NCBI RefSeq assembly: GCF_900105385.1
Contig: NZ_LT629772.1
Span: 2,604,001 to 2,668,000, forward strand
Direction of reading: 5' to 3'
DNA length: 64,000 nucleotides
Source of the DNA: Microlunatus soli
Lineage (GTDB): Bacteria > Actinomycetota > Actinomycetes > Propionibacteriales > Propionibacteriaceae
In this document: positions 1 to 64,000 of the stretch, piece by piece
How the letters are laid out: each line of letters starts with the position of its first letter
Numbering within the stretch: the first letter of the stretch is position 1
Made by a program: the position numbers and the translations under genes
Notes under the pieces: model-generated
Told to the model about the DNA's origin: nothing
Database searches by the model: none
The model's input: only the letters and a program-made list of their open reading frames with translations

Positions 1-1
1 G

Positions 2-793
2 AAGACCGGCAACCACGACCTGGACAGCGCCCTCGGCCAACTGTCCGACGGCGCGTCGACGCTCCATGATCAACTCGTGGCCGGAGCCAAGAAGGTGCCG
101 GCCGTCACCGATGACCAGGGCGACCAGGCGGCCCAGGTGCTGTCCTCCCCCGCCGAGGTCAAGATGCAGGTCGACAACGCCGCCACCTACTACGGCCGCG
201 GGCTGGCACCGATGTTCTTCTCGATCGCGCTCTGGGTGTTCGGCATCTCGGCATTCCTGGTGCTCCGGCCGCTCGTCGGCCGGACGCTGGTCGGTCGCGG
301 CGGTGCGCTGGCCCGACAGCTCGGCAGCTGGCTTCCGGCCGGCATCCTGGCCGTAGTCGGCGGCTACCTGACGATCGGGACGGTCTGGCTGTTCCTCGGA
401 CTGGACCCGGTGCGTCCGCTGGCGCTGCTGGGCGTCACCGCACTGGGCGCGATCGCGTTCTCCTCGATCGCCCAGGTGCTCCGGATGGCGCTCGGTACGC
501 CGGGATCGGCACTGCTGTTGATCTGGCTGGTGCTGCAACTGGCGTCCACCGGCGGCACCTATCCGCCAGCCGTGCTGCCACGCTTCTTCTCCGCGATCCA
601 CCCGTTCATGCCGATGAGCTATCTGATCGACGCCTACCGGGTGACGATCTCCGGCGGACTGACCGCCGATCTGATCCAGGACGTGATCGTGCTCGCCGCG
701 ATCGCCGTCGTAGCGCTCGCGCTCGGGTCACTGATGCTGGTCAGGAAGCAGAGATTCGCGTTGCGGGATCTGCATCCGCCACTGGAGGCGTGA
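2..793 (+). CDS. YhgE/Pip-type membrane protein, C-terminal part (5' end outside window)
   Basis: The reading frame is open from the first bases of the window, so only the last 263 residues are seen. A soluble stretch rich in D, Q and A (about residues 1-65) is followed by about six hydrophobic segments and a short basic tail. This is the layout of the C-terminal ABC-2-like membrane domain of YhgE/Pip proteins (phage-infection-protein family; the long extracytoplasmic part would lie upstream). Proteins of this family are proposed to act in export or envelope functions, but their substrate is not established. The 3' end overlaps the convergent mannosyltransferase gene by 53 bases. Family call is from the hydrophobic pattern and motifs such as HPFMPMSYLIDAYR; the specific role is unknown. 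Confidence 0.75.
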   Translation, partial: KTGNHDLDSALGQLSDGASTLHDQLVAGAKKVPAVTDDQGDQAAQVLSSPAEVKMQVDNAATYYGRGLAPMFFSIALWVFGISAFLVLRPLVGRTLVGRGGALARQLGSWLPAGILAVVGGYLTIGTVWLFLGLDPVRPLALLGVTALGAIAFSSIAQVLRMALGTPGSALLLIWLVLQLASTGGTYPPAVLPRFFSAIHPFMPMSYLIDAYRVTISGGLTADLIQDVIVLAAIAVVALALGSLMLVRKQRFALRDLHPPLEA

Positions 794-2435
794 CCTCCGC
801 CGGCGGTTCGATCGGCGGTTCCTCCGGGGCCGGTCGTCGGGACAGGTCCGGACCCGCCAGCACGGTCCGACGCCCCACCGGCCACAGTGAGTTGCTGTCC
901 GGCCAGCGCCACCACAGGAAGATCGCCAGCAGCAGCATGATCTGCACCAGCGGCGAGACAACGTCGCGGACCCGGGCCGACGCCCACGCCAGGGAGGCGC
1001 CGAACTCGACCGCCCGGCCCGGCACGAAGGCCGCCGACAGCACCGCGCCGCGGACGATCATCAACCGGTCGAGTTTGCCGCCGGCCAGCAACGCCAACGG
1101 CATCCAGATCTGCAGGTCGTACCAGCTCAGGGTGTACATCGCGGTGACCACCCAGCCGATACCGATGATCATCGCGGTCCGCAGCGCGATCGTCATCGGG
1201 TCGGTCCGCGGATCGGTGTCGTCCGGTGCTCCGGGTGCCAGCCGCCACGGCACCACCCGGGACAGCGCGAACACCACGATCGGCAGCAGGGTGTAACTGA
1301 TCACGCCGCAGATGATCTTGCTGGTGGACTGGTCGAACAGGTGGGCGAACAACGTGTAGAACGGATTGACCCAGGACCCGACCGACACGTAGGCACCGTT
1401 GCGCAGCACCTGGACGAAGGCCGTCGGCTCCCAGACCACATAGGCCAACGCCATCGGGATCGCTGCACCGACACAGATCTTGGCCATCTGTTTGGGCTGC
1501 TTGCGGTAGGCCCACAGCATCGCCAGCCCCCAGATGCCGATGCTCACCTTGGCGCAGCCCGCCAGCCCGACGCCGAGCCCGGCCAGGAACGGGCTCTTCC
1601 GGATGAAGATCATCCCGGCAACGGCGAACACCACCGACAGCGCCTCGTTGTGCGCGCCGGCCACCACGGCCCAGATCAGCAACGGATTGCAGATGGTCAG
1701 CAGCGCGGCCCGTGCCCGACGCTCCGGGTCGGCGTTACGGGCCATGAACAGCACGCCGAGACAGGCCAACACGAACGGCACGGCGGCGAACAACTGCAGC
1801 CAGAAGACGACGTCGTGCATGTTGGTGCCGCCGAGTTGGTTGGCCGCCCACTGCGTCCAGGAGGTGATCGGCCCGTAGACGCTGGGAGTGTCGGTCCAGG
1901 GCCGCTCGGTCCAGCGCAGCACCGGGTCGAACTGGCTCCGGAAGATCTCCGCCGGCGTGATCTCGTACGGGTTGCGGCCGATCACCTGCAGCCGACCGTA
2001 GGCGGCGTACATCAACACGTCGGCCGAGGTCAGCGGCGGCACCAGGGTGGTAGCGGCCACCAGCCCGATCCCGAGCCCGGCGATCCTGCGCGCCCGCGGA
2101 CGCCAGCCGGCGGCGAGGGCTCGCATCGCGATCCACAGCCCGACGCCGGACAGTGCCAGCGCACCCCAGATCAGCAGCGACACCAGCCATTCGGCCGGCT
2201 CGACGACCTTGCTGGGCAGGTACCACGGCGGCAACAGGCCGTCCCGGGGGCCGAGCGTGATGGTGATCACCGACGGCCCCAACGCACCGACGATCAGGCA
2301 GAACACGGTGGCGGCGATGATCGCGGCCAGCCCGACCCGATGGTCGCGATGCCAGACCGACGGCCGGTATCCCGCCACGGCCGGATCATCGGATCCATCG
2401 CCGCCGCCCCCGGAAGCGGTCCGCTCCCGGGTCAC
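741..2435 (-). CDS. polytopic polyprenol-phosphomannose-dependent mannosyltransferase-like protein (GT87/MptA-MptB type)
   Basis: A multi-spanning membrane protein of 564 residues from the GTG at 2435. The segment SADVLMYAAYGRLQVIGRNPY matches the conserved loop of GT-C/GT87 mannosyltransferases such as MptA, MptB and PimE, in which an acidic residue early in the first extracytoplasmic loop is needed for catalysis; the D in SADV is the candidate. These enzymes extend lipomannan or related glycolipids from polyprenyl-phosphate mannose. I chose GTG 2435 because it overlaps, as GTGA, the stop of a small ORF that has its own ribosome-binding site. A longer in-frame start (GTG 2612) exists but would add about 60 low-complexity residues. 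A family-2 glycosyltransferase lies upstream on the same strand. The exact acceptor is unknown. Confidence 0.82.
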   Translation of the reverse strand: MTRERTASGGGGDGSDDPAVAGYRPSVWHRDHRVGLAAIIAATVFCLIVGALGPSVITITLGPRDGLLPPWYLPSKVVEPAEWLVSLLIWGALALSGVGLWIAMRALAAGWRPRARRIAGLGIGLVAATTLVPPLTSADVLMYAAYGRLQVIGRNPYEITPAEIFRSQFDPVLRWTERPWTDTPSVYGPITSWTQWAANQLGGTNMHDVVFWLQLFAAVPFVLACLGVLFMARNADPERRARAALLTICNPLLIWAVVAGAHNEALSVVFAVAGMIFIRKSPFLAGLGVGLAGCAKVSIGIWGLAMLWAYRKQPKQMAKICVGAAIPMALAYVVWEPTAFVQVLRNGAYVSVGSWVNPFYTLFAHLFDQSTSKIICGVISYTLLPIVVFALSRVVPWRLAPGAPDDTDPRTDPMTIALRTAMIIGIGWVVTAMYTLSWYDLQIWMPLALLAGGKLDRLMIVRGAVLSAAFVPGRAVEFGASLAWASARVRDVVSPLVQIMLLLAIFLWWRWPDSNSLWPVGRRTVLAGPDLSRRPAPEEPPIEPPAEVTPPVADADPATRISAS

Positions 2436-2539
2436 CGCCGCCGATGCTTGCGACACAACGCCGTCATCGATCGGCGGATCGCTTCGGCCAGCACCGTCCG
2501 CCACAACACCTGCAGCAGACGCTTGATGATCGCGCCCAT
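2432..2539 (-). CDS. putative 35-aa basic small protein, coupled to the mannosyltransferase
   Basis: ATG at 2539 is preceded at about nine bases by GAGGAG. The ORF encodes 35 residues beginning MGAIIKRLLQVLWRT and ending CRKHRRR, a pattern of an amphipathic or membrane-associated helix with a strongly basic tail. Its TGA stop overlaps the GTG start chosen for the mannosyltransferase (GTGA at 2435-2432), a classic arrangement for translational coupling. It could be a real small membrane protein or only a translated leader. I do not recognise a family, and conservation in relatives would decide. Confidence 0.5.
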   Translation of the reverse strand: MGAIIKRLLQVLWRTVLAEAIRRSMTALCRKHRRR

Positions 2540-2765
2540 GATCAACTTCTCCTCGCACTCGGTCGTCGGCGGGGTCGGCACTGCCGGACCCCTGCACGGT
2601 CGGGTCAACCACGGTTTCCGTCCAGCGACTCCCGCCCGCGATCTCGGGGAGTCGTCGCCGGCGGCCGGCTCCCGCCCAGACTCAGTCTGGATCCACCGCG
2701 GACACCGGCCGGCGCGACACCGAACTCCCGGCTACCGAACTCCTGAACAGACACGATGAGTTCCC

Positions 2766-3554
2766 TCACCGCCCGCGGAGGCGGTCCAACAGTCCGCTGA
2801 CGGTGGGATGGGAGCGCAGCTCACCGGTGGTCTGACCGATCAGCCCGCGAGCCGTGAGCGCACGGGTGACGTCCTTCAGCTGTTTGGCCCGATGCAACTG
2901 ACCCGCCAGGTCGTTGCCGGTGGCGCGATGCTGCAGGTCGACATCGATCTCCTGCACCGTGAGCCCGGCCCGGACGACGTCGATGGTCATCCCGACCTCG
3001 ATCCCGAACCCGGCGGCCAGCGGGCTGGCCAGCTCGAACGCCCGCCGGGTGATGCAGCGCTGCCCCGACAGCGGCGCCCGGGCCGAGAAGCCACTCAGCT
3101 CCTCGATCCCGCGGCGGGCGGTGTTCAGCACGATGCCGTGACCGCCGGCCGGTGAGCCGTCGTCCGTGGTCTGCGCCGGCAGCACACCGATCGTCAAGGC
3201 GGCTGCACCGCTGACGACCGGACCGATCAGCGGCGCCGCGCCGGCCGCGGACTCGCCCAGATCGGCATCCAGCAACAGGATCGCGGTCGCCTCCGGCAGG
3301 TTGTCCCGCTGCTCGAGAACGCCGAGCGCGTTCACCCCGGACTCGATGGCTGCAGCCTTACCGCGGTTGCGGTCGTGCCCCACCACGATGGCGCCGGCTG
3401 CGGTGGCATGTTGGGCGGTGCCGTCGCTGCTGCCGTCGTCGACGACGATCACGGTGGCGACCTGCGGGAGCTCGCGGGCCGCAGCCACCGTCGCGGCGAT
3501 GGTCGTCTCCTCGTTCTTGGCGGGGATCACACACGCAACTCGGCCGGTACTCAC
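2766..3554 (-). CDS. family 2 glycosyltransferase (GT-A fold)
   Basis: A soluble 262-residue enzyme beginning with the GT2 pattern: a Rossmann-like start ACVIPAKNEE, VVDDGSSDGT at residues 37-46 for the nucleotide-sugar, and the metal-binding DAD at 96-98. No membrane segment is seen, so it is expected to act at the inner face of the membrane on a lipid or glycan acceptor. It resembles actinobacterial glucosyl-3-phosphoglycerate synthase or dolichol-phosphate glycosyltransferase-like proteins, but length and motifs do not settle this. It lies upstream of the mannosyltransferase on the same strand with about 230 bases between, so the two may share a glycolipid pathway (inference). Confidence 0.82.
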   Translation of the reverse strand: MSTGRVACVIPAKNEETTIAATVAAARELPQVATVIVVDDGSSDGTAQHATAAGAIVVGHDRNRGKAAAIESGVNALGVLEQRDNLPEATAILLLDADLGESAAGAAPLIGPVVSGAAALTIGVLPAQTTDDGSPAGGHGIVLNTARRGIEELSGFSARAPLSGQRCITRRAFELASPLAAGFGIEVGMTIDVVRAGLTVQEIDVDLQHRATGNDLAGQLHRAKQLKDVTRALTARGLIGQTTGELRSHPTVSGLLDRLRGR

Positions 3555-3958
3555 GCCTAGAGACTAGCGGGTGGCCCGGACCGGACTCAGGTCCTTTGCA
3601 GCCTGTCCGATGCCCTACCCCGATCACGGTGGTGACGGATCAGACATCGCGGCCTGGTATCGGCCGCGTCGGGCAGGCGGTAGACTTCAGTCGTTTGTTC
3701 GCACGACAGCCCGCGGGCCCCGATCGTGAGGAGGTGAGGGCGATGAGTCCCAGTCAAAGTCTCGAGTCTCACAGTCGCACCTCGTCCATCCTCGGAGTGC
3801 GGTTCGATCGAGATTCGTCGACCACCCGTCCCGTCACCAGCTGAGTAACTGACCGCGCGTTGCGCGCGGAACGCGACCGCGGTGGCGAATCTTTGTGCCT
3901 GCCGTCTCGTCGGCACGGCCGATCGGCACCAGCACTCCCGTACGTCTTGGGAGTCCCG
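3555..3958 (+). promoter_or_regulatory. divergent promoter region and long structured leader of corA
   Basis: About 400 bases separate the glycosyltransferase start (minus strand) from the corA start. The region contains a 33-codon ORF with a near-perfect Shine-Dalgarno sequence (3743-3844). After it comes a tight hairpin, CCGCGCG-TTG-CGCGCGG (3853-3869), then alternative GTGCC/GGCAC pairings between about 3896 and 3927 that cannot all form at once. The ribosome-binding GGGAG of corA lies five bases before its ATG. The layout suggests control of corA by translation of the short ORF, as known for corL-corA in Salmonella, but no sequence similarity to that leader is claimed. Confidence 0.5.
3743..3844 (+). 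CDS. 33-aa leader ORF upstream of corA
   Basis: ATG at 3743 follows GAGGAGGTGA, an almost full complement of the 16S rRNA 3' end, with suitable spacing, so it should be translated very efficiently. The product starts MSPSQSLESHS and ends TTRPVTS; it is hydrophilic, rich in Ser, Thr and Arg, with no membrane segment. The stop at 3842 lies just before a GC-rich hairpin and 114 bases before the CorA start. A signalling role in cis is more likely than a functional peptide. I do not recognise a peptide family. Confidence 0.55.
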   Translation: MSPSQSLESHSRTSSILGVRFDRDSSTTRPVTS

Positions 3959-5089
3959 ATGTCCTTCCTCCGTGATCTTCGCGTGCCGCGTCCTCGGCGC
4001 ACCCCGAACGCGCCGGTGCCGTCTGAGCAGTACGTGCCGTCCACCGAACCGGACCGCAACCGCCCCGGCGGCAGCATCGTCGACAACGGGATCTATGTCG
4101 ACGGCCGACGGGTCAAGGAACCGAGCAGCCTGGACGAGACGTACGCGATGCTGGACGGCACCGAGGGTGGGATGGCCTGGATCGGCTTCTATCGTCCGAG
4201 CGCGGCCGAGATCGGCTCGGTGGCCCAGGAATTCGATCTTCATCACCTGGCCGTCGAGGACGCCATCGCTGCCCATCAGCGGCCGAAGCTGGAACGCTAC
4301 GGCAGCACGCTGTTCTGCGTGTTGCGGCCGGCGCAATACATCGACGCCGAGGAACGGGTCGAGTTCGGTGAGTTGCACCTCTTCGTCGGCGACGACTTCG
4401 TGGTCACCGTCCGACACGCCGAATCTCCGGATCTGGGACGGGTCCGGCGCCGGCTGGAGGCGTCCCCGGAGCTGCTCCGGCTGGGCCCCGAAGCGGTGTT
4501 GTACGCCGTCCTGGACGAGGTCGTCGACGAATACGGTCCGGTGGTGTCCGGGCTGCAGAACGACATCGACGAGATCGAGGACCAGCTCTTCAGCGGCGAC
4601 GCCGCGGTCACCCGCCGGATCTACGAACTGTCCCGCGAGGTGATGGAGTTCCAGCGCACCACCCGGCCGCTGCTGGCGATCCTGCGCGGGCTGGAGGCCG
4701 GCTTCGACAAGTACCGGGTGGACGAGGAACTGCAACGCAGCCTGCGCGACGTCGCCGACCACGTGATCCGGACCGTCGAGGCCGCGGACAGCTTCCGCAG
4801 CGTGCTGCAGAGCGCGATGAGCGTGCACGCCACGCTGGTCGGCCAACGGCAGAACGAGGAGATGCGGACGATGACCGAGGCCAGCCTGGCCCAGAACGAG
4901 CAGATGAAGCGGATCTCGTCCTGGGCCGCCATCCTGTTCGCACCCAGCCTGATCGGTGCGGTCTACGGGATGAACTTCGACGTGATGCCGGAGACCCACT
5001 GGCAGTGGGGTTACCCGTTCGCCCTGGTGCTGATGTTGGCGATCGCGGTGCTGTTGTACGTGGTCTTCCGGGCCCGTCGCTGGTTGTGA
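3959..5089 (+). CDS. corA: magnesium/cobalt transport protein CorA
   Basis: A 376-residue protein with a large soluble N-terminal domain, a long helical region (about 200-310) and two C-terminal membrane helices. The signature YGMNF sits at residues 336-340 at the end of the first helix, and the loop after it reads MPETHW, close to the usual CorA periplasmic loop. CorA forms a pentameric channel for Mg2+ and Co2+ uptake. ATG 3959 was chosen over the upstream in-frame ATG 3860 because GGGAG precedes it by five bases and the extra 33 residues look like leader sequence. It is convergent with the azoreductase gene, with a hairpin between. Regulation probably involves the leader ORF. Confidence 0.93.
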   Translation: MSFLRDLRVPRPRRTPNAPVPSEQYVPSTEPDRNRPGGSIVDNGIYVDGRRVKEPSSLDETYAMLDGTEGGMAWIGFYRPSAAEIGSVAQEFDLHHLAVEDAIAAHQRPKLERYGSTLFCVLRPAQYIDAEERVEFGELHLFVGDDFVVTVRHAESPDLGRVRRRLEASPELLRLGPEAVLYAVLDEVVDEYGPVVSGLQNDIDEIEDQLFSGDAAVTRRIYELSREVMEFQRTTRPLLAILRGLEAGFDKYRVDEELQRSLRDVADHVIRTVEAADSFRSVLQSAMSVHATLVGQRQNEEMRTMTEASLAQNEQMKRISSWAAILFAPSLIGAVYGMNFDVMPETHWQWGYPFALVLMLAIAVLLYVVFRARRWL

Positions 5090-5110
5090 CCGGGCGCCCT
5101 TCTCGATCGG

Positions 5111-5140
5111 GCGATGGTGAGCATCGGTGATCACCATCGC
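5111..5140. terminator. bidirectional stem-loop between corA and azoR
   Basis: A perfect 10-bp inverted repeat, GCGATGGTGA (5111-5120) and TCACCATCGC (5131-5140), with a 10-base loop, lies between two convergent genes. There is no T-tract, so it may stop transcription only weakly or protect 3' ends. Confidence 0.5.
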
Positions 5141-5169
5141 TGATCAGGAGCGGTCGGGCACGGAGTTGA

Positions 5170-5811
5170 TCAGCGGCCGACGCCGGCCAGGTCGCGCCCG
5201 GCCGCGACGGCGGCTTCCTCGGCGGTCTTCTTCATCAGCGACGCCTCTTCGACGAAGGCGTCCAGCGCCGGGTTGACTCCGGCGAGGGTGAGCTCACGCT
5301 CGATCACGGTCAGGTCCGCACCCCAGACCTCGGCCAGGACCCGTTGCAGGTAAGCGATGTTGTGGTCCCAGCCTTCCTTCGGCGTACCCGGCGCATAGGA
5401 ACCGCCGCGGGTGGTGAGCAGGACGGTCGGCGTGCCGTCCAGCAGCTTCTCCGCCGGTGATTCGGCGCCGGCGATGGCGAGGTCGATCCACGTCTTGACG
5501 TGCTGGGAGACGCCCCAGTTGTAGAGCGGCAGAGCCAGCACGGCGACGTCGGCGCTGCGCAGTTCGCCGGCAATCGTCTGGGCCAGTTCGAGCGCGGCGA
5601 CCTGCTCGGGGCTGCGGCTCTCGGCCGGGGTGAAGGAGGCGCCGATCGCGGTCGGCCAGGCGTCGGCGGGCAGCGGCTGCTGAGCGAGGTGTCGGCTGAC
5701 GACGGTCTCATCCGGGCGGTCGTTGCGGAATTGGTCGACGACCTGGTCGGCGAGCGCACTGCTCGCCGAGTTGTCGCCTTGGATGCTGGAGTCGATGCGC
5801 AACAAGGTCAT
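5170..5811 (-). CDS. azoR: FMN-dependent NADH:quinone oxidoreductase / azoreductase (AzoR/AcpD family)
   Basis: 213 residues from ATG 5811, which has GAGGAG about ten bases upstream. The protein opens MTLLRIDSSIQGDNSAS, the flavodoxin-like phosphate loop that binds FMN, and carries LPLYNWGVSQHVKTWID and TRGGSY, both typical of AzoR. It reduces quinones or azo compounds with NADH in the cytoplasm and probably protects against electrophiles. It is divergent from a MarR gene, and the promoter region carries a long inverted repeat (5867-5912), so repression by MarR with relief by quinones is likely, as for YodB/MhqR-controlled azoreductases (inference from family knowledge). Confidence 0.88.
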   Translation of the reverse strand: MTLLRIDSSIQGDNSASSALADQVVDQFRNDRPDETVVSRHLAQQPLPADAWPTAIGASFTPAESRSPEQVAALELAQTIAGELRSADVAVLALPLYNWGVSQHVKTWIDLAIAGAESPAEKLLDGTPTVLLTTRGGSYAPGTPKEGWDHNIAYLQRVLAEVWGADLTVIERELTLAGVNPALDAFVEEASLMKKTAEEAAVAAGRDLAGVGR

Positions 5812-5866
5812 CGGGGTGGTGCTCCTCGCGGTTCGCCCGTGCTCGAGGTCCGGCACGGTGACGGAT

Positions 5867-5912
5867 TTGAATGTTCAAGTTCAAGATAGCGCCGATCGAC
5901 TTGAACATTCAA
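5867..5912. promoter_or_regulatory. operator between azoR and marR
   Basis: TTGAATGTTCAAG (5867-5879) and CTTGAACATTCAA (5900-5912) are exact inverted copies with 20 bases between, and each arm is itself nearly palindromic, so two MarR dimers could bind. For the marR side, TTGAAC (5901-5906) and TACGAT (5923-5928) form a -35/-10 pair with a 16-base spacer that overlaps the right arm, which fits repression and autoregulation. Confidence 0.75.
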
Positions 5913-5934
5913 GTCCGAGTCCTACGATCGATCC

Positions 5935-5961
5935 ATGAGCAGCGATAAGGTCGAACCGTGA
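5935..5961 (+). other. 8-codon ORF overlapping the marR start
   Basis: ATG 5935 lies six to seven bases after the likely -10 box, so the transcript may begin at or next to it. It encodes MSSDKVEP and stops in the GTGA that contains the GTG start of marR. It may serve to load ribosomes for a gene lacking its own Shine-Dalgarno sequence. Confidence 0.35.
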
Positions 5962-6563
5962 CCAGTGCCGTACGTGGCGATCGGGACGACTCCCCCGGGA
6001 CCGGGGTGACCGACCGATCAGGCGTGGCCGACCGATCAGGCGTGGCCGACCCGCCGTGGCTGAATCCGACCCAATTGCACGACTGGATGGCGCTGGTCGC
6101 CATGTTCAGCACCCTGCCGGCAGCGCTGGACGCTCAGCTGAAACGGGACGCCGGGCTGAATCTGTTCGAGTACCAGGTGCTCGTCCAGCTCGGCGAGGCG
6201 CCCGGCGGGCAGGTCCCGATGAGCGATCTGGCGGTGCTGGCGAAGAGCTCACCGTCCAGGCTCACGCACGCCGTATCCCGCCTCGAACGGGCCGGCTACG
6301 TGACCAAGGCCGCCTGTCGATCCGCGGGCCGGCGGACCGCGACCTTCCTGACCGACGCCGGCCGGCAGAAGCTGCACCAGACGGCGCCGGGTCACGTCCG
6401 GGAGGCGCGACGGCTCGTCGTCGATGTCCTGACCGCCGAGCAGTTGGCGGTGACCGGCGACGCCTGCCGCGCGATCGTCGAGGCGATCTCCCCCGAGTTC
6501 ACCGACATCCTGTGCCGGGTGCCACCTTCGTCCGACGCGGATTCCAGCACCGGAACCTGCTGA
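5958..6563 (+). CDS. MarR-family transcriptional regulator
   Basis: 201 residues from GTG 5958. Residues about 45-185 show the winged-helix order of MarR proteins: [16 protein letters not shown], then [29 protein letters not shown] as the recognition region, then a wing with [14 protein letters not shown]. It probably represses the divergent azoR through the inverted repeat at 5867-5912. The GTG overlaps the stop of an upstream 8-codon ORF (ATG 5935), giving a GTGA junction. The N-terminus contains a perfect 18-base tandem duplication (6012-6047) that repeats the residues DRSGVA and looks like a recent expansion. Confidence 0.85.
6012..6047 (+). repeat. 18-bp tandem duplication in marR
   Basis: Two identical 18-base units, each beginning GACCGATCAGG, occupy 6012-6029 and 6030-6047. 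They add DRSGVA twice to the unstructured N-terminus of the MarR protein and keep the frame. Confidence 0.9.
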
Positions 6564-6592
6564 CGGACCACGGATCTCGATACAGTCCCGAC

Positions 6593-7819
6593 ATGGCTGA
6601 GCGTGTCGGGGTCGAGGGTGTTGGCGTCCGGTCCGAGGTCGGACGGCTGCGGACCGTGCTGCTGCATCGCCCGGGCAACGAGCTGCGCCGACTCACCCCA
6701 CGGAACAACGACGCGCTGCTGTTCGACGGGATCCCCTGGGTCGATCGCGCCCGGGACGAACACGACGCCTTCGCCGAGGCGCTGCGCAGCCGCGACGTCG
6801 AAGTGCTCTATCTCACCGAGCTGTTGGCCCGGACGCTGGAGTCGGTGACCGCTCGTGCCCAGGCGGTCGACCTGACCCTGTCCGATCTGCGGTTCGGCGA
6901 GCGGCTGCGGCGCTACCTCCGGCAGGAACTGGCCGATCAGCCGCCCGACCGGTTGGCCGAGATCCTGACCAGCGGGCTGCGCAACGACGAGGTGACCGGA
7001 GTACGGACCCTGGTCACCGGACTGCTCGGTGCCGACGACTTTTTGATCGATCCGCTGCCCAACCTGCTGTTCACCCGGGATTCCAGCACCTGGGTCGGCG
7101 ACCGGGTCGTGGTCACCTCGCTGGCGATGCCGGCCCGTCGCCGGGAGACCCAGCTGACCGACCTGATCTACAGCTTCCATCCACGCTTCGCCCCGCCCGG
7201 ATCCGAGCCCGTCCAACGCATCCACGGGCCGAGCGCGGAGCATCTGGAAGGTGGTGACGTGCTCGCCCTGGCTGCCGGCGTGCTCGCCGTCGGAGTCGGC
7301 GAACGCACCACACCGGCCGGCGCCGAACGACTGGCGCGGACGGTCCTGGAATCGGACCTGGCACACACCGTGCTGGCCGTTCCGATCGACCAGGACCGAG
7401 CGACCATGCATCTGGACACCATCTGCACGATGGTCGACACCGACGCCGTCGTGATGTATCCCAACGTCGCCCATCGGTTGGATGCGTTGCCGATCACGCT
7501 GGGCGATGACGGCGAGTTGGTGATCGGCGAGCGCCGACATTTCCTGGACGCGGCCGCGGACGCGATGGGGATCGAACGCCTCCGGCTGATCGACACCGGC
7601 CTGGACCCGGTGACGGCCGAACGCGAGCAGTGGGACGACGGCAACAACACCTTGTGCATCGCCCCGAAGATCGCCGTGGCCTACGAACGCAACACCGAGA
7701 CCAACGCCCGACTGGAGGCGGCCGGCATCGAGGTGATCACCATCGCCGGCTTCGAACTCGGCACCGGTCGCGGCGGCCCGCGATGCATGTCCTGCCCGAT
7801 CCTGCGCGACGAGCTGTGA
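6593..7819 (+). CDS. arcA: arginine deiminase
   Basis: 408 residues from ATG 6593. It has the family-defining segments: [13 protein letters not shown] near the start, [11 protein letters not shown] (substrate-binding Asp), [20 protein letters not shown] with the catalytic His, and the C-terminal [10 protein letters not shown] with the nucleophile Cys at 398. It hydrolyses arginine to citrulline and ammonia in the cytoplasm. No ornithine carbamoyltransferase, carbamate kinase or arginine/ornithine antiporter gene is nearby, so the usual ATP-yielding pathway is not encoded here and the enzyme may serve nitrogen release or acid resistance. The stop overlaps the start of the following APH-like gene (GTGA), so the two are probably co-translated. 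Confidence 0.93.
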
Positions 7820-8781
7820 ACCGTCCCGAACAGGTCCGAAGGGCAGCGGAATCGCTGCTGGGCCTGCGGATCACGGCACCGCCGCGACGGATCGAGCGCG
7901 GCTACGGCAACGAGAACTGGTGGCTGTCCGGCGACGACCGGGAGTACCTGCTCAAGATCGCTCCACCGGCGGCCGACCTCGGCAAGCTCACGGCGTCAGC
8001 GCGAGCCCATCGGCTCGCGGTCGAGCGGGGCGTACCGGCGCCTGAGCTGGTCATCTTCGAACCGGCCTGCGCCGAGCTGGACGGCCGGACCGTACGGATC
8101 GTCGATTACCTGGACACCGTGCATCCACCGGAGGTGCTGACCGCCGACACGGTGCCGGAATTCTTCGCCGGGTTCGGCGCCGCCGTGGCGACACTGCACT
8201 CCGTACGCCCCGGTGGTTTCGCTTCCCGGGTCGGCGGTTCGACGACCTTCCCGACCTGGGCCGACTACGTCGACTTCCGGGTCCCGCAGATCCGCGGCCG
8301 GGCCTTGGCCACCGACCTCTATCCGGCGGCGGACTGGAACGCCATGCTCGACCGGGCACGCGATCTTGCGGCCGTCGTGTCGGATGTGGTCGAGCCGTCG
8401 CTGGTGCATCGCGATCTCTACCTGGACAATGTGTTGGCCGACCGCGACGGACGGTTCGCCGCGATCATCGACTTCGACGGCGCCGAAGTCTGGGATCCGG
8501 TGGTGGATTTCGTCAAGCTCCGCTGGCAGGTGTTCGGTGAACATCCCGGCTCGGCGGCGGCCTACCTGCAGGGGTACGCCTCGGTCGCCGGCCCGATCCG
8601 CCGCTTCGCCGAACGACTGCACGTGGTCGAGATCCTGGAGTTGGCCAACCATGCCGCCAACGCGGCGCTGACCGACAACCCGGCCTTTGCCGAACAGGCC
8701 ACGGCCCGCCTGGACGTGGTGCTGGGCAGCACGCCGGACGGGCCCGCGGTCGACCTCGACGTCGATCAGCCGACGACCTGA
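7816..8781 (+). CDS. aminoglycoside-phosphotransferase-fold kinase (APH/choline kinase-like)
   Basis: 321 residues from a GTG that overlaps the stop of arcA. The fold is shown by [19 protein letters not shown] (N-lobe strand and Lys), the catalytic loop [10 protein letters not shown] with H198, D200 and N205, and [18 protein letters not shown] with D219 as the metal-binding Asp. Such proteins phosphorylate small alcohols or amines, for example choline, homoserine or aminoglycosides, and the substrate cannot be told from sequence. Coupling to arginine deiminase suggests a role linked to arginine or a guanidino compound (inference). The 3' end overlaps the convergent exporter gene by 16 bases. 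Confidence 0.82.
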
Positions 8782-10250
8782 CGCTCCGGTTCCGGATCCG
8801 GCGTCGGCGTTGCCGGCGGCACCGTCGAGCGCTTCGGGACGGCGGCGATCGCCAGCCCGGCCGCCGCCACCAGCACGCTCAGCAACAGACCGGGCCGGTA
8901 CGCAGCGAGCATCGCCTCAGGCGTCGCCCTGGCAGTCTCGCCGCCGGTGGTCACCAGCGCCGTGGTGACCGCGAGCACCAGTGCCGCACCGACCTGGGTG
9001 CTGGTCTGCACCAGCCCGGCGGCCAATCCCTGCTCGCTGTTCCTGATCCCCGACGTGGCCTGCACATTGATCGACGGGAAGCCCAACGCGAAGCCGCCGC
9101 CGAGCAGGATCACCGATGGCAGGATGGCCAACGGGTAGGACGGATGGGTGTCGATCCGCAGGAACAACAGGTATCCGGCCAGCAGCGAGATCATCCCGAG
9201 CATGATCAACTTCGGACCGCCGAAGCGATCGATCAGTCGGTCGGCGAAGGGAGCGCTGCCGACCACCAACAATCCGGCCGGCAACAGCGCCAGCGCCATC
9301 GTCAACGGCTGCCAGCCGAGCACCGACTGCAGGTAGAGCGTGACGATGAACTGGAAACTCAGGTAGGAACCGAAGAGTGCGACGGCGGCAAGATTCGCGC
9401 GCGCCACCCACCCCTGCTTCAAGATCGAGAACCGGATCAGCGGGTGTTTGGCCCTCGTCTCGATCAGGCCGAACGCCGCAAGAATCATCGCGGCCACGAC
9501 GAATCCGCCGATCGTCCGGATCGATGCCCAGCCGGCGTCGGGAGCCGAGACGACCGTATAGACCAAGATCAACATTCCGGCCGGGAGAGCGACCGCCCCG
9601 GCAAGATCGTGGCCACCCTGCTCTCCCCGCCCGTCACGCGGGATGAAGAAGAAGCCGAGGACCAGGACCGCGACGGCGAACGGCACCGAGAACAGCATCG
9701 TCCACCGCCAGCTCAGTCCGGTGACCAGGCCGCCGACGATCAGGCCGAGCGAATAGCCGGAGGCTCCGAACACCGAGTAGATCGAGATCGCTCGGTTGCG
9801 CTCGGGCCCTTCGCTGAAGTTGGTGGTGATGATGGAGAAGCCGGTCGGTGCGGTGAATGCCGCTGCCAACCCCTTGATGAAGCGGGCCGCGATCAGCAGC
9901 CCGGGATCATCGGCGACGCCACCGAGGATCGAAGCCAGGGCGAAGACCGACAGCGCGATCAGGAAGATCCGCCGCCGGCCGAGCAGATCGGCCAGTCGAC
10001 CGCCGAGCAGCAGCAGACTGCCGTATCCGAGGACGTAGCCGGAGACGACCCATTGCAGGGTCTCGGTGCTGACGCCGAGCTCGCGGCCGATGGTCGGCAG
10101 CGCGACCCCGACCATCGAGACGTCCAGTCCGTCGAGGGCCAACACGGTGCAGAGCACCAACAGCAGCGCCCAGCGCCGCGGCGACCAGCGGGATGTGGTC
10201 GCGAGATCAGGTGTGCGGTTCACAGTCGACGACTTTATATGCCGCGTCAT
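8766..10250 (-). CDS. MFS drug exporter, DHA2 family (14 TM)
   Basis: About 494 residues with roughly fourteen hydrophobic segments. The motifs GGRLADLLGRRR (motif A) and LDVSMVGVALPTIGRELG (the DHA2 start) define the drug:H+ antiporter-2 family of EmrB/LfrA-like exporters. It should expel toxic compounds in exchange for protons. The start is uncertain: ATG 10250 lacks a ribosome-binding site and lies close to one of two palindromic sites, and GTG 10223 would leave room for a leader. It is divergent from a MarR gene, which is the probable repressor. The C-terminus overlaps the APH-like gene by 16 bases. Confidence 0.88.
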   Translation of the reverse strand: MTRHIKSSTVNRTPDLATTSRWSPRRWALLLVLCTVLALDGLDVSMVGVALPTIGRELGVSTETLQWVVSGYVLGYGSLLLLGGRLADLLGRRRIFLIALSVFALASILGGVADDPGLLIAARFIKGLAAAFTAPTGFSIITTNFSEGPERNRAISIYSVFGASGYSLGLIVGGLVTGLSWRWTMLFSVPFAVAVLVLGFFFIPRDGRGEQGGHDLAGAVALPAGMLILVYTVVSAPDAGWASIRTIGGFVVAAMILAAFGLIETRAKHPLIRFSILKQGWVARANLAAVALFGSYLSFQFIVTLYLQSVLGWQPLTMALALLPAGLLVVGSAPFADRLIDRFGGPKLIMLGMISLLAGYLLFLRIDTHPSYPLAILPSVILLGGGFALGFPSINVQATSGIRNSEQGLAAGLVQTSTQVGAALVLAVTTALVTTGGETARATPEAMLAAYRPGLLLSVLVAAAGLAIAAVPKRSTVPPATPTPDPEPERQVVG

Positions 10251-10253
10251 AGA

Positions 10254-10295
10254 ATGCGCAAGCATATTATTCCGTCGCATTGGATGCGGGAGCAT
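10254..10295. promoter_or_regulatory. tandem palindromic sites in the exporter/marR promoter
   Basis: ATGCGCAAGCAT (10254-10265) and ATGCGGGAGCAT (10284-10295) are two related sites with ATGC/GCAT arms, spaced exactly 30 bases, that is three helical turns. On the plus strand a TATACA-like -10 follows directly, so a regulator bound here would block both divergent genes. Confidence 0.6.
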
Positions 10296-10312
10296 GTTAT
10301 ACACTCGGCCTC

Positions 10313-10720
10313 ATGACGGGTACCAAGACGGCCGGCGGCGCAGCCGGCGAGGCGACCCTGGTCGGCCGCTGGCGGGATCTGCAGGAGCGCTACCTGACGA
10401 CGGCAGCGAGCATCGAGCGCGGCCTGAACAGCGAGCACGGGCTCGGCCTCAGCGACTTCGAGGTGCTCGACCTGATCGCGGAGAACGACGACCCCGACAG
10501 CCCGTGCCGGATGAAGGATCTGTCCAAGATCTCACCGATGACCCAGAGTGCACTGTCGCGGATCGTCGACCGACTGGAGAAGTCCGGCCTGGTCACCCGC
10601 AACTCCTGCGCCGAGGATCGGCGAGCCCTGATGGTGTCGATCACCGACCAAGGACATCAACTGCATCAGCAGGCCCAGCAAACCCACCGCCGGCTGCTCC
10701 GCGAAACCCTCGGCTCGTAG
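10313..10720 (+). CDS. MarR-family regulator of the divergent exporter
   Basis: 135 residues from ATG 10313. A winged helix is visible: GLSDFEVLDLIAENDDP, the recognition helix region PMTQSALSRIVDRLEKSGLV, and a wing with CAEDRRALMVSITDQG. No ribosome-binding site precedes the ATG and a TATACA box ends about ten bases upstream, so the mRNA is probably leaderless. By position and by the tandem sites at 10254-10295 it most likely represses itself and the exporter and is relieved by an exporter substrate. It is followed by a cluster of short repeats. Confidence 0.85.
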   Translation: MTGTKTAGGAAGEATLVGRWRDLQERYLTTAASIERGLNSEHGLGLSDFEVLDLIAENDDPDSPCRMKDLSKISPMTQSALSRIVDRLEKSGLVTRNSCAEDRRALMVSITDQGHQLHQQAQQTHRRLLRETLGS

Positions 10721-10727
10721 GGAATCA

Positions 10728-10845
10728 CTGAGCCCGTCGAAAGACCCCTGAGCCTGTCGAAGGGCGCCCGAGCCTGTCGAAGGGCGCCTGAGCCTGTCGA
10801 AGGGCGTTGACCGTCGCGAGACACGGCCCTTCGACAAAGCTCAGG
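10728..10845. repeat. cluster of CTGAGCCTGTCGAAGGG repeats
   Basis: Four direct copies related to CTGAGCCTGTCGAAGGGC start near 10728, 10748, 10768 and 10788, with a 20-base period. One inverted copy (10826-10845, GCCCTTCGACAAAGCTCAGG) follows after about 20 bases. The inverted copy can pair with any direct copy to make a strong stem, so this may act as a terminator between marR and the convergent phosphodiesterase. Related copies occur at 22872, 39880, 48315 and 48345. Confidence 0.85.
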
Positions 10846-10863
10846 TCCCTGGACGCGGGTCGA

Positions 10864-11691
10864 TCAGCCGACCGGTGCGCCGGTCAGCGTCTCCATCACG
10901 ACGTCGGGGAAATCGGAGGTGTAGCCGTCCACTCCGAGGTCCCGGCAGAACTGCACATCCTCCACGGTGTTGACGATCCACGGATGGACCTCGTTGCCGC
11001 GCCTGTGGGCTCGCTCGACGAAGCCGGGATCCTCCCGCAGCCGGGTCACGTCGGGACCGACGATCCGGACACCGTCGGGCAGTTCACCGTCGGGCACCCG
11101 GCTCAGATCGGAGACCAGGAAGGTCCGGCGCAGCTCCGGCAACAGCTCGCCGATCTTGATCAACGCCTCCGGATCGAAGGTGATCATCCGCACCGGCGAG
11201 TCGGCGGTGTGCCAACCGCGTTCGGTCAGCAGTTCTGCGACCCGTTCCTCGATGTCGAGCCCGCGGGGTGTGGGATGCTTGGTCTCCAGGTTGAGGTTGA
11301 TCCGCGCACCGCGATCGCGGGCGTCCTTGATCATGTCCAACAGCTCGACCAGCGTCGTGACCGCCCGTTCCTGTGGAGTCGGATCAGCGGTGAACCAGGA
11401 CCCGAAGTCGACCGTCCGCAGGTCGGCCAGGGTCCAGTCCAGCAACGGCCCGGTGGCGTCGGAGGTGCGGTCGACGGTCAGATCATGCAGGCAGACAAGA
11501 TGATCATCGGCGGTGAAGTGAACATCGCATTCCAAGCCGAGCTCGATGCCGGTGCGCTCTGCATAGTCGATCGCCTCGGCGTACGAGGCGTGTGTCGATT
11601 CGGGATAGCGGCCGCTGAAGCCGCGATGGGCGAAGAGTTGCAGACCTGATTCGTCGAGGAACGTCGCAGCCGGTGTGCTCACGGACCTCAT
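10864..11691 (-). CDS. glycerophosphodiester phosphodiesterase
   Basis: 275 residues without a signal peptide or membrane span. The GDPD active-site set is present near the N-terminus: H22-R23 in FAHRGFSGRYPES, E54 and D56 in LECDVHFT, and H69-D70 in LVCLHD, followed by a TIM-barrel-length domain ending DGYTSDFPD. The enzyme releases glycerol-3-phosphate from glycerophosphodiesters for phosphate or lipid turnover, here in the cytoplasm. It is convergent with the MarR gene across a repeat cluster. No regulator-specific site is seen. Confidence 0.88.
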   Translation of the reverse strand: MRSVSTPAATFLDESGLQLFAHRGFSGRYPESTHASYAEAIDYAERTGIELGLECDVHFTADDHLVCLHDLTVDRTSDATGPLLDWTLADLRTVDFGSWFTADPTPQERAVTTLVELLDMIKDARDRGARINLNLETKHPTPRGLDIEERVAELLTERGWHTADSPVRMITFDPEALIKIGELLPELRRTFLVSDLSRVPDGELPDGVRIVGPDVTRLREDPGFVERAHRRGNEVHPWIVNTVEDVQFCRDLGVDGYTSDFPDVVMETLTGAPVG

Positions 11692-11736
11692 CCAACCACG
11701 TCCGGCGATCAGCCGGTGTCTTGAGGGTGAACGGAC

Positions 11737-12630
11737 TCAGTCCTGCAGAGTGTCGGCGGCGGTGGCGACGACCGCGTCGGCCAGCAGCGCCAGCATCGGC
11801 GAGTGCAGCTTCCACTGCTGCCAGTAGAGCGGCACCCTGACCGAGACCGTGGGGTCGATCTCGATCAGCTCGCCGCTGTCCTCGAATCCGGCGCTCTGTT
11901 GCGGCGGGATCATGCCCCAGCCGAGGCCGAGTGCGATCGCCCGGGCGAAGTCGGCGGAGACCGGGATGTAGTGCCGTGGCGGTCGTAACCGTCGCCGGCT
12001 CTTCTTGCGCAGATAGCGATCCTGCAGTTGATCATCGCGGTCGAAGGCGACCATCGGTGCCTGCGCCAGCGCTTCGGGGGTGGCACCGTCGGGGAACCAT
12101 CGGCGGGCGAATGCCGGGGCGGCCATCGGCCGATAGCGCATCGCGCCGAGTCGACGCACCGTGCAGCCCTGCACCGGTTCGGCGACGGACGTGACCGCCG
12201 CCATCACGGTGCCGTTGCGGAGCAACTCGGTGGACAACGCTTCGTCGGCCCGATGCACCTCGAAGTAGATCCCCTGGTCCGACTCCACCCGGGCCAGCGC
12301 TGCCAGCGCCCAGGTGTTGAGCGAGTCGCCGTTGATCACTACCGGCAGGGTGTTGGTGCCGGCACCGGTCTGCTCCGAACCCAGCGCCAGCGCGGCGTCC
12401 TCGCTGAGCAGGATGGTCTGCCGCGCCATCCGCAGGATCACTGCGCCGGCCTCGGTCGTCCGTACCGGCTTGCTGCGCAGCACCAACACCCGGCCGACGG
12501 CGGACTCCAGTGCCTTCAGCCGCTGCGAGATCGCCGACGGCGTGACCCGCAGCTGTCGTGCCGCGGCGTCGAGCGTCCCGTGGTCGACGACCGCGACCAG
12601 GGTGCGGAGCTGATCGGGCTGCAAGTCCAT
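11737..12630 (-). CDS. lysG: LysR-family regulator, LysG/ArgP type
   Basis: 297 residues from ATG 12630, preceded by AAGGAG at six bases; a GTG six bases earlier is less well placed. The N-terminus QLRTLVAVVDHGTLDAAARQLRVTPSAISQRLKALE is the LysR helix-turn-helix in the form typical of ArgP/IciA/LysG, followed by an effector-binding domain. It lies divergent to a LysE-type amino-acid exporter, the pairing known from Corynebacterium, where LysG with lysine, arginine or histidine activates lysE. The shared promoter region holds a long imperfect palindrome (12696-12852). Confidence 0.88.
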   Translation of the reverse strand: MDLQPDQLRTLVAVVDHGTLDAAARQLRVTPSAISQRLKALESAVGRVLVLRSKPVRTTEAGAVILRMARQTILLSEDAALALGSEQTGAGTNTLPVVINGDSLNTWALAALARVESDQGIYFEVHRADEALSTELLRNGTVMAAVTSVAEPVQGCTVRRLGAMRYRPMAAPAFARRWFPDGATPEALAQAPMVAFDRDDQLQDRYLRKKSRRRLRPPRHYIPVSADFARAIALGLGWGMIPPQQSAGFEDSGELIEIDPTVSVRVPLYWQQWKLHSPMLALLADAVVATAADTLQD

Positions 12631-12695
12631 AAGCACTCCTTATGTACCTGCAGAAACTTTAGCTGGTCTGGTTGTTTTTCGTCGCCTACCGTCGA

Positions 12696-12852
12696 GGAGG
12701 GCGCTGAGCAATTGGCTCGTCGCGAGCGCCGCGATGTGCGTACACGGGCACGTCGCGGGAGCGGAGGCAGGCCGGGGCCAGTCGAGCGAGCGCAGCGCCG
12801 CCCGTGTGCGTGCAGCGTGGCGCGCAGCAGAGCGAATTGTTCAGCGCCCTCC
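12696..12852. repeat. 157-bp imperfect palindromic element between lysG and lysE
   Basis: The ends 12696-12718 and 12830-12852 are 23-base inverted repeats with about two mismatches (GGAGGGCGCTGAGCAATTGG against its partner). The similarity continues inwards with lower identity for roughly 50 bases on each side, including GTGCGTACACGGGC against GCCCGTGTGCGTGC. The layout resembles a MITE or a pair of head-to-head repeat units. It separates two regulated divergent genes and may have replaced part of their promoter region. Confidence 0.7.
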
Positions 12853-12889
12853 AAGGGCGACAACGGTGGATCACGACGTGAGGATGTGG

Positions 12890-13507
12890 ATGGACGGGAC
12901 CGGACCGGCGACAGCGTTCCAGGGAATGTTGATGATGCTGTCCCTGATCGTGGCGATCGGGGCACAGAACACGTTCCTGCTGCGCCAAGGACTGCGGCAT
13001 GCCGCGGTGACGCCGTTGGTGCTGATCTGCTGGCTGTCGGACTGCGCGCTGGTGCTGATCGGCGTCAGCGGTCTGGGTGCCGTCGTCGACCGGGTCCCGT
13101 ACGCGATGACGGTGATCCGCATCGTCGGCGCCCTGGTCCTGCTCGGCTATGCCGCGCTCGCGATCCGACGCGCGGTCCGCGGTGAGAGTCTTGACCTGGA
13201 AGGCGCATCGGGACGTCGGACGACCCTGTCGGCGATCGGCACCTGCCTGGCGATCACCTGGCTGAATCCGCACGTCTATCTCGACACCGTGCTGATGGTC
13301 GGTGCGGTCGCCAACAGCCACGGCTCGCCGGGGCGGTGGTGGTTCGCCGTCGGCACCTTGATCGGAAGTCTCGGCTGGTTCGCCGCGCTGGGCTACGGCG
13401 CCCGGCTGCTCCGTCCACTCTTCCGCAAGCAGCGCGCCTGGCGGATCCTGGATTCGCTGATCGCGGCGATCATGATCAGCACAGCGGCCAAGCTGCTGCT
13501 CTCCTGA
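12890..13507 (+). CDS. lysE: LysE/ArgO-family basic amino-acid exporter
   Basis: About 205 residues with six hydrophobic segments. The start MLMMLSLIVAIGAQNTFLLRQGL is the LysE/ArgO signature (GAQN), and TWLNPHVYLDT is the second conserved loop. The protein exports lysine and/or arginine to prevent toxic accumulation. ATG 12890 was chosen because GTGAGG lies six bases upstream; ATG 12884 and GTG 12866 in the same frame are possible. It is divergent from lysG, which should activate it when basic amino acids are high. Confidence 0.9.
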   Translation: MDGTGPATAFQGMLMMLSLIVAIGAQNTFLLRQGLRHAAVTPLVLICWLSDCALVLIGVSGLGAVVDRVPYAMTVIRIVGALVLLGYAALAIRRAVRGESLDLEGASGRRTTLSAIGTCLAITWLNPHVYLDTVLMVGAVANSHGSPGRWWFAVGTLIGSLGWFAALGYGARLLRPLFRKQRAWRILDSLIAAIMISTAAKLLLS

Positions 13508-13528
13508 GGACCGGTCGCCGGCGACGAA

Positions 13529-13834
13529 TCAGCGGGTCAGCGGGCGGGAGTCCGCCGCCCAGGCCTGGATGCCGCCTTCCAGATTGACCGCCTCGCGTCC
13601 GATCGAGTTGAGGTAGGCGGTGGCCTGGGCCGACCGCCCACCGACGGCACAGATGCAGACCACCTTGTCGCTGACCTCGTCGACACGGGCGATCAGCTGG
13701 TCCAACGGAATATGAGTCGACCCCTCGATCCGGCCGACGGCCCATTCCGCGTCGGTCCGGACGTCCAGCAGCATCCAATCCGGTCCGGGAAGTGCGGCGA
13801 GTTGGTCGGTGGTGATGGTCGGCAGCTCAGGCAT
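13529..13834 (-). CDS. single-domain rhodanese-like protein
   Basis: 101 residues forming one rhodanese domain: LLDVRTDAEWAVGRIEGSTHIP at the front and the active-site loop C62-AVGGR67-S. The Cys is present, so sulfurtransferase activity is plausible. The short domain resembles GlpE/PspE-type proteins that carry sulfur or act in stress responses. It follows the lysine exporter in convergent orientation with 21 bases between. Partner and sulfur acceptor are unknown. Confidence 0.85.
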   Translation of the reverse strand: MPELPTITTDQLAALPGPDWMLLDVRTDAEWAVGRIEGSTHIPLDQLIARVDEVSDKVVCICAVGGRSAQATAYLNSIGREAVNLEGGIQAWAADSRPLTR

Positions 13835-13969
13835 GCCGCCATTGTGCCCCGGTCGCCTCGGATCCGGCGACCGACGTGAGCAGAATCATCGACCGGTGAC
13901 GCCGTCCCGCGGGTGCGGTCGGGGTGGCCGGTCGAGGATTCTGGGTCGCACGGTTGTGGCGGCGAACGG

Positions 13970-14293
13970 TCAGGCGTCGACCTCGACCAGCCGCTCGAAC
14001 AGGAACTCGTACGGCAGATAGGACACGTCGTACTCGTGACCCGGTTGATGGGCATTCAGCTGGGACATCTGGATCAGTCGCCAGCCGTCGATCAGCGCGT
14101 CCAGTCCGGTGGCGTACGGCGGCTCGTCACTGTCGCCCATCGTCGGGCGGGACCGGCCCGTGCCGTCGTAGCGGGTCCAGCCGATCACGTTCGAGTCCAG
14201 GGCGGAGGTGCCGAGGTAGAGGATCAGCAACTGCTGACGCAGATGGGGGTCGATCGGTCGTGCGGTGAAGGATTCTTCGACCGTTGTGGTCAT
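13970..14293 (-). CDS. uncharacterised 107-aa protein next to PhyH dioxygenase
   Basis: ATG 14293 has GGAGAA five bases upstream. The product is soluble, 107 residues, with an acidic C-terminus and repeated aromatic positions (YDVSYLPYEFLFERLVEV). I recognise no family. It starts 92 bases after the stop of the PhyH-like gene on the same strand, so co-transcription is likely and it may be a small accessory protein of that enzyme. A soluble start region with TARPIDPHLRQQLLILYLG suggests an alpha-helical N-terminus. Confidence 0.65.
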   Translation of the reverse strand: MTTTVEESFTARPIDPHLRQQLLILYLGTSALDSNVIGWTRYDGTGRSRPTMGDSDEPPYATGLDALIDGWRLIQMSQLNAHQPGHEYDVSYLPYEFLFERLVEVDA

Positions 14294-14384
14294 GGAGTTC
14301 TCCCGTCGGAATGGAAAGCGGAGCAGATGGTGGGTGCAGGCACGCCGCGGGCGCGGTCGGTGGCGCCGGGCCCTGGAGCCAGGT

Positions 14385-15263
14385 TCAGAAACCCCAGCCG
14401 CTCGACGATCGGCTGGATCCGAGCCGGACGTCGGTGGCACCCGGCGCGACGAACTGCGGTCGCAACTGCTCGCGGGTCAGGTAGTTGTCGATGTCGAAGA
14501 GCTGGTCGCCGGTCAACGTACGCCAGAGCTTGGCGCGATTGACCAACTCCAGCCGGCCCTCGTTGGCCGAGCTCCAGCCGAAGCTGGTGGTCAGCTCCTT
14601 GAGCACACCCGGATCGTCGATGTCGTCGGTGTTCCACAGCCGCAGCTGGCGGACCGTCGGGTTGAATCTGATCTTGAACATGTAGCGCGGCTGGTCGGAG
14701 TCGTTGCGCCGTCCACCGTGCCAGATCCCGTGGTGCAGCAGCACGATCGTGCCCGCCGGACACACCAGCCGGGTCTGTCCGGCGAGGTTCTGGTAGCGAC
14801 CGATGCCGGTCTGGTTGATCTTGCGCAGATGCGTTCCCGGCACGCTCAGCGTCCCGCCCTGTTCCAGGGTCACCTCGCGCGGGTAATACATCAACTGGAC
14901 GTCGAAGGCGTCGGTGCGGGTGTCCAGGATCGCGTCGCCGTGCATGTTCTGCGCCTCGCCACCGCGCGGCGGCCGGACGTGCACGGCATGGTGGTCGATC
15001 ACCGGCTGCGGGCCGACCAGACTCTGCACCGCACCGGCGATCGCCGGCAGATCGAGCAGCTCACGGACGAAGGTGCCCTGCGGGAAGGCCTCGTCCAGTG
15101 GTGTTCCGTACGGGTAGCCGGGGATCCCGGCGTCGAGGATCTCGATGGCGCGCTGGTTCATCTCATCGGGAACCACCGCCTCGAGGGCAAAGCTGCCATG
15201 TGAGACGAAGTGGGCCATTTCCACCGACGTCATCAGATGCTTCCGGTCGACCAAGCTGGTCAT
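14385..15263 (-). CDS. phytanoyl-CoA dioxygenase (PhyH) family Fe(II)/2-oxoglutarate oxygenase
   Basis: 292 residues with the PhyH fold. The metal triad is H108 and D110 in QNMHGDAIL and the distal H182 in LLHHGIWHGG, followed by an Arg (193 or 199) for 2-oxoglutarate. Family members hydroxylate lipids, amino acids or natural products, and ectoine hydroxylase is another relative. The substrate cannot be assigned. It is followed by a 107-residue protein and divergent from an AraC regulator with a cupin-like sensor half, so the pair is probably induced by a small molecule, perhaps its own substrate. Confidence 0.82.
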   Translation of the reverse strand: MTSLVDRKHLMTSVEMAHFVSHGSFALEAVVPDEMNQRAIEILDAGIPGYPYGTPLDEAFPQGTFVRELLDLPAIAGAVQSLVGPQPVIDHHAVHVRPPRGGEAQNMHGDAILDTRTDAFDVQLMYYPREVTLEQGGTLSVPGTHLRKINQTGIGRYQNLAGQTRLVCPAGTIVLLHHGIWHGGRRNDSDQPRYMFKIRFNPTVRQLRLWNTDDIDDPGVLKELTTSFGWSSANEGRLELVNRAKLWRTLTGDQLFDIDNYLTREQLRPQFVAPGATDVRLGSSRSSSGWGF

Positions 15264-15333
15264 GAAGCAGTCCTTCCAGGTCGTGTCAGACGGTTCAATC
15301 CTTGTCAGGATGAGCTATTCGCCGGTCAACGCT

Positions 15334-15346
15334 AGTCGGACCGACT
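15334..15346. promoter_or_regulatory. palindrome in the phyH/araC divergent promoter
   Basis: AGTCGG-A-CCGACT (15334-15346) is a perfect 6+6 palindrome between the divergent phyH-like and araC-like genes. It may be an operator, though AraC sites are more often direct repeats. Confidence 0.35.
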
Positions 15347-15393
15347 CCGACCTGTCGTGGTGCTGATGCGGCCTCTACTGGTTGAATTCCGGC

Positions 15394-16209
15394 ATGAGTG
15401 ATGAGTCCGCACCGGCGGTCTGGCTGGATCTCGACCAGCCGCCGGAGGTCGTCAACCAGGGCCGCGGCACACACGGCATCCGTCGTCCGGTCGACGAGTT
15501 CCAGCTGCCCGAGCTGTGGTCACTGCATCTGTACGGCTACCACGCCGATCTCGAGGTCGCCGAGCGCAGCTATCCGATCGCCCCGGGAGTGATCTCGCTG
15601 GTGCCGCCGGCCACCGCCCATCGCTTCCACTACCGGGGTCCGTCCAGTCACCTCTACGCGCACTTCCGCGCCGACGGCGGACTCATCGACCATGATCATC
15701 CGCCGCCTCGCGGTACCTCCGGACGGCTCCGGCTGATCATGTCGACCGGCGCGGAGTTGCCGGAGATCACCGATCTGATGTCGTCGGCGATCGCTGCGGC
15801 CGCCGTCCGACCGGCGCGCACCCGCGCTGACATCTGGGGAGTGCTGCTCCGGCTCGCGGATCGACCGCCGGCCCGACATGCGGCCCGGGTCGCACCCGAT
15901 CACATCCGTACCGCGATGTCCTACATCGAGGCCAGGCTGGCCGAACCGTTGACGGTGGCCGAGGTGGCCGCGGCGATCGGCATCTCGGCCAATCACCTGG
16001 CCAGGGTGTTCGCCGCCGAGACCGACGAGACCGTCGTACGCTACATCCGCCGGCGGCGGATCGATCATGCCCGCCGGCTGCTGACCAGCACGACGATCCC
16101 GATCGGCGCCATCGCTGCCAGCGTCGGTTTTCCTGACCTGCAGGCGTTCAACAAGGCCTGCCGAGCGGTCACCGGGCGATCGCCGCGTCAACTCCGCTCC
16201 GCGTCATGA
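15394..16209 (+). CDS. AraC-family regulator
   Basis: 271 residues from ATG 15394; a TTG twelve bases upstream is also in frame. The N-terminal half is a cupin-like sensor (YPIAPGVISLVPPATAHRFHYRG), and the C-terminal half has two helix-turn-helix motifs, EPLTVAEVAAAIGISANHLARVF and the AraC signature around IPIGAIAASVGFPDLQAFNKA. It probably activates the divergent phyH-like gene and its 107-residue partner. The ligand is unknown. Confidence 0.87.
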   Translation: MSDESAPAVWLDLDQPPEVVNQGRGTHGIRRPVDEFQLPELWSLHLYGYHADLEVAERSYPIAPGVISLVPPATAHRFHYRGPSSHLYAHFRADGGLIDHDHPPPRGTSGRLRLIMSTGAELPEITDLMSSAIAAAAVRPARTRADIWGVLLRLADRPPARHAARVAPDHIRTAMSYIEARLAEPLTVAEVAAAIGISANHLARVFAAETDETVVRYIRRRRIDHARRLLTSTTIPIGAIAASVGFPDLQAFNKACRAVTGRSPRQLRSAS

Positions 16210-16224
16210 TCGGCACCGGCATGA

Positions 16225-17088
16225 TCATTTCAACAGCCGGGACATCCGCCGGTCGGCAAGCTTCTTGCCACCGGTCTGACAGGTCGGGCAATACTGCATC
16301 GACGAGTCGGCGAAGGAGACCTCGGCGATCGTGTCACCGCAGACCTCGCAGGTCTGACCGGCTCGACCGTGCACCCGCATCCCGGACTTCTTCTCCGCCT
16401 TCAGATCCTTGGCGGCCAGCCCTTCGGACCGCTTGATCGCCAGCGCGAGCTCGTCCTTGATCGCGACGAAGAGGGCGGACCGCTCGACATCGGTGAGCGA
16501 ATTCGCCGGCTTGAACGGACTCAGCTTGGCCACGTGCAGGATCTCGTCGGAGTAGGCGTTGCCGATCCCGGCGATCACCTTCTGATCCTTCAACACACCC
16601 TTGAGCTGGGAACGGCCGGCATCGCTGAGCAAAGCGGCCAGCGTGTCGACGGTGAAGTCGTCGGCCAACGGGTCCGGCCCGAGGGAGGCGATGCCGGGAA
16701 CGCTCTGCGGATCGGTGGTGACGTAGATCGCCAGTTTGCGTTGGGTGCCGGCCTCGGTGAGATCGAATCCGGAGTCGTCGTCGAGCCGGACCCGGAGCGC
16801 CATCGGGCCCTTGCCCGGGCGTAACGGCTTCTCGCCCAGCTCGTCGCGCCAGCGCAGCCAGCCGGCGCGGGCCAGGTGGAACACCAGGTGCACGCCCTGA
16901 GCATCGATGTCGAGGAACTTCCCGTGCCGGGAGACCTTCTCGACCTCCAGGCCGTGCAGCGCGGTCAGCGGTGGATCGTAGGTCTTGAGAGCACTGAACG
17001 CCGCCAACTCGACACGCGCGATCGCGTGCTCGCGCAGCCGTTCATCGAGGAATCGCACCAGCGACTCGACCTCGGGCATCTCGGGCAT
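16225..17088 (-). CDS. formamidopyrimidine-DNA glycosylase / endonuclease VIII-like protein
   Basis: 287 residues from ATG 17088. Removal of Met leaves an N-terminal PEMPEVE, the catalytic Pro and Glu of the Fpg/Nei family, so 17088 is preferred to ATG 17097 or 17079. A Lys and the HhH-like region (IAGIGNAYSDEILH) bind DNA, and a C-terminal zinc finger is formed by C247, C250, C267 and C270. The enzyme removes oxidised or ring-opened bases and nicks the abasic site. The sequence differs from classical MutM in the loop regions and may be one of the actinobacterial paralogues. Transcription starts beside a long repeat-rich spacer. Confidence 0.87.
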   Translation of the reverse strand: MPEMPEVESLVRFLDERLREHAIARVELAAFSALKTYDPPLTALHGLEVEKVSRHGKFLDIDAQGVHLVFHLARAGWLRWRDELGEKPLRPGKGPMALRVRLDDDSGFDLTEAGTQRKLAIYVTTDPQSVPGIASLGPDPLADDFTVDTLAALLSDAGRSQLKGVLKDQKVIAGIGNAYSDEILHVAKLSPFKPANSLTDVERSALFVAIKDELALAIKRSEGLAAKDLKAEKKSGMRVHGRAGQTCEVCGDTIAEVSFADSSMQYCPTCQTGGKKLADRRMSRLLK

Positions 17089-17097
17089 AGCAGCCAT

Positions 17098-17516
17098 TAT
17101 GGTCCGCGCCACCCACAGCCCGGCCCGATCACGGCACTCTCCCCCGCGATTCCGCCCCGGATCGCCCCAGATCGCCCCGGTCAGATCGCAACACGTGTTA
17201 CCGAATCGCCGTCGAACACCCCCACCTCTGGGGGGCGATATGCCCCCACATGTCGCGATCTGACCGAGCAGCGTCGGCCCCGATCGGTGCTGTCGTACAG
17301 GTCGGTACTGGTCGGTGCAGGTCGCCGCCACCCGGCGAAATCTCAGCGCCTGCGCTGAAATCGCCCTCAGCCGTCGGCGGACCGGGGCGAAATGGCCGTG
17401 CGTGTTACCACGCCCCTTGGGCGGCGACTCCGTGGGCGATGTGGCGCCCACTGTTGCTATCTGGCCGGATGGACGACGCGGGGTACGGGCCGCGACGGCG
17501 TCGGCCCGGGCGAGGG
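17098..17516. repeat. repeat-rich non-coding spacer
   Basis: No convincing gene is seen in these 420 bases. An 11-bp perfect inverted repeat GGTCAGATCGC/GCGATCTGACC (17179-17189 and 17255-17265) encloses a copy of the ACGTGTTACC motif (17188-17210) and a second stem GGGGGC-GATAT-GCCCCC (17231-17247). Another motif copy lies at 17395-17416 (GTGCGTGTTACCACGCCCC). Related copies occur at 33428, 33485 and 37807, so this is a dispersed intergenic repeat family. Confidence 0.6.
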
Positions 17517-18224
17517 TTACTCCGCTGAGGGCCAGTGCGGCAGCGGCAGTGTGAGGGCGGCGGACAGGCGGCGCAGGTAATCGGTGCGGTCGACCTCGAT
17601 CACGCCGAGCGTGGCCAGGTGCGGGGTCTGCCACTGCACATCCAGCAGCCGGGGTTCGCCGTCGGCGCGCAGGATGTCGACCAACCCGACCAGCGCTGCC
17701 TTGGAGGCGTCCCGGCCGATCGTCGGGTGATGGAACATCGATTCGCCGGCGAACAGTCCGGCGATGTTGACCCCGTACAGGCCTCCTGCCAGCCTGCCGT
17801 CCTCGGTCCAGGCCTCGACCGAGTGCACCACGCCGGCCTCGTGCAGTACGCCGTAGACCTCGGCGATCCGGCGATCGATCCAGCCACCCGGGCGGGACCT
17901 GTCGGCACAACCACGGAGCACGTCGTCGAAGGCCGTGTCGACGGTGATCCGGTAGCGCTTGATCATCTTCCGCAGTGAACGGGACACCTTCAGCCCGTCC
18001 AGCGGCAGGATGCCCCGGTCCAAGGGCGAGTACCACCCCATCAGCTGCCGTCCGCGGAATCCGTGGTGTGGCATCGGGAACACGCCGCTGCGGTAGGCCT
18101 GCACCGCCAACTCGGGGCCGAACTCCTCGGTCATCCCGATCAGGTCACTCTCCGGCCACCGCCGCGGCGGGCCGAACACCGATCCCTCGTCCGCCAAACC
18201 AGCCATGATGGACGAGTCTGGCAC
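17517..18224 (-). CDS. aat: leucyl/phenylalanyl-tRNA-protein transferase
   Basis: 235 residues from GTG 18224, with ATG 18206 also possible. The family motifs are complete: AYRSGVFPM, WYSPLDRGILPL, GGWIDRRIAEVY, SVEAWTEDGRLAGGLYGV and GLFAGESMFH. The enzyme adds Leu or Phe from charged tRNA to N-terminal Arg or Lys of proteins, marking them for ClpS/ClpAP degradation through the N-end rule. It is cytosolic and monocistronic here. The C-terminus follows the usual length. Confidence 0.92.
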   Translation of the reverse strand: MPDSSIMAGLADEGSVFGPPRRWPESDLIGMTEEFGPELAVQAYRSGVFPMPHHGFRGRQLMGWYSPLDRGILPLDGLKVSRSLRKMIKRYRITVDTAFDDVLRGCADRSRPGGWIDRRIAEVYGVLHEAGVVHSVEAWTEDGRLAGGLYGVNIAGLFAGESMFHHPTIGRDASKAALVGLVDILRADGEPRLLDVQWQTPHLATLGVIEVDRTDYLRRLSAALTLPLPHWPSAE

Positions 18225-18411
18225 GAACCGGACAGACTCCCGCGCGGGCGTCGGACGACCGGATCCGGGTTATCCCTGAGGTTTCCAGCGTCGACCTGCA
18301 CCGGAGGTCGGTCGACCCGTCACGGAACGTACTCTGGATCGCGCGGCGGATGATTTGTCCGCAGCACCCGTGCCGGCTCGCCGGCGTGGTCGTCGACAGT
18401 TCGGAGGATCG

Positions 18412-19107
18412 ATGCCGTCAGCAAAGGATGTCGGGCGGGCGGTGGCGCGCCGACTGCAGCCGGTGACAACGACCGGGCCGCAGGCCGCCGGCACCATGCT
18501 GCGCAGGATCGTCGAGGTCGCCATCGACGGCACCGGCCGCTTCCCCAGCGCTCGTACGACGGCTGCTCGCCACCTCGAAAAGCACGGCGGCTCCGTCGAT
18601 GCCGCCATCGAGTCGCTGATCGACAGCCACGTCAGGATCGGTACGGCGCAGGGTTTCGTCACCAACCTCGGTGGGATCGTCGTCGCCGCCGTCACCATCC
18701 CGGCCAACCTGGCCGGCGTCGCCGTCGTCCAGGTCCGGATGATCGCCGCGATCGCCCATCTGCGCGGCTACGACATCGACGACCGGCGGGTCCGTACGGC
18801 GCTGGTGCTGTGCCTGCTGGGTGGCGAGCAGATCGGCCGCCGGGTCGCCAGCGGGCGGCTCCCGACGACGCCGCTGGCCATCGCCACCGCACCCGTCTTC
18901 GACCCCAATCTGGACGCCCGCGTATCCGAGGCCGTGGTCGGCGATCTGCTGGCCCGGGTCGGCGGCAAACACCTGCCGCTGTTGATCACCCGCCGGATCC
19001 CGCTGCTCGGCGGCGGTGTCGGGGCCGTCGTCGACGGTCTGGCGACCTATCAGATCGGCCAGTTCGCCAAGGGCGAGTTGGTCCGCCGCCGCGCCCTGTC
19101 CAACTGA
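18412..19107 (+). CDS. EcsC-family protein
   Basis: 231 residues from ATG 18412, preceded by GGAGG at four bases. The central part reads GFVTNLGGIVVAAVTIPANLAGVAVVQVRMIAAIAHL, the hydrophobic signature of EcsC-family proteins, followed by helical segments and a glycine-rich hydrophobic stretch IPLLGGGVGAVVDG. The biochemical role of the family is not known; the name comes from the third gene of the ecs ABC-transporter locus of Bacillus, and no such ABC genes are near. It is likely a membrane-associated protein. Confidence 0.72.
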   Translation: MPSAKDVGRAVARRLQPVTTTGPQAAGTMLRRIVEVAIDGTGRFPSARTTAARHLEKHGGSVDAAIESLIDSHVRIGTAQGFVTNLGGIVVAAVTIPANLAGVAVVQVRMIAAIAHLRGYDIDDRRVRTALVLCLLGGEQIGRRVASGRLPTTPLAIATAPVFDPNLDARVSEAVVGDLLARVGGKHLPLLITRRIPLLGGGVGAVVDGLATYQIGQFAKGELVRRRALSN

Positions 19108-19263
19108 GTCTGCCCGCCCTCGACCGGCTGGACAGCCGGACCGGCTGGGATCGGCTGCGGGACCGGTCAGGAATCGAGAAGCACCCGACGTCGCCGGGTC
19201 CTAGCGTTGTCGCCGACGGCCCGAACCTCTGTCGGGTCACTGGACACGAAGGGGTTGACCGAG

Positions 19264-19701
19264 ATGACGACCGACACCAAGAGTGGCTTCTCCGCCGACG
19301 AACGGGCCGCAATGAAGGCTCGCGCAGCCGAGCTGCGTTCCTCGGGTAAGAAGGGTGCCAAGGCGGCCGACGGGCTGCAGGCCCTGTTGGACAAGATCGC
19401 GGAGATGACTCCGCAGGACCGGGCGCTGGCCGAGCGCGTCCACCTGGCCATCACCGCCGCCGGACCGGACCTGCTGCCGAAGACCTGGTACGGGATGCCC
19501 GCCTACACCGATGCCGACGGCAAACTGATCGTCGCCTTCAAGAACGCCGGCAAATTCGGCTCCCGCTACGCCACGCTCGAATTCCAGGACTCCGCCCGCC
19601 TCGACGACGGCGACATCTGGCCGGTCTCGTTCGCCATCCCGGCCTGGACCCCGGCGGTGCAGAAGAAGATCACCTCGCTGATCAAGGCCGCGCTCTCCTG
19701 A
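19264..19701 (+). CDS. DUF1801/YdhG-like small protein
   Basis: 145 residues from ATG 19264. The C-terminal two thirds fit the DUF1801 fold, with KTWYGMPAYTDADGKLIVAFKNAGKFGSRYATLEF and PVSFAIPAWTPAVQKKI. Members include the Bacillus YdhG/FrataxinB-like iron chaperone and many proteins without a known role. The N-terminal part, rich in Lys and Ala (about residues 8-40), is predicted to be helical and may be a separate extension. It is convergent with an SDR gene, with a 62-base palindromic repeat between. Confidence 0.7.
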   Translation: MTTDTKSGFSADERAAMKARAAELRSSGKKGAKAADGLQALLDKIAEMTPQDRALAERVHLAITAAGPDLLPKTWYGMPAYTDADGKLIVAFKNAGKFGSRYATLEFQDSARLDDGDIWPVSFAIPAWTPAVQKKITSLIKAALS

Positions 19702-19731
19702 CCACTCGCCGGGCCGACCGCCCTCGCATTG

Positions 19732-19793
19732 CCGCACCGGCTCCGTACCTTCGCACCAGGTGTACAGGGTGCGGGGACACGCAACCGGTGCGG
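19732..19793. repeat. 62-bp palindromic repeat, copy A
   Basis: The sequence starts CCGCACCGG and ends CCGGTGCGG, folding into a long imperfect hairpin around AGGTGTAC. A second copy with the same ends and loop lies at 50494-50554. Here it sits between convergent genes and could help terminate both. Confidence 0.8.
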
Positions 19794-19798
19794 AAGGG

Positions 19799-20605
19799 TC
19801 AGCCGGCGATCCGGCGGAAGATCGGCAACGGGGCGAAGCGCATCACCGGGGCCAGGAACGCCCATGGCCGGGTCGGTACGTAGACCCGGGCTCGTTCGGA
19901 CTCGATCGCGTCGTAGAGCGCCGTGGCGCCGGTCGGCAGGTCCACCGACCACTTCTTGTTCGGATCGTCCTCGTTGATGGCGGTGTCGATGTAGCCGGGG
20001 AAGATCGTGCTGACCGTGATCGGCCGGTTCCACAGGCTGGACCGCACCGATTCACCGAGGGTGGCGATCGCGGCCTTGCTGGTGGAGTACGCCGCCATCC
20101 TGCCGCCGAGGCCGCGCAGCGCCGCCATCGAGGAGATGATCACCAGGTGGCCGGCCTGGGCGGTCCAGAACTGCTGGACCGCCGCCTCGACGGTGTTCAA
20201 CGTCCCGATCACGTTGGTCTGCAGCACCCGGCGGTTGTCCGCCGCCTGCCCGGTCCCCACCTGGGCACCGAGCCCGATCCCGGCATTGGCGACCACCCGG
20301 TCGAGGCCGCCGAGATCCTCCGCCGCGCGGCCCATCACCCGCTGCACCTCGGCGTCATCGGTGACGTCGAGGCGGTAGGTCTCGAAGCTGCCGGCGGGAT
20401 GGTCACGTCGGAGTTCCTGCTGCAGCGCGTCCAACTCGGGTTGCCGTCGGGCACAGAGCGCGAGATCGCGACCGTCGGCGGCCCAGCGGCGAGCGAGCTC
20501 GGCACCGAGTCCGGATGACGCGCCGGTGATCAGGATCCGCTGACGACGCGGCGGGGTACGGCGGACGGACGCCCGGGGCGGTGGGTTACGGGAGAGGAGC
20601 GGCAC
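19799..20605 (-). CDS. short-chain dehydrogenase/reductase
   Basis: 268 residues with the classical SDR set: TGASSGLG at about residues 27-34 for NADP(H), NAG in RVVANAGIGLG, ISSMAALRG with the catalytic Ser, and YSTSKAA with Tyr and Lys. An unusually basic N-terminus (RNPPPRASVRRTPPRRQR) precedes the Rossmann strand. It may be an artefact of a start that is too early, or may help membrane binding. The C-terminal part contains a hydrophobic WAFLAPVMRFAPLPIF segment, seen in SDRs related to lipid metabolism. The substrate is unknown. Confidence 0.82.
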   Translation of the reverse strand: MPLLSRNPPPRASVRRTPPRRQRILITGASSGLGAELARRWAADGRDLALCARRQPELDALQQELRRDHPAGSFETYRLDVTDDAEVQRVMGRAAEDLGGLDRVVANAGIGLGAQVGTGQAADNRRVLQTNVIGTLNTVEAAVQQFWTAQAGHLVIISSMAALRGLGGRMAAYSTSKAAIATLGESVRSSLWNRPITVSTIFPGYIDTAINEDDPNKKWSVDLPTGATALYDAIESERARVYVPTRPWAFLAPVMRFAPLPIFRRIAG

Positions 20606-20686
20606 GGGACCAACCTACGGCGTCGGTCTGTTGCGATCAGCAACCTCACAGGATCGGAACTTGCGCCGAAACCCGGACAGTCTTAC

Positions 20687-20703
20687 TTTAGGCAAGCCTA
20701 ACC
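20687..20703. promoter_or_regulatory. IdeR/DtxR-like iron box upstream of efeUOB
   Basis: TTTAGGCAAGCCTAACC (20687-20703) contains the palindrome TTAGGC-AA-GCCTAA and fits the core of the actinobacterial DtxR/IdeR box (TTAGGnnAGnCTAA). It lies about 40 bases before efeU, so iron-loaded IdeR should repress the operon. Confidence 0.8.
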
Positions 20704-20742
20704 AATTCTGGCTCACCGGACACGGGGGATCGACCGACCACC

Positions 20743-21612
20743 ATGATTGCCAACTTCCTCATCGGCCTGCGCGAAGGCCTGGAGGCCGCACTGGTGGTCA
20801 GCATCCTGATCGCCTACCTGGTCAAGAGTGATCGGCGGCACCTGCTGCCGCGGATCTGGACCGGTGTCGGCATCGCCGTGCTGATCTCGCTCGGCTTCGG
20901 CGCCGCCCTGACCTTCGGACCCAAGGGCCTGACCTTCGAGGCCCAGGAGGCGATCGGCGGCTCACTGTCGATCATCGCGGTCGGCTTCGTCACCTGGATG
21001 ATCTTCTGGATGGCCGGTGCCGCCCGGTCACTCTCCGGCCAACTCCGTGGCCAGATCGACCGGGCCGCCGACGGCGCCCGCTGGTCGCTGGCCGTGGTCG
21101 CCCTGCTGGCGGTCGGCCGGGAAGGGCTGGAGACCGCGCTCTTCCTCTGGGCGGCCACCCAAGCGGGATCAACCGGCGGCGGTTCGCTCGGTCCGTTGCT
21201 CGGCGCGGCCGCCGGAATCGGCGTCGCCGTCGTACTGGCCTACTTCATGTACCGCGGCGCACTCAAGATCAACTTGTCCCGGTTCTTCACGATCACCGGC
21301 GCCTTCCTGATCATCGTCGCAGCCGGGGTGCTGGCCTACGGCGTCCACGATCTCCAGGAAGCCCGCATCCTGCCCGGCTTGCAGACGCTGGCCTTCGACG
21401 TTTCGGTGGCCGTCCCGCCGACCTCCTGGTACGGCACCCTGTTGAAGGGCGTGTTCAACTTCTCACCGGCCACCACCACACTCCAATTGATCGTCTGGCT
21501 GGCCTACGTCGTCCCGGTGATGACGATCTTCGTGCTGCGTGCACGCAGCACGCACCGTCCACGGCCGACAGCCGTGGCACCGACCACATCGAACTCGGGG
21601 ACCATCTCATGA
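20743..21612 (+). CDS. efeU: ferrous/ferric iron permease EfeU (FTR1 family)
   Basis: 289 residues with about seven membrane helices. Two REGLE motifs, at residues 10-14 and 126-130, are the iron-binding pairs of FTR1/EfeU permeases. It is the first gene of efeUOB and carries iron across the membrane after handling by EfeO and EfeB. ATG 20743 has GGGGGA upstream and an IdeR-like box before that. The stop overlaps the efeO start as ATGA, so translation is coupled. Confidence 0.94.
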   Translation: MIANFLIGLREGLEAALVVSILIAYLVKSDRRHLLPRIWTGVGIAVLISLGFGAALTFGPKGLTFEAQEAIGGSLSIIAVGFVTWMIFWMAGAARSLSGQLRGQIDRAADGARWSLAVVALLAVGREGLETALFLWAATQAGSTGGGSLGPLLGAAAGIGVAVVLAYFMYRGALKINLSRFFTITGAFLIIVAAGVLAYGVHDLQEARILPGLQTLAFDVSVAVPPTSWYGTLLKGVFNFSPATTTLQLIVWLAYVVPVMTIFVLRARSTHRPRPTAVAPTTSNSGTIS

Positions 21613-22802
21613 TCACGACCACTCAACCGGATCACCGCCGACGGCGCGCATTGGCCATCGGATCGCTTGCCCTGTTGGCGATTCCGCTGGCAGCCTGCAC
21701 CGACAACACAGCCGCCGGCTCCGGCGAGTCCAAAGATCCACGATCCTTGACTGTGCAGGCCGGCGACACCAGTTGCACGGTCTCCGGCGCCAAGGCGCCA
21801 GCGGGCACGATCCGGTTCTCGGTGAAGAACACCGGCAGCAAGATCAACGAGTTCTACCTGCTCGGCTCCGACGGGTTGCGGATCATCGGAGAGGTGGAGA
21901 ACATCGGCCCGGGCCTGACCCGCGATCTGGTGCTGAACGCCGTACCGGGCAAGTACTTCACGGCGTGCAAGCCCGGCATGGTCGGCGACGGCATCCGCGC
22001 CGGCTTCACCGTCTCCGACTCCGGTCAGCCCTCCCAGGGGAAGGCCGATGATCAACAGCTGATCGACCAGGCCAACAAGCAGTACGCCGGCTACGTCAAG
22101 GACCAGACCGAACAGCTGATCACCAAGACCGAGAAGTTCGCCAAGCTCTACACCGCCGGCGACGACGACGCAGCGCGCAAGCTCTACCCTCAGGCCCGGG
22201 TGCACTGGGAACGGATCGAGCCGGTCGCGGAGTCCTTCGGAGACCTGGACCCGAAGATGGATCTGCGGGAGGCAGACCTCGAAGCGGGACAGAAATGGAC
22301 CGGCTGGCATCGGATCGAGAAAGACCTCTGGCCGGCCCGGGCCAAGGGCTACAAGCCGCTCACCGACGCCCAGCGCAAGGCCTATGCCGACAACCTGGTG
22401 GCCAACACCCAGACGCTGTACAAGCGGACCCGGACGATCACCTTCACCGTCGACCAGATCGGCAACGGAGCCAAGGGACTGTTGGACGAGGTCGCGACCG
22501 GCAAGGTAACCGGCGAGGAGGAATACTGGTCGCGCACCGATCTGTGGGACTTCCAGGCCAACGTCGACGGCGCCAAGGTCGCCTTCGAAGGGCTGCGGCC
22601 GATCCTGAAGAGCCGCGATCCCGAACTGGACCACGAGATCGACGCCCGGTTCAGCAAGCTGCAGAAGCTGCTGGACCAGCAGCGTGACGGCGACGGCTTC
22701 GTCAGCTACGACGAGCTCAGCCACGCCGAGGTCAAGCAGCTCAGCGACGCGGTCAACGCACTCTCCGAGCCGCTGTCGAAGCTCACCGCAGCCGTGATCT
22801 GA
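21609..22802 (+). CDS. efeO: iron uptake lipoprotein EfeO
   Basis: 397 residues. The N-terminus has a basic region, a hydrophobic core and the lipobox LAAC with Cys 30, so the mature protein is a lipoprotein. An N-terminal cupredoxin-like domain (TVQAGDTSCTVSGAKAPAGT) is followed by the M75 imelysin-type domain with HWERIEP near residue 199 and WTGWHRIEKDLW, the metal-binding HxxE pattern. It delivers iron to EfeU. Position between efeU and efeB is as in the standard operon. Confidence 0.94.
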   Translation: MITTTQPDHRRRRALAIGSLALLAIPLAACTDNTAAGSGESKDPRSLTVQAGDTSCTVSGAKAPAGTIRFSVKNTGSKINEFYLLGSDGLRIIGEVENIGPGLTRDLVLNAVPGKYFTACKPGMVGDGIRAGFTVSDSGQPSQGKADDQQLIDQANKQYAGYVKDQTEQLITKTEKFAKLYTAGDDDAARKLYPQARVHWERIEPVAESFGDLDPKMDLREADLEAGQKWTGWHRIEKDLWPARAKGYKPLTDAQRKAYADNLVANTQTLYKRTRTITFTVDQIGNGAKGLLDEVATGKVTGEEEYWSRTDLWDFQANVDGAKVAFEGLRPILKSRDPELDHEIDARFSKLQKLLDQQRDGDGFVSYDELSHAEVKQLSDAVNALSEPLSKLTAAVI

Positions 22803-22816
22803 CCGAGGTCTCGATC

Positions 22817-24187
22817 ATGGTTGAGCAGGATCCGGATCGGCGTTCCGGGGACGTCGAACACGACGAATCGGTCCGTCGACAAGCTCAGGACCCGGAACCG
22901 GCACCCTCCGCGACGCGTTCGACGGTTGCCCGGCGGGGGCTGTTGGCAGCCGGTGTCGGGGTGGCCGGCGTCGGAGTCGGACTGGCCGGCGGCACCGCGT
23001 GGGCTGCCAGCCGGGACGGCTCGGATGACCAGCCACCGCCGGGGAGCCGCAGCTACCCGTTCTACGGCAGCCATCAGGCAGGGATCGTCACGCCGGCTCA
23101 GGACCGGCTGCACTTCGCGACGTTCGATGTCAGCACCACATCCCGTTCGGAGTTGACCGCACTGCTGCAGGCGTGGACGCAGGCCGCGGCACGGATGACG
23201 ACCGGCCACGGTGCCGGCAGCATCGGACCGACCTCCGGTGACTACGACGCTCCGCCCGACGACACCGGTGAGGCGATCGGCCTGCCGGCGTCGGGACTGA
23301 CGATCACGTTCGGCTTCGGACCGTCGCTGTTCCGCGATGATCATGGCCGGGACCGGTTCGGTATCGACGACCGGCGACCGGTTGCCCTGCAACGACTGCC
23401 GCACTTCCCCGGTGATCAACTCGTGCCTGCGCAGAGCGACGGCGACCTGTGCATCCAGGCCTGCGCCGATGACCCGCAGGTCGCCGTGCACGCGATCCGC
23501 AACCTGGCCCGGATCGGCTTCGGCACGGTGGCGCTGCGCTGGTCGCAACTCGGATTCGGCCGGACCTCCTCGACCAGCACCGGGCAGAGCACCCCGCGCA
23601 ACCTGTTCGGCTTCAAGGACGGCACCGCCAATCTCAAGGCCGAGCATCGCGTCGACGTCGATGAGCATGTCTGGGTCCGCCGCGGGGCCGATCATCGGGC
23701 GGACTGGCTGACCGGGGGGTCGTACCTGATCACCCGCAAGATCAACATGAGCGTCGAGACCTGGGATCGGCAATCCCTGCGGGAGCAGGAGGCCGTGATC
23801 GGCCGGACCAAGGCCGAGGGGGCGCCGCTGTCCGGCGGAACGGAATTCAGCGCTCCCGATTTCGCCGTCAAAGGGCGGGGCGATCAGCCACTGATCGCGA
23901 CCGACTCACACGTCCGGATCGCCCATCCGAGCCAGAACAACGGTGCCCAGATGCTGCGTCGCGGCTACAACTTCTTCGACGGCAGCAATGGGCTCGGACG
24001 GATGGATGCCGGGCTGTTCTTCATGGCCTACGTCACCGACCCCCGAACCCACTACATCCCGATCCAGAACAAGGTCTCCCGGGACGCGATGGCCGAATAC
24101 CTGCTGCACACCGGATCGGCGATCTTCGCGGTGCCACCCGGCGTCCCGAAGGGCGGCTACGTCGGCCAGGACCTCTTCGAATCCTGA
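22817..24187 (+). CDS. efeB: Tat-exported dye-decolourising peroxidase EfeB
   Basis: 456 residues. The twin-arginine signal (RR at 39-40, followed by GLLAAGVGVAGVG) directs folded export with haem. The Dyp signature GFKDGT (265-270) supplies the catalytic Asp, and SHVRIAHPSQNN carries the proximal haem His. EfeB oxidises ferrous iron or removes iron from haem for the EfeUO system. The cytoplasmic N-terminus before the signal is long for a Tat peptide and contains a degenerate copy of the CTGAGC repeat (22872-22890) that encodes VRRQAQD. Confidence 0.93.
   Translation: MVEQDPDRRSGDVEHDESVRRQAQDPEPAPSATRSTVARRGLLAAGVGVAGVGVGLAGGTAWAASRDGSDDQPPPGSRSYPFYGSHQAGIVTPAQDRLHFATFDVSTTSRSELTALLQAWTQAAARMTTGHGAGSIGPTSGDYDAPPDDTGEAIGLPASGLTITFGFGPSLFRDDHGRDRFGIDDRRPVALQRLPHFPGDQLVPAQSDGDLCIQACADDPQVAVHAIRNLARIGFGTVALRWSQLGFGRTSSTSTGQSTPRNLFGFKDGTANLKAEHRVDVDEHVWVRRGADHRADWLTGGSYLITRKINMSVETWDRQSLREQEAVIGRTKAEGAPLSGGTEFSAPDFAVKGRGDQPLIATDSHVRIAHPSQNNGAQMLRRGYNFFDGSNGLGRMDAGLFFMAYVTDPRTHYIPIQNKVSRDAMAEYLLHTGSAIFAVPPGVPKGGYVGQDLFES
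22872..22890 (-). repeat. degenerate CTGAGC-type repeat inside efeB
   Basis: TCCGTCGACAAGCTCAGGA matches the inverted form of the dispersed repeat (compare GCCCTTCGACAAAGCTCAGG at 10826) with a few changes. It lies in the part of efeB that codes for the variable region before the Tat motif. Confidence 0.55.
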
Positions 24188-24201
24188 CCCGGCCCAGCTG
24201 G

Positions 24202-24987
24202 TCAGCGGATTCGGGCCGGGATGACCGGGCTCGGCTGGGGCCGTTTGGGCGTGATGCCTTGTCCGTGCGGCACCCGGGCGATGCCGCGGGCCAGCCAGGG
24301 GCCGAGCCAGTGCAGTCCCCAGTCCACCGTGCTGCCGATCCGGCCGAAGGCGCGCAGCTCACGGGGCGCACCCGGCAGCGGATCCGACCAGTGCTCGAAG
24401 CCGTCCAGACCGAGCAGGTCAGCGAATCCCTCGGCCATCTTGGTGTGCCCCAGCCAGTTGCCGTGCAGACCGTCCTCGTACCAGAGCCGCGGGTCGGAGG
24501 CGACCGGATAGGCGGTCAGGTCGAGCAGCAGCGCGCCGGTGCTCTTCGCCGAGGCCCGGACGATATCGTTCAGGATGATCATCCGCTCCCGGGCGTAGCG
24601 ACCGAGCGGGTTGAGGAAGCTCGGATCCGGCATCAGGAAGCTGATCACGGTGATGCCCCGCTCGGTCGCGGCACCGAACATCGCGTCGTAGTCCGCGGCC
24701 AGCCGGCCGAACTCCGGGTGCGGGCCGATCACATCGTTGACGCCGCCGGTGATGCTCAGCAGATCCGGGTCGAGCGCGAGCGCGGCATCGAACTGGGTGC
24801 GTCGGATCTCGTTCAGTCGCAGGCTACGGATGGCCAGGTTGGCATACTCCAACGGCTCGTCCTGCGCGGCGGCGATGTGATCGGCAAGGCGATCCGCCCA
24901 ACCCCGATAGGCCCCGTCCTCGGCGAAGTCCTGGAGACCTTCGGTTGCTGAGTCCCCGATCGCTACATAGCGGCGGAAGTTCCTCAC
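24202..24987 (-). CDS. SGNH/GDSL-family hydrolase
   Basis: 261 residues. Block I is RYVAIGDSATEG with the nucleophile Ser, block III is SITGGVNDV with Asn, and block V is DGLHGNWLGH with the Asp-His pair, so the catalytic set is complete. No signal peptide is visible, so it should be cytosolic, unlike many secreted esterases. Such enzymes deacylate lipids, sugars or other esters, and the substrate is not known. The C-terminal 50 residues are extra, with a Trp-rich stretch (TVDWGLHWLGPWLARG) that might touch the membrane. It converges on efeB. Confidence 0.85.
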   Translation of the reverse strand: MRNFRRYVAIGDSATEGLQDFAEDGAYRGWADRLADHIAAAQDEPLEYANLAIRSLRLNEIRRTQFDAALALDPDLLSITGGVNDVIGPHPEFGRLAADYDAMFGAATERGITVISFLMPDPSFLNPLGRYARERMIILNDIVRASAKSTGALLLDLTAYPVASDPRLWYEDGLHGNWLGHTKMAEGFADLLGLDGFEHWSDPLPGAPRELRAFGRIGSTVDWGLHWLGPWLARGIARVPHGQGITPKRPQPSPVIPARIR

Positions 24988-25050
24988 AATCCGATTCTGG
25001 CACTCGAACTCAAGTCGGTTTCACCGAGCCGGCGGCGCCGATCCGCCCGC

Positions 25051-26463
25051 TCAGCCCCGCAACCGACGGGCCGCTCGCCGGAGCCGACGACGGATCCGGG
25101 TGGCCAGCGGCTTGTCCGCCTTCGGCGGTTCGGACGCCTTCGGTGTCGGCTTCGGATCGGGCAACCGGCCGAAGGGACGCGGTTCGTAGCCGCCGACCTT
25201 GCGCCTCCGGTCGGCCTGCTCGCCCTGCTGGAGCCATCGCAGGCGTCCCAGCAACTGCTCGGTCTGCGCACTGTCACCGGTTTGCAACGGTCGCACCCCG
25301 GCGGGGAAGTTCACCTCGTCCAACCGGGAGTCGAAGTCAGGATTGTCCTTGCCCGGTTGATGAATGTGCTCCAGCCCGTTCTTCTCCAGGAAGCCCAGGT
25401 AGTGATCGAACGCTTCCGGTTGGCGGGAGTTGAAGGCGGTGAAGTCCGCTCGATCGTAGAGCTCGGCGGGATCGGTCTGCGGCGTGATCCGCTTGGCCTG
25501 GGCGTACGGGATGGCGTGGTAGTCGGCGAGCTCGGTGGTCCGGGAGTCGAAGGCCATCAGGTAGGCCGGAGTGCCGACCGAGAGGGCGGCGATGTTGCCG
25601 TGGATCCGGGTGCCGAAGGCGAACTCACGCTCGGCCAGGAAGCGGTGCCAGACCACGGGATCGAGGAAGAAACGCACCTTGCCGTCGCGATAGAGCCGGT
25701 GCCGGTAGCTGGTCGGCATGGTGGCGTCCTGCGGTGCGTCCAGCGGCTCGCCCCACAACAACAATCGCAGCTCGGCGATGGTCTGCGGCACGTAGATCAG
25801 ATCCGGGTAGTGCTCGGTCGCCCGGTTGATGATCTTGGCTGCGGTGGTCTGGGAGAGGGTCAGGTTGGCAGCGATCGGGCTGTCCGGGCGCAGACCGGTC
25901 TGGCTCTTCTGCACGGTGAGCCCACGCCCTGAGGCATACAACGACGGGCAACCAATCACCTCGATGTGCTCGTCACCGAAGCCCAACTTGGCCAGACAGC
26001 GGCGGGTGATCTCGCCCCGGACACCGACCTTTGCCGACTTGTCCAGCACCGCCGACAGGAAGTCGGCGGTCACCTCCCGTACCTCCTGCGGCAGCACGGT
26101 CGCATTCGTCGCTGCCTGGGCGCCGACTCCGACCACGACCACCGGCATCTCCAGCTGCCGGATCAATCCGGTCAGCCGGCGGAGCTGGTTGGCAAAACTC
26201 GGCCGGAACGCGTTGGCCAGCGGGATGACGAACGCATCGTACTCGGCGTTGATCTTGGCGATCGTCTCCGGCAGCAGGTTGACCCGGTCGGTGACGTAGC
26301 CGCTGGAGACGACCTCGTTGTCCGGCACCGACAGCACCTTGTGGACGGCCTCGGCGAACAGCATGTTGCCCGCATTGCTCGCGAACACGTTCCGCGCCAG
26401 CGACGCCTCCGGCGACAGGGCGAGAAAGGGATCCTTCGCGGAACGGATCAGAATGCGCTTCAT
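25051..26463 (-). CDS. polysaccharide pyruvyl transferase family protein
   Basis: 470 residues. The N-terminus has NVFASNAGNMLFAEAVHKVL and the middle has VVVVGVGAQA and IEVIGCPSLY, the pattern of the CsaB/WcaK-type pyruvyl transferase fold, with FGTRIHGNIAALSVGTPAYLM as the conserved C-terminal donor-site segment (R and H). The enzyme should put pyruvyl or a related group on a cell-surface glycan. A basic, Pro- and Lys-rich tail of about 70 residues follows the domain and ends in an Arg-rich helix that could anchor it to the membrane. It lies downstream of a stem-loop (26474-26530). Confidence 0.82.
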   Translation of the reverse strand: MKRILIRSAKDPFLALSPEASLARNVFASNAGNMLFAEAVHKVLSVPDNEVVSSGYVTDRVNLLPETIAKINAEYDAFVIPLANAFRPSFANQLRRLTGLIRQLEMPVVVVGVGAQAATNATVLPQEVREVTADFLSAVLDKSAKVGVRGEITRRCLAKLGFGDEHIEVIGCPSLYASGRGLTVQKSQTGLRPDSPIAANLTLSQTTAAKIINRATEHYPDLIYVPQTIAELRLLLWGEPLDAPQDATMPTSYRHRLYRDGKVRFFLDPVVWHRFLAEREFAFGTRIHGNIAALSVGTPAYLMAFDSRTTELADYHAIPYAQAKRITPQTDPAELYDRADFTAFNSRQPEAFDHYLGFLEKNGLEHIHQPGKDNPDFDSRLDEVNFPAGVRPLQTGDSAQTEQLLGRLRWLQQGEQADRRRKVGGYEPRPFGRLPDPKPTPKASEPPKADKPLATRIRRRLRRAARRLRG

Positions 26464-26473
26464 CGGTTCGATT

Positions 26474-26530
26474 CAGGTCGGTGGACAGTGCACCACAGGG
26501 TAACTGCTGGTGCGCCGGTCCACCGACCTG
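26474..26530. terminator. long stem-loop between the M20 peptidase and pyruvyl transferase genes
   Basis: CAGGTCGGTGGAC (26474-26486) and GTCCACCGACCTG (26518-26530) are a perfect 13-bp inverted repeat, with an inner GCACCA/TGGTGC pair. It lies between two genes on the same strand and could stop or dampen transcription from the peptidase into the transferase. There is no clear T-tract. Confidence 0.5.
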
Positions 26531-26542
26531 CCGGGCACCGGG

Positions 26543-27790
26543 TCAGCCGGCGCCCCGCTCGGCTGCCAGCGTGCTGATCTTGTCCGCAGCCAACTGAGCC
26601 AGCGTCGCGGCCTGGTCGGCCAACACTCCGTCGTCGAACGCCGCGCGCGCCGAGTGGTTGGTCGGCGCGTTCTCGGTCACCGGGCCCGGATGCGCGCCGA
26701 GGAAGATGAACGCACCCGGCACCTGTTCCAGGACCAGCGAAAAGTCCTCCGACCCCATTCGCGGCTCGGGCATCAGCCGGACCCGCTCCGCACCGTGCAG
26801 TGCGGTGAGCTTCTCGATCACCCAGGCCGTCTCGGTCGGGTCATTGACCGTGACCGGATAGACGACCTCGAACGCCGTCTCGGCAGTGCAGCCGTGCGCC
26901 GAGGCGATCCCGTCGGCGAGCTTCGGCAGGTCGACGGCGAGCTGAGCGGACGAATCCTTGGACAGCACCCGGACCGACGCGTTCAGGGTCGCGGTGTCGG
27001 GGATGATGTTCATCGCCGTGCCGGCGTGGATCTGGCCGACGGTGATCACCACCGGATCGAAGACACTGACCCGGCGCGTCACGTAGGACTGCAACGCCAG
27101 CACGATCTCGGCGGCCACCGGCACCGGGTCGACGCTACGGGCCGGCTGCGACCCGTGTCCGCCGCGCCCGGTGACGGTGATGGTCAGCTCGTGGCAGCCG
27201 GCCATCAGCGCGTTCGGGCGCAGCGCGAAGGTGTTGTACGGATCCTCTGCCATCACGTGGATCCCGTACGCCGCGTCCGGTCGCCGGCCGGTCACTTCCA
27301 GCAGTCCCTCGGCGATCATCGGCTCGGCACCGCCCGGGCTCTCCTCGCCGGGCTGGAACATGAAGATCACGTCACCGGGGAGCTCGTCGATGTGTGCACT
27401 CAGCAGCCGGGCCGCACCGACCAGGCCGGCGGTGTGCAGGTCATGGCCGCAGGCGTGCATCATGCCGTTGGTCGAGGCGAACTCCAGGCCGGTCTCCTCG
27501 ATCACCGGCAGCGCGTCCATGTCGCCGCGCAGCAGCACCGTCGGCCGGTCTACGCCGGCCGGCACCGGCCCCTTGCCCCGCAGCACGGCCACCACCGAGG
27601 TGATCGACCGACCGGTGCTGACCTCCAGACCCAACCCCTCCAGCGCAGCCAGCACCCGGGCCTGGGTCTGTGGCAGGTCGTTGCCGCGCTCGGGGATCTG
27701 ATGCAATTCCCGCCGCAACGCAACCAGATCTGGATGGATCGTCCTCGCCTCCGGTTTGAAGTCGATCGCGGTCAGCACACCGTCCGTCAC
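26543..27790 (-). CDS. M20-family amidohydrolase/peptidase
   Basis: 415 residues from GTG 27790, preceded by GGAGG at six bases. The metal-binding set is RGDMDALP, HACGHDLHTA, FQPGEESPGG and the C-terminal MGSEDFSLV, as in the M20D amidohydrolases (hippurate hydrolase, IAA-amino acid hydrolase, N-acyl-amino-acid hydrolases). The dimerisation domain is present (GRGGHGSQPARSVDP). It should cleave an N-acyl amino acid. The GTG overlaps the stop of a decayed peptide-binding protein gene, which suggests that the enzyme once worked with an ABC importer. Confidence 0.9.
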   Translation of the reverse strand: MTDGVLTAIDFKPEARTIHPDLVALRRELHQIPERGNDLPQTQARVLAALEGLGLEVSTGRSITSVVAVLRGKGPVPAGVDRPTVLLRGDMDALPVIEETGLEFASTNGMMHACGHDLHTAGLVGAARLLSAHIDELPGDVIFMFQPGEESPGGAEPMIAEGLLEVTGRRPDAAYGIHVMAEDPYNTFALRPNALMAGCHELTITVTGRGGHGSQPARSVDPVPVAAEIVLALQSYVTRRVSVFDPVVITVGQIHAGTAMNIIPDTATLNASVRVLSKDSSAQLAVDLPKLADGIASAHGCTAETAFEVVYPVTVNDPTETAWVIEKLTALHGAERVRLMPEPRMGSEDFSLVLEQVPGAFIFLGAHPGPVTENAPTNHSARAAFDDGVLADQAATLAQLAADKISTLAAERGAG

Positions 27791-28369
27791 TTGGCACCTC
27801 CGAAGTTCCACTCCTGCAGATCCGATGCCGTGCCGTACCAGAACGGCGTGGCGCCGCCGACCTCGAGGGACTTGTTCTTCGAGGCGATCGAGCTGTCGGA
27901 GTACGTGGTCAACACCGGCATGTCATCCTGCCAGAGCCGCTGCAGCTGACTGTAGACGGCCTATCGATGTTGGAGATCAACCGGACCGGTGTCGTACTTG
28001 TCCTTTCTGCTCCATCGCCAGCACGGTCGGAAACCGTACTTCTCCTGGCGGCTCACCGCATGAGTCACCCATCGGCGCATCATCTTGTCCTTGAAGATCT
28101 CGTTGCTGAGCATCACCGTCTGGAAGGCGATCGTCGGGCGGGCCGTCGTGCTGGCCTCGGGCAGCTTCTGGACCGTCCTCAGTTCCTTGATCAGCATGTT
28201 GCTGCTGCCGTTGGCCAGGTTCGCCCGGATGGTTCCGGTCTCCACCTCCGGCGAGATTCGCAGCCGGCATGACCTCCATGATCATCTCCTTGATCTTCGG
28301 CGCCACGAGGCAGTACGTGTTGTTGGCGGCGAACTCCACCTGCCGTTCAGGTGCCGACTCCTGGCTCAA
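27787..28369 (-). pseudogene. decayed peptide/oligopeptide-binding protein (SBP_bac_5) gene remnant
   Basis: The C-terminal frame, read up from the TGA at 27787, encodes LQRLWQDDMPVLTTYSDSS and ends EWNFGGAK, a typical tail of family-5 extracellular solute-binding proteins. The same frame upstream includes GTIRANLANGSSNM but is broken by a TAG at 27961-27963. Further upstream the frame with APERQVEFAANNTYCLVAP is offset, so a frameshift lies near 28255. The N-terminal half with signal peptide is absent. No ABC permease or ATPase gene remains nearby. The remnant ends in the GTGA of the M20 gene. Confidence 0.72.
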
Positions 28370-28520
28370 CGACCTGCCGCGGTCTCCACATCGTCGTGTT
28401 TCAGCCCGATGTCGATGGTGTGATCACGGTGAACCGTCGTCGCCATTGATCCCCGCGACGTCGTCGGGTCATAGCGCAACGAGGCTCCGACACAACGTGG
28501 GCTTGCCGGGGCTTTGATGA
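28370..28520. other. no recognisable gene
   Basis: This short region between the decayed solute-binding gene and the formate-THF ligase stop shows no intact ORF that I can support. It may hold more of the decayed gene. Confidence 0.5.
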
Positions 28521-30230
28521 TCAGAACAGGCCGACGGTGTTGCCGCCCTCGTCGATGTCGATGTGGGCGGCTGCGGGATCGGAGCCGAGCCCGGGCATGG
28601 TCTGCATCTGACCGCAGATCGGATAGATGAAGCCGGCGCCGACCGACGCCCGGACCTCACGGACCGGCAGCCGCCAGCCGATCGGTGCGCCGCGCAGTGT
28701 CGGGTCGGAGGACAGCGAAAGGTGCGTCTTGGCCATGCAGATCGGCAGCCCGCCCCAACCGAACCTGGTGTAGCGCTGCAAGGACTTGGTGGCGTCGGCC
28801 GAGTAGTCGACTCCGTCGGCCCCGTAGACCCGGGTCGCGATGGTCTCGATCTTCTTCCACAGATCGACCTCGGTCGAGTACAGGTAGCCGAAGTCGTTCG
28901 GTTCGGCGGCGGCCTCGGCGACGGCGTCGGCCAACTCGGCCGCGCCGGCACCGCCGTCGGTGAAATGGGTCGACACCGCGCAGCGGACCCCGGCCCGGGA
29001 GGCGATGTCGCGGATCGCGGCATGCTCGCTGGCATGATCATCTCCGAAGGCGTTGATCGCCACCACCGGTGTGACACCGTGCAGTTCGATGTTGTCGATC
29101 TGCTTGCGCAGGTTGTCCGCGCCGGCGTACACGTCGTCGGGGTTCTCGGCCAGCAGCTCTGCGGGTAGTGGTCGACCGGCCACCACCTTGTGGCGTCCGG
29201 AGTGCATCTTCAGCGCCCGGACCGTGGTGACCAGCACCGCCGCGTCCGGCGTGAGTCCGGAGACCCGGCACTTGAGGTTGAAGAACCGTTCGGCTCCCAT
29301 GTCGGCGCCGAACCCGGCCTCGGTGACCAGGAAGTCGCCGCCGTGGATCCCGATCAGATCGGCCACCACCGAGGAGTTCCCGGTGGCGATGTTGCCGAAC
29401 GGACCGCAGTGCACCAGCGCCGGTGTGTTCTCGTGGGTCTGCAAGAGATTGGGTTTCAGCGCGTCCCGCAGCAGGACCGTCATGGTGCCGGCTGCGTGCA
29501 GGTCCTCGGCCGTCACCGGGCGCGGCCGTGGACCCCGGGTGTAGCCGACCACGATGCGCCCGAGCCGATCACGAAGATCACGCAGCGATCGGGACAACGC
29601 CAGCGTCGCCATCACCTCCGAGGCCGCGGTGATGTCGAAGCCGGACTGTCGGGGTACGCCGTCGCCACGGCCACCGAGTCCGAGCACGATGTTGCGCAGC
29701 GACCGGTCGTCGACGTCCAGCACCCGACGCCAGGTGATCGCCGCCGGATCGAGGTCGAGATCGGAGGTGGTGGCCCGAAACACAGCGTTGTCGATCATGG
29801 CCGCCAACTGGTTGTGCGCGGCGGTGACGGCATGCATGTCGCCGGTGAGGTGCAGATTGAGCCGCTCCATCGGCAGCACCTGGCTGCGGCCACCGCCGGC
29901 ACCGCCGCCCTTGATCCCCAGTGTCGGGCCCAGCGACGGTTGCCGGATCGCGATCACCGCACGGCGGCCGGTGCGGTTCAGTCCCTGGCCGAGACCGATC
30001 GTGGTCGTGGTCTTACCCTCCCCCAGCGGGGTCGGTGTGACCGCACTGACCACGACGTACTTCGCCGTCGGACGATCCGCCAGCTCGTCGATGGCGGCAA
30101 GATCGATCTTGGCCACACCGGTGCCGTACGGGTCCAGCAGGTGCCGTCCCAGACCCATCATGTCCGCGACGTCCTCGATCGGTTTCAGGGTCGCCGCACG
30201 GGCGATCTGCAAGCTGGTGGTGGCTGTCAT
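28521..30230 (-). CDS. fhs: formate-tetrahydrofolate ligase
   Basis: 569 residues. The ATP-binding loop TPLGEGKTTTTIGL (residues about 67-80) is followed by RQPSLGPTLGIKGGGAGGG, THENTPALVHCGPFGNIATGNSS and FGWGGLPICMAKTHLS, all conserved in Fhs. The enzyme interconverts formate, ATP and THF with 10-formyl-THF; in catabolic settings it can run backwards to recover ATP. Its ATG overlaps the stop of the MetF-like gene (ATGA), so translation is coupled. The order GcvT-like, MetF-like, Fhs recalls ligM-metF-ligH of Sphingobium. Confidence 0.94.
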   Translation of the reverse strand: MTATTSLQIARAATLKPIEDVADMMGLGRHLLDPYGTGVAKIDLAAIDELADRPTAKYVVVSAVTPTPLGEGKTTTTIGLGQGLNRTGRRAVIAIRQPSLGPTLGIKGGGAGGGRSQVLPMERLNLHLTGDMHAVTAAHNQLAAMIDNAVFRATTSDLDLDPAAITWRRVLDVDDRSLRNIVLGLGGRGDGVPRQSGFDITAASEVMATLALSRSLRDLRDRLGRIVVGYTRGPRPRPVTAEDLHAAGTMTVLLRDALKPNLLQTHENTPALVHCGPFGNIATGNSSVVADLIGIHGGDFLVTEAGFGADMGAERFFNLKCRVSGLTPDAAVLVTTVRALKMHSGRHKVVAGRPLPAELLAENPDDVYAGADNLRKQIDNIELHGVTPVVAINAFGDDHASEHAAIRDIASRAGVRCAVSTHFTDGGAGAAELADAVAEAAAEPNDFGYLYSTEVDLWKKIETIATRVYGADGVDYSADATKSLQRYTRFGWGGLPICMAKTHLSLSSDPTLRGAPIGWRLPVREVRASVGAGFIYPICGQMQTMPGLGSDPAAAHIDIDEGGNTVGLF

Positions 30231-31156
30231 GGTGGGTCAGCTCCGTTCTGCTGCAACATCTCGCGGCGCCACCGTTCGGCAGCTCGCAGCGCATTGAAGG
30301 TGTAGATGTGGACGCCGGTCAGTCCGTGGGACGGATCGGCGAAGGCCGGTTCGAGATCACCGAGCAGCCCGTCCGGCCGCCAGCTGCCGGGACGGGCCAC
30401 CCGGAGCAGACCGGTGTGATGACTGAGCAGCCGGGCTGACCCTCCGACACCGATCCGGCGGCCGATCCGCAGCAGCTTGGCGACGTCGGCGGGACCGGCC
30501 ACACCGATCAGGATCGGCAGCTGCACGCCGCGGCGGCGTACTCGTCGGATCCAGGACGTCAGCAGCTTGGGATCGAAACACAGTTGGCTGACGATGTAGG
30601 ACGCCTCCCGGCGTTTGTCCCACATCGCCTGGATGGTCAGGTCGTCGGCGATCCGCGGATGGGGCTCGGGATAGCCGGCGATTCCGATCGTGAACCGGTG
30701 ACCGATGGTCCGCATCGCCGACAGCAGGTCCAGGGCGCTACCGAACTCGCCGACCGGTTCGGTCGGATCGCCGCCGATCACGAACACCTCGTCGATCCCG
30801 GCGTCCTCGAGATCACCGATGATTCGGCGCAGGACGGACGTATCGGGGATCAACCGGGCCGACAGATGCGGCACCGCATGGACGCCGCGGCCGGCCAGTC
30901 CGATCGCCAGATCGACCGTGGCAGTGATGCCCTGCCGTGGCGAGGCCGTCACGGTCACCGTTGCGTCGGTGGGCAGCTCGGTGATCACCTGTGCCTCGAC
31001 CCCCGGTGTCGGCAGTACCTCGAACCGCGGCCGACTCAGGACGCTCTGCAGCGCCGGGTGCCGAGGCTGCCGCCGCGCGATACCGGACGGTCGTGTCCGA
31101 CGACGGCGAGGGCGGTCGGCGACCTCACCCACCACCGTCGGACCGCTGCGTTCCAT
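30227..31156 (-). CDS. methylenetetrahydrofolate reductase-like protein (MetF family)
   Basis: 309 residues from ATG 31156, chosen because GAGGGCGG precedes it. The barrel is MTHFR-like: AVPHLSARLIPDTSVLRRII, VFVIGGDPTEPVGEF and IVSQLCFDPKLLTSW are the folate/FAD site segments. Family enzymes interconvert 5-methyl- and 5,10-methylene-THF. Here it sits between a methyl-transferring GcvT-like protein and Fhs, so oxidation of 5-methyl-THF formed by demethylation is likelier than methionine supply (inference). The N-terminal 45 residues are Arg- and Pro-rich and poorly conserved. Confidence 0.8.
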   Translation of the reverse strand: MERSGPTVVGEVADRPRRRRTRPSGIARRQPRHPALQSVLSRPRFEVLPTPGVEAQVITELPTDATVTVTASPRQGITATVDLAIGLAGRGVHAVPHLSARLIPDTSVLRRIIGDLEDAGIDEVFVIGGDPTEPVGEFGSALDLLSAMRTIGHRFTIGIAGYPEPHPRIADDLTIQAMWDKRREASYIVSQLCFDPKLLTSWIRRVRRRGVQLPILIGVAGPADVAKLLRIGRRIGVGGSARLLSHHTGLLRVARPGSWRPDGLLGDLEPAFADPSHGLTGVHIYTFNALRAAERWRREMLQQNGADPP

Positions 31157-31187
31157 CAGGCCGCCCTCGATGATGATCTTGTACGGG

Positions 31188-32402
31188 CTATTGGACCGGC
31201 TGCGCGGCTGCCGTCGCGGCCAACCCGCCGACATCGGTCTTGGGCTGATATTTGCGCGGATCGACGAACGGCTTCTCGACCACGACGGCCGGAACCTTGG
31301 CCCCGTCGATCTCGATCTCCAACTCGGTGCCGAGTCGGGTCAACTCCACCGGCAACATCGCATAGCCGATATTGCTCTCCAACCGGGGCGAGTAGCAGGC
31401 CGAGGTGACGTGCCCGACCTGTTCCTCGTTGCGATAGCAGGGCAGCAGATCGATCATCGTGCCGTCCACATAGCTGCCCAGCCGCGGACCGGCGATCCGG
31501 ACGCCGGCCAGCCGGCGCGTCGGACCTTGATCCTTGATCGTCTGCAACGCCTGTTTGCCGATGAAGTCGGCCTGTTGATCAAGGTCGACCATCCAGTCGT
31601 AGCCCATCCCGACCTCGAACGGGTTGGTGTCGAAGGTGATGTCGGATCCGTGGGCCAGGATGCCGGCCTCGATCCGCCGGATGTGGCTCGGACCGATCAC
31701 CTTCATCCCGTGCGCCTGGCCGGCCTGCCAGACCAGATCCCATAGCTGCAAGGCATCACGGCTGGCGTTCTTGACGTAGATCTCGTAGCCGACCTCGGCG
31801 GTGTAGCCGGTCCGGGAGACCACCAGGTCCATCCCGTCGTGGGTGAACTCGCGCAGGTAGTAGTAGCCGATGTCCAGCACGTCCTCGCCGAAGACGTCCC
31901 GCATCACCTGCCAGGACTTGGGCCCCTGGATCTGGACCGGGCCGACGTCCGCCTCCTGGATCGACACGTCGTACCCGGAGTTGTACGCGACGCCGCGTGC
32001 CCAGAGCAGGATGTCGCTGTCGGCCAGTGACAGCCAGAAGTGGTTCTCGCCCAGCCGCAGCAGTACCGGATCGTTGAGGATGTTGCCGTGCTGGTCGCAG
32101 AGGAAGACGTACTTGCACTGCCGTACCCGGCATTTTCGGAGGTCGCGGGTGACCAGCAGGTTGGTGAAATCGAACGCGTCCGGACCGGTGATCTCGATCT
32201 GCCGCTCGACGCCGACGTCCCAGAGTGTGACGCCGTTCAGGAGTTCCCAGTATTCGGCGACCGGATCGCCGTAGTGCCGGGGATGGTAGGTGTGGTTGTA
32301 GACGCTGTACATCGCTACCCCGTGCCGCCGTGAGGCGTAGAAGAACGGGGACTTCCGGATCCGCGGGTAGAGCAGGATCTCCGGATTCGGGTTCTCGGGC
32401 AT
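31188..32402 (-). CDS. GcvT-fold THF-dependent methyltransferase/demethylase (DmdA-like)
   Basis: 404 residues from ATG 32402, preceded by GGAGG at six bases. The start MYSVYNHTYHPRHYGDPVAEYW and WDVGVERQIEITGPDAFDFTN resemble dimethylsulfoniopropionate demethylase DmdA and its relatives, with the GcvT domain followed by a C-terminal GCV_T_C domain. The motif SRTGYTAEVGYEIYV is the folate-site signature. These proteins move a methyl or methylene group from a substrate to THF. Operon partners MetF-like and Fhs fit a demethylase. The substrate may be DMSP, a betaine, a methoxy compound or a methylamine. Confidence 0.8.
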   Translation of the reverse strand: MPENPNPEILLYPRIRKSPFFYASRRHGVAMYSVYNHTYHPRHYGDPVAEYWELLNGVTLWDVGVERQIEITGPDAFDFTNLLVTRDLRKCRVRQCKYVFLCDQHGNILNDPVLLRLGENHFWLSLADSDILLWARGVAYNSGYDVSIQEADVGPVQIQGPKSWQVMRDVFGEDVLDIGYYYLREFTHDGMDLVVSRTGYTAEVGYEIYVKNASRDALQLWDLVWQAGQAHGMKVIGPSHIRRIEAGILAHGSDITFDTNPFEVGMGYDWMVDLDQQADFIGKQALQTIKDQGPTRRLAGVRIAGPRLGSYVDGTMIDLLPCYRNEEQVGHVTSACYSPRLESNIGYAMLPVELTRLGTELEIEIDGAKVPAVVVEKPFVDPRKYQPKTDVGGLAATAAAQPVQ

Positions 32403-32465
32403 CGTTGCCTCCAAAGTACTGCCGAAACGGCGTCCTTCAGCCGTACGTCCGGGGTACCACGCTGC

Positions 32466-32497
32466 TGCGCATAACGCAATAGGCTGCGTAATACGCA
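32466..32497. promoter_or_regulatory. twin palindromes in the gcvT-like/iclR promoter
   Basis: TGCGCATAACGCA (32466-32478) and TGCGTAATACGCA (32485-32497) are two related palindromic sites with TGCG/CGCA ends, 19 bases centre to centre. They sit between divergent genes and are likely sites for the IclR regulator. Confidence 0.65.
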
Positions 32498-32549
32498 ACA
32501 CGCTCCGTGGCGCAGTGCTGTCGACCTGTCGGCCGTTAGCCTTGTCTGT

Positions 32550-33377
32550 GTGGGAGATTCAGCGGATTCCGGTCGGTCCGGGACGAGTCGCGGCGCCGAC
32601 GCATCCGGCGCAGTGCAGTCGGTCGACCGCGCGGTCCGAGTGTTGGAGATCCTGGCCCGCGACGGCGAAGCCGGGGTGACCGAGATCGCTCGCGAGCTGG
32701 GCGTACACACCTCCACCGCATCCCGGCTGATCCGGGCGCTTGCTGATCATGACCTGGTGGACCGTCCGGGAGGCAACGGACGGGCCCGGCTCGGCATCGG
32801 ATTGCTCCGGTTGGCGGGCGCCACTGCCGCACAACTCGACCTCAGCACCCAGGCACAGCAGGTCTGTGATGATCTTGCTGCCGAGCTCGGTGAGACCGTC
32901 AACGTGGCGATCCTCAGCGGTGGTGTGGCGCTGAACATCTGTCAGGCTCAGGGATCGAGCACGGTGTCGACCCAGAACTGGGTCGGTCAACGGACCGTGC
33001 TGCACGCCACCTCGAGCGGCAAGGTGCTGTTGGCCTACCTGGACGCCGGCGAACGCAACACGTTGCTGCGCCGTTCGCTGGAACGCTTCACCCGGCACAC
33101 ACTCACGTCGGCCCGTGCGATCCGTACGGCCTTGAAGGCGGTCCGGGAGAGCGGCTGGGCCCAGTCGATCGAGGAGTACGAGGAGGGACTGAACGCGATC
33201 GCCGCACCGATCCGCACCCACGACGGCACGGTGATCGCCGCGATCAGCATCGCCGGCCCCGCATACCGACTCGGCGCCGAACAGCTGCCCGACCTCGCTA
33301 CCGCCGTGATTGCCGCCGCCGAGCAGGTCTCCCACCGGATGGGCTACAGTCCCGCCGCCCCCAGGGCCAATTCGTAA
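32550..33377 (+). CDS. IclR-family transcriptional regulator
   Basis: 275 residues from GTG 32550. The N-terminal winged helix reads VDRAVRVLEILARDGEAGVTEIARELGVHTSTASRLIRALADHDLV, and the C-terminal GAF-like effector domain contains the IclR signature around EYEEGLNAIAAPIRTHDGTVIAAISIAGPA. It is divergent from the GcvT-like/MetF/Fhs operon and probably controls it through the twin TGCG palindromes. The effector may be the methylated substrate or a product of its breakdown. The N-terminal 20 residues are low in complexity. Confidence 0.88.
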   Translation: MGDSADSGRSGTSRGADASGAVQSVDRAVRVLEILARDGEAGVTEIARELGVHTSTASRLIRALADHDLVDRPGGNGRARLGIGLLRLAGATAAQLDLSTQAQQVCDDLAAELGETVNVAILSGGVALNICQAQGSSTVSTQNWVGQRTVLHATSSGKVLLAYLDAGERNTLLRRSLERFTRHTLTSARAIRTALKAVRESGWAQSIEEYEEGLNAIAAPIRTHDGTVIAAISIAGPAYRLGAEQLPDLATAVIAAAEQVSHRMGYSPAAPRANS

Positions 33378-33623
33378 CATCGGGTACGAAATCGCCCATC
33401 GCGACTGCCCCACCGGGGGACTGTTTTCAGCACGTGTTGCCACATCGTCCTCGCGATGGGGATCCGTCCCCTGGGGGCACATCCCAGCACGTGTTGCCAT
33501 ATCGCCCGCTGAACGCGAGCTGGTGGGGACTTTTCGCAGCAGGTGATACGAAACGTCCGCAAAGGGGTCGGCCCGGTGCTGAAGGGGGACGGGCGTCGGA
33601 GCCCTGATCGCGAGCCCGGACGG
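33378..33623. repeat. cluster of CACGTGTTGCC repeats between iclR and the cyclodeaminase gene
   Basis: Two clear copies of a motif CACGTGTTGCCAYATCGYCC lie at 33428-33450 and 33485-33507, and more diverged ones at about 33373-33397 and 33536-33559. They are interspersed with G-rich and C-rich blocks that can pair. No gene is seen. The motif belongs to the same family as copies near 17188, 17395 and 37807. Confidence 0.7.
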
Positions 33624-34178
33624 TCAGTCGGCGTCGGCGTTGGAGCGCTGGATCTCGTGCACGATGGCGCGGGCGGATTCGGCCAGCCGGACGGCGGCGA
33701 CCGCGTCAGCCCGGAGCCGCGGATTCCCTTGCACCGCAAGGTGCTTGGCGAGGTCGGCGAGTTCGGCCGCCAGTTCACCGATCTCCTCCGGTACGACGAC
33801 GGCAGCGTCCCGGGCGCCGGACTCGGTGCCGGCACCGCCGGCGGCGGACGCACCAGCGTCGACCTCCGGGCCCCGGCCGGTGATCATCGCGACGACCGCG
33901 GCAGCGTCGGCATCGGCCAATTCGACAGCCCGTTCACGAAGCCGATCGGCACGCTCGGCCAAGCCCTCGGCGTCGGCAAGCTGACGATGCGACAACCGCG
34001 CGACCTTGCCGGTCAGCGCCGCCGCCAGCCCCGCGGCCAGCGCCGCCGCCGATCCGGCGGCCGGGCCAGGGCGACGATCGGCCATCCGGGCCAGCAGCTC
34101 GCCGACCGCCGACGTCGCGATGCCGGAATCCGCCCTGCTCGGATCCGCCCCGTGCTGGCCGGTCGTGTTCATGCCCAT
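33624..34178 (-). CDS. formiminotransferase-cyclodeaminase domain protein (FTCD_C; cyclodeaminase or FchA-type cyclohydrolase)
   Basis: 184 residues, all-helical, with the family start RRPGPAAGSAAALAAGLAAALTGKVARLS that binds the folate, and a helical bundle after it. Stand-alone members act as formimino-THF cyclodeaminase or, as FchA in Methylobacterium and clostridia, as methenyl-THF cyclohydrolase. With Fhs and MetF-like in the same block, the cyclohydrolase role would fill the methenyl to 10-formyl step. The start is uncertain: ATG 34178 or 34172. It follows the dehydrogenase gene by a few bases on the same strand, so the two are one operon. Confidence 0.8.
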   Translation of the reverse strand: MGMNTTGQHGADPSRADSGIATSAVGELLARMADRRPGPAAGSAAALAAGLAAALTGKVARLSHRQLADAEGLAERADRLRERAVELADADAAAVVAMITGRGPEVDAGASAAGGAGTESGARDAAVVVPEEIGELAAELADLAKHLAVQGNPRLRADAVAAVRLAESARAIVHEIQRSNADAD

Positions 34179-34185
34179 CACATGA

Positions 34186-36867
34186 TCAACTCTTGACTCG
34201 CTTGTTGTCCGGATCGAACGGCGCCACATGACCGCGGGTGAGCACCGTGACCGGGTAATGGGTCCCGAAATACTCCACCAGCAGTCGGGTGCCCTCCGCG
34301 GCGTAGTCGGGCGGCAGGTAGGCCATCAGCAGATAGCGACCCAGTGACGGCGCCGGCCCGGCAGTGGTCACGAACGATCGGCGACCCTTGGCGTCGACGA
34401 TCGGTTCACCGGCGCCGGTCAGCACCGGCTCGTTGCCGGTCATGAACCGCGGTTGCTCGCCGTCGGCCCGATGATCATCGACGACCAGGGTGCACAGCAC
34501 CGCAGCCGGCGTACCGTCGCGGGCCGCCAGGTAGGCCTGTTTGCCGACGAAGTCGTGTCCCTTCACCTTCGGCAGCGCGAGGCCGGCCTCGACGGCGTCG
34601 TACTCACCGGTCAGCTCGGCGCCCATCAGTCGATGGGCCTTCTCGATCCGGCCGGTCGTTCCGTAGACACCGATGCCGGCGGCGAGCACGCCGAGGCTCT
34701 GCCCGGCCTCCCAGAGCTGGTCCCAGAGCCGCAGCCCCTGCTCGGTGGGCACGTGGATCTCCCAGCCGAGGTCGCCGACATAGGAGATCCGCAACAGCAA
34801 CGCCGGTACGCCGCCCAGCACCACCTCGCGAGCGGTGCCGAAGCCGAAGCCCTCGTCGCTGACATCGTCGGAGGTGATCGAGGAGACCAGGTCACGGGCC
34901 CGCGGACCCCACAGACCGATGGTGGCGTAGGCCGACGTCACGTCGACCAACTGCACCGAACCGTCGGCCGGCAGCCGGCTCGTGAACCAGGCCAGATCGC
35001 GACTGCCGTCGGCGCCGCCGGTGATCACCCGGAAGTGCTGTTCGCCGAGTCGGACGATGGTCAGGTCGGCGCGGAAGCCACCGTCCGGCCCGAGCAGCGG
35101 GGTGTAGACGACCCGGCCGACCGGCCGATCCAGTTGGGCCATCGCCATCGTCTGGATGTAGTCCAGCGCACCGGGTCCGACGCATTCGAAGATCGCAAAG
35201 GCGCTCAGATCGATCATCGCCACCCGGTCCCGCATCGCCAGATGCTCGGCCTCGATGATCGGTGACCACCACCGCGCGTCCCACTCCACCGGCTGTTCCT
35301 GGATCTGATCGGCGTACTCGTCGACCAGGCCGGCGTTGGCTTCGTACCACTGCGGACGCTCCCAGCCGCCGGCCTCGAAGAAGGTGGCGCCGAGCTCGAC
35401 CTCGCGGGGATGGAACGGGCTGGTCCGGACCGGGCGGTCACTGAGCCACTGTTCGCGCGGATGGGTTATGCCGTAGATCTTTCCGAAGCCCTCGGCAGCC
35501 CGGGCACGAACATGACCGCGGGCGCGCGCGTACGGATAGAAGCGGGCGATGTCGGCGCCGTGCAGGTCGTACTCGGTGCTGCCCGTGGTCATCCACTGCG
35601 CGACCATCCGGGCTGCACCGGCGGCCTCCTTGATCCAGACCGCGGCTGCGGACCAGAGCCCGCCGACCTCGGGTGATTCGCCGAGCAGTGGGCCACCGTC
35701 CGGGGTGAGCGACAACAGGCCGTTGATCGCCAGTTGGGTCTGTACGCCGGGCTGGTCCAGCAACGCTCCGAACAGTTCCTTGGCCGCACGCAGCTGCGGT
35801 TCGAAGTCGCCGGCGGTGAACGGGAAGCGGGTCGGCGACTGCTGCCCGGGGGCACCGACCGGCGGGATCTCGGCTGGGTCGTGCAGGATCGGCCGATGCG
35901 CGTACGAGCCGACCTCGAGATCGGCGCCGCGCTGCCGTTCGTACATCAGATTGTCCATGTCGCGGACCAGCGGGAAGCTGATCCAGCTGTCGGTCTGCGC
36001 CAGTTGCGGGATCGGGCCGAGGTCCATCATCTGGTGCACCGCCGGCGTCAGCGGGATGTGTGCGCCGGCCAGCGCCGCGATCTTGGGACTCCAGACACCG
36101 CAGGCGATCACCACCTGTTCGGTCTCGATGTCCCCACGATCGGTACGGACCCTGGTGACCCGTGGCCGACCGGCCGAGCCCGGGCTGACGTCGATCCCGA
36201 CCACTTCGGTCCGGTCATGGCTGGTGAGCGCGCCGCGAGCCTCGGCGCGCTCCCGCATCAGGGTCGCGGCGGCGAGCGGATCGACGATCGCGCCGTCCGG
36301 GGTGTGGAAGCCGATCCGCAACAGGTCGGTGTCGCAATACGGCACCAGTTCGCTGATCCGACCGGGGCCGATCAGTTCGGCATCCACTCCCCAGGCGTGG
36401 GCCGACGTCATCCGGCGCTGCAACTCGACGGCACGCTGTTCGCTGCGCGCGACCTCGATGCCGCCGCAGGTGGTCAGCACCCCGAGCTCGGCATACTGCC
36501 GCATCGAGTCCGTGGTCAGAGCGGTGATCTCCTGGGAGTGATCGACCGGGAAGATGAAGTTGGAGGCGTGCCCGGTGGAACCGCCCGGGTCCGGCAACGG
36601 ACCCTTCTCCAGCAGCACGATGTTGCGCCAGCCGAGATCGGCCAGGTGGCGGCCCAGACAGCTGCCGACGATCCCGGCGCCGATGATCACGACGTCGGCG
36701 GTGGTCGGCAGCCCGGTCGCTGCCCCTGTCGCGGCCGTCGTTGTTCCCGGCGGACCCGGCGGTGTCGCTGTTCGGCCCCTTGTCGTCGTATCCGTTGTCG
36801 TCGAGCCCGTCGCTGTCGAACCCGTCGCCGACCCCGTCTGGATCGCGCCGTTCGTCACGTCCGCCAT
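34186..36867 (-). CDS. dimethylglycine/sarcosine dehydrogenase-like flavoprotein fused to GcvT domains
   Basis: 893 residues from ATG 36867 (GGAGG five bases upstream). After a Thr/Gly-rich, apparently disordered N-terminus (residues about 7-55), a DAO-type FAD domain starts with VVIIGAGIVGS and carries GGSTGHAS, with H100 at the position that binds FAD covalently in dimethylglycine dehydrogenase. A middle FAO_M-like region is followed by GCV_T and GCV_T_C domains (from about 500; RISYVGDLGWEIHVP is the signature). The enzyme should oxidise an N-methyl group and pass it to THF as methylene-THF. It begins the cyclodeaminase operon and is divergent from a GntR gene. The substrate is not fixed: dimethylglycine, sarcosine or another methylamine. 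Confidence 0.85.
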   Translation of the reverse strand: MADVTNGAIQTGSATGSTATGSTTTDTTTRGRTATPPGPPGTTTAATGAATGLPTTADVVIIGAGIVGSCLGRHLADLGWRNIVLLEKGPLPDPGGSTGHASNFIFPVDHSQEITALTTDSMRQYAELGVLTTCGGIEVARSEQRAVELQRRMTSAHAWGVDAELIGPGRISELVPYCDTDLLRIGFHTPDGAIVDPLAAATLMRERAEARGALTSHDRTEVVGIDVSPGSAGRPRVTRVRTDRGDIETEQVVIACGVWSPKIAALAGAHIPLTPAVHQMMDLGPIPQLAQTDSWISFPLVRDMDNLMYERQRGADLEVGSYAHRPILHDPAEIPPVGAPGQQSPTRFPFTAGDFEPQLRAAKELFGALLDQPGVQTQLAINGLLSLTPDGGPLLGESPEVGGLWSAAAVWIKEAAGAARMVAQWMTTGSTEYDLHGADIARFYPYARARGHVRARAAEGFGKIYGITHPREQWLSDRPVRTSPFHPREVELGATFFEAGGWERPQWYEANAGLVDEYADQIQEQPVEWDARWWSPIIEAEHLAMRDRVAMIDLSAFAIFECVGPGALDYIQTMAMAQLDRPVGRVVYTPLLGPDGGFRADLTIVRLGEQHFRVITGGADGSRDLAWFTSRLPADGSVQLVDVTSAYATIGLWGPRARDLVSSITSDDVSDEGFGFGTAREVVLGGVPALLLRISYVGDLGWEIHVPTEQGLRLWDQLWEAGQSLGVLAAGIGVYGTTGRIEKAHRLMGAELTGEYDAVEAGLALPKVKGHDFVGKQAYLAARDGTPAAVLCTLVVDDHRADGEQPRFMTGNEPVLTGAGEPIVDAKGRRSFVTTAGPAPSLGRYLLMAYLPPDYAAEGTRLLVEYFGTHYPVTVLTRGHVAPFDPDNKRVKS

Positions 36868-36911
36868 GAGAACCTCCGGAACGCTGCCACGCCGGTGTGG
36901 CCGAGGGAAGC

Positions 36912-36932
36912 TGATATCTTGAAGATATATCA
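36912..36932. promoter_or_regulatory. GntR-type operator between the dehydrogenase and gntR genes
   Basis: The core ATATCTT-G-AAGATAT (36914-36928) is a perfect palindrome around one base and extends to TGATAT/ATATCA at 36912-36932. This A+T-rich block stands out in the region and lies next to the starts of both divergent genes, as expected for an FCD-type GntR operator. Confidence 0.65.
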
Positions 36933-36949
36933 GGATCGGAGAATTGACC

Positions 36950-37702
36950 ATGGGTGGTGTTCGCCGGGCGCCGACCGGCCCGAGAGCCCGCTATGCCTTC
37001 GCGGCAACCGGCACGGAGCTGGCCGACGATCCGCTGGCGGAGCTCACCGTCCTGGTGCCACCGCACGTCCACGCCGACTCTCATGCGGCGGTCGCCTACT
37101 ACCTGATCCGCGATCTGGTGGTCACTCTCGAGCTCGCGCCGGGGTCACCGCTGAACGAGCGCATCCTGATGGAACGACTCAACCTCGGCAGGACGCCGGT
37201 CCGGGAGGCGCTGCGCCGACTCGCCGACGAGGGACTGGTGGCGATCTTCCCTCGACGAGGGATGGTGGTCGCGCCGATCCATGTCCACGATCTGAGCAGC
37301 ATCTCCGAGGTCCGGATCGAGCTCGAAGGACTGGCCGCCGGGCTGGCCGCGCGGCGTCGTACTGCGGATGACCGCCGGGTGGCTGCCGACCTGCTGGAAC
37401 GGCTTGCAGTCGGTGTCGATCCGTCCGACCCACGGGGGTTGATCCGGCTCGACCAGCAGGTGCACCATCTGGTCCACCGAGCCACCCACAACGATTACCT
37501 GCAGAACACCCTGGCCGAATACCTCGCACTCAGCCTGCGACTGTGGTTCCTCGGCCTCGAGCGAGTGCACCGACTCGACCAGGCCGTCGGAGAGCACCGC
37601 GACCTCCTGACCGCGATCACCGCCGGCGACGCCGACATCGCAGCCGCCACCGCCCGCGCGCACGTCACCGCCTTCTGGCAGCAGATCACCCAGGTCCTCT
37701 GA
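36950..37702 (+). CDS. GntR-family regulator (FadR/FCD subfamily)
   Basis: 250 residues from ATG 36950, with GGAGAA seven bases upstream. The winged helix reads ELAPGSPLNERILMERLNLGRTPVREALRRLADEGLVAIFPRRG, the GntR consensus, followed by an all-helical FCD domain with metal/ligand His residues (DQQVHHLVHRATHNDYL). It is divergent from the dehydrogenase operon and most likely represses it and itself at the ATATCTT palindrome until its inducer arrives. The N-terminal 40 residues before the helix-turn-helix are extra. Confidence 0.88.
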   Translation: MGGVRRAPTGPRARYAFAATGTELADDPLAELTVLVPPHVHADSHAAVAYYLIRDLVVTLELAPGSPLNERILMERLNLGRTPVREALRRLADEGLVAIFPRRGMVVAPIHVHDLSSISEVRIELEGLAAGLAARRRTADDRRVAADLLERLAVGVDPSDPRGLIRLDQQVHHLVHRATHNDYLQNTLAEYLALSLRLWFLGLERVHRLDQAVGEHRDLLTAITAGDADIAAATARAHVTAFWQQITQVL

Positions 37703-37806
37703 CCGGCCCCGAGCCCGCCGACCGACTCCGCCGATCACCCTCGCGCGGACCTCCGCCGCCGCACACGCTCCCGCGGCAGACTCCCCCGCGAACCTCGCGA
37801 GCCCCA

Positions 37807-37829
37807 GGATGATATGGCACCACGTACTG
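37807..37829 (-). repeat. single copy of the CACGTGTTGCC-type repeat (inverted)
   Basis: On the minus strand this reads CAGTACGTGGTGCCATATCA, close to the cluster motif at 33485. It lies in the spacer after gntR, which otherwise holds no gene that I can support. Confidence 0.5.
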
Positions 37830-37896
37830 CCATGTGACCGGGGCTGGCGCCACGGAAGGCGACGGTGCAGGCTCGGTCCGACGGCACCGAAGGAAG

Positions 37897-37927
37897 CAAA
37901 AAGCCGGATCCTTCAGGATCCGGCTGC
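37897..37927 (-). terminator. intrinsic terminator of tRNA-Leu
   Basis: On the minus strand AGCCGGATCC pairs with GGATCCGGCT across a short TGAA loop and is followed directly by TTTTT, a textbook Rho-independent terminator for the tRNA gene. Confidence 0.85.
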
Positions 37928-37938
37928 TGAGGTTGGTG

Positions 37939-38021
37939 TGCGCGAGGAGGGATTTGAACCCTCACACCCTTTCGGGCACTGGCACCTGAAGCCAGCGCGT
38001 CTGCCGTTCCGCCACTCGCGC
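37939..38021 (-). tRNA. tRNA-Leu (anticodon CAG)
   Basis: Read on the minus strand, the acceptor arm is GCGCGAG paired with CTCGCGC, discriminator A, with no encoded CCA. The anticodon arm CTGGC-TTCAGGT-GCCAG gives anticodon CAG. A long variable arm (TGCCCGAAAGGGTG) and the T arm GAGGG-TTCAAAT-CCCTC are clear. Length is 83 bases, fitting a class II tRNA. It lies next to fhaA, as leuT does in Mycobacterium tuberculosis. Confidence 0.95.
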
Positions 38022-38311
38022 GAGTCTTGCGTGGTGTCCCACGCGAACTGCCGAGAAAGGTTAACACGATGGCCGCGTCGATGTCGCATCGAGCGACCTG
38101 TCTCGGCATCCTTCGCTGGTCCTGGTGGCTGAGGACCAGCGCGACGGGACCCACAGATTCCGACAGTTCGGTGCGGCGCGGTTACGATCAACGGTGGCAT
38201 TCGGGCAGCATGGACGTCGGGCCTGGGGGGCCGCGCCGTCGGACAGGGGGTCCGAGCGGCCGTTCGGATGAGGCACCGCAACGAGATCGGATCAGCAGAG
38301 AAGGGAGGGGC
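38022..38311 (+). promoter_or_regulatory. leader and promoter region of the fhaA operon
   Basis: 290 bases without a supported gene separate tRNA-Leu (transcribed away) from fhaA. The end carries AAGGGAGGGG directly before the fhaA start. I see no conclusive -10/-35 pair; TTACGATCAA near 38180 is a weak candidate. Confidence 0.4.
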
Positions 38312-39064
38312 ATGGGAGTCTTCGACCGGTTCGAGCGTCGCATCGAGGGCGCTGTGAACGGCGTCTTCGCGCGAGCCTTCAAGGGCGACGTGCAGCCTGT
38401 GGAGATCGCCGCCCGACTCCAGCGTGAGCTCGACGCGGAGGCGAAGCTGATGTCCCGCGACCGTCGGCTGGTGCCGAACGAGTTCGTGGTCCGGCTGTCC
38501 CGCCACGACTACGACCGGCTGGCGCCCTACGGCAAGACCCTGATGAACGAGTTGCTGCCCGAGTTGAAGCAGCACGCCGCCGACATGGGCTATGTGTTCA
38601 ACGGCCCGATCATGATCCATCTCGAGCTCGACGAATCGCTGCCGACCGGCCGCTTCACGGTCAGCTCGTCCGCGGTCGCCGAGGCCACCGACCCGAACGG
38701 TGCGCCGGTCGCTCCCGGACCGGTCAGCACGCTGCCCAGTGTTGCCGGCCGGACCCGGATGGTGCTCGAGGTCAACGGGATGCGGCATCCGCTCAAACCT
38801 CCGGGGCTGGTGATCGGCCGCGGCACCGACGCCGACCTCCGGATCAACGATCCCGGCATCTCCCGTCGGCACGCCCAGATCCGGGTGATCGCCCGCGGCG
38901 ACACCCTCGACATCGACATCATCGACCTCGGCTCCACCAATGGCATCGTGGTGAACGGCAAACGGGTGCAGCAGACCCCGATCGGCGAAGGTGCGCGGAT
39001 CGAGATCGGCAACACCCGGATGCTCGTACACACCCCGATCGCCGACCAGCCGGCCGGGCGCTGA
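38312..39064 (+). CDS. fhaA: FHA-domain protein FhaA (DUF3662 + FHA)
   Basis: 250 residues from ATG 38312, preceded by GGGAGG. The N-terminal DUF3662 domain is seen in MGVFDRFERRIEGAVNGVFARAFKGDVQPVEIAARL, a linker follows, and the C-terminal FHA domain (GLVIGRGTDADLRINDPGISRRHAQI and LGSTNGIVVNG) binds phosphothreonine. In mycobacteria FhaA links PknB phosphorylation to the lipid-II flippase MviN and cell-wall synthesis. It is the first gene of the wall-signalling operon. Confidence 0.93.
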   Translation: MGVFDRFERRIEGAVNGVFARAFKGDVQPVEIAARLQRELDAEAKLMSRDRRLVPNEFVVRLSRHDYDRLAPYGKTLMNELLPELKQHAADMGYVFNGPIMIHLELDESLPTGRFTVSSSAVAEATDPNGAPVAPGPVSTLPSVAGRTRMVLEVNGMRHPLKPPGLVIGRGTDADLRINDPGISRRHAQIRVIARGDTLDIDIIDLGSTNGIVVNGKRVQQTPIGEGARIEIGNTRMLVHTPIADQPAGR

Positions 39065-39071
39065 GTCCACC

Positions 39072-39542
39072 ATGTCCGAGATCACGCTGACGATCGTCAA
39101 GGTGCTGTTCCTGGCACTGCTGTGGCTGTTCATCCTGTTCGTCGCCTCGGTGGTCCGCAGCGACCTGTTCGGTCGTGCGGTCCCGGGCGGCGACAGCGGC
39201 CGACAGCTGCAGACTCCCGAACGGCCGAAGAAGTCCCGTCGAGCCAAGGGCCAGCCCCGGGTGATGACGATCACCAATGGCAGCAACGCCGGCATGTCGG
39301 CCGAGCTCGCCGCCGGGATGATCATGATCGGACGCGGAGCGGACTGCCAGTTGATCTTGGACGACGACTACGTCTCGACCCGGCACGCCCGTGTGGTGGC
39401 CGGGGAGAACGGCATCTACATCGAGGATCTCGGTTCGACCAACGGCAGCTACGTGAACGGCCTGCGGATCACTGCCCCCACCACGATCACGCTTCAGGAC
39501 ACGGTACGGATCGGCAAGACCGTCCTGAAGCTGGAGACCTGA
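39072..39542 (+). CDS. fhaB: FHA-domain membrane protein FhaB (FipA-like)
   Basis: 156 residues. One N-terminal membrane helix (LTIVKVLFLALLWLFILFVA) is followed by a basic linker and an FHA domain with IMIGRGADCQLIL, VSTRHARVV and LGSTNGSYVNG. In mycobacteria the homologue binds FtsZ and FtsQ under stress and is a PknA/PknB partner. It begins seven bases after the fhaA stop and ends five bases before the phosphatase start, so it is in one operon. Confidence 0.92.
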   Translation: MSEITLTIVKVLFLALLWLFILFVASVVRSDLFGRAVPGGDSGRQLQTPERPKKSRRAKGQPRVMTITNGSNAGMSAELAAGMIMIGRGADCQLILDDDYVSTRHARVVAGENGIYIEDLGSTNGSYVNGLRITAPTTITLQDTVRIGKTVLKLET

Positions 39543-39546
39543 CCTG

Positions 39547-41409
39547 ATGGCGGATCAGCAGACGCCGGAACAGCATCCGCTGGCTTGGGACTATCTGGCG
39601 CACTCCGAGGTCGGACTGGTACGCAAGAACAATCAGGACTCCGGGCTGGTCTCGGCGCGGCTGTTGATGGTGGCCGACGGGATGGGCGGTGCCGCCGCCG
39701 GCGACCTCGCCTCCGCCGTCGCCGTCGACACGATGGCCGCCATCGACCGCGGCCTCGACGACACCGACAACACCTTGGAACATCCCGAGGATGTCGCCGA
39801 GGAACTCCGCCGCGCCGACCTGGAGAATGATCAATCCTCCGAGCACGCCGATCATTCCCCCGATGAAGGCGAGCAGGCCCCTGAGCCTGTCGAAGGGCAC
39901 GAGACCGAACATCTCCCCGCCCACGCCGCACCGGATGACAGCCCATCGACAAGCACGACGAATGAGGAGGGAACCGCCCCTGCCGGTGGCGATCGGCTGC
40001 AGCAGCTGGCCGCGGGGATCTCGGCGGCGAACACCCGGATCGCCGACCTGGTCAGCACCGACTATTCCCTGGAGGGGATGGGAACCACGGTCACCGCCGC
40101 GGTGCTGGACGGCGACCGGATCGGGCTGGCCCACATCGGCGACAGCCGCGGCTACCTGTTCCGCGACTCCGAGCTCGAACAGCTGACCCATGATCATTCC
40201 TGGGTCCAGTCGCTGATCGACGACGGCAAGATCAGCGAGGAGGAGGCAGCGGCCCATCCGCACCGTTCGCTGTTGCTGAAGGTGCTGAACGGTCAACCGG
40301 CCAACGAGCCCGACCTCAGCACGGTGCCACTGCAGGTCGGCGACCGGCTACTGCTGTGCAGCGACGGCCTCTGCGGCTTCGTCGAGGACGTCGACATCGC
40401 CGACGCACTCGACGGAACCAGCCGCGAGGAGGCGATGCGGCTGCTCGTCGACGCCGCTCACGCCGCCGGCGGCCTGGACAACATCACGATCATCATCGCC
40501 GACCTGATCGACGCCGATTCGACGGCCGATCGTGCTGCAGTCACCGAACGTGATCAGCACGACGATGATCAACGTCCCGAACCCGGCTCGGTCCACCAGG
40601 TCAGCGGTCCCGGGGCGGCCACGCAGGTGCTGGGTGCCGCCGCCGAGCACGACATCGCCGCCGACGAGGAGGAGATCCGGCAGCGCGCCGCGGACCGGGA
40701 CGCCGACGATGCCGACGACGACGAAGACGAGGAGTACGACGAATACCTGGTCGAGCCGGGTGACGATTCCGATGACGAGGCACGCTACGCCCCGCAGCCG
40801 CCGGCGAAGGGGCGGTGGCGACGGCCGTTGCTGCTCACCCTGGTGGTGTTGTTGATCATCGGGGCTGCCGCGGCAGCCGGTTTCGCCTGGACCCGGACGC
40901 AGTATTACGTCGGCGCCGACAAGTCACAGGTCGCGATCTTCCAAGGCCTGAACGAATCCGTGCCCGGCATCCCGCTGTCCCGCGTCTATGAGGTGCAGCA
41001 GCTGCGGCTGGCCGATCTGCCCGCCTACTACCAGGGCATGGTTCGCGAGACCATCGACACCGACGGGCTGGACTCGGCCCGCGCCACCGTGGAGCAGTTG
41101 CGGGCCACCGCTGCCCGCTGCGCCGAATCCCAGCCGTCGACCGACCCGGCCGACCCGTCCGGCAGCCCCACGGCGTCACCGAAAACGAGTCCCACGTCGA
41201 CCTCGAAGTCGACCGCGTCGGCCAAGCCGACCGGCAAGCAGACCAGCAAGCCGCCGGCCAAGACGACCAGCCCGAAGTCCCCGAGCACCAAATCACCGAG
41301 CACCAAGTCACCGAGCACCAAGCCGACCAGCACCGGGGCGACGACCTCGGCCAGCCCCACCGCGGGACCGACCACGAACGGGCAGCTGCCCGGCGGCGAG
41401 AAGTGTTGA
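39547..41409 (+). CDS. pstP: PP2C-type Ser/Thr protein phosphatase PstP
   Basis: 620 residues. The catalytic PP2C domain has RKNNQDS, VADGMGG (42-48) with metal-binding Asp 44, GTTVTAA, HIGDSRGYL, LLCSDGLCG and GLDNITIII. A membrane helix lies at about 427-450, followed by an extracellular domain and a Ser/Thr/Pro/Lys tail with 15-base tandem repeats (KSPST units). It reverses PknB phosphorylation. Between the two halves of the PP2C domain (about 74-150) sits an acidic insertion, and within it a perfect copy of the CTGAGCCTGTCGAAGGG repeat (39880-39898) codes for PEPVEG. Confidence 0.93.
   Translation: MADQQTPEQHPLAWDYLAHSEVGLVRKNNQDSGLVSARLLMVADGMGGAAAGDLASAVAVDTMAAIDRGLDDTDNTLEHPEDVAEELRRADLENDQSSEHADHSPDEGEQAPEPVEGHETEHLPAHAAPDDSPSTSTTNEEGTAPAGGDRLQQLAAGISAANTRIADLVSTDYSLEGMGTTVTAAVLDGDRIGLAHIGDSRGYLFRDSELEQLTHDHSWVQSLIDDGKISEEEAAAHPHRSLLLKVLNGQPANEPDLSTVPLQVGDRLLLCSDGLCGFVEDVDIADALDGTSREEAMRLLVDAAHAAGGLDNITIIIADLIDADSTADRAAVTERDQHDDDQRPEPGSVHQVSGPGAATQVLGAAAEHDIAADEEEIRQRAADRDADDADDDEDEEYDEYLVEPGDDSDDEARYAPQPPAKGRWRRPLLLTLVVLLIIGAAAAAGFAWTRTQYYVGADKSQVAIFQGLNESVPGIPLSRVYEVQQLRLADLPAYYQGMVRETIDTDGLDSARATVEQLRATAARCAESQPSTDPADPSGSPTASPKTSPTSTSKSTASAKPTGKQTSKPPAKTTSPKSPSTKSPSTKSPSTKPTSTGATTSASPTAGPTTNGQLPGGEKC
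39880..39898 (+). repeat. CTGAGCCTGTCGAAGGG repeat inside pstP
   Basis: CCTGAGCCTGTCGAAGGGC at 39880-39898 is identical to the intergenic copies near 10748 and 10788. It is read in frame and lies in the acidic insertion of the phosphatase, away from catalytic residues. Confidence 0.85.
41281..41330 (+). repeat. 15-bp tandem repeats in the 3' end of pstP
   Basis: Units of the form CCGAGCACCAARTCA occur about three times in a row and code for PSTKS in the Ser/Pro/Lys tail outside the membrane. Confidence 0.75.
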
Positions 41410-41410
41410 G

Positions 41411-42988
41411 ATGAGCGCCGCCACCACTTCCGCCCCAGTCACCGTGCTGCCACGCAAGCGACGCAACGTCGAGTTGCTGTTGGTGATCTTCGCCAGCGCA
41501 CTGGCGCTGGCCGGCTACGTCCAGGTCGATCTGAACGTTCTCGGCCACCTCCCGCACCGGCTGACCCTGATCGCCGCGATCGGCTTCGTGCTGCCGCTGC
41601 TGGCCCATGTTGCGATCCGCTGGCGACTGCCGTACGCCGATCCCGTGATCCTGCCCTGCGCGACCCTGTTGAACGGGCTGGGCCTGGTGATGATCCACCG
41701 GATCGACCTGATCAACGAACCGCCGACCCATGGTGCGACCCAACAACTGATCTGGACGGTGCTCGGGATCGCCCTGTTGATCGTCTGCGCGGTCGTCGTC
41801 CGTGATCACCGCCCACTGCAGGGATTCCCGTACACGTTGGGATTGGTCGGCCTGGTACTGCTGCTGATGCCGCTGATCCCCGGACTCGGCCGCGGCACCA
41901 TCGGCGGCGCCCAGATCTGGATCCAGGTCGGCCCGTTCAGCTTCCAGCCCGCCGAGGTCGCGAAGGTACTGCTGGCGATCGCGTTCGCGTCCTACCTGGT
42001 GGAGAAGCGGGACGTGTTGGCCCTCGCCGGCTGGCGGGTGCTCGGCATCGATCTGCCGCGCGCACGTGATCTCGGTCCGATCCTGCTGGTCTGGGCAGCC
42101 ACCCTGCTGGTGCTGGTCTTCGAGAACGATCTCGGCACCTCACTGCTCTTCTTCGGCCTGTTCGTGATCATGCTGTACGTCTCCACCCAGCGTCCGGGCT
42201 GGGCGATCATCGGCGTCCTGCTGTTCGCCGTCGGCGCCGTCTTCGGCTACCTCACCCGTGGCCACGTCCGGGTCCGGGTCACCGCCTGGTTGCACCCGTT
42301 CTCCGATCCCGAGCAGTCCTGGCAGCTGATCCAGGCCCAGTTCGGGCTGGCCTGGGGCGGACTCCTCGGCCGCGGCCTGGGCGAGGGTCGTCCCGGTCTC
42401 ACCCCACTGGCTCGCAGTGACTTCATCGCCACCTCGATCGGCGAGGAGCTCGGGATGGCGGGACTGTTCGCGGTGATCTTGGTCTACGGGCTGATCGTGT
42501 CCCGCGGCCTGCGGACCGCACTCGCCTGCCGAGAGCCGTTCGGCAAGCTGCTGGCCGCCGGTCTGTCCTTCTCCTTCGCACTGCAGGTGTTCTTGATCAT
42601 CGGCGGTGTCACCCGGCTGCTGCCGCTGACCGGGCTGACCACGCCGTTCATGTCGCAGGGCGGCTCGTCACTGATCGCCAACTGGGTGGTGATGGGTCTG
42701 CTGTTGATCATCAGCCATCAGGTCCGCCGCCCGGTGGCAACCGCGGAGGAGGTGCTCGCCTCGTCCGGCGGCAAGGACCGGCTGATCGTGGAGAAGCCGG
42801 GCGATGATCATTCGGGCCCCGATGATCGGTCGGCTTCCGATGATCAGCCCGGTTCCGATGATGAGCTGACCCAGGCGATCCCGGCCGGCGCACAGCACGG
42901 TGGGCAGCCCGCGGCGTCCGACGACGAGGCACCGACGGAGATCCATCCGGCACATGCCGCGACCGATCGAGCGGAAGGCGAACGATGA
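41411..42988 (+). CDS. rodA: SEDS-family peptidoglycan glycosyltransferase RodA
   Basis: 525 residues with about ten to twelve membrane helices. SEDS motifs are clear: FSFQPAEVAKVLLAIAFASYL, FENDLGTSLLFFGLFVIMLY, the catalytic-loop region near WLHPFSDPEQSWQLIQAQFG, and TGLTTPFMSQGGSSLIANW. It polymerises lipid II together with its cognate PbpA. A charged, acidic C-terminal tail of about 90 residues (DDHSGPDDRSASDD and beyond) extends into the cytoplasm and may be phosphorylated. The stop overlaps the pbpA start as ATGA. Confidence 0.92.
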   Translation: MSAATTSAPVTVLPRKRRNVELLLVIFASALALAGYVQVDLNVLGHLPHRLTLIAAIGFVLPLLAHVAIRWRLPYADPVILPCATLLNGLGLVMIHRIDLINEPPTHGATQQLIWTVLGIALLIVCAVVVRDHRPLQGFPYTLGLVGLVLLLMPLIPGLGRGTIGGAQIWIQVGPFSFQPAEVAKVLLAIAFASYLVEKRDVLALAGWRVLGIDLPRARDLGPILLVWAATLLVLVFENDLGTSLLFFGLFVIMLYVSTQRPGWAIIGVLLFAVGAVFGYLTRGHVRVRVTAWLHPFSDPEQSWQLIQAQFGLAWGGLLGRGLGEGRPGLTPLARSDFIATSIGEELGMAGLFAVILVYGLIVSRGLRTALACREPFGKLLAAGLSFSFALQVFLIIGGVTRLLPLTGLTTPFMSQGGSSLIANWVVMGLLLIISHQVRRPVATAEEVLASSGGKDRLIVEKPGDDHSGPDDRSASDDQPGSDDELTQAIPAGAQHGGQPAASDDEAPTEIHPAHAATDRAEGER

Positions 42989-44430
42989 ACAAACCGATCC
43001 GGCGCGCGACCATCCTGGTGATGGCGCTGTTCGCGCTGCTGTTCGCCAACGGCACGTTCATCATGGTCTTCCAGCAGAGCTCGTTGAACGCCAACACCCT
43101 CAATCGGCGGGTCCGGGACGAGGACTTCGCGCAGAACCGCGGCTCGATCCTGGCCGGCGACATCCCGATCGCCTACAGCGAGCCGACCAATGATCGCTTC
43201 AAGTACCAGCGCAAGTACTCCAACGGTGCGCTGTACGCACCGATCACCGGCTTCTTCTCCTACGACCACGCCACCACCGCCCTGGAGAACTCCTACAACG
43301 GCGAACTGGCCGGCACCGACGACAGCCTGTTCGTGCGACGGATGGTCGACATGGTCAGCAACCAGGCCCCGCAGGGCGCAAGCGTGCAGACCACGATCGA
43401 CCCGGACGTACAGAAGGCCGCAGCCGATGCGCTGGGTGACCAGAAGGGTGCCGCGGTCGCGTTGGATCCCAAGACCGGCGCCGTGCTGGGGATGGTGACC
43501 AGCCCGAGTTACGACCCGAACAAGATCGCCGATCATGATGTCAGCGCCGCCAACAAGGCCTACCAGAAGGCGGCGACCGACAAACGCAACCCGATGAGCA
43601 ACCGGGCGGCCCGGGAGATCTACCCGCCGGGATCGACGTTCAAGCTGGTCACTGCCGCGGCCGCACTGCAGAAGGGTCTGACCCCGGACAGCAAGGTCGA
43701 GTCCCCGAACCGACTGCTGCTGCCGGGTACGTCGACCTATCTGAAGAACGAGAACGGGATGTCCTGCGGTGGTGACAAGATCACCCTGACCCATGCGCTG
43801 GAGGTGTCCTGCAACACCGCCTTCGCCAATGTCGGTCTCGATGTCGGCTCCGACGCCTTGCGTGAGCAGGCGGTCAAGTTCGGTTTCGACTCGCGGCATC
43901 TGGACGACGTCGGCGGTGTGGCCAGCAGATTCCCCGACGAGTTGAACGAGTCCCAACTGGCGTTGTCGTCGATCGGTCAGTACGACGTCGCCGCCAGCCC
44001 GCTGCAGATGGCGATGGTGTCGGCCGGGATCGCCAACCAGGGCAAGGTGATGGAGCCGTACCTGGTCTCTTCGGTGCGGTCGCCGGACCTGCAGGTGCTC
44101 TCCCGGACCAAGCCCAAGGAGGTCGGCCAGGCGATGACCGCGGAGAACGCCGACGCCCTGAAGCAGATGATGGTCGATGTCGTCGACAACGGCACCGGTA
44201 CGCCGGCCAAGATCCAGGGGATGGGGGTCGGCGGCAAGACCGGGACCGCGCAGTCGGACCCGAACCGCAAGCCCTTCGCCTGGTTCACCGCACTGGCCCC
44301 GGCCGACGATCCGCAGATCGCGGTCGCGGTGATGGTCGAGGACGCCGACATCCCCCGGGCCGACATCGCCGGTGGCCGGCTCGCCGCCCCGATCGCGAAG
44401 GCGATGATCCAGGCGGCGGTGAAGCAATGA
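42985..44430 (+). CDS. pbpA: class B penicillin-binding protein PbpA
   Basis: 481 residues. One N-terminal membrane anchor (ATILVMALFALLFANGTFIMVF) is followed by a PBP dimer domain and the transpeptidase domain with STFK (217-220), SCN (275-277) and KTGT (418-421). It cross-links peptidoglycan and acts with RodA. Its ATG overlaps the rodA stop. Size and order match mycobacterial PbpA. The kinase follows after about 120 bases. Confidence 0.93.
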   Translation: MNKPIRRATILVMALFALLFANGTFIMVFQQSSLNANTLNRRVRDEDFAQNRGSILAGDIPIAYSEPTNDRFKYQRKYSNGALYAPITGFFSYDHATTALENSYNGELAGTDDSLFVRRMVDMVSNQAPQGASVQTTIDPDVQKAAADALGDQKGAAVALDPKTGAVLGMVTSPSYDPNKIADHDVSAANKAYQKAATDKRNPMSNRAAREIYPPGSTFKLVTAAAALQKGLTPDSKVESPNRLLLPGTSTYLKNENGMSCGGDKITLTHALEVSCNTAFANVGLDVGSDALREQAVKFGFDSRHLDDVGGVASRFPDELNESQLALSSIGQYDVAASPLQMAMVSAGIANQGKVMEPYLVSSVRSPDLQVLSRTKPKEVGQAMTAENADALKQMMVDVVDNGTGTPAKIQGMGVGGKTGTAQSDPNRKPFAWFTALAPADDPQIAVAVMVEDADIPRADIAGGRLAAPIAKAMIQAAVKQ

Positions 44431-44554
44431 GGCGCGCCGGTCCACCGATCAGCTTGTCCGGCACGGCGCGCAGCCGCCAGGACGGGGTGCGAGACGGTCA
44501 GAGAAGGGCACAACACGTGATGAGACGATGCGCCCGGCGAAAGGAAATCGGTTA

Positions 44555-46525
44555 ATGACAGAGCCCGAGACCCCCGGGACGAAGGTCGTCGGCGGCCGGT
44601 ACGAACTGGGCGAGCCGCTCGGCCGCGGCGGTATGGCGGAGGTACGCCGAGCGGTCGATCGTCGGCTCGGCCGTCAGGTCGCGGTCAAGCAACTGCGCCC
44701 CGACCTGGCTACCGACCCGACCTTCCAGGCCCGGTTCCGCCGCGAGGCACAGTCCGCGGCCGGCCTGAACCATCCCAACATCGTCGCCGTCTACGACACC
44801 GGCGAGGAGACCGATCCGCACACCGGCGTCCAGGTGCCGTACATCGTGATGGAACTGGTCGAGGGACCGACCCTGCGCGACATCCTGCGCGAGGGCCGCA
44901 AGATCCTGCCCGAACGGGCGCTGGAGCTGACCAACGGGGTGCTCGATGCGCTGACCTACAGCCATCGGGCCGGCATCGTGCATCGCGACATCAAGCCCGC
45001 CAACGTGATGCTCACCCATTCCGGTGACGTCAAGGTGATGGACTTCGGGATCGCCCGCGCGGTCGCCGACACGTCGGCGACGATGACCCAGACCGCCGCC
45101 GTGATCGGCACCGCGCAGTACCTGTCGCCGGAGCAGGCCCGCGGTGAGACCGTTGACGCCCGCAGTGACCTCTACTCGGCCGGCTGTTTGATGTACGAGC
45201 TGCTGGTCGGTCGGCCGCCGTTCACCGGCGAATCACCAGTCAGCGTGGCCTACCAGCATGTCCGCGAGGCGCCGAAACCGCCCAGCGAGGTCGACCCGAC
45301 CATCACGCCCGACATCGATGCGATCGCGCTGAAGTCGCTGGCCAAGGAGCCCGACGACCGCTACCAGTCCGCCCGCGAGATGAAGACCGCCATCAATCGG
45401 GTGTTGGCCGGCGACCAGACCACGATCGCTGCACCGATCCCCGCCGCCACCCGGCAGCCGGCAGACGCCGGACCCGATCCGGACGCGACCCGAGTGGTCC
45501 CCGCGGCTGCAGCGGTCGGAGCGGGTGGCAACACTCCGAGTCGTGCCCTGCCCGGCTCCGGGGTGGACGATCTGGACGAGGAGGACGAGGAGCCGCGCAA
45601 GCGCCGTACCGGTCTGGTGATCGGGCTGATCATCGCGATCGTGGTGGTGCTGGCCGCGATCGGGATCGGCGCCAAGTACTGGTACGACAGCAACCAGCCG
45701 CAGACCGCACCACCGCCGACCAAGGTCGCCGTCCCCAGCGTCACCGGGATGGATCGCAATCGTGCCGAGGCCGAGCTGAAGGACAAGGGCCTGACCGCCA
45801 ATGTGGTCAACGTCAACGGCCCGGACGACAACACCATCAACACGGCGACCAAGCAGGAGCCGTCGGCCGGTACCAAGGTCGACCCGGGTTCGTCGGTCGA
45901 GGTGGACATCAACCAGGGACCGAAGACCGCGACCGTCCCCAAGGACCTGGTCGGCAAGCCGTACAAGAAGGTGCTCGCCTCGCTGAAGGACGCCGGTTTC
46001 GACACCGACAACATCAAGAAGGAGACCGCGCCGCAGCCGGAGGCGTTGGATCTGAAGAAGAACGAGGTCACCGCGGTCGATCCGGGTGAGGGTGACGAGG
46101 TCGCGGTCAGCTCCGACATCACCGTCACCGTCGCCACCGGCAAGTCCGAGGTGCCCGACCTGGTCGGCAGCCTGGCCGATCCGGCCGAACAGCGCGCCGA
46201 GCAGTCCGGCTTCGACACCACGATCACCGAGAAGGAGGACCCGGACAATCCGGCCGGGACCGTGATCGATCAGAGCCCGAGCGAGGGCACCCTGTTGGAG
46301 CGCGACTCGACGATCGAGTTGACCGTGGCCAAGGAGCCGCCGCCACCGCCGAAGAAGTCTCCGACGGCAACGAAGTCGCCGTCCAAGGAGCCGTCGAAGA
46401 AGCCGACGGCGAGCGCGTCGGAGTCGGCCTCGGACAAGCCAACGGCGTCGAAGAAGCCGACCAGCTCGGCCAGTGCCAGCAAGTCGGCGAAGAAGGACGA
46501 CGAGGGTGACGACGACGAGGGCTGA
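44555..46525 (+). CDS. pknB: Ser/Thr protein kinase PknB with PASTA domains
   Basis: 656 residues from ATG 44555 with AAAGGAAA upstream. The kinase domain has GRGGMAEV (24-30), K45 in VAVKQL, HRDIKPAN (143-150), DFG (163-165) and an activation loop with the TSATMTQTAAVIGT threonines. A juxtamembrane segment and one membrane helix (about 351-372) lead to three PASTA domains that bind muropeptides or lipid II. The tail is unusual: a Ser/Pro/Lys-rich stretch ending DDEGDDDEG after the last PASTA. pknA, its usual neighbour, is absent here. Confidence 0.93.
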   Translation: MTEPETPGTKVVGGRYELGEPLGRGGMAEVRRAVDRRLGRQVAVKQLRPDLATDPTFQARFRREAQSAAGLNHPNIVAVYDTGEETDPHTGVQVPYIVMELVEGPTLRDILREGRKILPERALELTNGVLDALTYSHRAGIVHRDIKPANVMLTHSGDVKVMDFGIARAVADTSATMTQTAAVIGTAQYLSPEQARGETVDARSDLYSAGCLMYELLVGRPPFTGESPVSVAYQHVREAPKPPSEVDPTITPDIDAIALKSLAKEPDDRYQSAREMKTAINRVLAGDQTTIAAPIPAATRQPADAGPDPDATRVVPAAAAVGAGGNTPSRALPGSGVDDLDEEDEEPRKRRTGLVIGLIIAIVVVLAAIGIGAKYWYDSNQPQTAPPPTKVAVPSVTGMDRNRAEAELKDKGLTANVVNVNGPDDNTINTATKQEPSAGTKVDPGSSVEVDINQGPKTATVPKDLVGKPYKKVLASLKDAGFDTDNIKKETAPQPEALDLKKNEVTAVDPGEGDEVAVSSDITVTVATGKSEVPDLVGSLADPAEQRAEQSGFDTTITEKEDPDNPAGTVIDQSPSEGTLLERDSTIELTVAKEPPPPPKKSPTATKSPSKEPSKKPTASASESASDKPTASKKPTSSASASKSAKKDDEGDDDEG

Positions 46526-46568
46526 GGCCGACCACGCGGCCCGGCCGACGGATCCTCAACGGAAATAA

Positions 46569-46584
46569 TCGAACAACTGTCCGA
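46569..46584. promoter_or_regulatory. LexA (SOS) box upstream of alkB
   Basis: TCGAACAACTGTCCGA (46569-46584) differs at one base from the actinobacterial LexA consensus TCGAACAnnnGTTCGA. A TACGCT -10 box (46594-46599) lies just downstream and alkB starts at 46606, so LexA would cover the promoter. Confidence 0.75.
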
Positions 46585-46605
46585 AAGCATTGCTACGCTG
46601 GTGGC

Positions 46606-47307
46606 ATGAGTACGACGACACTCGTGCACACCCATCCGTCGGACGCCGCGTCGGTCGACACCGACAGCCTGTTCACCGACGCTGTGGTCCAGGACTCGCT
46701 GCTCGATCTGGTCGAGGAGCCGGAGCTCGGCACCCTGGCCGGCAGCGTCGACCGCCGGCCGCTGACCCGCGGCGCCTGGGTCGATCTGCGCTCCGGCTGG
46801 CTGCAGGGCGCCGACGCGCTGATGCACGACCTGGTGCAGAACGTCCCCTGGCATGCCGAGCGCCGGCAGATGTATGAGCGGATCGTCGACGTGCCCCGGC
46901 TGCTCAGCTTCTACGACGAACGTGACCCGTTGCCGCATCCGATCCTCGAACAGGCCAAGGCGATGCTCAACGCCCACTACGGCGACGAACTGGGCGAACC
47001 GTTCGTGACCGCCGGGATGTGCCTGTATCGCGACGGCCGGGATTCGGTCGCGTGGCACAGCGACACCATCGGCCGCGGCAAGAGCGAGGACACGATGGTC
47101 GCGATCCTGTCCATCGGCGCCGCCCGAGCGCTGTCGCTGCGACCGCGGGGCGGCAGCACCACCTGGGCCAAGCATCCGCTCGGGCACGGCGACCTGATCG
47201 TGATGGGCGGCTCCTGCCAGCGGACCTGGGAACACGCGATCACCAAGACCGCCCGCCCGGTCGGCCCGCGGATCAGCATCCAGTTCCGTCCCCGCGGGGT
47301 GCGCTGA
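46606..47307 (+). CDS. alkB: AlkB-like Fe(II)/2-oxoglutarate-dependent DNA repair dioxygenase
   Basis: 233 residues. The double-stranded beta-helix holds H151 and D153 in VAWHSD, the distal H210 in WEHAI, and the 2-oxoglutarate Arg residues in PRISIQFRPRG, plus CLYRDGRDSVAWH, the AlkB signature region. The enzyme removes alkyl groups from DNA or RNA bases. A LexA-like box lies just upstream, so it may be SOS-induced. The ATG is about seven bases from the -10, suggesting a leaderless mRNA. It sits between pknB and trpG, which are neighbours in mycobacteria. Confidence 0.88.
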   Translation: MSTTTLVHTHPSDAASVDTDSLFTDAVVQDSLLDLVEEPELGTLAGSVDRRPLTRGAWVDLRSGWLQGADALMHDLVQNVPWHAERRQMYERIVDVPRLLSFYDERDPLPHPILEQAKAMLNAHYGDELGEPFVTAGMCLYRDGRDSVAWHSDTIGRGKSEDTMVAILSIGAARALSLRPRGGSTTWAKHPLGHGDLIVMGGSCQRTWEHAITKTARPVGPRISIQFRPRGVR

Positions 47308-47428
47308 CCGGAGGGTGGTGCCGGGCGATGGCAACGTCTGGCAAGCCCTTACCGAGCAGGGTGAGCTGGGCCTACCGTGCAGGGGCAGGACTTTGTGAAC
47401 AGGTGAACCAGGACCAGGAGCGTGAGAC

Positions 47429-48289
47429 GTGGCCAAGATCGGCGTACAGGCGATGATGCTGAAGCAGCAGGTTGCCGAGCGGGGTGCGTACGACGTCTGG
47501 AAGCAGCTGTCCGAGATCGGCTTCAGCGTTGTCGAGGTGTCCCAGATCGAGCTCGACGACAAGAACCGCGACGACATCGCCCGCGCCGGTGACGAGTTCG
47601 GGATGAGTGTCGCCGCCATCTCGGCCGGGATGGGTGAGACCGGTGGCGGCGGCAACGACTCACTGCGGGAGTCGTTCGACAAGATTGTCTCCGACTGCCA
47701 GACACTGGGCAGCAGCCGGGTCCGGATCGGGATGCTGCCGATGCCCTCGCTCGCCTCGAAGGAGGCGCTGATTGCCTTCGCCCACGATGCAGGAGAGATG
47801 GCACGCCGGCTGGCCGACCACGGGATCATCCTCAGCTACCACAACCACCACGTCGAGTTCGCCCGGATGGACGGCCAGCACATCCTGGACCTGATCCGGG
47901 CCGAAGCACCGGACCTGAAGTTCGAGCTGGACGTGCACTGGATCCACCGCGGTGGGATGGACCCGGTCACGGTGCTGAAGAAGTACGCCGGCGTCGTCGA
48001 TCTCGTGCACCTGAAGGACTACCGGATCGGACTGCCACCGGCCGACGCGTTCGAAGCGCTCGCGGCCGGCGACCGCAAGGTCTGGGCCGAGCACTGGGGC
48101 AACCTCGTCCAGTTCGCCGAGGTCGGCCAGGGCAACCTGGACTTCGCCGGCGTCGTCGAGGCCGGCGTCGACGGCGGCGCGGAGTATCTGCTGATCGAGC
48201 AGGACCAGCAGTACGGCCGAGACATCTTCGACTGCCTCACCGACTCCCGCGAGCATCTGATCAAGCTCGGCTACGCCGACCTGCTCTGA
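47429..48289 (+). CDS. sugar phosphate isomerase/epimerase family (TIM-barrel)
   Basis: 286 residues from GTG 47429, with AGGAG eight bases upstream. The xylose-isomerase-like barrel shows LSYHNHHVEF, LKFELDVHWIHRGG, VDLVHLKDYR and a final EYLLIEQDQ, which supply the metal-binding Glu, Asp and His residues. Family members isomerise sugars or inositols (for example IolE and IolI) or act on related hydroxy-ketones. The substrate is not clear. It is followed by a strong repeat hairpin with a T-tract. Confidence 0.85.
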   Translation: MAKIGVQAMMLKQQVAERGAYDVWKQLSEIGFSVVEVSQIELDDKNRDDIARAGDEFGMSVAAISAGMGETGGGGNDSLRESFDKIVSDCQTLGSSRVRIGMLPMPSLASKEALIAFAHDAGEMARRLADHGIILSYHNHHVEFARMDGQHILDLIRAEAPDLKFELDVHWIHRGGMDPVTVLKKYAGVVDLVHLKDYRIGLPPADAFEALAAGDRKVWAEHWGNLVQFAEVGQGNLDFAGVVEAGVDGGAEYLLIEQDQQYGRDIFDCLTDSREHLIKLGYADLL

Positions 48290-48314
48290 GTCTGGATTCC
48301 GACACGAGTCATCA

Positions 48315-48368
48315 GCCCGTCGACAGGCTCAGGGCCCTCACGATCCCTGAGCCTGCCGAAGGGCTTTT
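48315..48368. terminator. inverted pair of dispersed repeats acting as terminator
   Basis: GCCCGTCGACAGGCTCAGGG (48315-48334) and CCCTGAGCCTGCCGAAGGGC (48345-48364) are two inverted copies of the CTGAGCCTGTCGAAGGG family that pair almost fully across a 10-base loop. TTTT follows at 48365. This makes an intrinsic terminator for the isomerase gene, between convergent genes. Confidence 0.8.
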
Positions 48369-48375
48369 GTCTTCG

Positions 48376-49041
48376 CTACGACTGAGCAGACATCAGCGGA
48401 GCGAGACCGGCGGCGCGGGCCGGCGCACCGTCGTCGCCGCAGATCCGCAGCCAGTTGGCGAGCAGTTGGTAGCCGTGTTCGGTGAGCACCGACTCGGGAT
48501 GGAACTGCACCGCCTCGACGGCCAGTTCGCGGTGCCGCAGCCCCATCACCACGCCGCTGTCGGTGCGTGCGGTCACCTCGAGCACGTCCGGGATCGAGTC
48601 CGGCGTGATCGCCAGCGAGTGGTACCGGGTCGCGGTGAACGGGCTCGGCAGTCCGCTGAACACGCCGCCGTCGTCGTGCTGCACCAGCGAGGTCTTGCCG
48701 TGCAGCAGCTCCGGCGCCCGATCCACCACACCGCCGTACGCGACGCCGATCGCCTGCAGCCCGAGGCAGACGCCGAAGATCGGCAGCCGACCGGCCTGCT
48801 GCTTGACCAGATCGACACAGACACCGGCCTGTTCCGGCACGCCCGGCCCGGGTGACAGCAGGATCCCGGCGTAGGGATCGGCATATCCGGGATCGCCGAA
48901 CCGTTCGTCGTCGTTGCGCCAGACGTCGACCTCGGCGCCGACCTGGGCCAGGTAGTGCGCCAGGTTGTAGACGAAGGAGTCGTAGTTGTCGACGACCAGG
49001 ATCCGTGGTCCGGTCGCGGCTGAGCGGTCGTAGTCAGGCAC
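48376..49041 (-). CDS. pabA: glutamine amidotransferase, component II of anthranilate/aminodeoxychorismate synthase
   Basis: 221 residues from GTG 49041; ATG 49092 is a longer option. The class I glutaminase is complete: RILVVDNYDSFVYNL, LLSPGPGVPEQAG, the nucleophile in FGVCLGLQAIG, and the His-Glu pair in AVQFHPESVLTEHG. It supplies ammonia for anthranilate (TrpG) or 4-amino-4-deoxychorismate (PabA) synthesis; sequence alone does not choose. In Mycobacterium the homologue (trpG/pabA) is next to pknB, and the same order with two inserted genes is seen here. Confidence 0.9.
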   Translation of the reverse strand: MPDYDRSAATGPRILVVDNYDSFVYNLAHYLAQVGAEVDVWRNDDERFGDPGYADPYAGILLSPGPGVPEQAGVCVDLVKQQAGRLPIFGVCLGLQAIGVAYGGVVDRAPELLHGKTSLVQHDDGGVFSGLPSPFTATRYHSLAITPDSIPDVLEVTARTDSGVVMGLRHRELAVEAVQFHPESVLTEHGYQLLANWLRICGDDGAPARAAGLAPLMSAQS

Positions 49042-49224
49042 GGGCCCATTGTTCCAGTGGGCGGCGGTGATGGAAAGATTCAGGGCAACCATTGCCGCCG
49101 GCCGCCCGGGGAGAACACGTTCCGGGTACGGCGCCGCCGGCCGTTGCCGCGCCATCCGCCTCGATCTGCACCGGGAGAAGCCACGAAGACTCCATCCGGA
49201 CGTCCGGGCGACGCGCGCGCTTCG

Positions 49225-50442
49225 GTGATCGCCGTGCTCTGGCGGACTCCGTTCCTGCGGTCAGCGTGCATCGGTCTGTTCATCTCCGGCATCGGGGTGT
49301 CCTCGACGATGCCGCAGATGACCCTGTTCCTGGTCAACGAGTTGCACCTGTCCACTTCGACCGCCGGGCTGTACTACCTGGTCAACCTGCTGGCGCCGGT
49401 GTCCGGCTTCGTGGTGGGCAGCCTCTCGGACCGGTTGCAGAACCGGCTGGTGCTTTATCGGCTCTGCGCCCTGCTGGCCGCGATCGGCTGGGTCGCGATG
49501 TCGATGGCCACTCGGCCCTGGCAGCCGTTCGTGATCGGTGCGGTCGCCCTCAGCCTGGGCGGTGGTGCGATGGGGCAACTGTTCGCCGCCACCCGCGATG
49601 AACTCTCCCGGCACCCGACCGCGATCAACAACCGGGTGATCTCGGCGATCCGGATGGCGTTCTCCGCCGGCTGGATCGTCGGGCCGGTGTTGGGCAGCTG
49701 GTTCGGCTCGGCCTTCGGATTGCGTCCGTTGCTGGTCGCGACCGCCGTCTGCGCGATCGGCCAGATCGTCCCGCTCGGCACTCGCCGGGTGCAACGCTAT
49801 GTCCGGCCGTCACCGCCGATGGCTGTCGAGCAGCACGATCCGACGAGCACCGCGGCCGAGCAACGGCCGGACAGCAGGACGCCGTTGTTGATCTTCCTCG
49901 GCTGCTGTGTGTTGATGATGAACGGCGACACCATGAAGTTCGCCTATCTACCGCTCTACATGGAAAATGATCTTCGACTCAGCGACGAACTGCGCGGCGC
50001 CGTGATCGCGATCCAACCCTTCCTGGAGCTGTTGCTGATGCCGTTCGCGGCCCGGTTAGCCGACCGCTTCACCCCGATCCGGGTGCTGGCCGGCGCCTCC
50101 CTGCTCGGGATCGGTGCCCATCTGTGCTACGCCACCAGCACCCAGGTCGGCGGACTGTTCCTGGGCCAGATCCTGATGTCCGGGGTCTGGGCGGCGAGCG
50201 CCGGGCTCGGCATCACGGTCGCCCAACAGCTCTACCCGCAGCGGGTCGGGCTGGCGTCCTCGATGTACGGCAGCACCCTGCCGTTGGCCGGTGCCCTCGG
50301 TGGTGCGCTCGGCGCCTTCGGCGTCGGTTCGTTGGGCATCCCGCACGTCTTCTTCATCCCGGCCGCCCTGACGGTCTGTGGTTTCATCGGCATGGTGCTG
50401 ACCGCGCGCCGCTACCGGCCCGACGATTCGGCATTCGGCTGA
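49225..50442 (+). CDS. MFS transporter, sugar-efflux (SetA/SetB)-like
   Basis: About 405 residues from GTG 49225, with about twelve hydrophobic segments; earlier in-frame starts exist. SGIGVSSTMPQMTLFLVNELHLS and VGSLSDRLQNR (motif A) fit the sugar-efflux branch of the MFS, as does the acidic residue in NGDTMKFAYLPLYM. Substrates may be sugars or their analogues. It is divergent from the glutamine amidotransferase gene. The region separates trpG/pabA from DUF881, which are adjacent in mycobacteria, so this is an insertion relative to that order. Confidence 0.82.
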   Translation: MIAVLWRTPFLRSACIGLFISGIGVSSTMPQMTLFLVNELHLSTSTAGLYYLVNLLAPVSGFVVGSLSDRLQNRLVLYRLCALLAAIGWVAMSMATRPWQPFVIGAVALSLGGGAMGQLFAATRDELSRHPTAINNRVISAIRMAFSAGWIVGPVLGSWFGSAFGLRPLLVATAVCAIGQIVPLGTRRVQRYVRPSPPMAVEQHDPTSTAAEQRPDSRTPLLIFLGCCVLMMNGDTMKFAYLPLYMENDLRLSDELRGAVIAIQPFLELLLMPFAARLADRFTPIRVLAGASLLGIGAHLCYATSTQVGGLFLGQILMSGVWAASAGLGITVAQQLYPQRVGLASSMYGSTLPLAGALGGALGAFGVGSLGIPHVFFIPAALTVCGFIGMVLTARRYRPDDSAFG

Positions 50443-50493
50443 TCACCGGGCCGAGCGGACGTCGCCAACGCCGTTCCCTCCGGTCCCACACAG

Positions 50494-50554
50494 CCGCACC
50501 GGTTGCGTACGTTCGCACCAGGTGTACGCGGTGCGAAGGTACGTAACCGGTGCG
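50494..50554. repeat. 61-bp palindromic repeat, copy B
   Basis: CCGCACCGGTTGCGTACG at the front and its complement at the end fold around AGGTGTAC. It matches copy A at 19732-19793 at both ends and in the loop, with differences in the stem that are partly compensated. Confidence 0.8.
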
Positions 50555-50592
50555 ACGGTAGGAAGTCGGCCGGCGTCCAGTAGGGTCCCGGG

Positions 50593-51129
50593 ATGATCAC
50601 CGACGCTGACGAGTTCGCGATCTTCCTCAACGGCTCCTACGGCGCGGGCAAGTCCTCGGCGCTGGACCACATCGGAGATCGACTCGCCGACGCCGGCCGG
50701 CCGTTCAGTCTGATGGATGTCGACTGGTATCACCGGTCCTGGCCGCCGGCCGATCATGATCAGGGCAACAAGATCATCGAAGCCGAGAACATGGCATTCG
50801 TCTGGGCCAACTACAAGAGCGCCGGGCCGCGGCAGTTGATCATCAGCGGCGTCATCGACAGTTCCGAAGCCCGCGAACGCTACGCGCGGGCACTCGGACT
50901 CACGATCCGGTCCGTCCGGCTGACCGCCAGCCCGACAGTCACCGAGCGGCGACTCCGTGGGCGGTACACCGATGCCCAGGCCACGGCATTCGCCTGGCAC
51001 GAGACTCGACACGAAGAACTCAGCACCCGGCTTGCCGAGGCCGATCTGGACGAGATGATCGTGGACACCGACGCCTTGACCCCGCAGCAGGTCGCGCAGG
51101 TCGTGCTGGCCCACTTCGGATACCGGTAA
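50593..51129 (+). CDS. small P-loop ATPase/kinase-like protein
   Basis: 178 residues from ATG 50593. The Walker A motif is GSYGAGKSS (14-22) and the order of strands (FSLMDVDWYHRSW, QLIISGVIDSS, SVRLTASP) fits a nucleoside/shikimate-kinase-like P-loop fold. The lid region is rich in Arg (ERRLRGRY). It could phosphorylate a small molecule or act as a chloramphenicol- or gluconate-kinase-like enzyme, but no family can be named. It lies just left of the IS element. Confidence 0.7.
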   Translation: MITDADEFAIFLNGSYGAGKSSALDHIGDRLADAGRPFSLMDVDWYHRSWPPADHDQGNKIIEAENMAFVWANYKSAGPRQLIISGVIDSSEARERYARALGLTIRSVRLTASPTVTERRLRGRYTDAQATAFAWHETRHEELSTRLAEADLDEMIVDTDALTPQQVAQVVLAHFGYR

Positions 51130-51232
51130 CCGGTATGGACCAGACTCCACCGAACCGGCGGATCATCCGACTCCTTCCGGACTATCGATAGTTTCGTAGC
51201 GTCAGATTCACCGGACTCCCGTCCTACGAGCC

Positions 51233-52679
51233 TGTTATCTCGCAGGACATCGGTGACAGTTCTGTATCAGGACATCGGTGACACTCCGGGGGTTGTTGGT
51301 GGTGACACTTCTGTGGGTGGTTGGCTGGTCTGTTGGGGCCAGTGAAGAATGATCCCGTTGATCCACGTATCCGACTTGCGATCACGCAATGGCCTGAGGA
51401 TGCGCCGCGTGGCGCGGTGTCGACGTTTTGTGCCGAGCACGCCATCTCTCGGAAGGCGTTCTATGCGATCCGTGCCCGGGTGCGGCAGGACGGCGCGGCG
51501 GCCGCGTTGGAGCCTCGGAGTCGACGACCTCAGCGCAGCCTGTCTCAGCTGACCGAGGCTGTGAAGAAGCAGGCGATCGGGGTGCGGGCGGCGTTGGAGT
51601 CTTCGGGTCTGGACCACGGACCGATCAGCGTGCACGACAAGATGCAGACTCTGGGGATGGTGCCGGTCCCCTCGCCGGCATCGTTAGCGCGGATCTTCCG
51701 CGAAGCCAGCGTTGCCCGTGTCGAGCCGAAGAAGCGGCCCCGGGCGGCCTGGCGCCGGTTCGTCTACCCAGCCCCGAACGCGTGCTGGCAGATCGACGCC
51801 ACCGAGTACGTCCTGACCCGCGGACGCAAGTGTGTGATCTTCCAACTCCTCGATGATCATTCCCGCTACGCGTTGACCTCACACGTGGCCTGGAGCGAGA
51901 CCGGTGATGCCGCAGTCGCGGTGGTGAAGAAAGCAATCACCACGCACGGAGTTCCGCAACGCTTGCTGTCAGACAACGGATTAGCGCTCAACCCGACTCG
52001 ACGCGGCTGGTCGGGGCAACTCACCACCTACCTTGCCAGTCTCGGTGTTGAAGCAATCACCGGAAAGCCCTACTCGCCGACCACCCAGGGCAAGAACGAA
52101 CGATTCCATCAGACCCTGTTCCGCTGGCTCGATCACCAACCGCTGGCCGACACCCTGGACCAACTCCAAGCTCAAGTCGACGCCTTCGACATCATCTACA
52201 ACACTCAACGCCCGCACCAAGGACTCCCGGGCCGGGTCACACCGCACCAAGCATGGGGAGCCACCGCGAAGGCCGAACCGCCCCGACCACAGCCACCCCA
52301 ACACCCAGCCGTCACCCCCGGCGCTTCAGCTCCCGACCCGACCCCGCCAGCCCCGGCCAGCTGGCAGACCACACCCGGCAACCACCTGCTGAAGGTCCGA
52401 CCCGGCGGGAAAGTCCTGGTCCACCGCATCGCCTACCAGATCGGCACCCGCCACACCGGCGAATACCTCGAAGTCATCCACGACACCGAAACCATCGGCT
52501 TCTACAACACGGAAACCGGGGAACTGATCATCGAACACGCCCTCCCCGAACCCGGAACCCGATACGTCGGCAACGGCCGACCCCGCGGACGACCACCCAA
52601 ACCGTCACCGATGTCCTGACACACCAACCGTCACCGATGTCCTGACACAGAACTGTCACCGATGTCCTGAGACATCACA
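51233..52679 (+). mobile_element. IS481-family insertion sequence, apparently intact
   Basis: The element runs from TGTTATCTCGCAGGACATC to the complement TGTGATGTCTCAGGACATC, with terminal inverted repeats of about 50 bases that contain two copies of CAGGACATCGGTGACA on each side. A 15-bp direct repeat, CCCGTCCTACGAGCC, flanks it (51218-51232 and 52680-52694) and is a likely target duplication. The single transposase gene is intact. Confidence 0.85.
51321..52619 (+). CDS. IS481-family transposase (DDE)
   Basis: 432 residues from TTG 51321 (GTG 51342 possible). An N-terminal helix-turn-helix (AVSTFCAEHAISRKAFYAIRARV) is followed by the rve integrase core with D159 in QIDATEY, D218 in LLSDNG and E260 in GKNERFHQ, and IIYNTQRPHQGL after it. 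A Pro-rich linker (about 320-355) leads to a C-terminal domain. The gene is intact, within 50-base terminal repeats, so the element is probably active or was until recently. Confidence 0.93.
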   Translation: MAGLLGPVKNDPVDPRIRLAITQWPEDAPRGAVSTFCAEHAISRKAFYAIRARVRQDGAAAALEPRSRRPQRSLSQLTEAVKKQAIGVRAALESSGLDHGPISVHDKMQTLGMVPVPSPASLARIFREASVARVEPKKRPRAAWRRFVYPAPNACWQIDATEYVLTRGRKCVIFQLLDDHSRYALTSHVAWSETGDAAVAVVKKAITTHGVPQRLLSDNGLALNPTRRGWSGQLTTYLASLGVEAITGKPYSPTTQGKNERFHQTLFRWLDHQPLADTLDQLQAQVDAFDIIYNTQRPHQGLPGRVTPHQAWGATAKAEPPRPQPPQHPAVTPGASAPDPTPPAPASWQTTPGNHLLKVRPGGKVLVHRIAYQIGTRHTGEYLEVIHDTETIGFYNTETGELIIEHALPEPGTRYVGNGRPRGRPPKPSPMS

Positions 52680-52744
52680 CCCGTCCTACGAGCCTTTCGT
52701 GCCATCTGGCGCTACAAAGTCGTCGACCCACCACAACAACCGGC

Positions 52745-53320
52745 TCAGCTGATCGACTCGAAGATCACGTCGGTGGTGTGGCCGATCACCTCGACCTCGT
52801 CACCCAGCGCCCACTCGGCGACCCGGGACGCCATCGCCGCAGGTACGCCTTCGGTGGTTCCCGGTGCCGGACCGATGTCGAAGGTCGCGTGCCCGTCATG
52901 CGGCAGGACGACGTCGAATCCTCGTTCCAGGGCACCCCGAGCGGTCGCCAGAACGCACATCTCCGACATCACGCCGACGACGCAGATGCGGCCGACCTCG
53001 TGCTGCCGCAGGATTTCCTCCAGCGCGGTGCAGTCGAACCCGTCGTCCTTCCGCTTCCGGATCACCACTTCACGGCCGGACTCGGCTACCGGAAAGTGGA
53101 GTTCCCAGCCCGGCCGACCGGGCTCATCGACGGCACCCGGTGCGCCATCGTTCTGCAGGTGCACCACCAAGGCACCAACCTGCCTGGCTCGCCGCACGAG
53201 GTCGTCCAGGTTGATCAGGAGTTGCTCACTCTCGGGTGCCGCGTCGTCGCCGGTGACGAATGCGTTCTGGATATCGACGATCACCAGGGCCCGGACCGCA
53301 GCGGCTGTCGGCGCAGACAT
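52745..53320 (-). CDS. isochorismatase-like cysteine hydrolase
   Basis: 191 residues. The catalytic triad is visible as D16 in LVIVDIQNAF, a Lys in VVIRKRKDDGF (89 or 91), and C122 in GVMSEMCVLATARGA. The family includes nicotinamidases, N-carbamoylsarcosine amidohydrolases and ureidoacrylate hydrolases. No specific-substrate motif is seen. The gene begins eight bases before the DUF881 stop, on the same strand, so it follows that gene in one transcript. It is not part of the conserved neighbourhood in mycobacteria. Confidence 0.85.
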   Translation of the reverse strand: MSAPTAAAVRALVIVDIQNAFVTGDDAAPESEQLLINLDDLVRRARQVGALVVHLQNDGAPGAVDEPGRPGWELHFPVAESGREVVIRKRKDDGFDCTALEEILRQHEVGRICVVGVMSEMCVLATARGALERGFDVVLPHDGHATFDIGPAPGTTEGVPAAMASRVAEWALGDEVEVIGHTTDVIFESIS

Positions 53321-53327
53321 CGGCGGG

Positions 53328-54107
53328 TCAGCCGCGGGCGTGCGCGTACTGCAGGTTCAGTGCGCCGCGGTAGGCCGGGAAACGTGCCTCGGTCTTGGTG
53401 TCGACCCGGTAGCCGAGCCGGAACCGGTCCACGTACTGCTGGTAGATCCGGACGAACTCCGACTGCTCAAGGGTCTGCCGCAGCCGCTCCTGATCACCGA
53501 TCGCGCTGATCCTGTACGGCGGCGCGTACGGCACACCGTGCAGCACCACCGTATTGCCCACGCACTTGATGCCGGTGGTGGAGATCACCCGCTGACCCTG
53601 GATCGTCATCGCCTCGGCACCACCGGCCCAGAGCAGGTTGACGATGGACTGGATGTCCTGTTGGTGCACCACCAGCAGATCCTCGTCGACACCGTCGGCG
53701 GCGACATCGGACGGTGCGTCGTCCAAGGTCACTGTCAGCGACGGCCCGGCGACCGGCGCCAGCCCGGCCTGCCGGGACCGTGCGGCCAACTCGGCGTCCA
53801 GTGACGGCTGACGTTCCCGGGACGCCAACCGGTCCACCTCGGTGCGCAGATCGGTCGCCTGCTCGGCGAGTTCGGCGTTGCGCTGCGATTCCGACTCCAC
53901 CAGGCTGATCAGATCGGTGTTCCGGGCGGGCCGTAGATCGATGCCGCGGGCGTTGATCGCGCTGACGGTGATCATCAGCCCGGCCAGCAGGCAGACCACG
54001 CCGGTGAGCACCTTGCCGGACAGCTTGCGCCGGTTGCGCAGCCGCTGCCGGACCCGGGCCCGGACCAGCGCGCGGCGGACCCGTTCGCCGATCGATTGAC
54101 CGTGCAC
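53328..54107 (-). CDS. DUF881 membrane-anchored protein (Rv0012-like)
   Basis: 259 residues from GTG 54107 with GGAGGGAG upstream. A basic cytoplasmic start (RVRRALVRARVRQRLRNRRKL) leads to one membrane helix (VLTGVVCLLAGLMITVSAIN), a coiled-coil-like segment (LVESESQRNAELAEQATDL) and the extracytoplasmic DUF881 domain (LTVTLDDAP, QQDIQSIVNLLWAGGAEAM). The function is unknown, but the homologue in mycobacteria (Rv0012) lies between crgA and trpG. Here it is divergent from crgA, as there. Confidence 0.88.
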   Translation of the reverse strand: MHGQSIGERVRRALVRARVRQRLRNRRKLSGKVLTGVVCLLAGLMITVSAINARGIDLRPARNTDLISLVESESQRNAELAEQATDLRTEVDRLASRERQPSLDAELAARSRQAGLAPVAGPSLTVTLDDAPSDVAADGVDEDLLVVHQQDIQSIVNLLWAGGAEAMTIQGQRVISTTGIKCVGNTVVLHGVPYAPPYRISAIGDQERLRQTLEQSEFVRIYQQYVDRFRLGYRVDTKTEARFPAYRGALNLQYAHARG

Positions 54108-54214
54108 GCCGCTCCCTCCAGCCGGTGGTGGAAAAGATTGTCCAGCCCGTGAATGTGTCTCACGGGTGTGGATTGACTACGCTACCCAACATCCCCCGTG
54201 TCGAGGAGAGAGCG

Positions 54215-54805
54215 TTGCCTGAATCGAAAGTCCGCAAGGCCGCCGCTGAGAAGCGCAAGCGGTCCGGCGCGAAGTCGGCTGCCGACAAGGCGGCCTCGAC
54301 CGCCTCGAAGGCCGGCGAGACGTCGAAGTCGGCGGCATCCTCGGTCTCGTCGGGCGCAGCTTCGGGGGCGAGCAGCGTACGCAGCCGGGCCTCTCGGATC
54401 GTGGAGGAGACCCGCCCGAAGCGCCGCTGGCTGCTGCCGGTGTCGATCCTGCTGGCCGTGCTCGGCCTGGCCTGGGGTGCGCTCTGGCTGGTCGACGACA
54501 AGCTGATCGGCTTCATGGACTCGCTCGGCAAGTGGAACATCGCGATCGCGGTCGTGCTGGTGCTCGCCGGGGTGATCCTGTTCCTGGCGCTGCGTCCGCG
54601 CCGCGGGACGCCGTACGCTCCGGGCGGCCGGCGCTGGGTGCCGCCGACCTTCATCGGGGTCGGGCTGCTCGGCGTCGCCTGGTTGGTCGTCTACTACGTC
54701 GCCGGCACCATGATCCCGTTCATGGCCGCGCTGGGTAACTGGAACATCCTGATCGGGATGGCCGGGATGGCCGCCGCGTTCATCATCGCGACCCTCTGGA
54801 AGTAG
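54215..54805 (+). CDS. crgA: CrgA-like division protein with two tandem CrgA units
   Basis: 196 residues from TTG 54215, with GAGGAG seven bases upstream. CrgA proteins normally have about 90 residues and two membrane helices. Here the pattern RRW-P-LG-AW-FM-LG-WNI is present twice: unit 1 about 71-129 (RRWLLPVSILL, FMDSLGKWNIAI) and unit 2 about 141-196 (RRWVPPTFIGV, FMAALGNWNILI), giving four helices. An Ala/Ser/Lys-rich cytoplasmic tail precedes them. CrgA recruits divisome and wall-synthesis proteins (FtsZ, FtsQ, PbpA partners in mycobacteria). Confidence 0.88.
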   Translation: MPESKVRKAAAEKRKRSGAKSAADKAASTASKAGETSKSAASSVSSGAASGASSVRSRASRIVEETRPKRRWLLPVSILLAVLGLAWGALWLVDDKLIGFMDSLGKWNIAIAVVLVLAGVILFLALRPRRGTPYAPGGRRWVPPTFIGVGLLGVAWLVVYYVAGTMIPFMAALGNWNILIGMAGMAAAFIIATLWK

Positions 54806-54840
54806 TTCCGGCGCGCGGCACCCTGGTCAAGCGATAGCTG

Positions 54841-55458
54841 TCAGCCGATCCCGTCGACCAGTTGGCTGAGCCCGTTCTTGATCCGCTGCAGGCTGTAGCC
54901 CAGGCCGTCGCGCTGTCCGAGGAAGGCTGCCGGATCCAGCGGCGCCAGCAACGCGTCAGCCAGGAAATGGGCGTCCAGTTCGTGTCCCGGAGCTCGCCCG
55001 CGATCGGCAGACAGCTGCTCGATCAACAACGCCAGATGCTGATGCCGGAACGCGCCCGCGCCCCGTCCGTGCTGAGCGTTGCGGGCCGCGCTGCCGGCGG
55101 TGGCCAGCACCGGCGCGTACGCCTCCAGCATGTCGGCGTAGGCGTGCAGGAAGGCGATGATCCGGTCCCGCGGTAGGGCCCCCGGTCCCAGCGGCGGCGG
55201 CCCGGTCAGCAGCTGTTGCTGCAGCGCGATCTCCCGTTCGTTCATCAGGGCGTCGACCAGCCCGGCCTGATCGCCGAATCTCCGGTAGACCGTCCCGACG
55301 CCGACCTCGGCGGCGGCCGCGACCGCGTTCATCGTCAGCTGACCACCGCCACGCTCGTCGACCAGCCGTCGAGCGGCGGCCAGGATCCGTTCCCGATTCC
55401 GGGCAGCATCGGATCGCTCGACCGGCCGCTGCCCCAGCACCGGCAACTCGCCACTCAC
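54841..55458 (-). CDS. TetR-family transcriptional regulator
   Basis: 205 residues. The helix-turn-helix is RILAAARRLVDERGGGQLTMNAVAAAAEVGVGTVYRRFGDQAGLVDAL, a canonical TetR domain, followed by a helical ligand domain. It is divergent from no near gene: the next gene on the plus strand (wrbA) begins 400 bases away, with a palindrome CGACGTT-gtccg-AACGTCG (55482-55500) just upstream of the regulator, its probable autoregulatory site. WrbA may be a further target. Confidence 0.86.
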   Translation of the reverse strand: MSGELPVLGQRPVERSDAARNRERILAAARRLVDERGGGQLTMNAVAAAAEVGVGTVYRRFGDQAGLVDALMNEREIALQQQLLTGPPPLGPGALPRDRIIAFLHAYADMLEAYAPVLATAGSAARNAQHGRGAGAFRHQHLALLIEQLSADRGRAPGHELDAHFLADALLAPLDPAAFLGQRDGLGYSLQRIKNGLSQLVDGIG

Positions 55459-55481
55459 CGCGCTCCCCCTCGTGTCCGTAC

Positions 55482-55500
55482 CGACGTTGTCCGAACGTCG
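55482..55500. promoter_or_regulatory. TetR-type operator
   Basis: CGACGTT (55482-55488) and AACGTCG (55494-55500) are perfect inverted arms around GTCCG, 24 bases upstream of the tetR start. Confidence 0.65.
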
Positions 55501-55606
55501 TTGGGATATGCCCAGCTACCAGTCTGACGGCTCCGGGCGGCGGGCGAATCACATCGATGTTGTTCTCTCCACAGTGGGGATAACTCCTGTGGATAACCCC
55601 GCCCGC

Positions 55607-55677
55607 GATCTCCTGCTCAGGCGAAGCGGAGCGGCAGAGGCGGGAAGCGGCCGCACCGCTGTGCTGAGCAGGAGATC
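55607..55677. repeat. 71-bp palindromic element upstream of wrbA
   Basis: GATCTCCTGCTCAG (55607-55620) and CTGAGCAGGAGATC (55664-55677) are perfect 14-bp inverted ends. The inner AGCGGAGCGGC and GCCGCACCGCT also pair partly. It is a hairpin or small MITE-like unit in the 420-base spacer between tetR and wrbA, which otherwise holds no gene that I can support. Confidence 0.65.
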
Positions 55678-55817
55678 CGATCCCAGTGTCGCCAGCCGGG
55701 GCGGCGATGCCGTCGCGAATCGCCGGAGCCGAGGCTGAGATTTCGATGATCGCCACACACTCTCGGTCAGCACTCAGACAGAACGCCGTTGTAGTTGTCA
55801 TTTCAACCAGATCCTTC

Positions 55818-55836
55818 TATCCTCGTAACCGGATAG
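55818..55836. promoter_or_regulatory. inverted repeat in the wrbA promoter region
   Basis: CTATCC (55818-55823) and GGATAG (55831-55836) are inverted arms 46 bases before the wrbA ATG, in a patch of lower G+C. They may be the site of a redox-responsive regulator. Confidence 0.4.
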
Positions 55837-55881
55837 CAATCCGATTCCGGCCGGCTCCGGCTGGACCGTGCGAGGAGAGAC

Positions 55882-56496
55882 ATGAGCGAAGCCGTCAAGA
55901 CTGCCGTCATCTACTACAGCTCCACCGGCAACATCCATCGGCTGGCCGAAGCCGCCATCGCGGGCGCCGAGAAGGCCGGTTCACAGACCCGACTGCGCAA
56001 GATCCGCGAGCTGGCACCCGAGGCCGCCATCAGCAGCAACGACGCCTGGAAAGCACATGTGGAGGCGACCACCGACGTCGCGACCGCCGAACTCGAGGAC
56101 CTGGAATGGGCCGACGTGGTGATCTTCGGCGCACCGACCCGCTACGGCAACGTGCCCTCGCAGTTCCAGCAGTTCATCGACACCACCGGACCGCTGTGGT
56201 CGCAGGGCAAGCTGGCCGACAAGGTCTACACCGCCTTCACCAGCAGCAGCACCGCGCACGGCGGCCAGGAATCCACGCTGCTGTCGCTCTACACCACGCT
56301 GTTCCACTGGGGCGGCATCGTCGTCCCGCCGGGATACACCGATCCGATCCAATTCCAGCTGGGCAACCCGTACGGCGCCTCGCACGTCGCGACCCCGGGC
56401 AACTTCCCGGGTGAGACCGAGCTCGAGGCCGCCCGCTACCAAGCCCGCCGTGCGGTCGAGATCGCCGGTTCGCTGAAGTCGGGCCAGGCCGCCTGA
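55882..56496 (+). CDS. wrbA: NAD(P)H:quinone oxidoreductase WrbA
   Basis: 204 residues from ATG 55882, with GAGGAG upstream. The flavodoxin-like FMN site is seen in VIYYSSTGNIHRLAEA, and the WrbA-specific segments are GAPTRYGNVPSQFQQFID and SSSTAHGGQESTLLSLYTTLFHWG. It reduces quinones by two electrons and limits oxidative damage. A strong hairpin (56524-56560) follows. Regulation may use the inverted repeat at 55818-55836. Confidence 0.92.
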   Translation: MSEAVKTAVIYYSSTGNIHRLAEAAIAGAEKAGSQTRLRKIRELAPEAAISSNDAWKAHVEATTDVATAELEDLEWADVVIFGAPTRYGNVPSQFQQFIDTTGPLWSQGKLADKVYTAFTSSSTAHGGQESTLLSLYTTLFHWGGIVVPPGYTDPIQFQLGNPYGASHVATPGNFPGETELEAARYQARRAVEIAGSLKSGQAA

Positions 56497-56523
56497 CCCT
56501 CATCTCTCCCGATACTTCGTCTC

Positions 56524-56560
56524 CGACGGCCGCCGACCCCACCCGGGTCGGCGGCCGTCG
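56524..56560. terminator. 16-bp perfect stem-loop after wrbA
   Basis: CGACGGCCGCCGACCC (56524-56539) and GGGTCGGCGGCCGTCG (56545-56560) pair completely across CACCC. There is no T-tract, but the stability suggests a transcription stop. Confidence 0.65.
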
Positions 56561-56630
56561 ACGTATCGTGCTCGCTGTACGCCGACCGGGATCGGGTGCG
56601 CGCGACGGCGCGTCGATGAGGAGATGGGCC

Positions 56631-57491
56631 ATGGAGGCAGCGGACGCACGACGTGCGGTGTCCGCGGCGACCCGGACCGTCTCCTCGTTCGGTCTGCAGG
56701 TCGACCGGACCGATGTGCTCAACGACTCCAACCGGCTCGTCGTCCGTCTGACCCCCTGCGACACCGTCGCCCGGGTCACACCCGTGACCCATTTCGCGAG
56801 CGCTGAGCTGGAGGTCGAACTCACCGACCTACTGCTCCGGACCGACGCTCCCGTTGCCGCGCTCGATCCTCGGATCGGGCCGCAGGTCTTCGTCCGGGAC
56901 GGCTTCAAGATCACCTTCTGGGCCCACGTCGCGTCAACACCTGATCCGACGACGCTTCCCGCGGCCGACTACGCCGACGCGCTCGGTCGCCTGCACACCG
57001 GCCTGCGACAGCTCGACGTCAGCGCACCGCACGTGCTCGATCGGATCGGCGCCACCGAACACGACGTGGCGAGCCCCGACGTCACCCCCGAACTCGCCGA
57101 TCGGGACCGGGAGCTGCTGGTCGGCACGCTGCGCGAGCTGAGCCGTCCGATCGTCGACCGGCACGTCGCCGAGCAGGTCCTGCACGGCGAGCCACACCCG
57201 GGAAACGTCCTCACCACCCCGGGCGGGCCGCTCTTCATCGACTTCGAGAACGCCGCCACCGGACCCGTCGAGTACGACCTCGCGTGGGCACCCTTCGAGG
57301 TCGCCGCGCGCTGCTCGTACGCCGAGGACGACCTGTTGGACAGCTGCCGCGGCATCGTGCTGGCGATCATCGCGACCCATCGCTGGACCCTGGGCGACCG
57401 CCATCCCAGCGGAAGGCGGTCGGGGTGGGCGTTCCTCGACGCCGTACGGCAGGGCTCCCCGTGGCCGACCCTCGATCAGGTCACCTGGTAG
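56631..57491 (+). CDS. APH-fold phosphotransferase-like protein
   Basis: 286 residues from ATG 56631, with GAGGAG upstream. The C-lobe has VLHGEPHPGNVL in place of the usual HGDxxxxN, so the catalytic Asp is replaced by Glu, and LFIDFENAATGPVEYDLAW as the metal site. The N-lobe is less clear (LNDSNRLVVRL). It may phosphorylate a small molecule or be a weak or altered enzyme. No resistance role can be claimed. Confidence 0.8.
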   Translation: MEAADARRAVSAATRTVSSFGLQVDRTDVLNDSNRLVVRLTPCDTVARVTPVTHFASAELEVELTDLLLRTDAPVAALDPRIGPQVFVRDGFKITFWAHVASTPDPTTLPAADYADALGRLHTGLRQLDVSAPHVLDRIGATEHDVASPDVTPELADRDRELLVGTLRELSRPIVDRHVAEQVLHGEPHPGNVLTTPGGPLFIDFENAATGPVEYDLAWAPFEVAARCSYAEDDLLDSCRGIVLAIIATHRWTLGDRHPSGRRSGWAFLDAVRQGSPWPTLDQVTW

Positions 57492-57666
57492 CAGCACCGA
57501 CCCGCCGGGACGGCCGGTGCGATCCGATCGACGGGGCGTCGGCCGCTGGTGATCTCGGATAGCTGCGGTGCCGATCATGTGCGGGAGATGTGCAGCCGGT
57601 GTGCCGGCAGTCTGGATCGTGGGTGCCATCGAGGCCGCTCGGCCGCTCGGACAACGAGAGGATTGC

Positions 57667-58368
57667 GTGAGACCCATGGGGACCGATGACAACCTGATCA
57701 CCCGCCGGAGCCTGCTGCTCGGATCCGCCGCAGCCGCCGCCGCGCTCGGCCTCGGCACCGACCCGGCCGATGCCGCAGTGCGCCCCCGCCGCCGCGCAGC
57801 GTTTGCGGTCTGGGATCCGATCACCGGCAAGTTGACCACCGCGATGAGCCCGAAACGGGTGACCGTGCACATCGCCGTCACCCGCAGCGGCGACATCTAC
57901 GGTCCGGGCAAGGGCGCCGGCGGCAGTTACGCCCACTTCTACAATCCGCGGTCCGGCGCGCCCCGACAGCATCAGTACCTGGACCGACGAGCGGCCGCCG
58001 ATCTGAACGGCAGCTCGCGGAGCATCTCGGTCGAGCACGCCGGGTTGGACGGCGACCGGATGACCGACACCCAACTCCGCAACCTCGCCAAGATCTTCGC
58101 CTGGGCCGTGATCCACTGCGGGGTGCCCAACCGGATCGCGACGGTGGACGACCTGCGCGGTCTGGCCTGGCACCGCCTCGGGATCGACGGCAACTTCGGC
58201 CGGTTCGATCCTCATGACCGCACGACCTGGTGTCGCAAGCAGACCGGCGCGGTGTGGTCCAGCGCCACCGGCAAGCTCTGCCCCACCGACAAGTTCATCC
58301 GGCAGATCCCGACGGTCTACTCCAGGGCGCAGTACTGGCTGAAGAAGTGGGGTGGACGCCCGGGCTGA
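57667..58368 (+). CDS. Tat-exported N-acetylmuramoyl-L-alanine amidase-like protein
   Basis: 233 residues from GTG 57667, which has GAGAGG at the right distance; ATG 57676 is an alternative. The Tat signal is TRRSLLLGSAAAAAALG. The domain resembles Amidase_2 (PGRP fold): VTVHIAVTRSGDIY, SISVEHAG and LAWHRLGIDGNFGRFDP supply the expected His residues. It should cleave peptidoglycan or bind it outside the membrane. Target and timing are unknown. The next gene lies 114 bases away. Confidence 0.75.
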   Translation: MRPMGTDDNLITRRSLLLGSAAAAAALGLGTDPADAAVRPRRRAAFAVWDPITGKLTTAMSPKRVTVHIAVTRSGDIYGPGKGAGGSYAHFYNPRSGAPRQHQYLDRRAAADLNGSSRSISVEHAGLDGDRMTDTQLRNLAKIFAWAVIHCGVPNRIATVDDLRGLAWHRLGIDGNFGRFDPHDRTTWCRKQTGAVWSSATGKLCPTDKFIRQIPTVYSRAQYWLKKWGGRPG

Positions 58369-58482
58369 CCGTTCGGCGGCGTCTCCGGTCGCTCGCCATC
58401 CTCCGATGCTGCGCCGCACATCGGGGTGACGTAACGTCTGAGCTGTCAGAGTCGAATCGGCACGGGCAGGATCGTGATCACC

Positions 58483-59649
58483 ATGGCAGACGCCGTCATC
58501 GTCGATGTGTTGCGCACCGCGTCCGGCAAGGGCAAACCCGGTGGCGCGCTGTCCGAGATCCACCCGGTCCGGTTGCTCGCCGACACGATCCGCGGGCTGC
58601 TGGACCGGAATGATCTTGACCCGGCGCTGATCGACGACGTGCTGGCCGGCTGCGTCAGCCAGGCAGCCGAGCAGACCGCCAACATCGCCCGCAACGCCGC
58701 CTTGGCCGCCGGGCTGCCGGAGTCGGTGCCGGCCACCACCATCGACCGGCAGTGCGGCTCCAGCCAGCAGGCCGTGCATTTCGCCGCGCAGGGCGTGATC
58801 TCCGGCGCCTACGACGTCGTGATCGCCTGCGGGGTGGAATCGATGAGTCGGGTGCCGATGTTCTCCGCGACGATGGGCAAGGACCCGTACGCACCGCTGG
58901 CCGACCGCTATCCCGACGGGCTGGTGCCACAGGGAGTCAGCGCGGAGTTGATCGCGGCCCGCTGGAAACTGCAACGATCCGATCTGGACGAATTCGCCGC
59001 CGAGTCGCATCGCCGGGCAGCGGCCGCGCACAGCTCCGGTGCCTTCGACGCCGAGATCCTGCCGATCGGCGAGCATCGTGTCGACGAGACCGTCCGGCCG
59101 TCCACCAGTGTCGAAGGACTGGCCGGGCTGAAGCCGTCCTTCGCCGACCCGGCCCTGTCCGAGCGGTTCACCGAGATCAACTGGTCGATCACTCCCGGCA
59201 ACTCCTCACCGCTGACCGACGGCGCGTCGGCGGTGTTGATCATGAGCGAGCAGAAGGCGGCAGAGCTCGGGCTCACACCACGGGCCCGGTTCCATGCCGG
59301 CACCGTGGTCGGCAGCGACCCGCTGCTGATGCTGACCGGGGTGATCCCGGCGACCAAGAAGCTGCTGTCCCGCACCGGCCTCGCCATCGACGATCTCGAC
59401 GTGTACGAAGTGAACGAGGCCTTCGCGCCGGTGCCGCTGGCCTGGCGGCAGGAATTCAACGCCGACCCCGCCAAACTCAACCCGCGTGGCGGCGCGATCG
59501 CCCTCGGCCACCCACTCGGCGCCTCCGGCAGCAAGCTGCTCACCACCTTGATCAACCAGCTCGAGGCCGGCGGCGGCCGCTACGGCCTGCAGACCATGTG
59601 CGAGGGCGGCGGGATGGCCAACGCCATGATCATCGAGCGGCTCGGCTGA
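58483..59649 (+). CDS. acetyl-CoA acetyltransferase / thiolase
   Basis: 388 residues from ATG 58483. The acyl-binding C91 is in [13 protein letters not shown], with [29 protein letters not shown] and the second Cys in [18 protein letters not shown]. It condenses or cleaves acyl-CoA (acetoacetyl-CoA thiolase or 3-ketoacyl-CoA thiolase). It is followed at 44 bases by an SDR that fits 3-hydroxyacyl-CoA dehydrogenase, so a short beta-oxidation or branched-chain path is suggested. No hydratase is next to it. Confidence 0.92.
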
Positions 59650-59693
59650 GCCCGCGGATCCGCAGCAAACTCAACCCAGGAAGGGATTTCTGC

Positions 59694-60464
59694 ATGGACA
59701 TCACCGACAGCAGCGTGGCCGTGATCACCGGCGGCGCTTCGGGCCTGGGCAGGGCAACCGCGACCAGGCTGGCCGGCATCGGCGCGTCGGTCGTGCTGGT
59801 CGACCTCCCCTCCTCGCCTGGAGAGCAGACCGCCGCCGAGCTCGGCGAGCGGGCCAGCTTCGTGCCGACCGATGTCACCTCCGAGGAGCAGGTGTCGGCA
59901 GCACTCGACGTCGCCGGCGAGCGTGGCGACCTGCGCTTCGTGATCAACTGCGCCGGCATCGGCACCGACGTCTTCCGGGTCGTCGGACGCAAGGGCCCGT
60001 TTCCCTATGATGCCTTCCGCCGCACCGTCGAGGTCAACCTGATCGGCACCTTCAACGTGATCCGACTGGCCGCCGAGCGCATGATCAACTCGTCGGCACC
60101 GGTCGGCGAGGAACGGGGCGTGATCATCAACACCGCCTCGGTCGCCGCCTTCGACGGCCAGGTCGGTCAGGCGGCCTACTCGGCCTCCAAGGGCGGCATC
60201 GTCGGGATGACGCTGCCGATCGCCCGTGATCTTGCTCAACACCAGATCCGGGTGATGGCGATCGCACCGGGGATCTTCGCCACCCCGATGATGGCAGGCC
60301 TGCCCGAGGAGGCGCAGGAGTCTCTGGGCAGGCAGGTGCCGCACCCGAGCCGGCTGGGGCGTCCCGAGGAGTATGCCCAGCTGGTCGAGTCGATCATCAC
60401 CAATCCGATGCTGAACGGTGAGACGATCCGCCTCGACGGCGCGATCCGGATGGCACCCCGCTGA
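59694..60464 (+). CDS. SDR, type II 3-hydroxyacyl-CoA dehydrogenase-like
   Basis: 256 residues. The N-terminus [34 protein letters not shown] with Asp after strand 2 favours NAD+, and [25 protein letters not shown] holds Ser, Tyr and Lys. The sequence is close to the HSD17B10/type II HAD family ([18 protein letters not shown]). It probably oxidises 3-hydroxyacyl-CoA and works with the thiolase upstream, with which it is likely co-transcribed. Confidence 0.88.
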
Positions 60465-60495
60465 CTGAACCGCACAGTTCTTCGTGGTCGCGGAC

Positions 60496-61719
60496 TCATT
60501 CCCGGCCTGCAGATTCACTCCGACCGGGCAGCAACAGGGTCAGTGCCAGAGCCGTCAGCGGGAAGATCAACAGCACCGCCCAGATCGCCCGCAGGCCGGC
60601 CCGATCGGCGAGCATTCCGAGCAGCGGGGTGATCAGGCCGCCGACGGTCATCGCCAGCCCGAGGGTCACTCCACTGGCCGTTCCGATCCGCCGTGGCAGA
60701 TAGTGCTGCCCGAGTGAGACCTGGACGCTGAAGGGTAGGTAGACCCCGAAGGCGACCACCACGACCGCGACCAGGACGACCACAATCGGGCCGACCGGAG
60801 CCGCCGGCGATCCGACGGCGGGTGCCAGCAGCAGCCCGAGCAGACCGGGAATGATCAACACATAACCGATCCTGATCGTGTTCCGCGCCCCGCGGCGGTC
60901 CGCGAGTCGGCCGCCGAGCACGGTCCCGGCCATGCCGATGCAGGCCACCAGCGTGACGGCGGCACTGCCGAGCCGGGCGTCGACGGCGAAGGTCCGGATC
61001 AGGTACAGCGCGAGGAAGGTGTTGACACCGAAGAAGCAGACCGAGCGACAGAGCACCGCTCCGCTCAAGATCAGGAACGACCTCCAGTCGTCCCGGCCGG
61101 TGCTCTCCGTGGCCGCACCATGATCTTCGGGGCGCCGTACCCGTGCCTGCCGGGAGGTGATCACCAGGGCGGCCGCGACCAGCAGGCCGGGGATCGCGAG
61201 CAGCGGCGTACCGGTGACGTCACCGTCCACCATCAGCAGCGTGACCGCGATCGGCCCGACGGCATAGCCGATGTTGCCGCCCACGGTGAACCAGCTCAGC
61301 GCGGTCGCCGACCGGCCGACCCGTGCCCGTGCCCAGCGATTGCCCTGCGGATGGAACGCCGCGACACCGATCCCCGACACCGCGATGGCCGACCAGGTCA
61401 ACGGGTACCGGTCGCCGAGCCCGCTGAGACCGACTCCGATTGCCGCGACCAGCAGGCCACCGGGCACCAGCCAGGGTCGGTCCCGTCGGTCGGCGAGCAC
61501 CCCGAAGGCCGGCTGCACGATCGAGGACAGCAGCGTCGCGGCCAGCGCGATCCCGCTGGCCGCGGCATAGCTGTCATGCCGCTGCGCGACGAAGAACGGG
61601 ATCAACGCCGGCACCATCCCCTGATAGATGTCCACGACGGCATGGGTCGCGGTCAGGCCGGCAACGGACAGTTCCCGGCGGCGGCGCTCGGGGAGGGTAT
61701 GCACGATCACGGCATCCAC
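60496..61719 (-). CDS. MFS transporter (Fsr-like)
   Basis: 407 residues from GTG 61719, with GAGGT upstream. About twelve membrane segments; ATHAVVDIYQGMVPALIPFFV and FGVLADRRDRPW (motif A) resemble the fosmidomycin-resistance branch of the MFS. The second motif A-like copy is GGRLADRRGARN. It exports an unknown compound. It is divergent from an AraC regulator with a short 45-base promoter region, so that regulator probably controls it. Confidence 0.83.
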   Translation of the reverse strand: MDAVIVHTLPERRRRELSVAGLTATHAVVDIYQGMVPALIPFFVAQRHDSYAAASGIALAATLLSSIVQPAFGVLADRRDRPWLVPGGLLVAAIGVGLSGLGDRYPLTWSAIAVSGIGVAAFHPQGNRWARARVGRSATALSWFTVGGNIGYAVGPIAVTLLMVDGDVTGTPLLAIPGLLVAAALVITSRQARVRRPEDHGAATESTGRDDWRSFLILSGAVLCRSVCFFGVNTFLALYLIRTFAVDARLGSAAVTLVACIGMAGTVLGGRLADRRGARNTIRIGYVLIIPGLLGLLLAPAVGSPAAPVGPIVVVLVAVVVVAFGVYLPFSVQVSLGQHYLPRRIGTASGVTLGLAMTVGGLITPLLGMLADRAGLRAIWAVLLIFPLTALALTLLLPGRSESAGRE

Positions 61720-61764
61720 TGTGACCTCGGCGACCGTTGCTGACTTCCGGTATTCTGCCCAACT

Positions 61765-62592
61765 GTGTCGGAATTCCGCCATCAGGCGATCGCACCCACG
61801 CGAGCCCGGCCGCTGCCCGGAGGCACCACGGTCGATCCGCATTTTCATGATCAACACCAGATCGTCTACGCCGGCCGAGGGGTGCTGTCGGTGCAGACCG
61901 ATGCCGGCGTCTGGGTGGCGCCGACCAGCCGGGCGATCTGGATCCCGGCCGGCACCGTGCATCAGCATCGGGCCTACGGCGACACTGTGCTGTACACCGT
62001 CGGACTGCCGGTCGACGAGGAAGCCGCCGCCGGGCCGGGCCATGCGGCGGGCGATACGGGCATCGGCGCTGGGGTGCTCGGGCTGAGCACGCCGGCCGTC
62101 CTCGAGGTCGGCCCGCTGCTGCGCGAGCTGCTGCTCAGCTATGTGGACGGCGATCCGCAGGAGTCACCGGCCCGCCGACGGCTGCGCTCGGTGCTCCTTG
62201 ATCAACTCCAACCGGCGACCGAGCGCAGCCTGCAACTGCCGACGCCGACCGACGACCGACTGCTCCGGGCTGCCGCCATCCTGGCCGAGCAGCCCGAGCT
62301 GACGTCGATGCGGGAGCTCGCCCGCCGATGCGGGTGCAGCGACCGTACGCTGTCCCGACTCTGCCGTGATCAACTCGCCATGACGCTGCCACAGTGGCGG
62401 ACCCAGATCCGATTGCACCGTGCGCTGCGGCTGCTCGCCGAGGGCGAGACCGTGACGGCGGTGGCCCGGGCCACGGGCTGGTCGACGCCCAGTGCGTTCA
62501 TCGACGTCTTCCGCCGCGTGCTCGGCAGCACCCCGGGACGGGCCAGGCCGCACTCCCGGGCGAATCGAACGGACGGTCGTGCGGCAGGATAG
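61765..62592 (+). CDS. AraC-family regulator with cupin sensor
   Basis: 275 residues from GTG 61765. The N-terminal cupin has PHFHDQHQIVYAGRGVLSV and IPAGTVHQHRAYG, with His residues that could bind metal or a ligand. The C-terminal domain has two helix-turn-helices, ELTSMRELARRCGCSDRTLSRLC and ETVTAVARATGWSTPSAFIDVF. A TATTCT box lies seven bases before the GTG, so the mRNA is probably leaderless. It is divergent from the MFS exporter and followed within a few bases by a MATE exporter, so it may control both. Confidence 0.87.
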   Translation: MSEFRHQAIAPTRARPLPGGTTVDPHFHDQHQIVYAGRGVLSVQTDAGVWVAPTSRAIWIPAGTVHQHRAYGDTVLYTVGLPVDEEAAAGPGHAAGDTGIGAGVLGLSTPAVLEVGPLLRELLLSYVDGDPQESPARRRLRSVLLDQLQPATERSLQLPTPTDDRLLRAAAILAEQPELTSMRELARRCGCSDRTLSRLCRDQLAMTLPQWRTQIRLHRALRLLAEGETVTAVARATGWSTPSAFIDVFRRVLGSTPGRARPHSRANRTDGRAAG

Positions 62593-62599
62593 GAGGCAA

Positions 62600-63931
62600 A
62601 TGTCTGCTGCCGACGGAGTCCGACCGTCCAACCGCTCCGTCGACCGGGAGATCCTCGCCCTGGCGGTGCCCGCGTTCGCCACCCTGGTGTCGGAACCGGC
62701 GCTGCTGCTGGCCGACTCGGCGATCATCGGGCACCTCGGCACCACCCAGCTCGCCGGTCTCGGTATCGCCGGCAACCTGCTCGGCATCCTGACCGGGCTG
62801 AGCATCTTCCTCGCCTACGGCACCACCGGCACGGTGGCCCGCCGGCTCGGCGCCGGTGACAAACAGGCCGCGCTGGCCGGCGGCATCGACGGGATGGCGC
62901 TCGCCGTGCTGCTCGGCGCCGCACTGTGCCTGCTGCTCCAGCTGCTGCTGCCGACCGTGATCGGTTGGTACGGCGCCGGCCCGGCTGTGGCCACGGCGGC
63001 AGAGCACTACCTCCGGGTCGCGGCCTGCGGCCTGCCGTCGGTGTTGTTGCTGTTGGCCTCCACCGGAGTCCTCCGCGGACTGCAGGACACCAAGACCCCG
63101 CTGGTGGTGGCGATCAGCTGCAATCTGATCAACATCGGACTCAACGTGCTGTTGGTCTACGGCCTGCACCTCGGCATCGCCGGATCGGCGACCGGCAGTC
63201 TGATCGCTCAGACCGCGAGCGCGGTATTCCTTTCGGTGGTGGTGATCCGGGCAGCCCGTCGACACGGCACCAAGATCAATTTCCGGCCGTACGGCATCCT
63301 GCACGCGGCCCGCGCCGGCTTCTGGCTGATGCTGCGCACGGCAACCCTGCAACTCTCGATCACCGTGACGACCGCCGTGGCCGCCGGGATCGGCGCGGTG
63401 GCGCTGGCGACCCACCAGGTGGTGAACAGCCTGTGGACGTTCCTGGCGTTTGCCCTGGACGCGCTGGCGATCGCCGCGCAGGCTGTGATCGGGCGCTACC
63501 TCGGCGCCGGGAATGTGATCATGGTCCGCAGACTGACCGGGCGGATGATCGGCTGGGGCATCGGTGCCGGCCTGGTCTTCGGTGTCATCGTCGCGGTCGC
63601 GCGACCGTTGTACGACCAGCTGTTCTCCCCCGACCCCGCTGTCCAGGAGCTGTTGTTCCGGGTGCTGTTGGTGGTCGCCTGTTGCACGCCCATTGCCGGC
63701 GTGGTGTTCGTCCTGGACGGCGTCCTGATCGGCGCCGGCGACGGCCGCTACCTCGCGCTCGCCGGCCTGATCGCGATGCTCGCCTATCTGCCGTTGGCGA
63801 TTGGAGTGCATGCCACCGGCGCCGGGCTGGTGTGGCTGTGGCTGGCCTTCGGCTGCTTCATGCTGGCCCGGATGATCACCCTGGTCGTCCGCGCCCGAGG
63901 CACCCGGTGGATGCGGACCGGCGCCCGCTGA
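62600..63931 (+). CDS. MATE-family efflux protein (DinF type)
   Basis: 443 residues from ATG 62600; AGGAGG overlaps the stop of the AraC gene, so translation follows closely. About twelve helices with VPAFATLVSEPALLLADSAIIGHLGTTQLAGLGIA and GVLRGLQDTKTPLVVA, the DinF-like MATE pattern. It exports drugs or metabolites with Na+ or H+. Two efflux pumps of different families flank the same AraC gene. Confidence 0.9.
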   Translation: MSAADGVRPSNRSVDREILALAVPAFATLVSEPALLLADSAIIGHLGTTQLAGLGIAGNLLGILTGLSIFLAYGTTGTVARRLGAGDKQAALAGGIDGMALAVLLGAALCLLLQLLLPTVIGWYGAGPAVATAAEHYLRVAACGLPSVLLLLASTGVLRGLQDTKTPLVVAISCNLINIGLNVLLVYGLHLGIAGSATGSLIAQTASAVFLSVVVIRAARRHGTKINFRPYGILHAARAGFWLMLRTATLQLSITVTTAVAAGIGAVALATHQVVNSLWTFLAFALDALAIAAQAVIGRYLGAGNVIMVRRLTGRMIGWGIGAGLVFGVIVAVARPLYDQLFSPDPAVQELLFRVLLVVACCTPIAGVVFVLDGVLIGAGDGRYLALAGLIAMLAYLPLAIGVHATGAGLVWLWLAFGCFMLARMITLVVRARGTRWMRTGAR

Positions 63932-63964
63932 TCGAGCAGACCGGCGGCCGGGTCACGGGTCTTC

Positions 63965-63986
63965 GGGCGGACTCGAGAGTCCGCCC
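63965..63986. terminator. stem-loop after the MATE gene
   Basis: GGGCGGACTC (63965-63974) and GAGTCCGCCC (63977-63986) are perfect inverted arms with two bases between. It lies 33 bases after the stop and may end transcription; no T-tract is seen before the window ends. Confidence 0.5.
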
Positions 63987-64000
63987 AGTGCAATGTGCGC

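Follow-up and report, generated by a model that had tools for sequence, protein, structure and literature searches.

Glycine betaine is widespread as an osmolyte and as a nutrient. DmdA moves the methyl group of the sulfonium compound DMSP directly to tetrahydrofolate (THF). For aerobes, an extract of PMC12478193 describes removal of the first methyl group of glycine betaine by a Rieske monooxygenase, by BHMT, or by the cobalamin-dependent MtgBCD. Arthrobacter Rue61a can use glycine betaine for growth, and its gene pathway is called "incomplete" in an extract of PMC3534580; glycine betaine and dimethylglycine induce GbdR according to part of PMC12093977. In Sphingobium, the MTHFR linked to LigM is reported to run backwards (PMC12585457); according to PMC12585457, similar gene sets in many other bacteria were described by Yu et al. 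(2025) in their work on S6MTHFR. Here, we describe a gene cluster of Microlunatus soli that has features of several of these systems. The window that we analyzed is 64,000 nt long, and the cluster lies at positions 28521..37702. Its features are as follows.

28521..30230, minus strand: fhs, formate-THF ligase, 569 aa (NF010030, 761 bits), proposed to run in the reverse direction
30227..31156, minus strand: metF-like gene, S6MTHFR-type methylene-THF reductase, 309 aa, proposed to oxidize 5-methyl-THF
31188..32402, minus strand: GcvT-like methyltransferase of the DmdA superclade, 404 aa, proposed betaine:THF methyltransferase
32466..32497, no strand: tandem palindromic operator TGCGCATAACGCA-6bp-TGCGTAATACGCA, proposed IclR site
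32550..33377, plus strand: IclR-family regulator (IclR_C 149 bits, HTH_IclR 51 bits)
33624..34181, minus strand: FTCD_C-domain protein (PF04961, 59 bits), possible but divergent cyclohydrolase
34186..36867, minus strand: dimethylglycine oxidase/dehydrogenase-type flavoprotein fused to GCV_T, 893 aa (DAO, FAO_M, GCV_T, GCV_T_C)
36914..36928, no strand: perfect palindrome ATATCTTCAAGATAT between the flavoprotein and GntR genes, possible GntR site
36944..37702, plus strand: GntR/FCD-family regulator (GntR 59 bits, FCD 87 bits)

All seven genes were found where the original prediction had placed them, within about 9 kb, and each expected domain of the seven proteins passed its curated Pfam cut-off. 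The coupling by ATGA that had been claimed within the first operon was seen as an overlap of the metF stop codon with the fhs start codon. The metF gene probably starts at ATG 31156 (309 aa) and not at the start of the full 335-aa open reading frame; this ATG lies 31 bases after the GcvT-like stop and is preceded by a purine-rich stretch. Similarly, GTG 34181 or ATG 34178 (184-185 aa), only a few bases past the end of the flavoprotein gene (stop at 34188-34186), is a more probable start of the FTCD_C gene than 34229 (201 aa). The GC content of the cluster bins (66.8-69.5%) was close to that of the surroundings (66.0-68.2%).

The GcvT-like protein has GCV_T (143 bits) and GCV_T_C (75 bits) domains. 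Its best match among solved sequences was DmdA (3tfh, 250 bits), and DmdA was also its best NCBIfam model, with 335.2 bits against an equivalog cut-off of 410 (NF009133). We built a quick tree from 83 of the 115 extracted proteins. Left out were L162, L163, and L131 as duplicates, L048 and L059 as partial sequences, and 27 of the 34 Halomonas rows; the partial L094 and L095 were not among the extracted proteins. In this tree, the GcvT-like protein grouped with DmdA and apart from GcvT, in its own starred clade separate from the DmdA clade. Joining it with 10 DmdA rows, a group picked after the tree had been viewed, was rejected by the AU test (p-AU 2.6e-62). The signature RSG[YW]S[KR]QGG, which was derived in the present analysis and not from published work, was found in 11 of 11 DmdA rows and in none of the 83 rows of the GcvT-like group. 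These 83 rows differ from those of the tree: they comprise every extracted protein not assigned to the DmdA, sister-group, 45%, GcvT, or odd rows. Among them are L162, L163, and L131, whose genomes are thus represented more than once. W171, a key DMSP residue in an extract of PMC7487153, was dropped as a DmdA marker because the displayed DmdA rows have Tyr at the presumed position (numbering assumed). Thus, DmdA proper was rejected on its score, its clade, the AU test, and the signature. A plain glycine-cleavage T protein was rejected by the tree and by TIGR00528 (138.2 bits; cut-off, 235.85), and a separate GcvT-type gene is present elsewhere in the genome. LigM was rejected because its model scored far under the cut-off (NF047885, 42.4 of 580 bits); DesA was also under its cut-off (NF047633, 61.7 of 800 bits). 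A grouping of the 404-aa protein with plain GcvT, which the original prediction had named as telling against it, did not occur. By sequence, the protein is a member of the DmdA superclade that is neither a glycine-cleavage T protein nor DmdA itself. It shares the GCV_T family and the superclade with DmdA of P. ubique, and by analogy redox-neutral methyl transfer to THF may serve as its working model. However, it is only about 35-37% identical to DmdA and has other neighbors.

The 893-aa flavoprotein has the DAO, FAO_M, GCV_T, and GCV_T_C architecture of the DMGO/DMGDH family and matched Arthrobacter globiformis dimethylglycine oxidase (DMGO; 1pj5) with 540 bits over residues 55-876. The alignment, read by eye, has identical residues at His48, His225, Tyr259, and Asp552, which we take to be the catalytic positions of DMGO; entry 3gsi differs at position 552 in the same output. 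The flavoprotein therefore has the domain set of DMGO and mitochondrial DMGDH with the catalytic positions kept, whereas here it is the partner of a methyltransferase. The MetF-like protein (MTHFR Pfam, 61 bits) has the Sphingobium SYK-6 MTHFR as its closest structure and by this likeness is of the S6MTHFR type; it would oxidize 5-methyl-THF. Its score with canonical MetF was 63 bits (TIGR00676; cut-off, 293.7), and a second MetF in the genome scored 298 bits. Fhs scored 779 bits with the FTHFS Pfam model and 761.3 bits with NF010030, over the cut-off of 652, and no other gene of the genome matched PF01268 at E 0.001. The closeness of the MetF-like protein to the LigM-linked SYK-6 enzyme agrees with the proposed likeness to ligM-metF-ligH. 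Both operons hold a T-protein-derived demethylase, an MTHFR of the type reported as reversed, and Fhs, of which we presume ligH to be the gene in Sphingobium SYK-6. In contrast, LigM itself is distant, and the window adds an N-methyl-oxidizing flavoprotein and IclR and GntR regulators. The original prediction held FolD to be missing, but it is encoded elsewhere in the genome (PF02882, 191.7 bits, position 6593859). Nor did the FTCD_C protein hold up as an FchA-type cyclohydrolase, since it scored 33.1 bits against a cut-off of 275 with the FchA equivalog (NF045657); its only solved match was FchA 7vg4 (E 9.6e-4). FTCD_C was found in one relative only, L029, and tblastn at 1e-4 gave none.

Relatives of the GcvT-like protein, mostly 63-75% identical, were found in Brachybacterium, Nesterenkonia, Microbacterium, Thermocrispum, and Halomonas. 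At least one of the flavoprotein, SoxA, MetF, and Fhs was present in 66 of the 69 loci with such a relative. A dimethylglycine-oxidase-type flavoprotein adjoined it in 57 of these loci, which are from other species, and a flavoprotein or SoxA did so in 59. The association with partners exceeds chance, and the lack of conserved clustering that would have spoken against the module was not seen. At L130, the GcvT-like protein (71% identical) is accompanied by a dimethylglycine oxidase with 962 bits to 1pj5, SoxA (1032 bits; cut-off, 1164), and MetV/MetF. L144 has the GcvT-like gene with IclR, SoxB (534; cut-off, 529), SoxD (91; 116.5), and SoxA (844; 1164), and L047 and L052 have SoxA and serine dehydratase nearby. 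At L190-L192, a 45% GcvT-like protein is found with MetF, Fhs, a GbdR-like protein, serine dehydratase, and a flavoprotein. Judged by similarity to the L066 gene, which itself scores 441 of 480 bits, a GbdR-like gene is present in 33 of 35 Halomonadaceae loci. These clusters thus recall the GbdR-regulated glycine betaine catabolism of Pseudomonas, whereas an IclR gene like that of the window, in place of the GbdR-like gene or in addition to it, is present here and in 37 of 107 searched loci. The partner flavoproteins of three contexts are only 34-42% alike while their GcvT-like neighbors are 64-71% alike, and therefore the pairing arose more than once. An EtfB-like gene was near in 10 of 17 further loci, which overlap the 69 by at least one locus (L131/L047), so dehydrogenase use is possible there. 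More distant superclade members (L142, L182, L183, and L199) adjoin acyl-CoA synthetase genes; thus, the substrate seems variable within the superclade. With one BCCT query, no transporter was found in the window or beside the 69 clusters, and the two matches (L183 and L194) belong to other lineages. A scan of three Halomonas loci showed putrescine-type genes beside clusters, which we regard as a neighboring pathway unrelated to them.

Between the IclR and GcvT-like genes lies a tandem palindrome that is conserved in relatives and occurs at a single place in the M. soli genome. The pattern was built from the window and L036, L038, L039, and L043, which support it by construction, and it matched in 12 of 15 other loci. 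The tandem search gave two matches in a backwards control and four further two-mismatch places away from clusters. As a single palindrome with one mismatch, it had three matches in the window against 0.52 expected, a number reached in 1 of 100 shuffles; one of these is at 43227. We infer that this tandem site, upstream of the GcvT-like gene, is where the IclR protein acts, which favors IclR as the cluster's own regulator, as had been claimed. The same claim for GntR did not fare as well. Of the 107 loci searched, 9 had a GntR gene, in some cases with no more than 35-48% identity; this gene and that for FTCD_C, which one relative shares, look peripheral. The ATATCTTCAAGATAT palindrome had no counterpart in L028, L029, and L031, the relatives with the closest GntR genes, and therefore it is not used for any claim.

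On balance, we lean toward a role for the cluster in glycine betaine degradation, with each reaction, the substrate, and the directions of MetF and Fhs inferred as follows. The GcvT-like enzyme would convert glycine betaine and THF to dimethylglycine and 5-methyl-THF without oxygen, cobalamin, or homocysteine. The flavoprotein-GcvT fusion would then convert dimethylglycine to sarcosine and pass the carbon to THF as 5,10-methylene-THF. The S6MTHFR-type MetF would oxidize 5-methyl-THF to methylene-THF, FolD, perhaps helped by the FTCD_C protein, would lead to 10-formyl-THF, and reversed Fhs would release formate and ATP. The IclR protein would control the pathway through the operator upstream of the GcvT-like gene. 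The findings support the predicted THF demethylation module, in which a redox-neutral, DmdA-type demethylase is paired with an oxidative N-methyl demethylase. Of the predicted "betaine or DMSP-like" substrate, the betaine part stands, as the conserved partner genes point to glycine betaine. DMSP is unlikely because the protein fails the DmdA tests and none of the 69 loci showed a DmdB-like gene. In keeping with this reading, a search at 1e-15 found no Rieske alpha subunit in 10 of the 15 cluster-bearing non-Halomonas genomes, and no match to the MttB/MtgB family was found at 1e-10 in any of the 15.

Several observations do not fit well with glycine betaine. The M. soli genome encodes a Rieske pair of the glycine-betaine-monooxygenase type (GbcA, 425 of 670; GbcB, 319 of 500; below equivalog cut-offs), which adjoins an OYE-type flavoenzyme. 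Of 15 cluster-bearing genomes on the Halomonas side, 14 encode a Rieske alpha subunit, and the GbcA cut-off was passed in 4 of the 5 scanned; therefore, the cluster would be redundant there or serve another substrate. This coexistence, and the varied contexts of superclade members, would suit a broad-range system or one for another methylated compound, such as another quaternary ammonium, with glycine betaine as a side substrate only. The recurrent dimethylglycine, sarcosine, and GbdR-like context makes this improbable. In addition, M. soli and 10 of 15 non-Halomonas genomes gave no tetrameric sarcosine oxidase alpha subunit at 1e-150, with 18 candidates scored in each genome, which leaves the last methyl group without an assured enzyme. 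No monomeric sarcosine oxidase was over the cut-off in 20 genomes; M. soli encodes a protein of the N-methyltryptophan oxidase type (445 bits; cut-off, 257).

These sarcosine oxidase results, and the presence of exactly two demethylases in the window, fit the main rival, a two-methyl betaine such as proline betaine (stachydrine). The same chemistry would convert it to N-methylproline and proline, and therefore no sarcosine step would be needed. We regard this as unlikely, if less so than a broad range. Relatives elsewhere sit with SoxA or SoxBDA, serine dehydratase, a GbdR-like gene, or an Arthrobacter-like dimethylglycine oxidase, the flavoprotein keeps the DMGO positions (by eye), and no proline gene was recognized among the scanned neighbors, a minority of all neighbors. 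A DMSP demethylase in an unusual place would explain the DmdA-like scores and the tree grouping apart from GcvT. This is very doubtful, given the results above and a dimethylglycine-type partner with no evident role in DMSP use. An aryl-O-demethylase module like LigM-MetF-LigH fits the gene order and the MetF type, but the LigM and DesA scores and an amine-oxidizing partner flavoprotein make it the least probable of all.

If the glycine betaine reading is right, the net step to dimethylglycine is the same as that of GbcAB (Rieske), BHMT, and MtgBCD, but the methyl group passes directly to THF without oxygen, homocysteine, or cobalamin. In the open-licence literature, with most subscription papers outside its scope, we found no THF-dependent, GcvT-family glycine betaine demethylase described. 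We give even chances to a fourth aerobic route, in which a DmdA-superclade enzyme transfers the first methyl group directly to THF; this route would have passed horizontally between actinobacteria, halomonads, and perhaps haloarchaea and would fill a missing first step in actinobacteria. It would offer a single-gene candidate for gaps such as that in the Arthrobacter Rue61a pathway. An oxygen-free first step would keep the methyl group's electrons and may yield ATP through Fhs, and DmdA-type chemistry would then cover both sulfonium and ammonium substrates.

The genes of the module and the adjoining tRNA gene lie in the window as follows; each protein-coding gene is assigned by Pfam matches over the curated cut-offs.

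28521-30230, minus strand: fhs
30227-31156, minus strand: MetF-like gene
31188-32402, minus strand: GcvT-like gene
32550-33377, plus strand: IclR regulator gene
33624-34181, minus strand: FTCD_C gene, next after the flavoprotein-GcvT fusion gene
34186-36867, minus strand: flavoprotein-GcvT fusion gene, upstream of the FTCD_C gene
36944-37702, plus strand: GntR regulator gene
37938-38021: tRNA-Leu (cag), immediately after the GntR gene

At 22817-24187 we also noted, by eye only, a protein with a Tat-signal-like N terminus and the look of a DyP/EfeB-type peroxidase.

Among named bacterial genomes, we identified 69 loci that encode a relative of the GcvT-like protein, most of them at 63-75% identity (60% at L094 and 47% at L095). 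The carriers include Brachybacterium, Nesterenkonia, Microbacterium, Thermocrispum, Nocardioides insulae, several assembled actinobacterial genomes, one acidobacterial genome, and many Halomonadaceae. Microbacterium sp. MPKO10 has all seven genes of the module in identical order. By tblastn, the dimethylglycine oxidase (DMGO)-type flavoprotein was found in 57 of the 69 loci, while 51 had MetF and 50 had Fhs; 66 had one or more of these three or SoxA. These counts hinge on the score limits and include some loci of just 4-8 kb. The GcvT-like protein is rare within the window's order. At 1e-40 there are matches in 7 of 196 genomes, the own genome counted, and at 1e-90 there is, besides the own genome, a single match of 45% identity. 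In the class, 16 of 394 genomes match at 1e-70 (own genome counted). Because the spread is patchy and identity to halomonads is 63-66%, these comparisons suggest gene transfer. For this cluster, uncommon in the order, the tRNA-Leu gene is a possible landing site; GC content gave no sign of a foreign origin.

Between the IclR and GcvT-like genes (32466-32497) lie two palindromes of type TGCGYANTRCGCA, 19 bp apart. With at most two mismatches, the palindrome was found in 17 of 20 IclR-GcvT intergenic stretches, including 12 of the 15 that did not contribute to the pattern, and it was 41 times denser there than outside (24 matches in 4,447 intergenic bases versus 52 in 391,700 bases). The tandem pattern, again with at most two mismatches, occurs at a single place in the 6.73-Mb own genome, and it is present in 10 of the 12 genomes searched; the backwards pattern, used as a control, gave 2 matches, and four weaker places were seen elsewhere. 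In the other nine genomes the best tandem match falls at their own cluster, as judged from contig coordinates, and the search found none in the L028 and L029 (MPKO10) genomes. The tandem palindrome thus fits a dedicated operator with putative IclR binding.

We infer every reaction in the proposed mechanism, in which the GcvT-like protein would demethylate glycine betaine and the flavoprotein would act on dimethylglycine. The majority of the GcvT-like relatives adjoin a DMGO-type flavoprotein. Because the partner flavoproteins of the window and of two other loci (L066, from Halomonas, and L130) are only 34-42% identical to one another while their GcvT-like proteins are 64-71% identical, this pairing probably arose more than once. 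The L130 flavoprotein scored 962 bits against the characterized Arthrobacter dimethylglycine oxidase, and a SoxA-type gene follows it (1032 bits, under the cut-off of 1164). At L144 the GcvT-like gene is accompanied by SoxB, which passes its cut-off, and by SoxD and SoxA, each under its own; at L047 and L052 it is accompanied by Fhs, SoxA, and serine dehydratase. In three genomes of Pseudomonadota (L190-L192), the neighbors of a 45% relative include a flavoprotein and a GbdR-like regulator as well as MetF, Fhs, and serine dehydratase. A GbdR-like gene was present in 33 of 35 Halomonadaceae loci; the one such protein scanned with NCBIfam scored 441 bits against a cut-off of 480. According to PMC12093977, glycine betaine catabolism in Pseudomonas includes serine dehydratase, sarcosine oxidase, and GbdR. 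Near a 43% relative on the Haloarcula marismortui plasmid pHMA411 (L198) are genes for dihydrofolate reductase, MetF, an FAD oxidoreductase, and a Rieske protein, together possibly an archaeal betaine locus.

Other observations sit less well with glycine betaine. The own genome also encodes a Rieske pair of the glycine betaine monooxygenase type, both under the NCBIfam cut-offs. The alpha subunit and reductase genes (L127 8401-12850, about 4559900-4564350 on contig C1 of the own genome, G000) adjoin the gene of an OYE-type flavoenzyme; a LysR-type gene was also recognized there by eye. As a side reading, this locus may be a second betaine or N-methylproline system. Rieske alpha subunits were found in 14 of 15 Halomonas-side genomes, and 4 of the 5 scanned passed the GbcA cut-off. 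Because none was found in 10 of the 15 named non-Halomonas genomes with the cluster, the cluster is favored as the route in those 10. Tetrameric sarcosine oxidase was likewise not found in 9 of these 10, which keeps alive the alternative that the substrate is a betaine with two methyl groups, for example proline betaine. The N-methyltryptophan oxidase family is associated with sarcosine oxidation, and a protein of this type in the own genome (445 bits, cut-off 257) could be a sarcosine oxidizer.

Relatives in a sister group (L182, L183, and L199), and the one at L142, also bear on the substrate. At L182, L183, L199 (a Phaeobacter inhibens plasmid), and L142, DmdA-superclade proteins about 50-58% identical to the window protein adjoin acyl-CoA synthetase genes, and at three of the four (L182, L199, and L142; by eye at L182 and L142) enoyl-CoA hydratase genes as well. 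These neighbors count against a glycine betaine context and suggest sulfonium or other substrates at these loci; the four proteins are possibly another group of sulfonium demethylases. None of the three neighboring synthetases scanned reached the 3-(methylthio)propionyl-CoA ligase cut-off. Separately, a 41% relative on a Phaeobacter sp. G2 plasmid (L200, CP104104.1) lies near the arsenic genes ACR3 and ArsJ, along with a gene of the trimethylamine methyltransferase family, and could have an organoarsenic or methylamine role. More distant GcvT-family matches occur on plasmids of Rhizobium, Thioclava, and Paracoccus (about 32-34% identity among the matches listed), including 87 Rhizobium plasmid records; among the matches listed, the feature is in some cases named DUF1989.

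The closest solved relative of the GcvT-like protein is DmdA (250 bits), ahead of trimethylamine N-oxide (TMAO) demethylase (154) and GcvT (146). In an 83-row GcvT-family tree, built by a quick method with SH-aLRT support only and with some long branches, the protein and DmdA share one strongly separated superclade apart from the GcvT rows, and within it they fall in different starred clades. Constraining the protein to group with 10 DmdA rows, a group picked after inspection of the tree, was rejected. The protein does not reach the DmdA cut-off. The motif RSG[YW]S[KR]QGG is present in 11 of 11 DmdA rows versus 0 of the 83 rows of the protein's own group, and P.HIRRIE in 66 of those 83 versus 0 of 11. 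We claim neither a new fold nor a new kind of enzyme. The module adds a new variant to THF-linked demethylation as known from DmdA and LigM, and its substrate is probably new.
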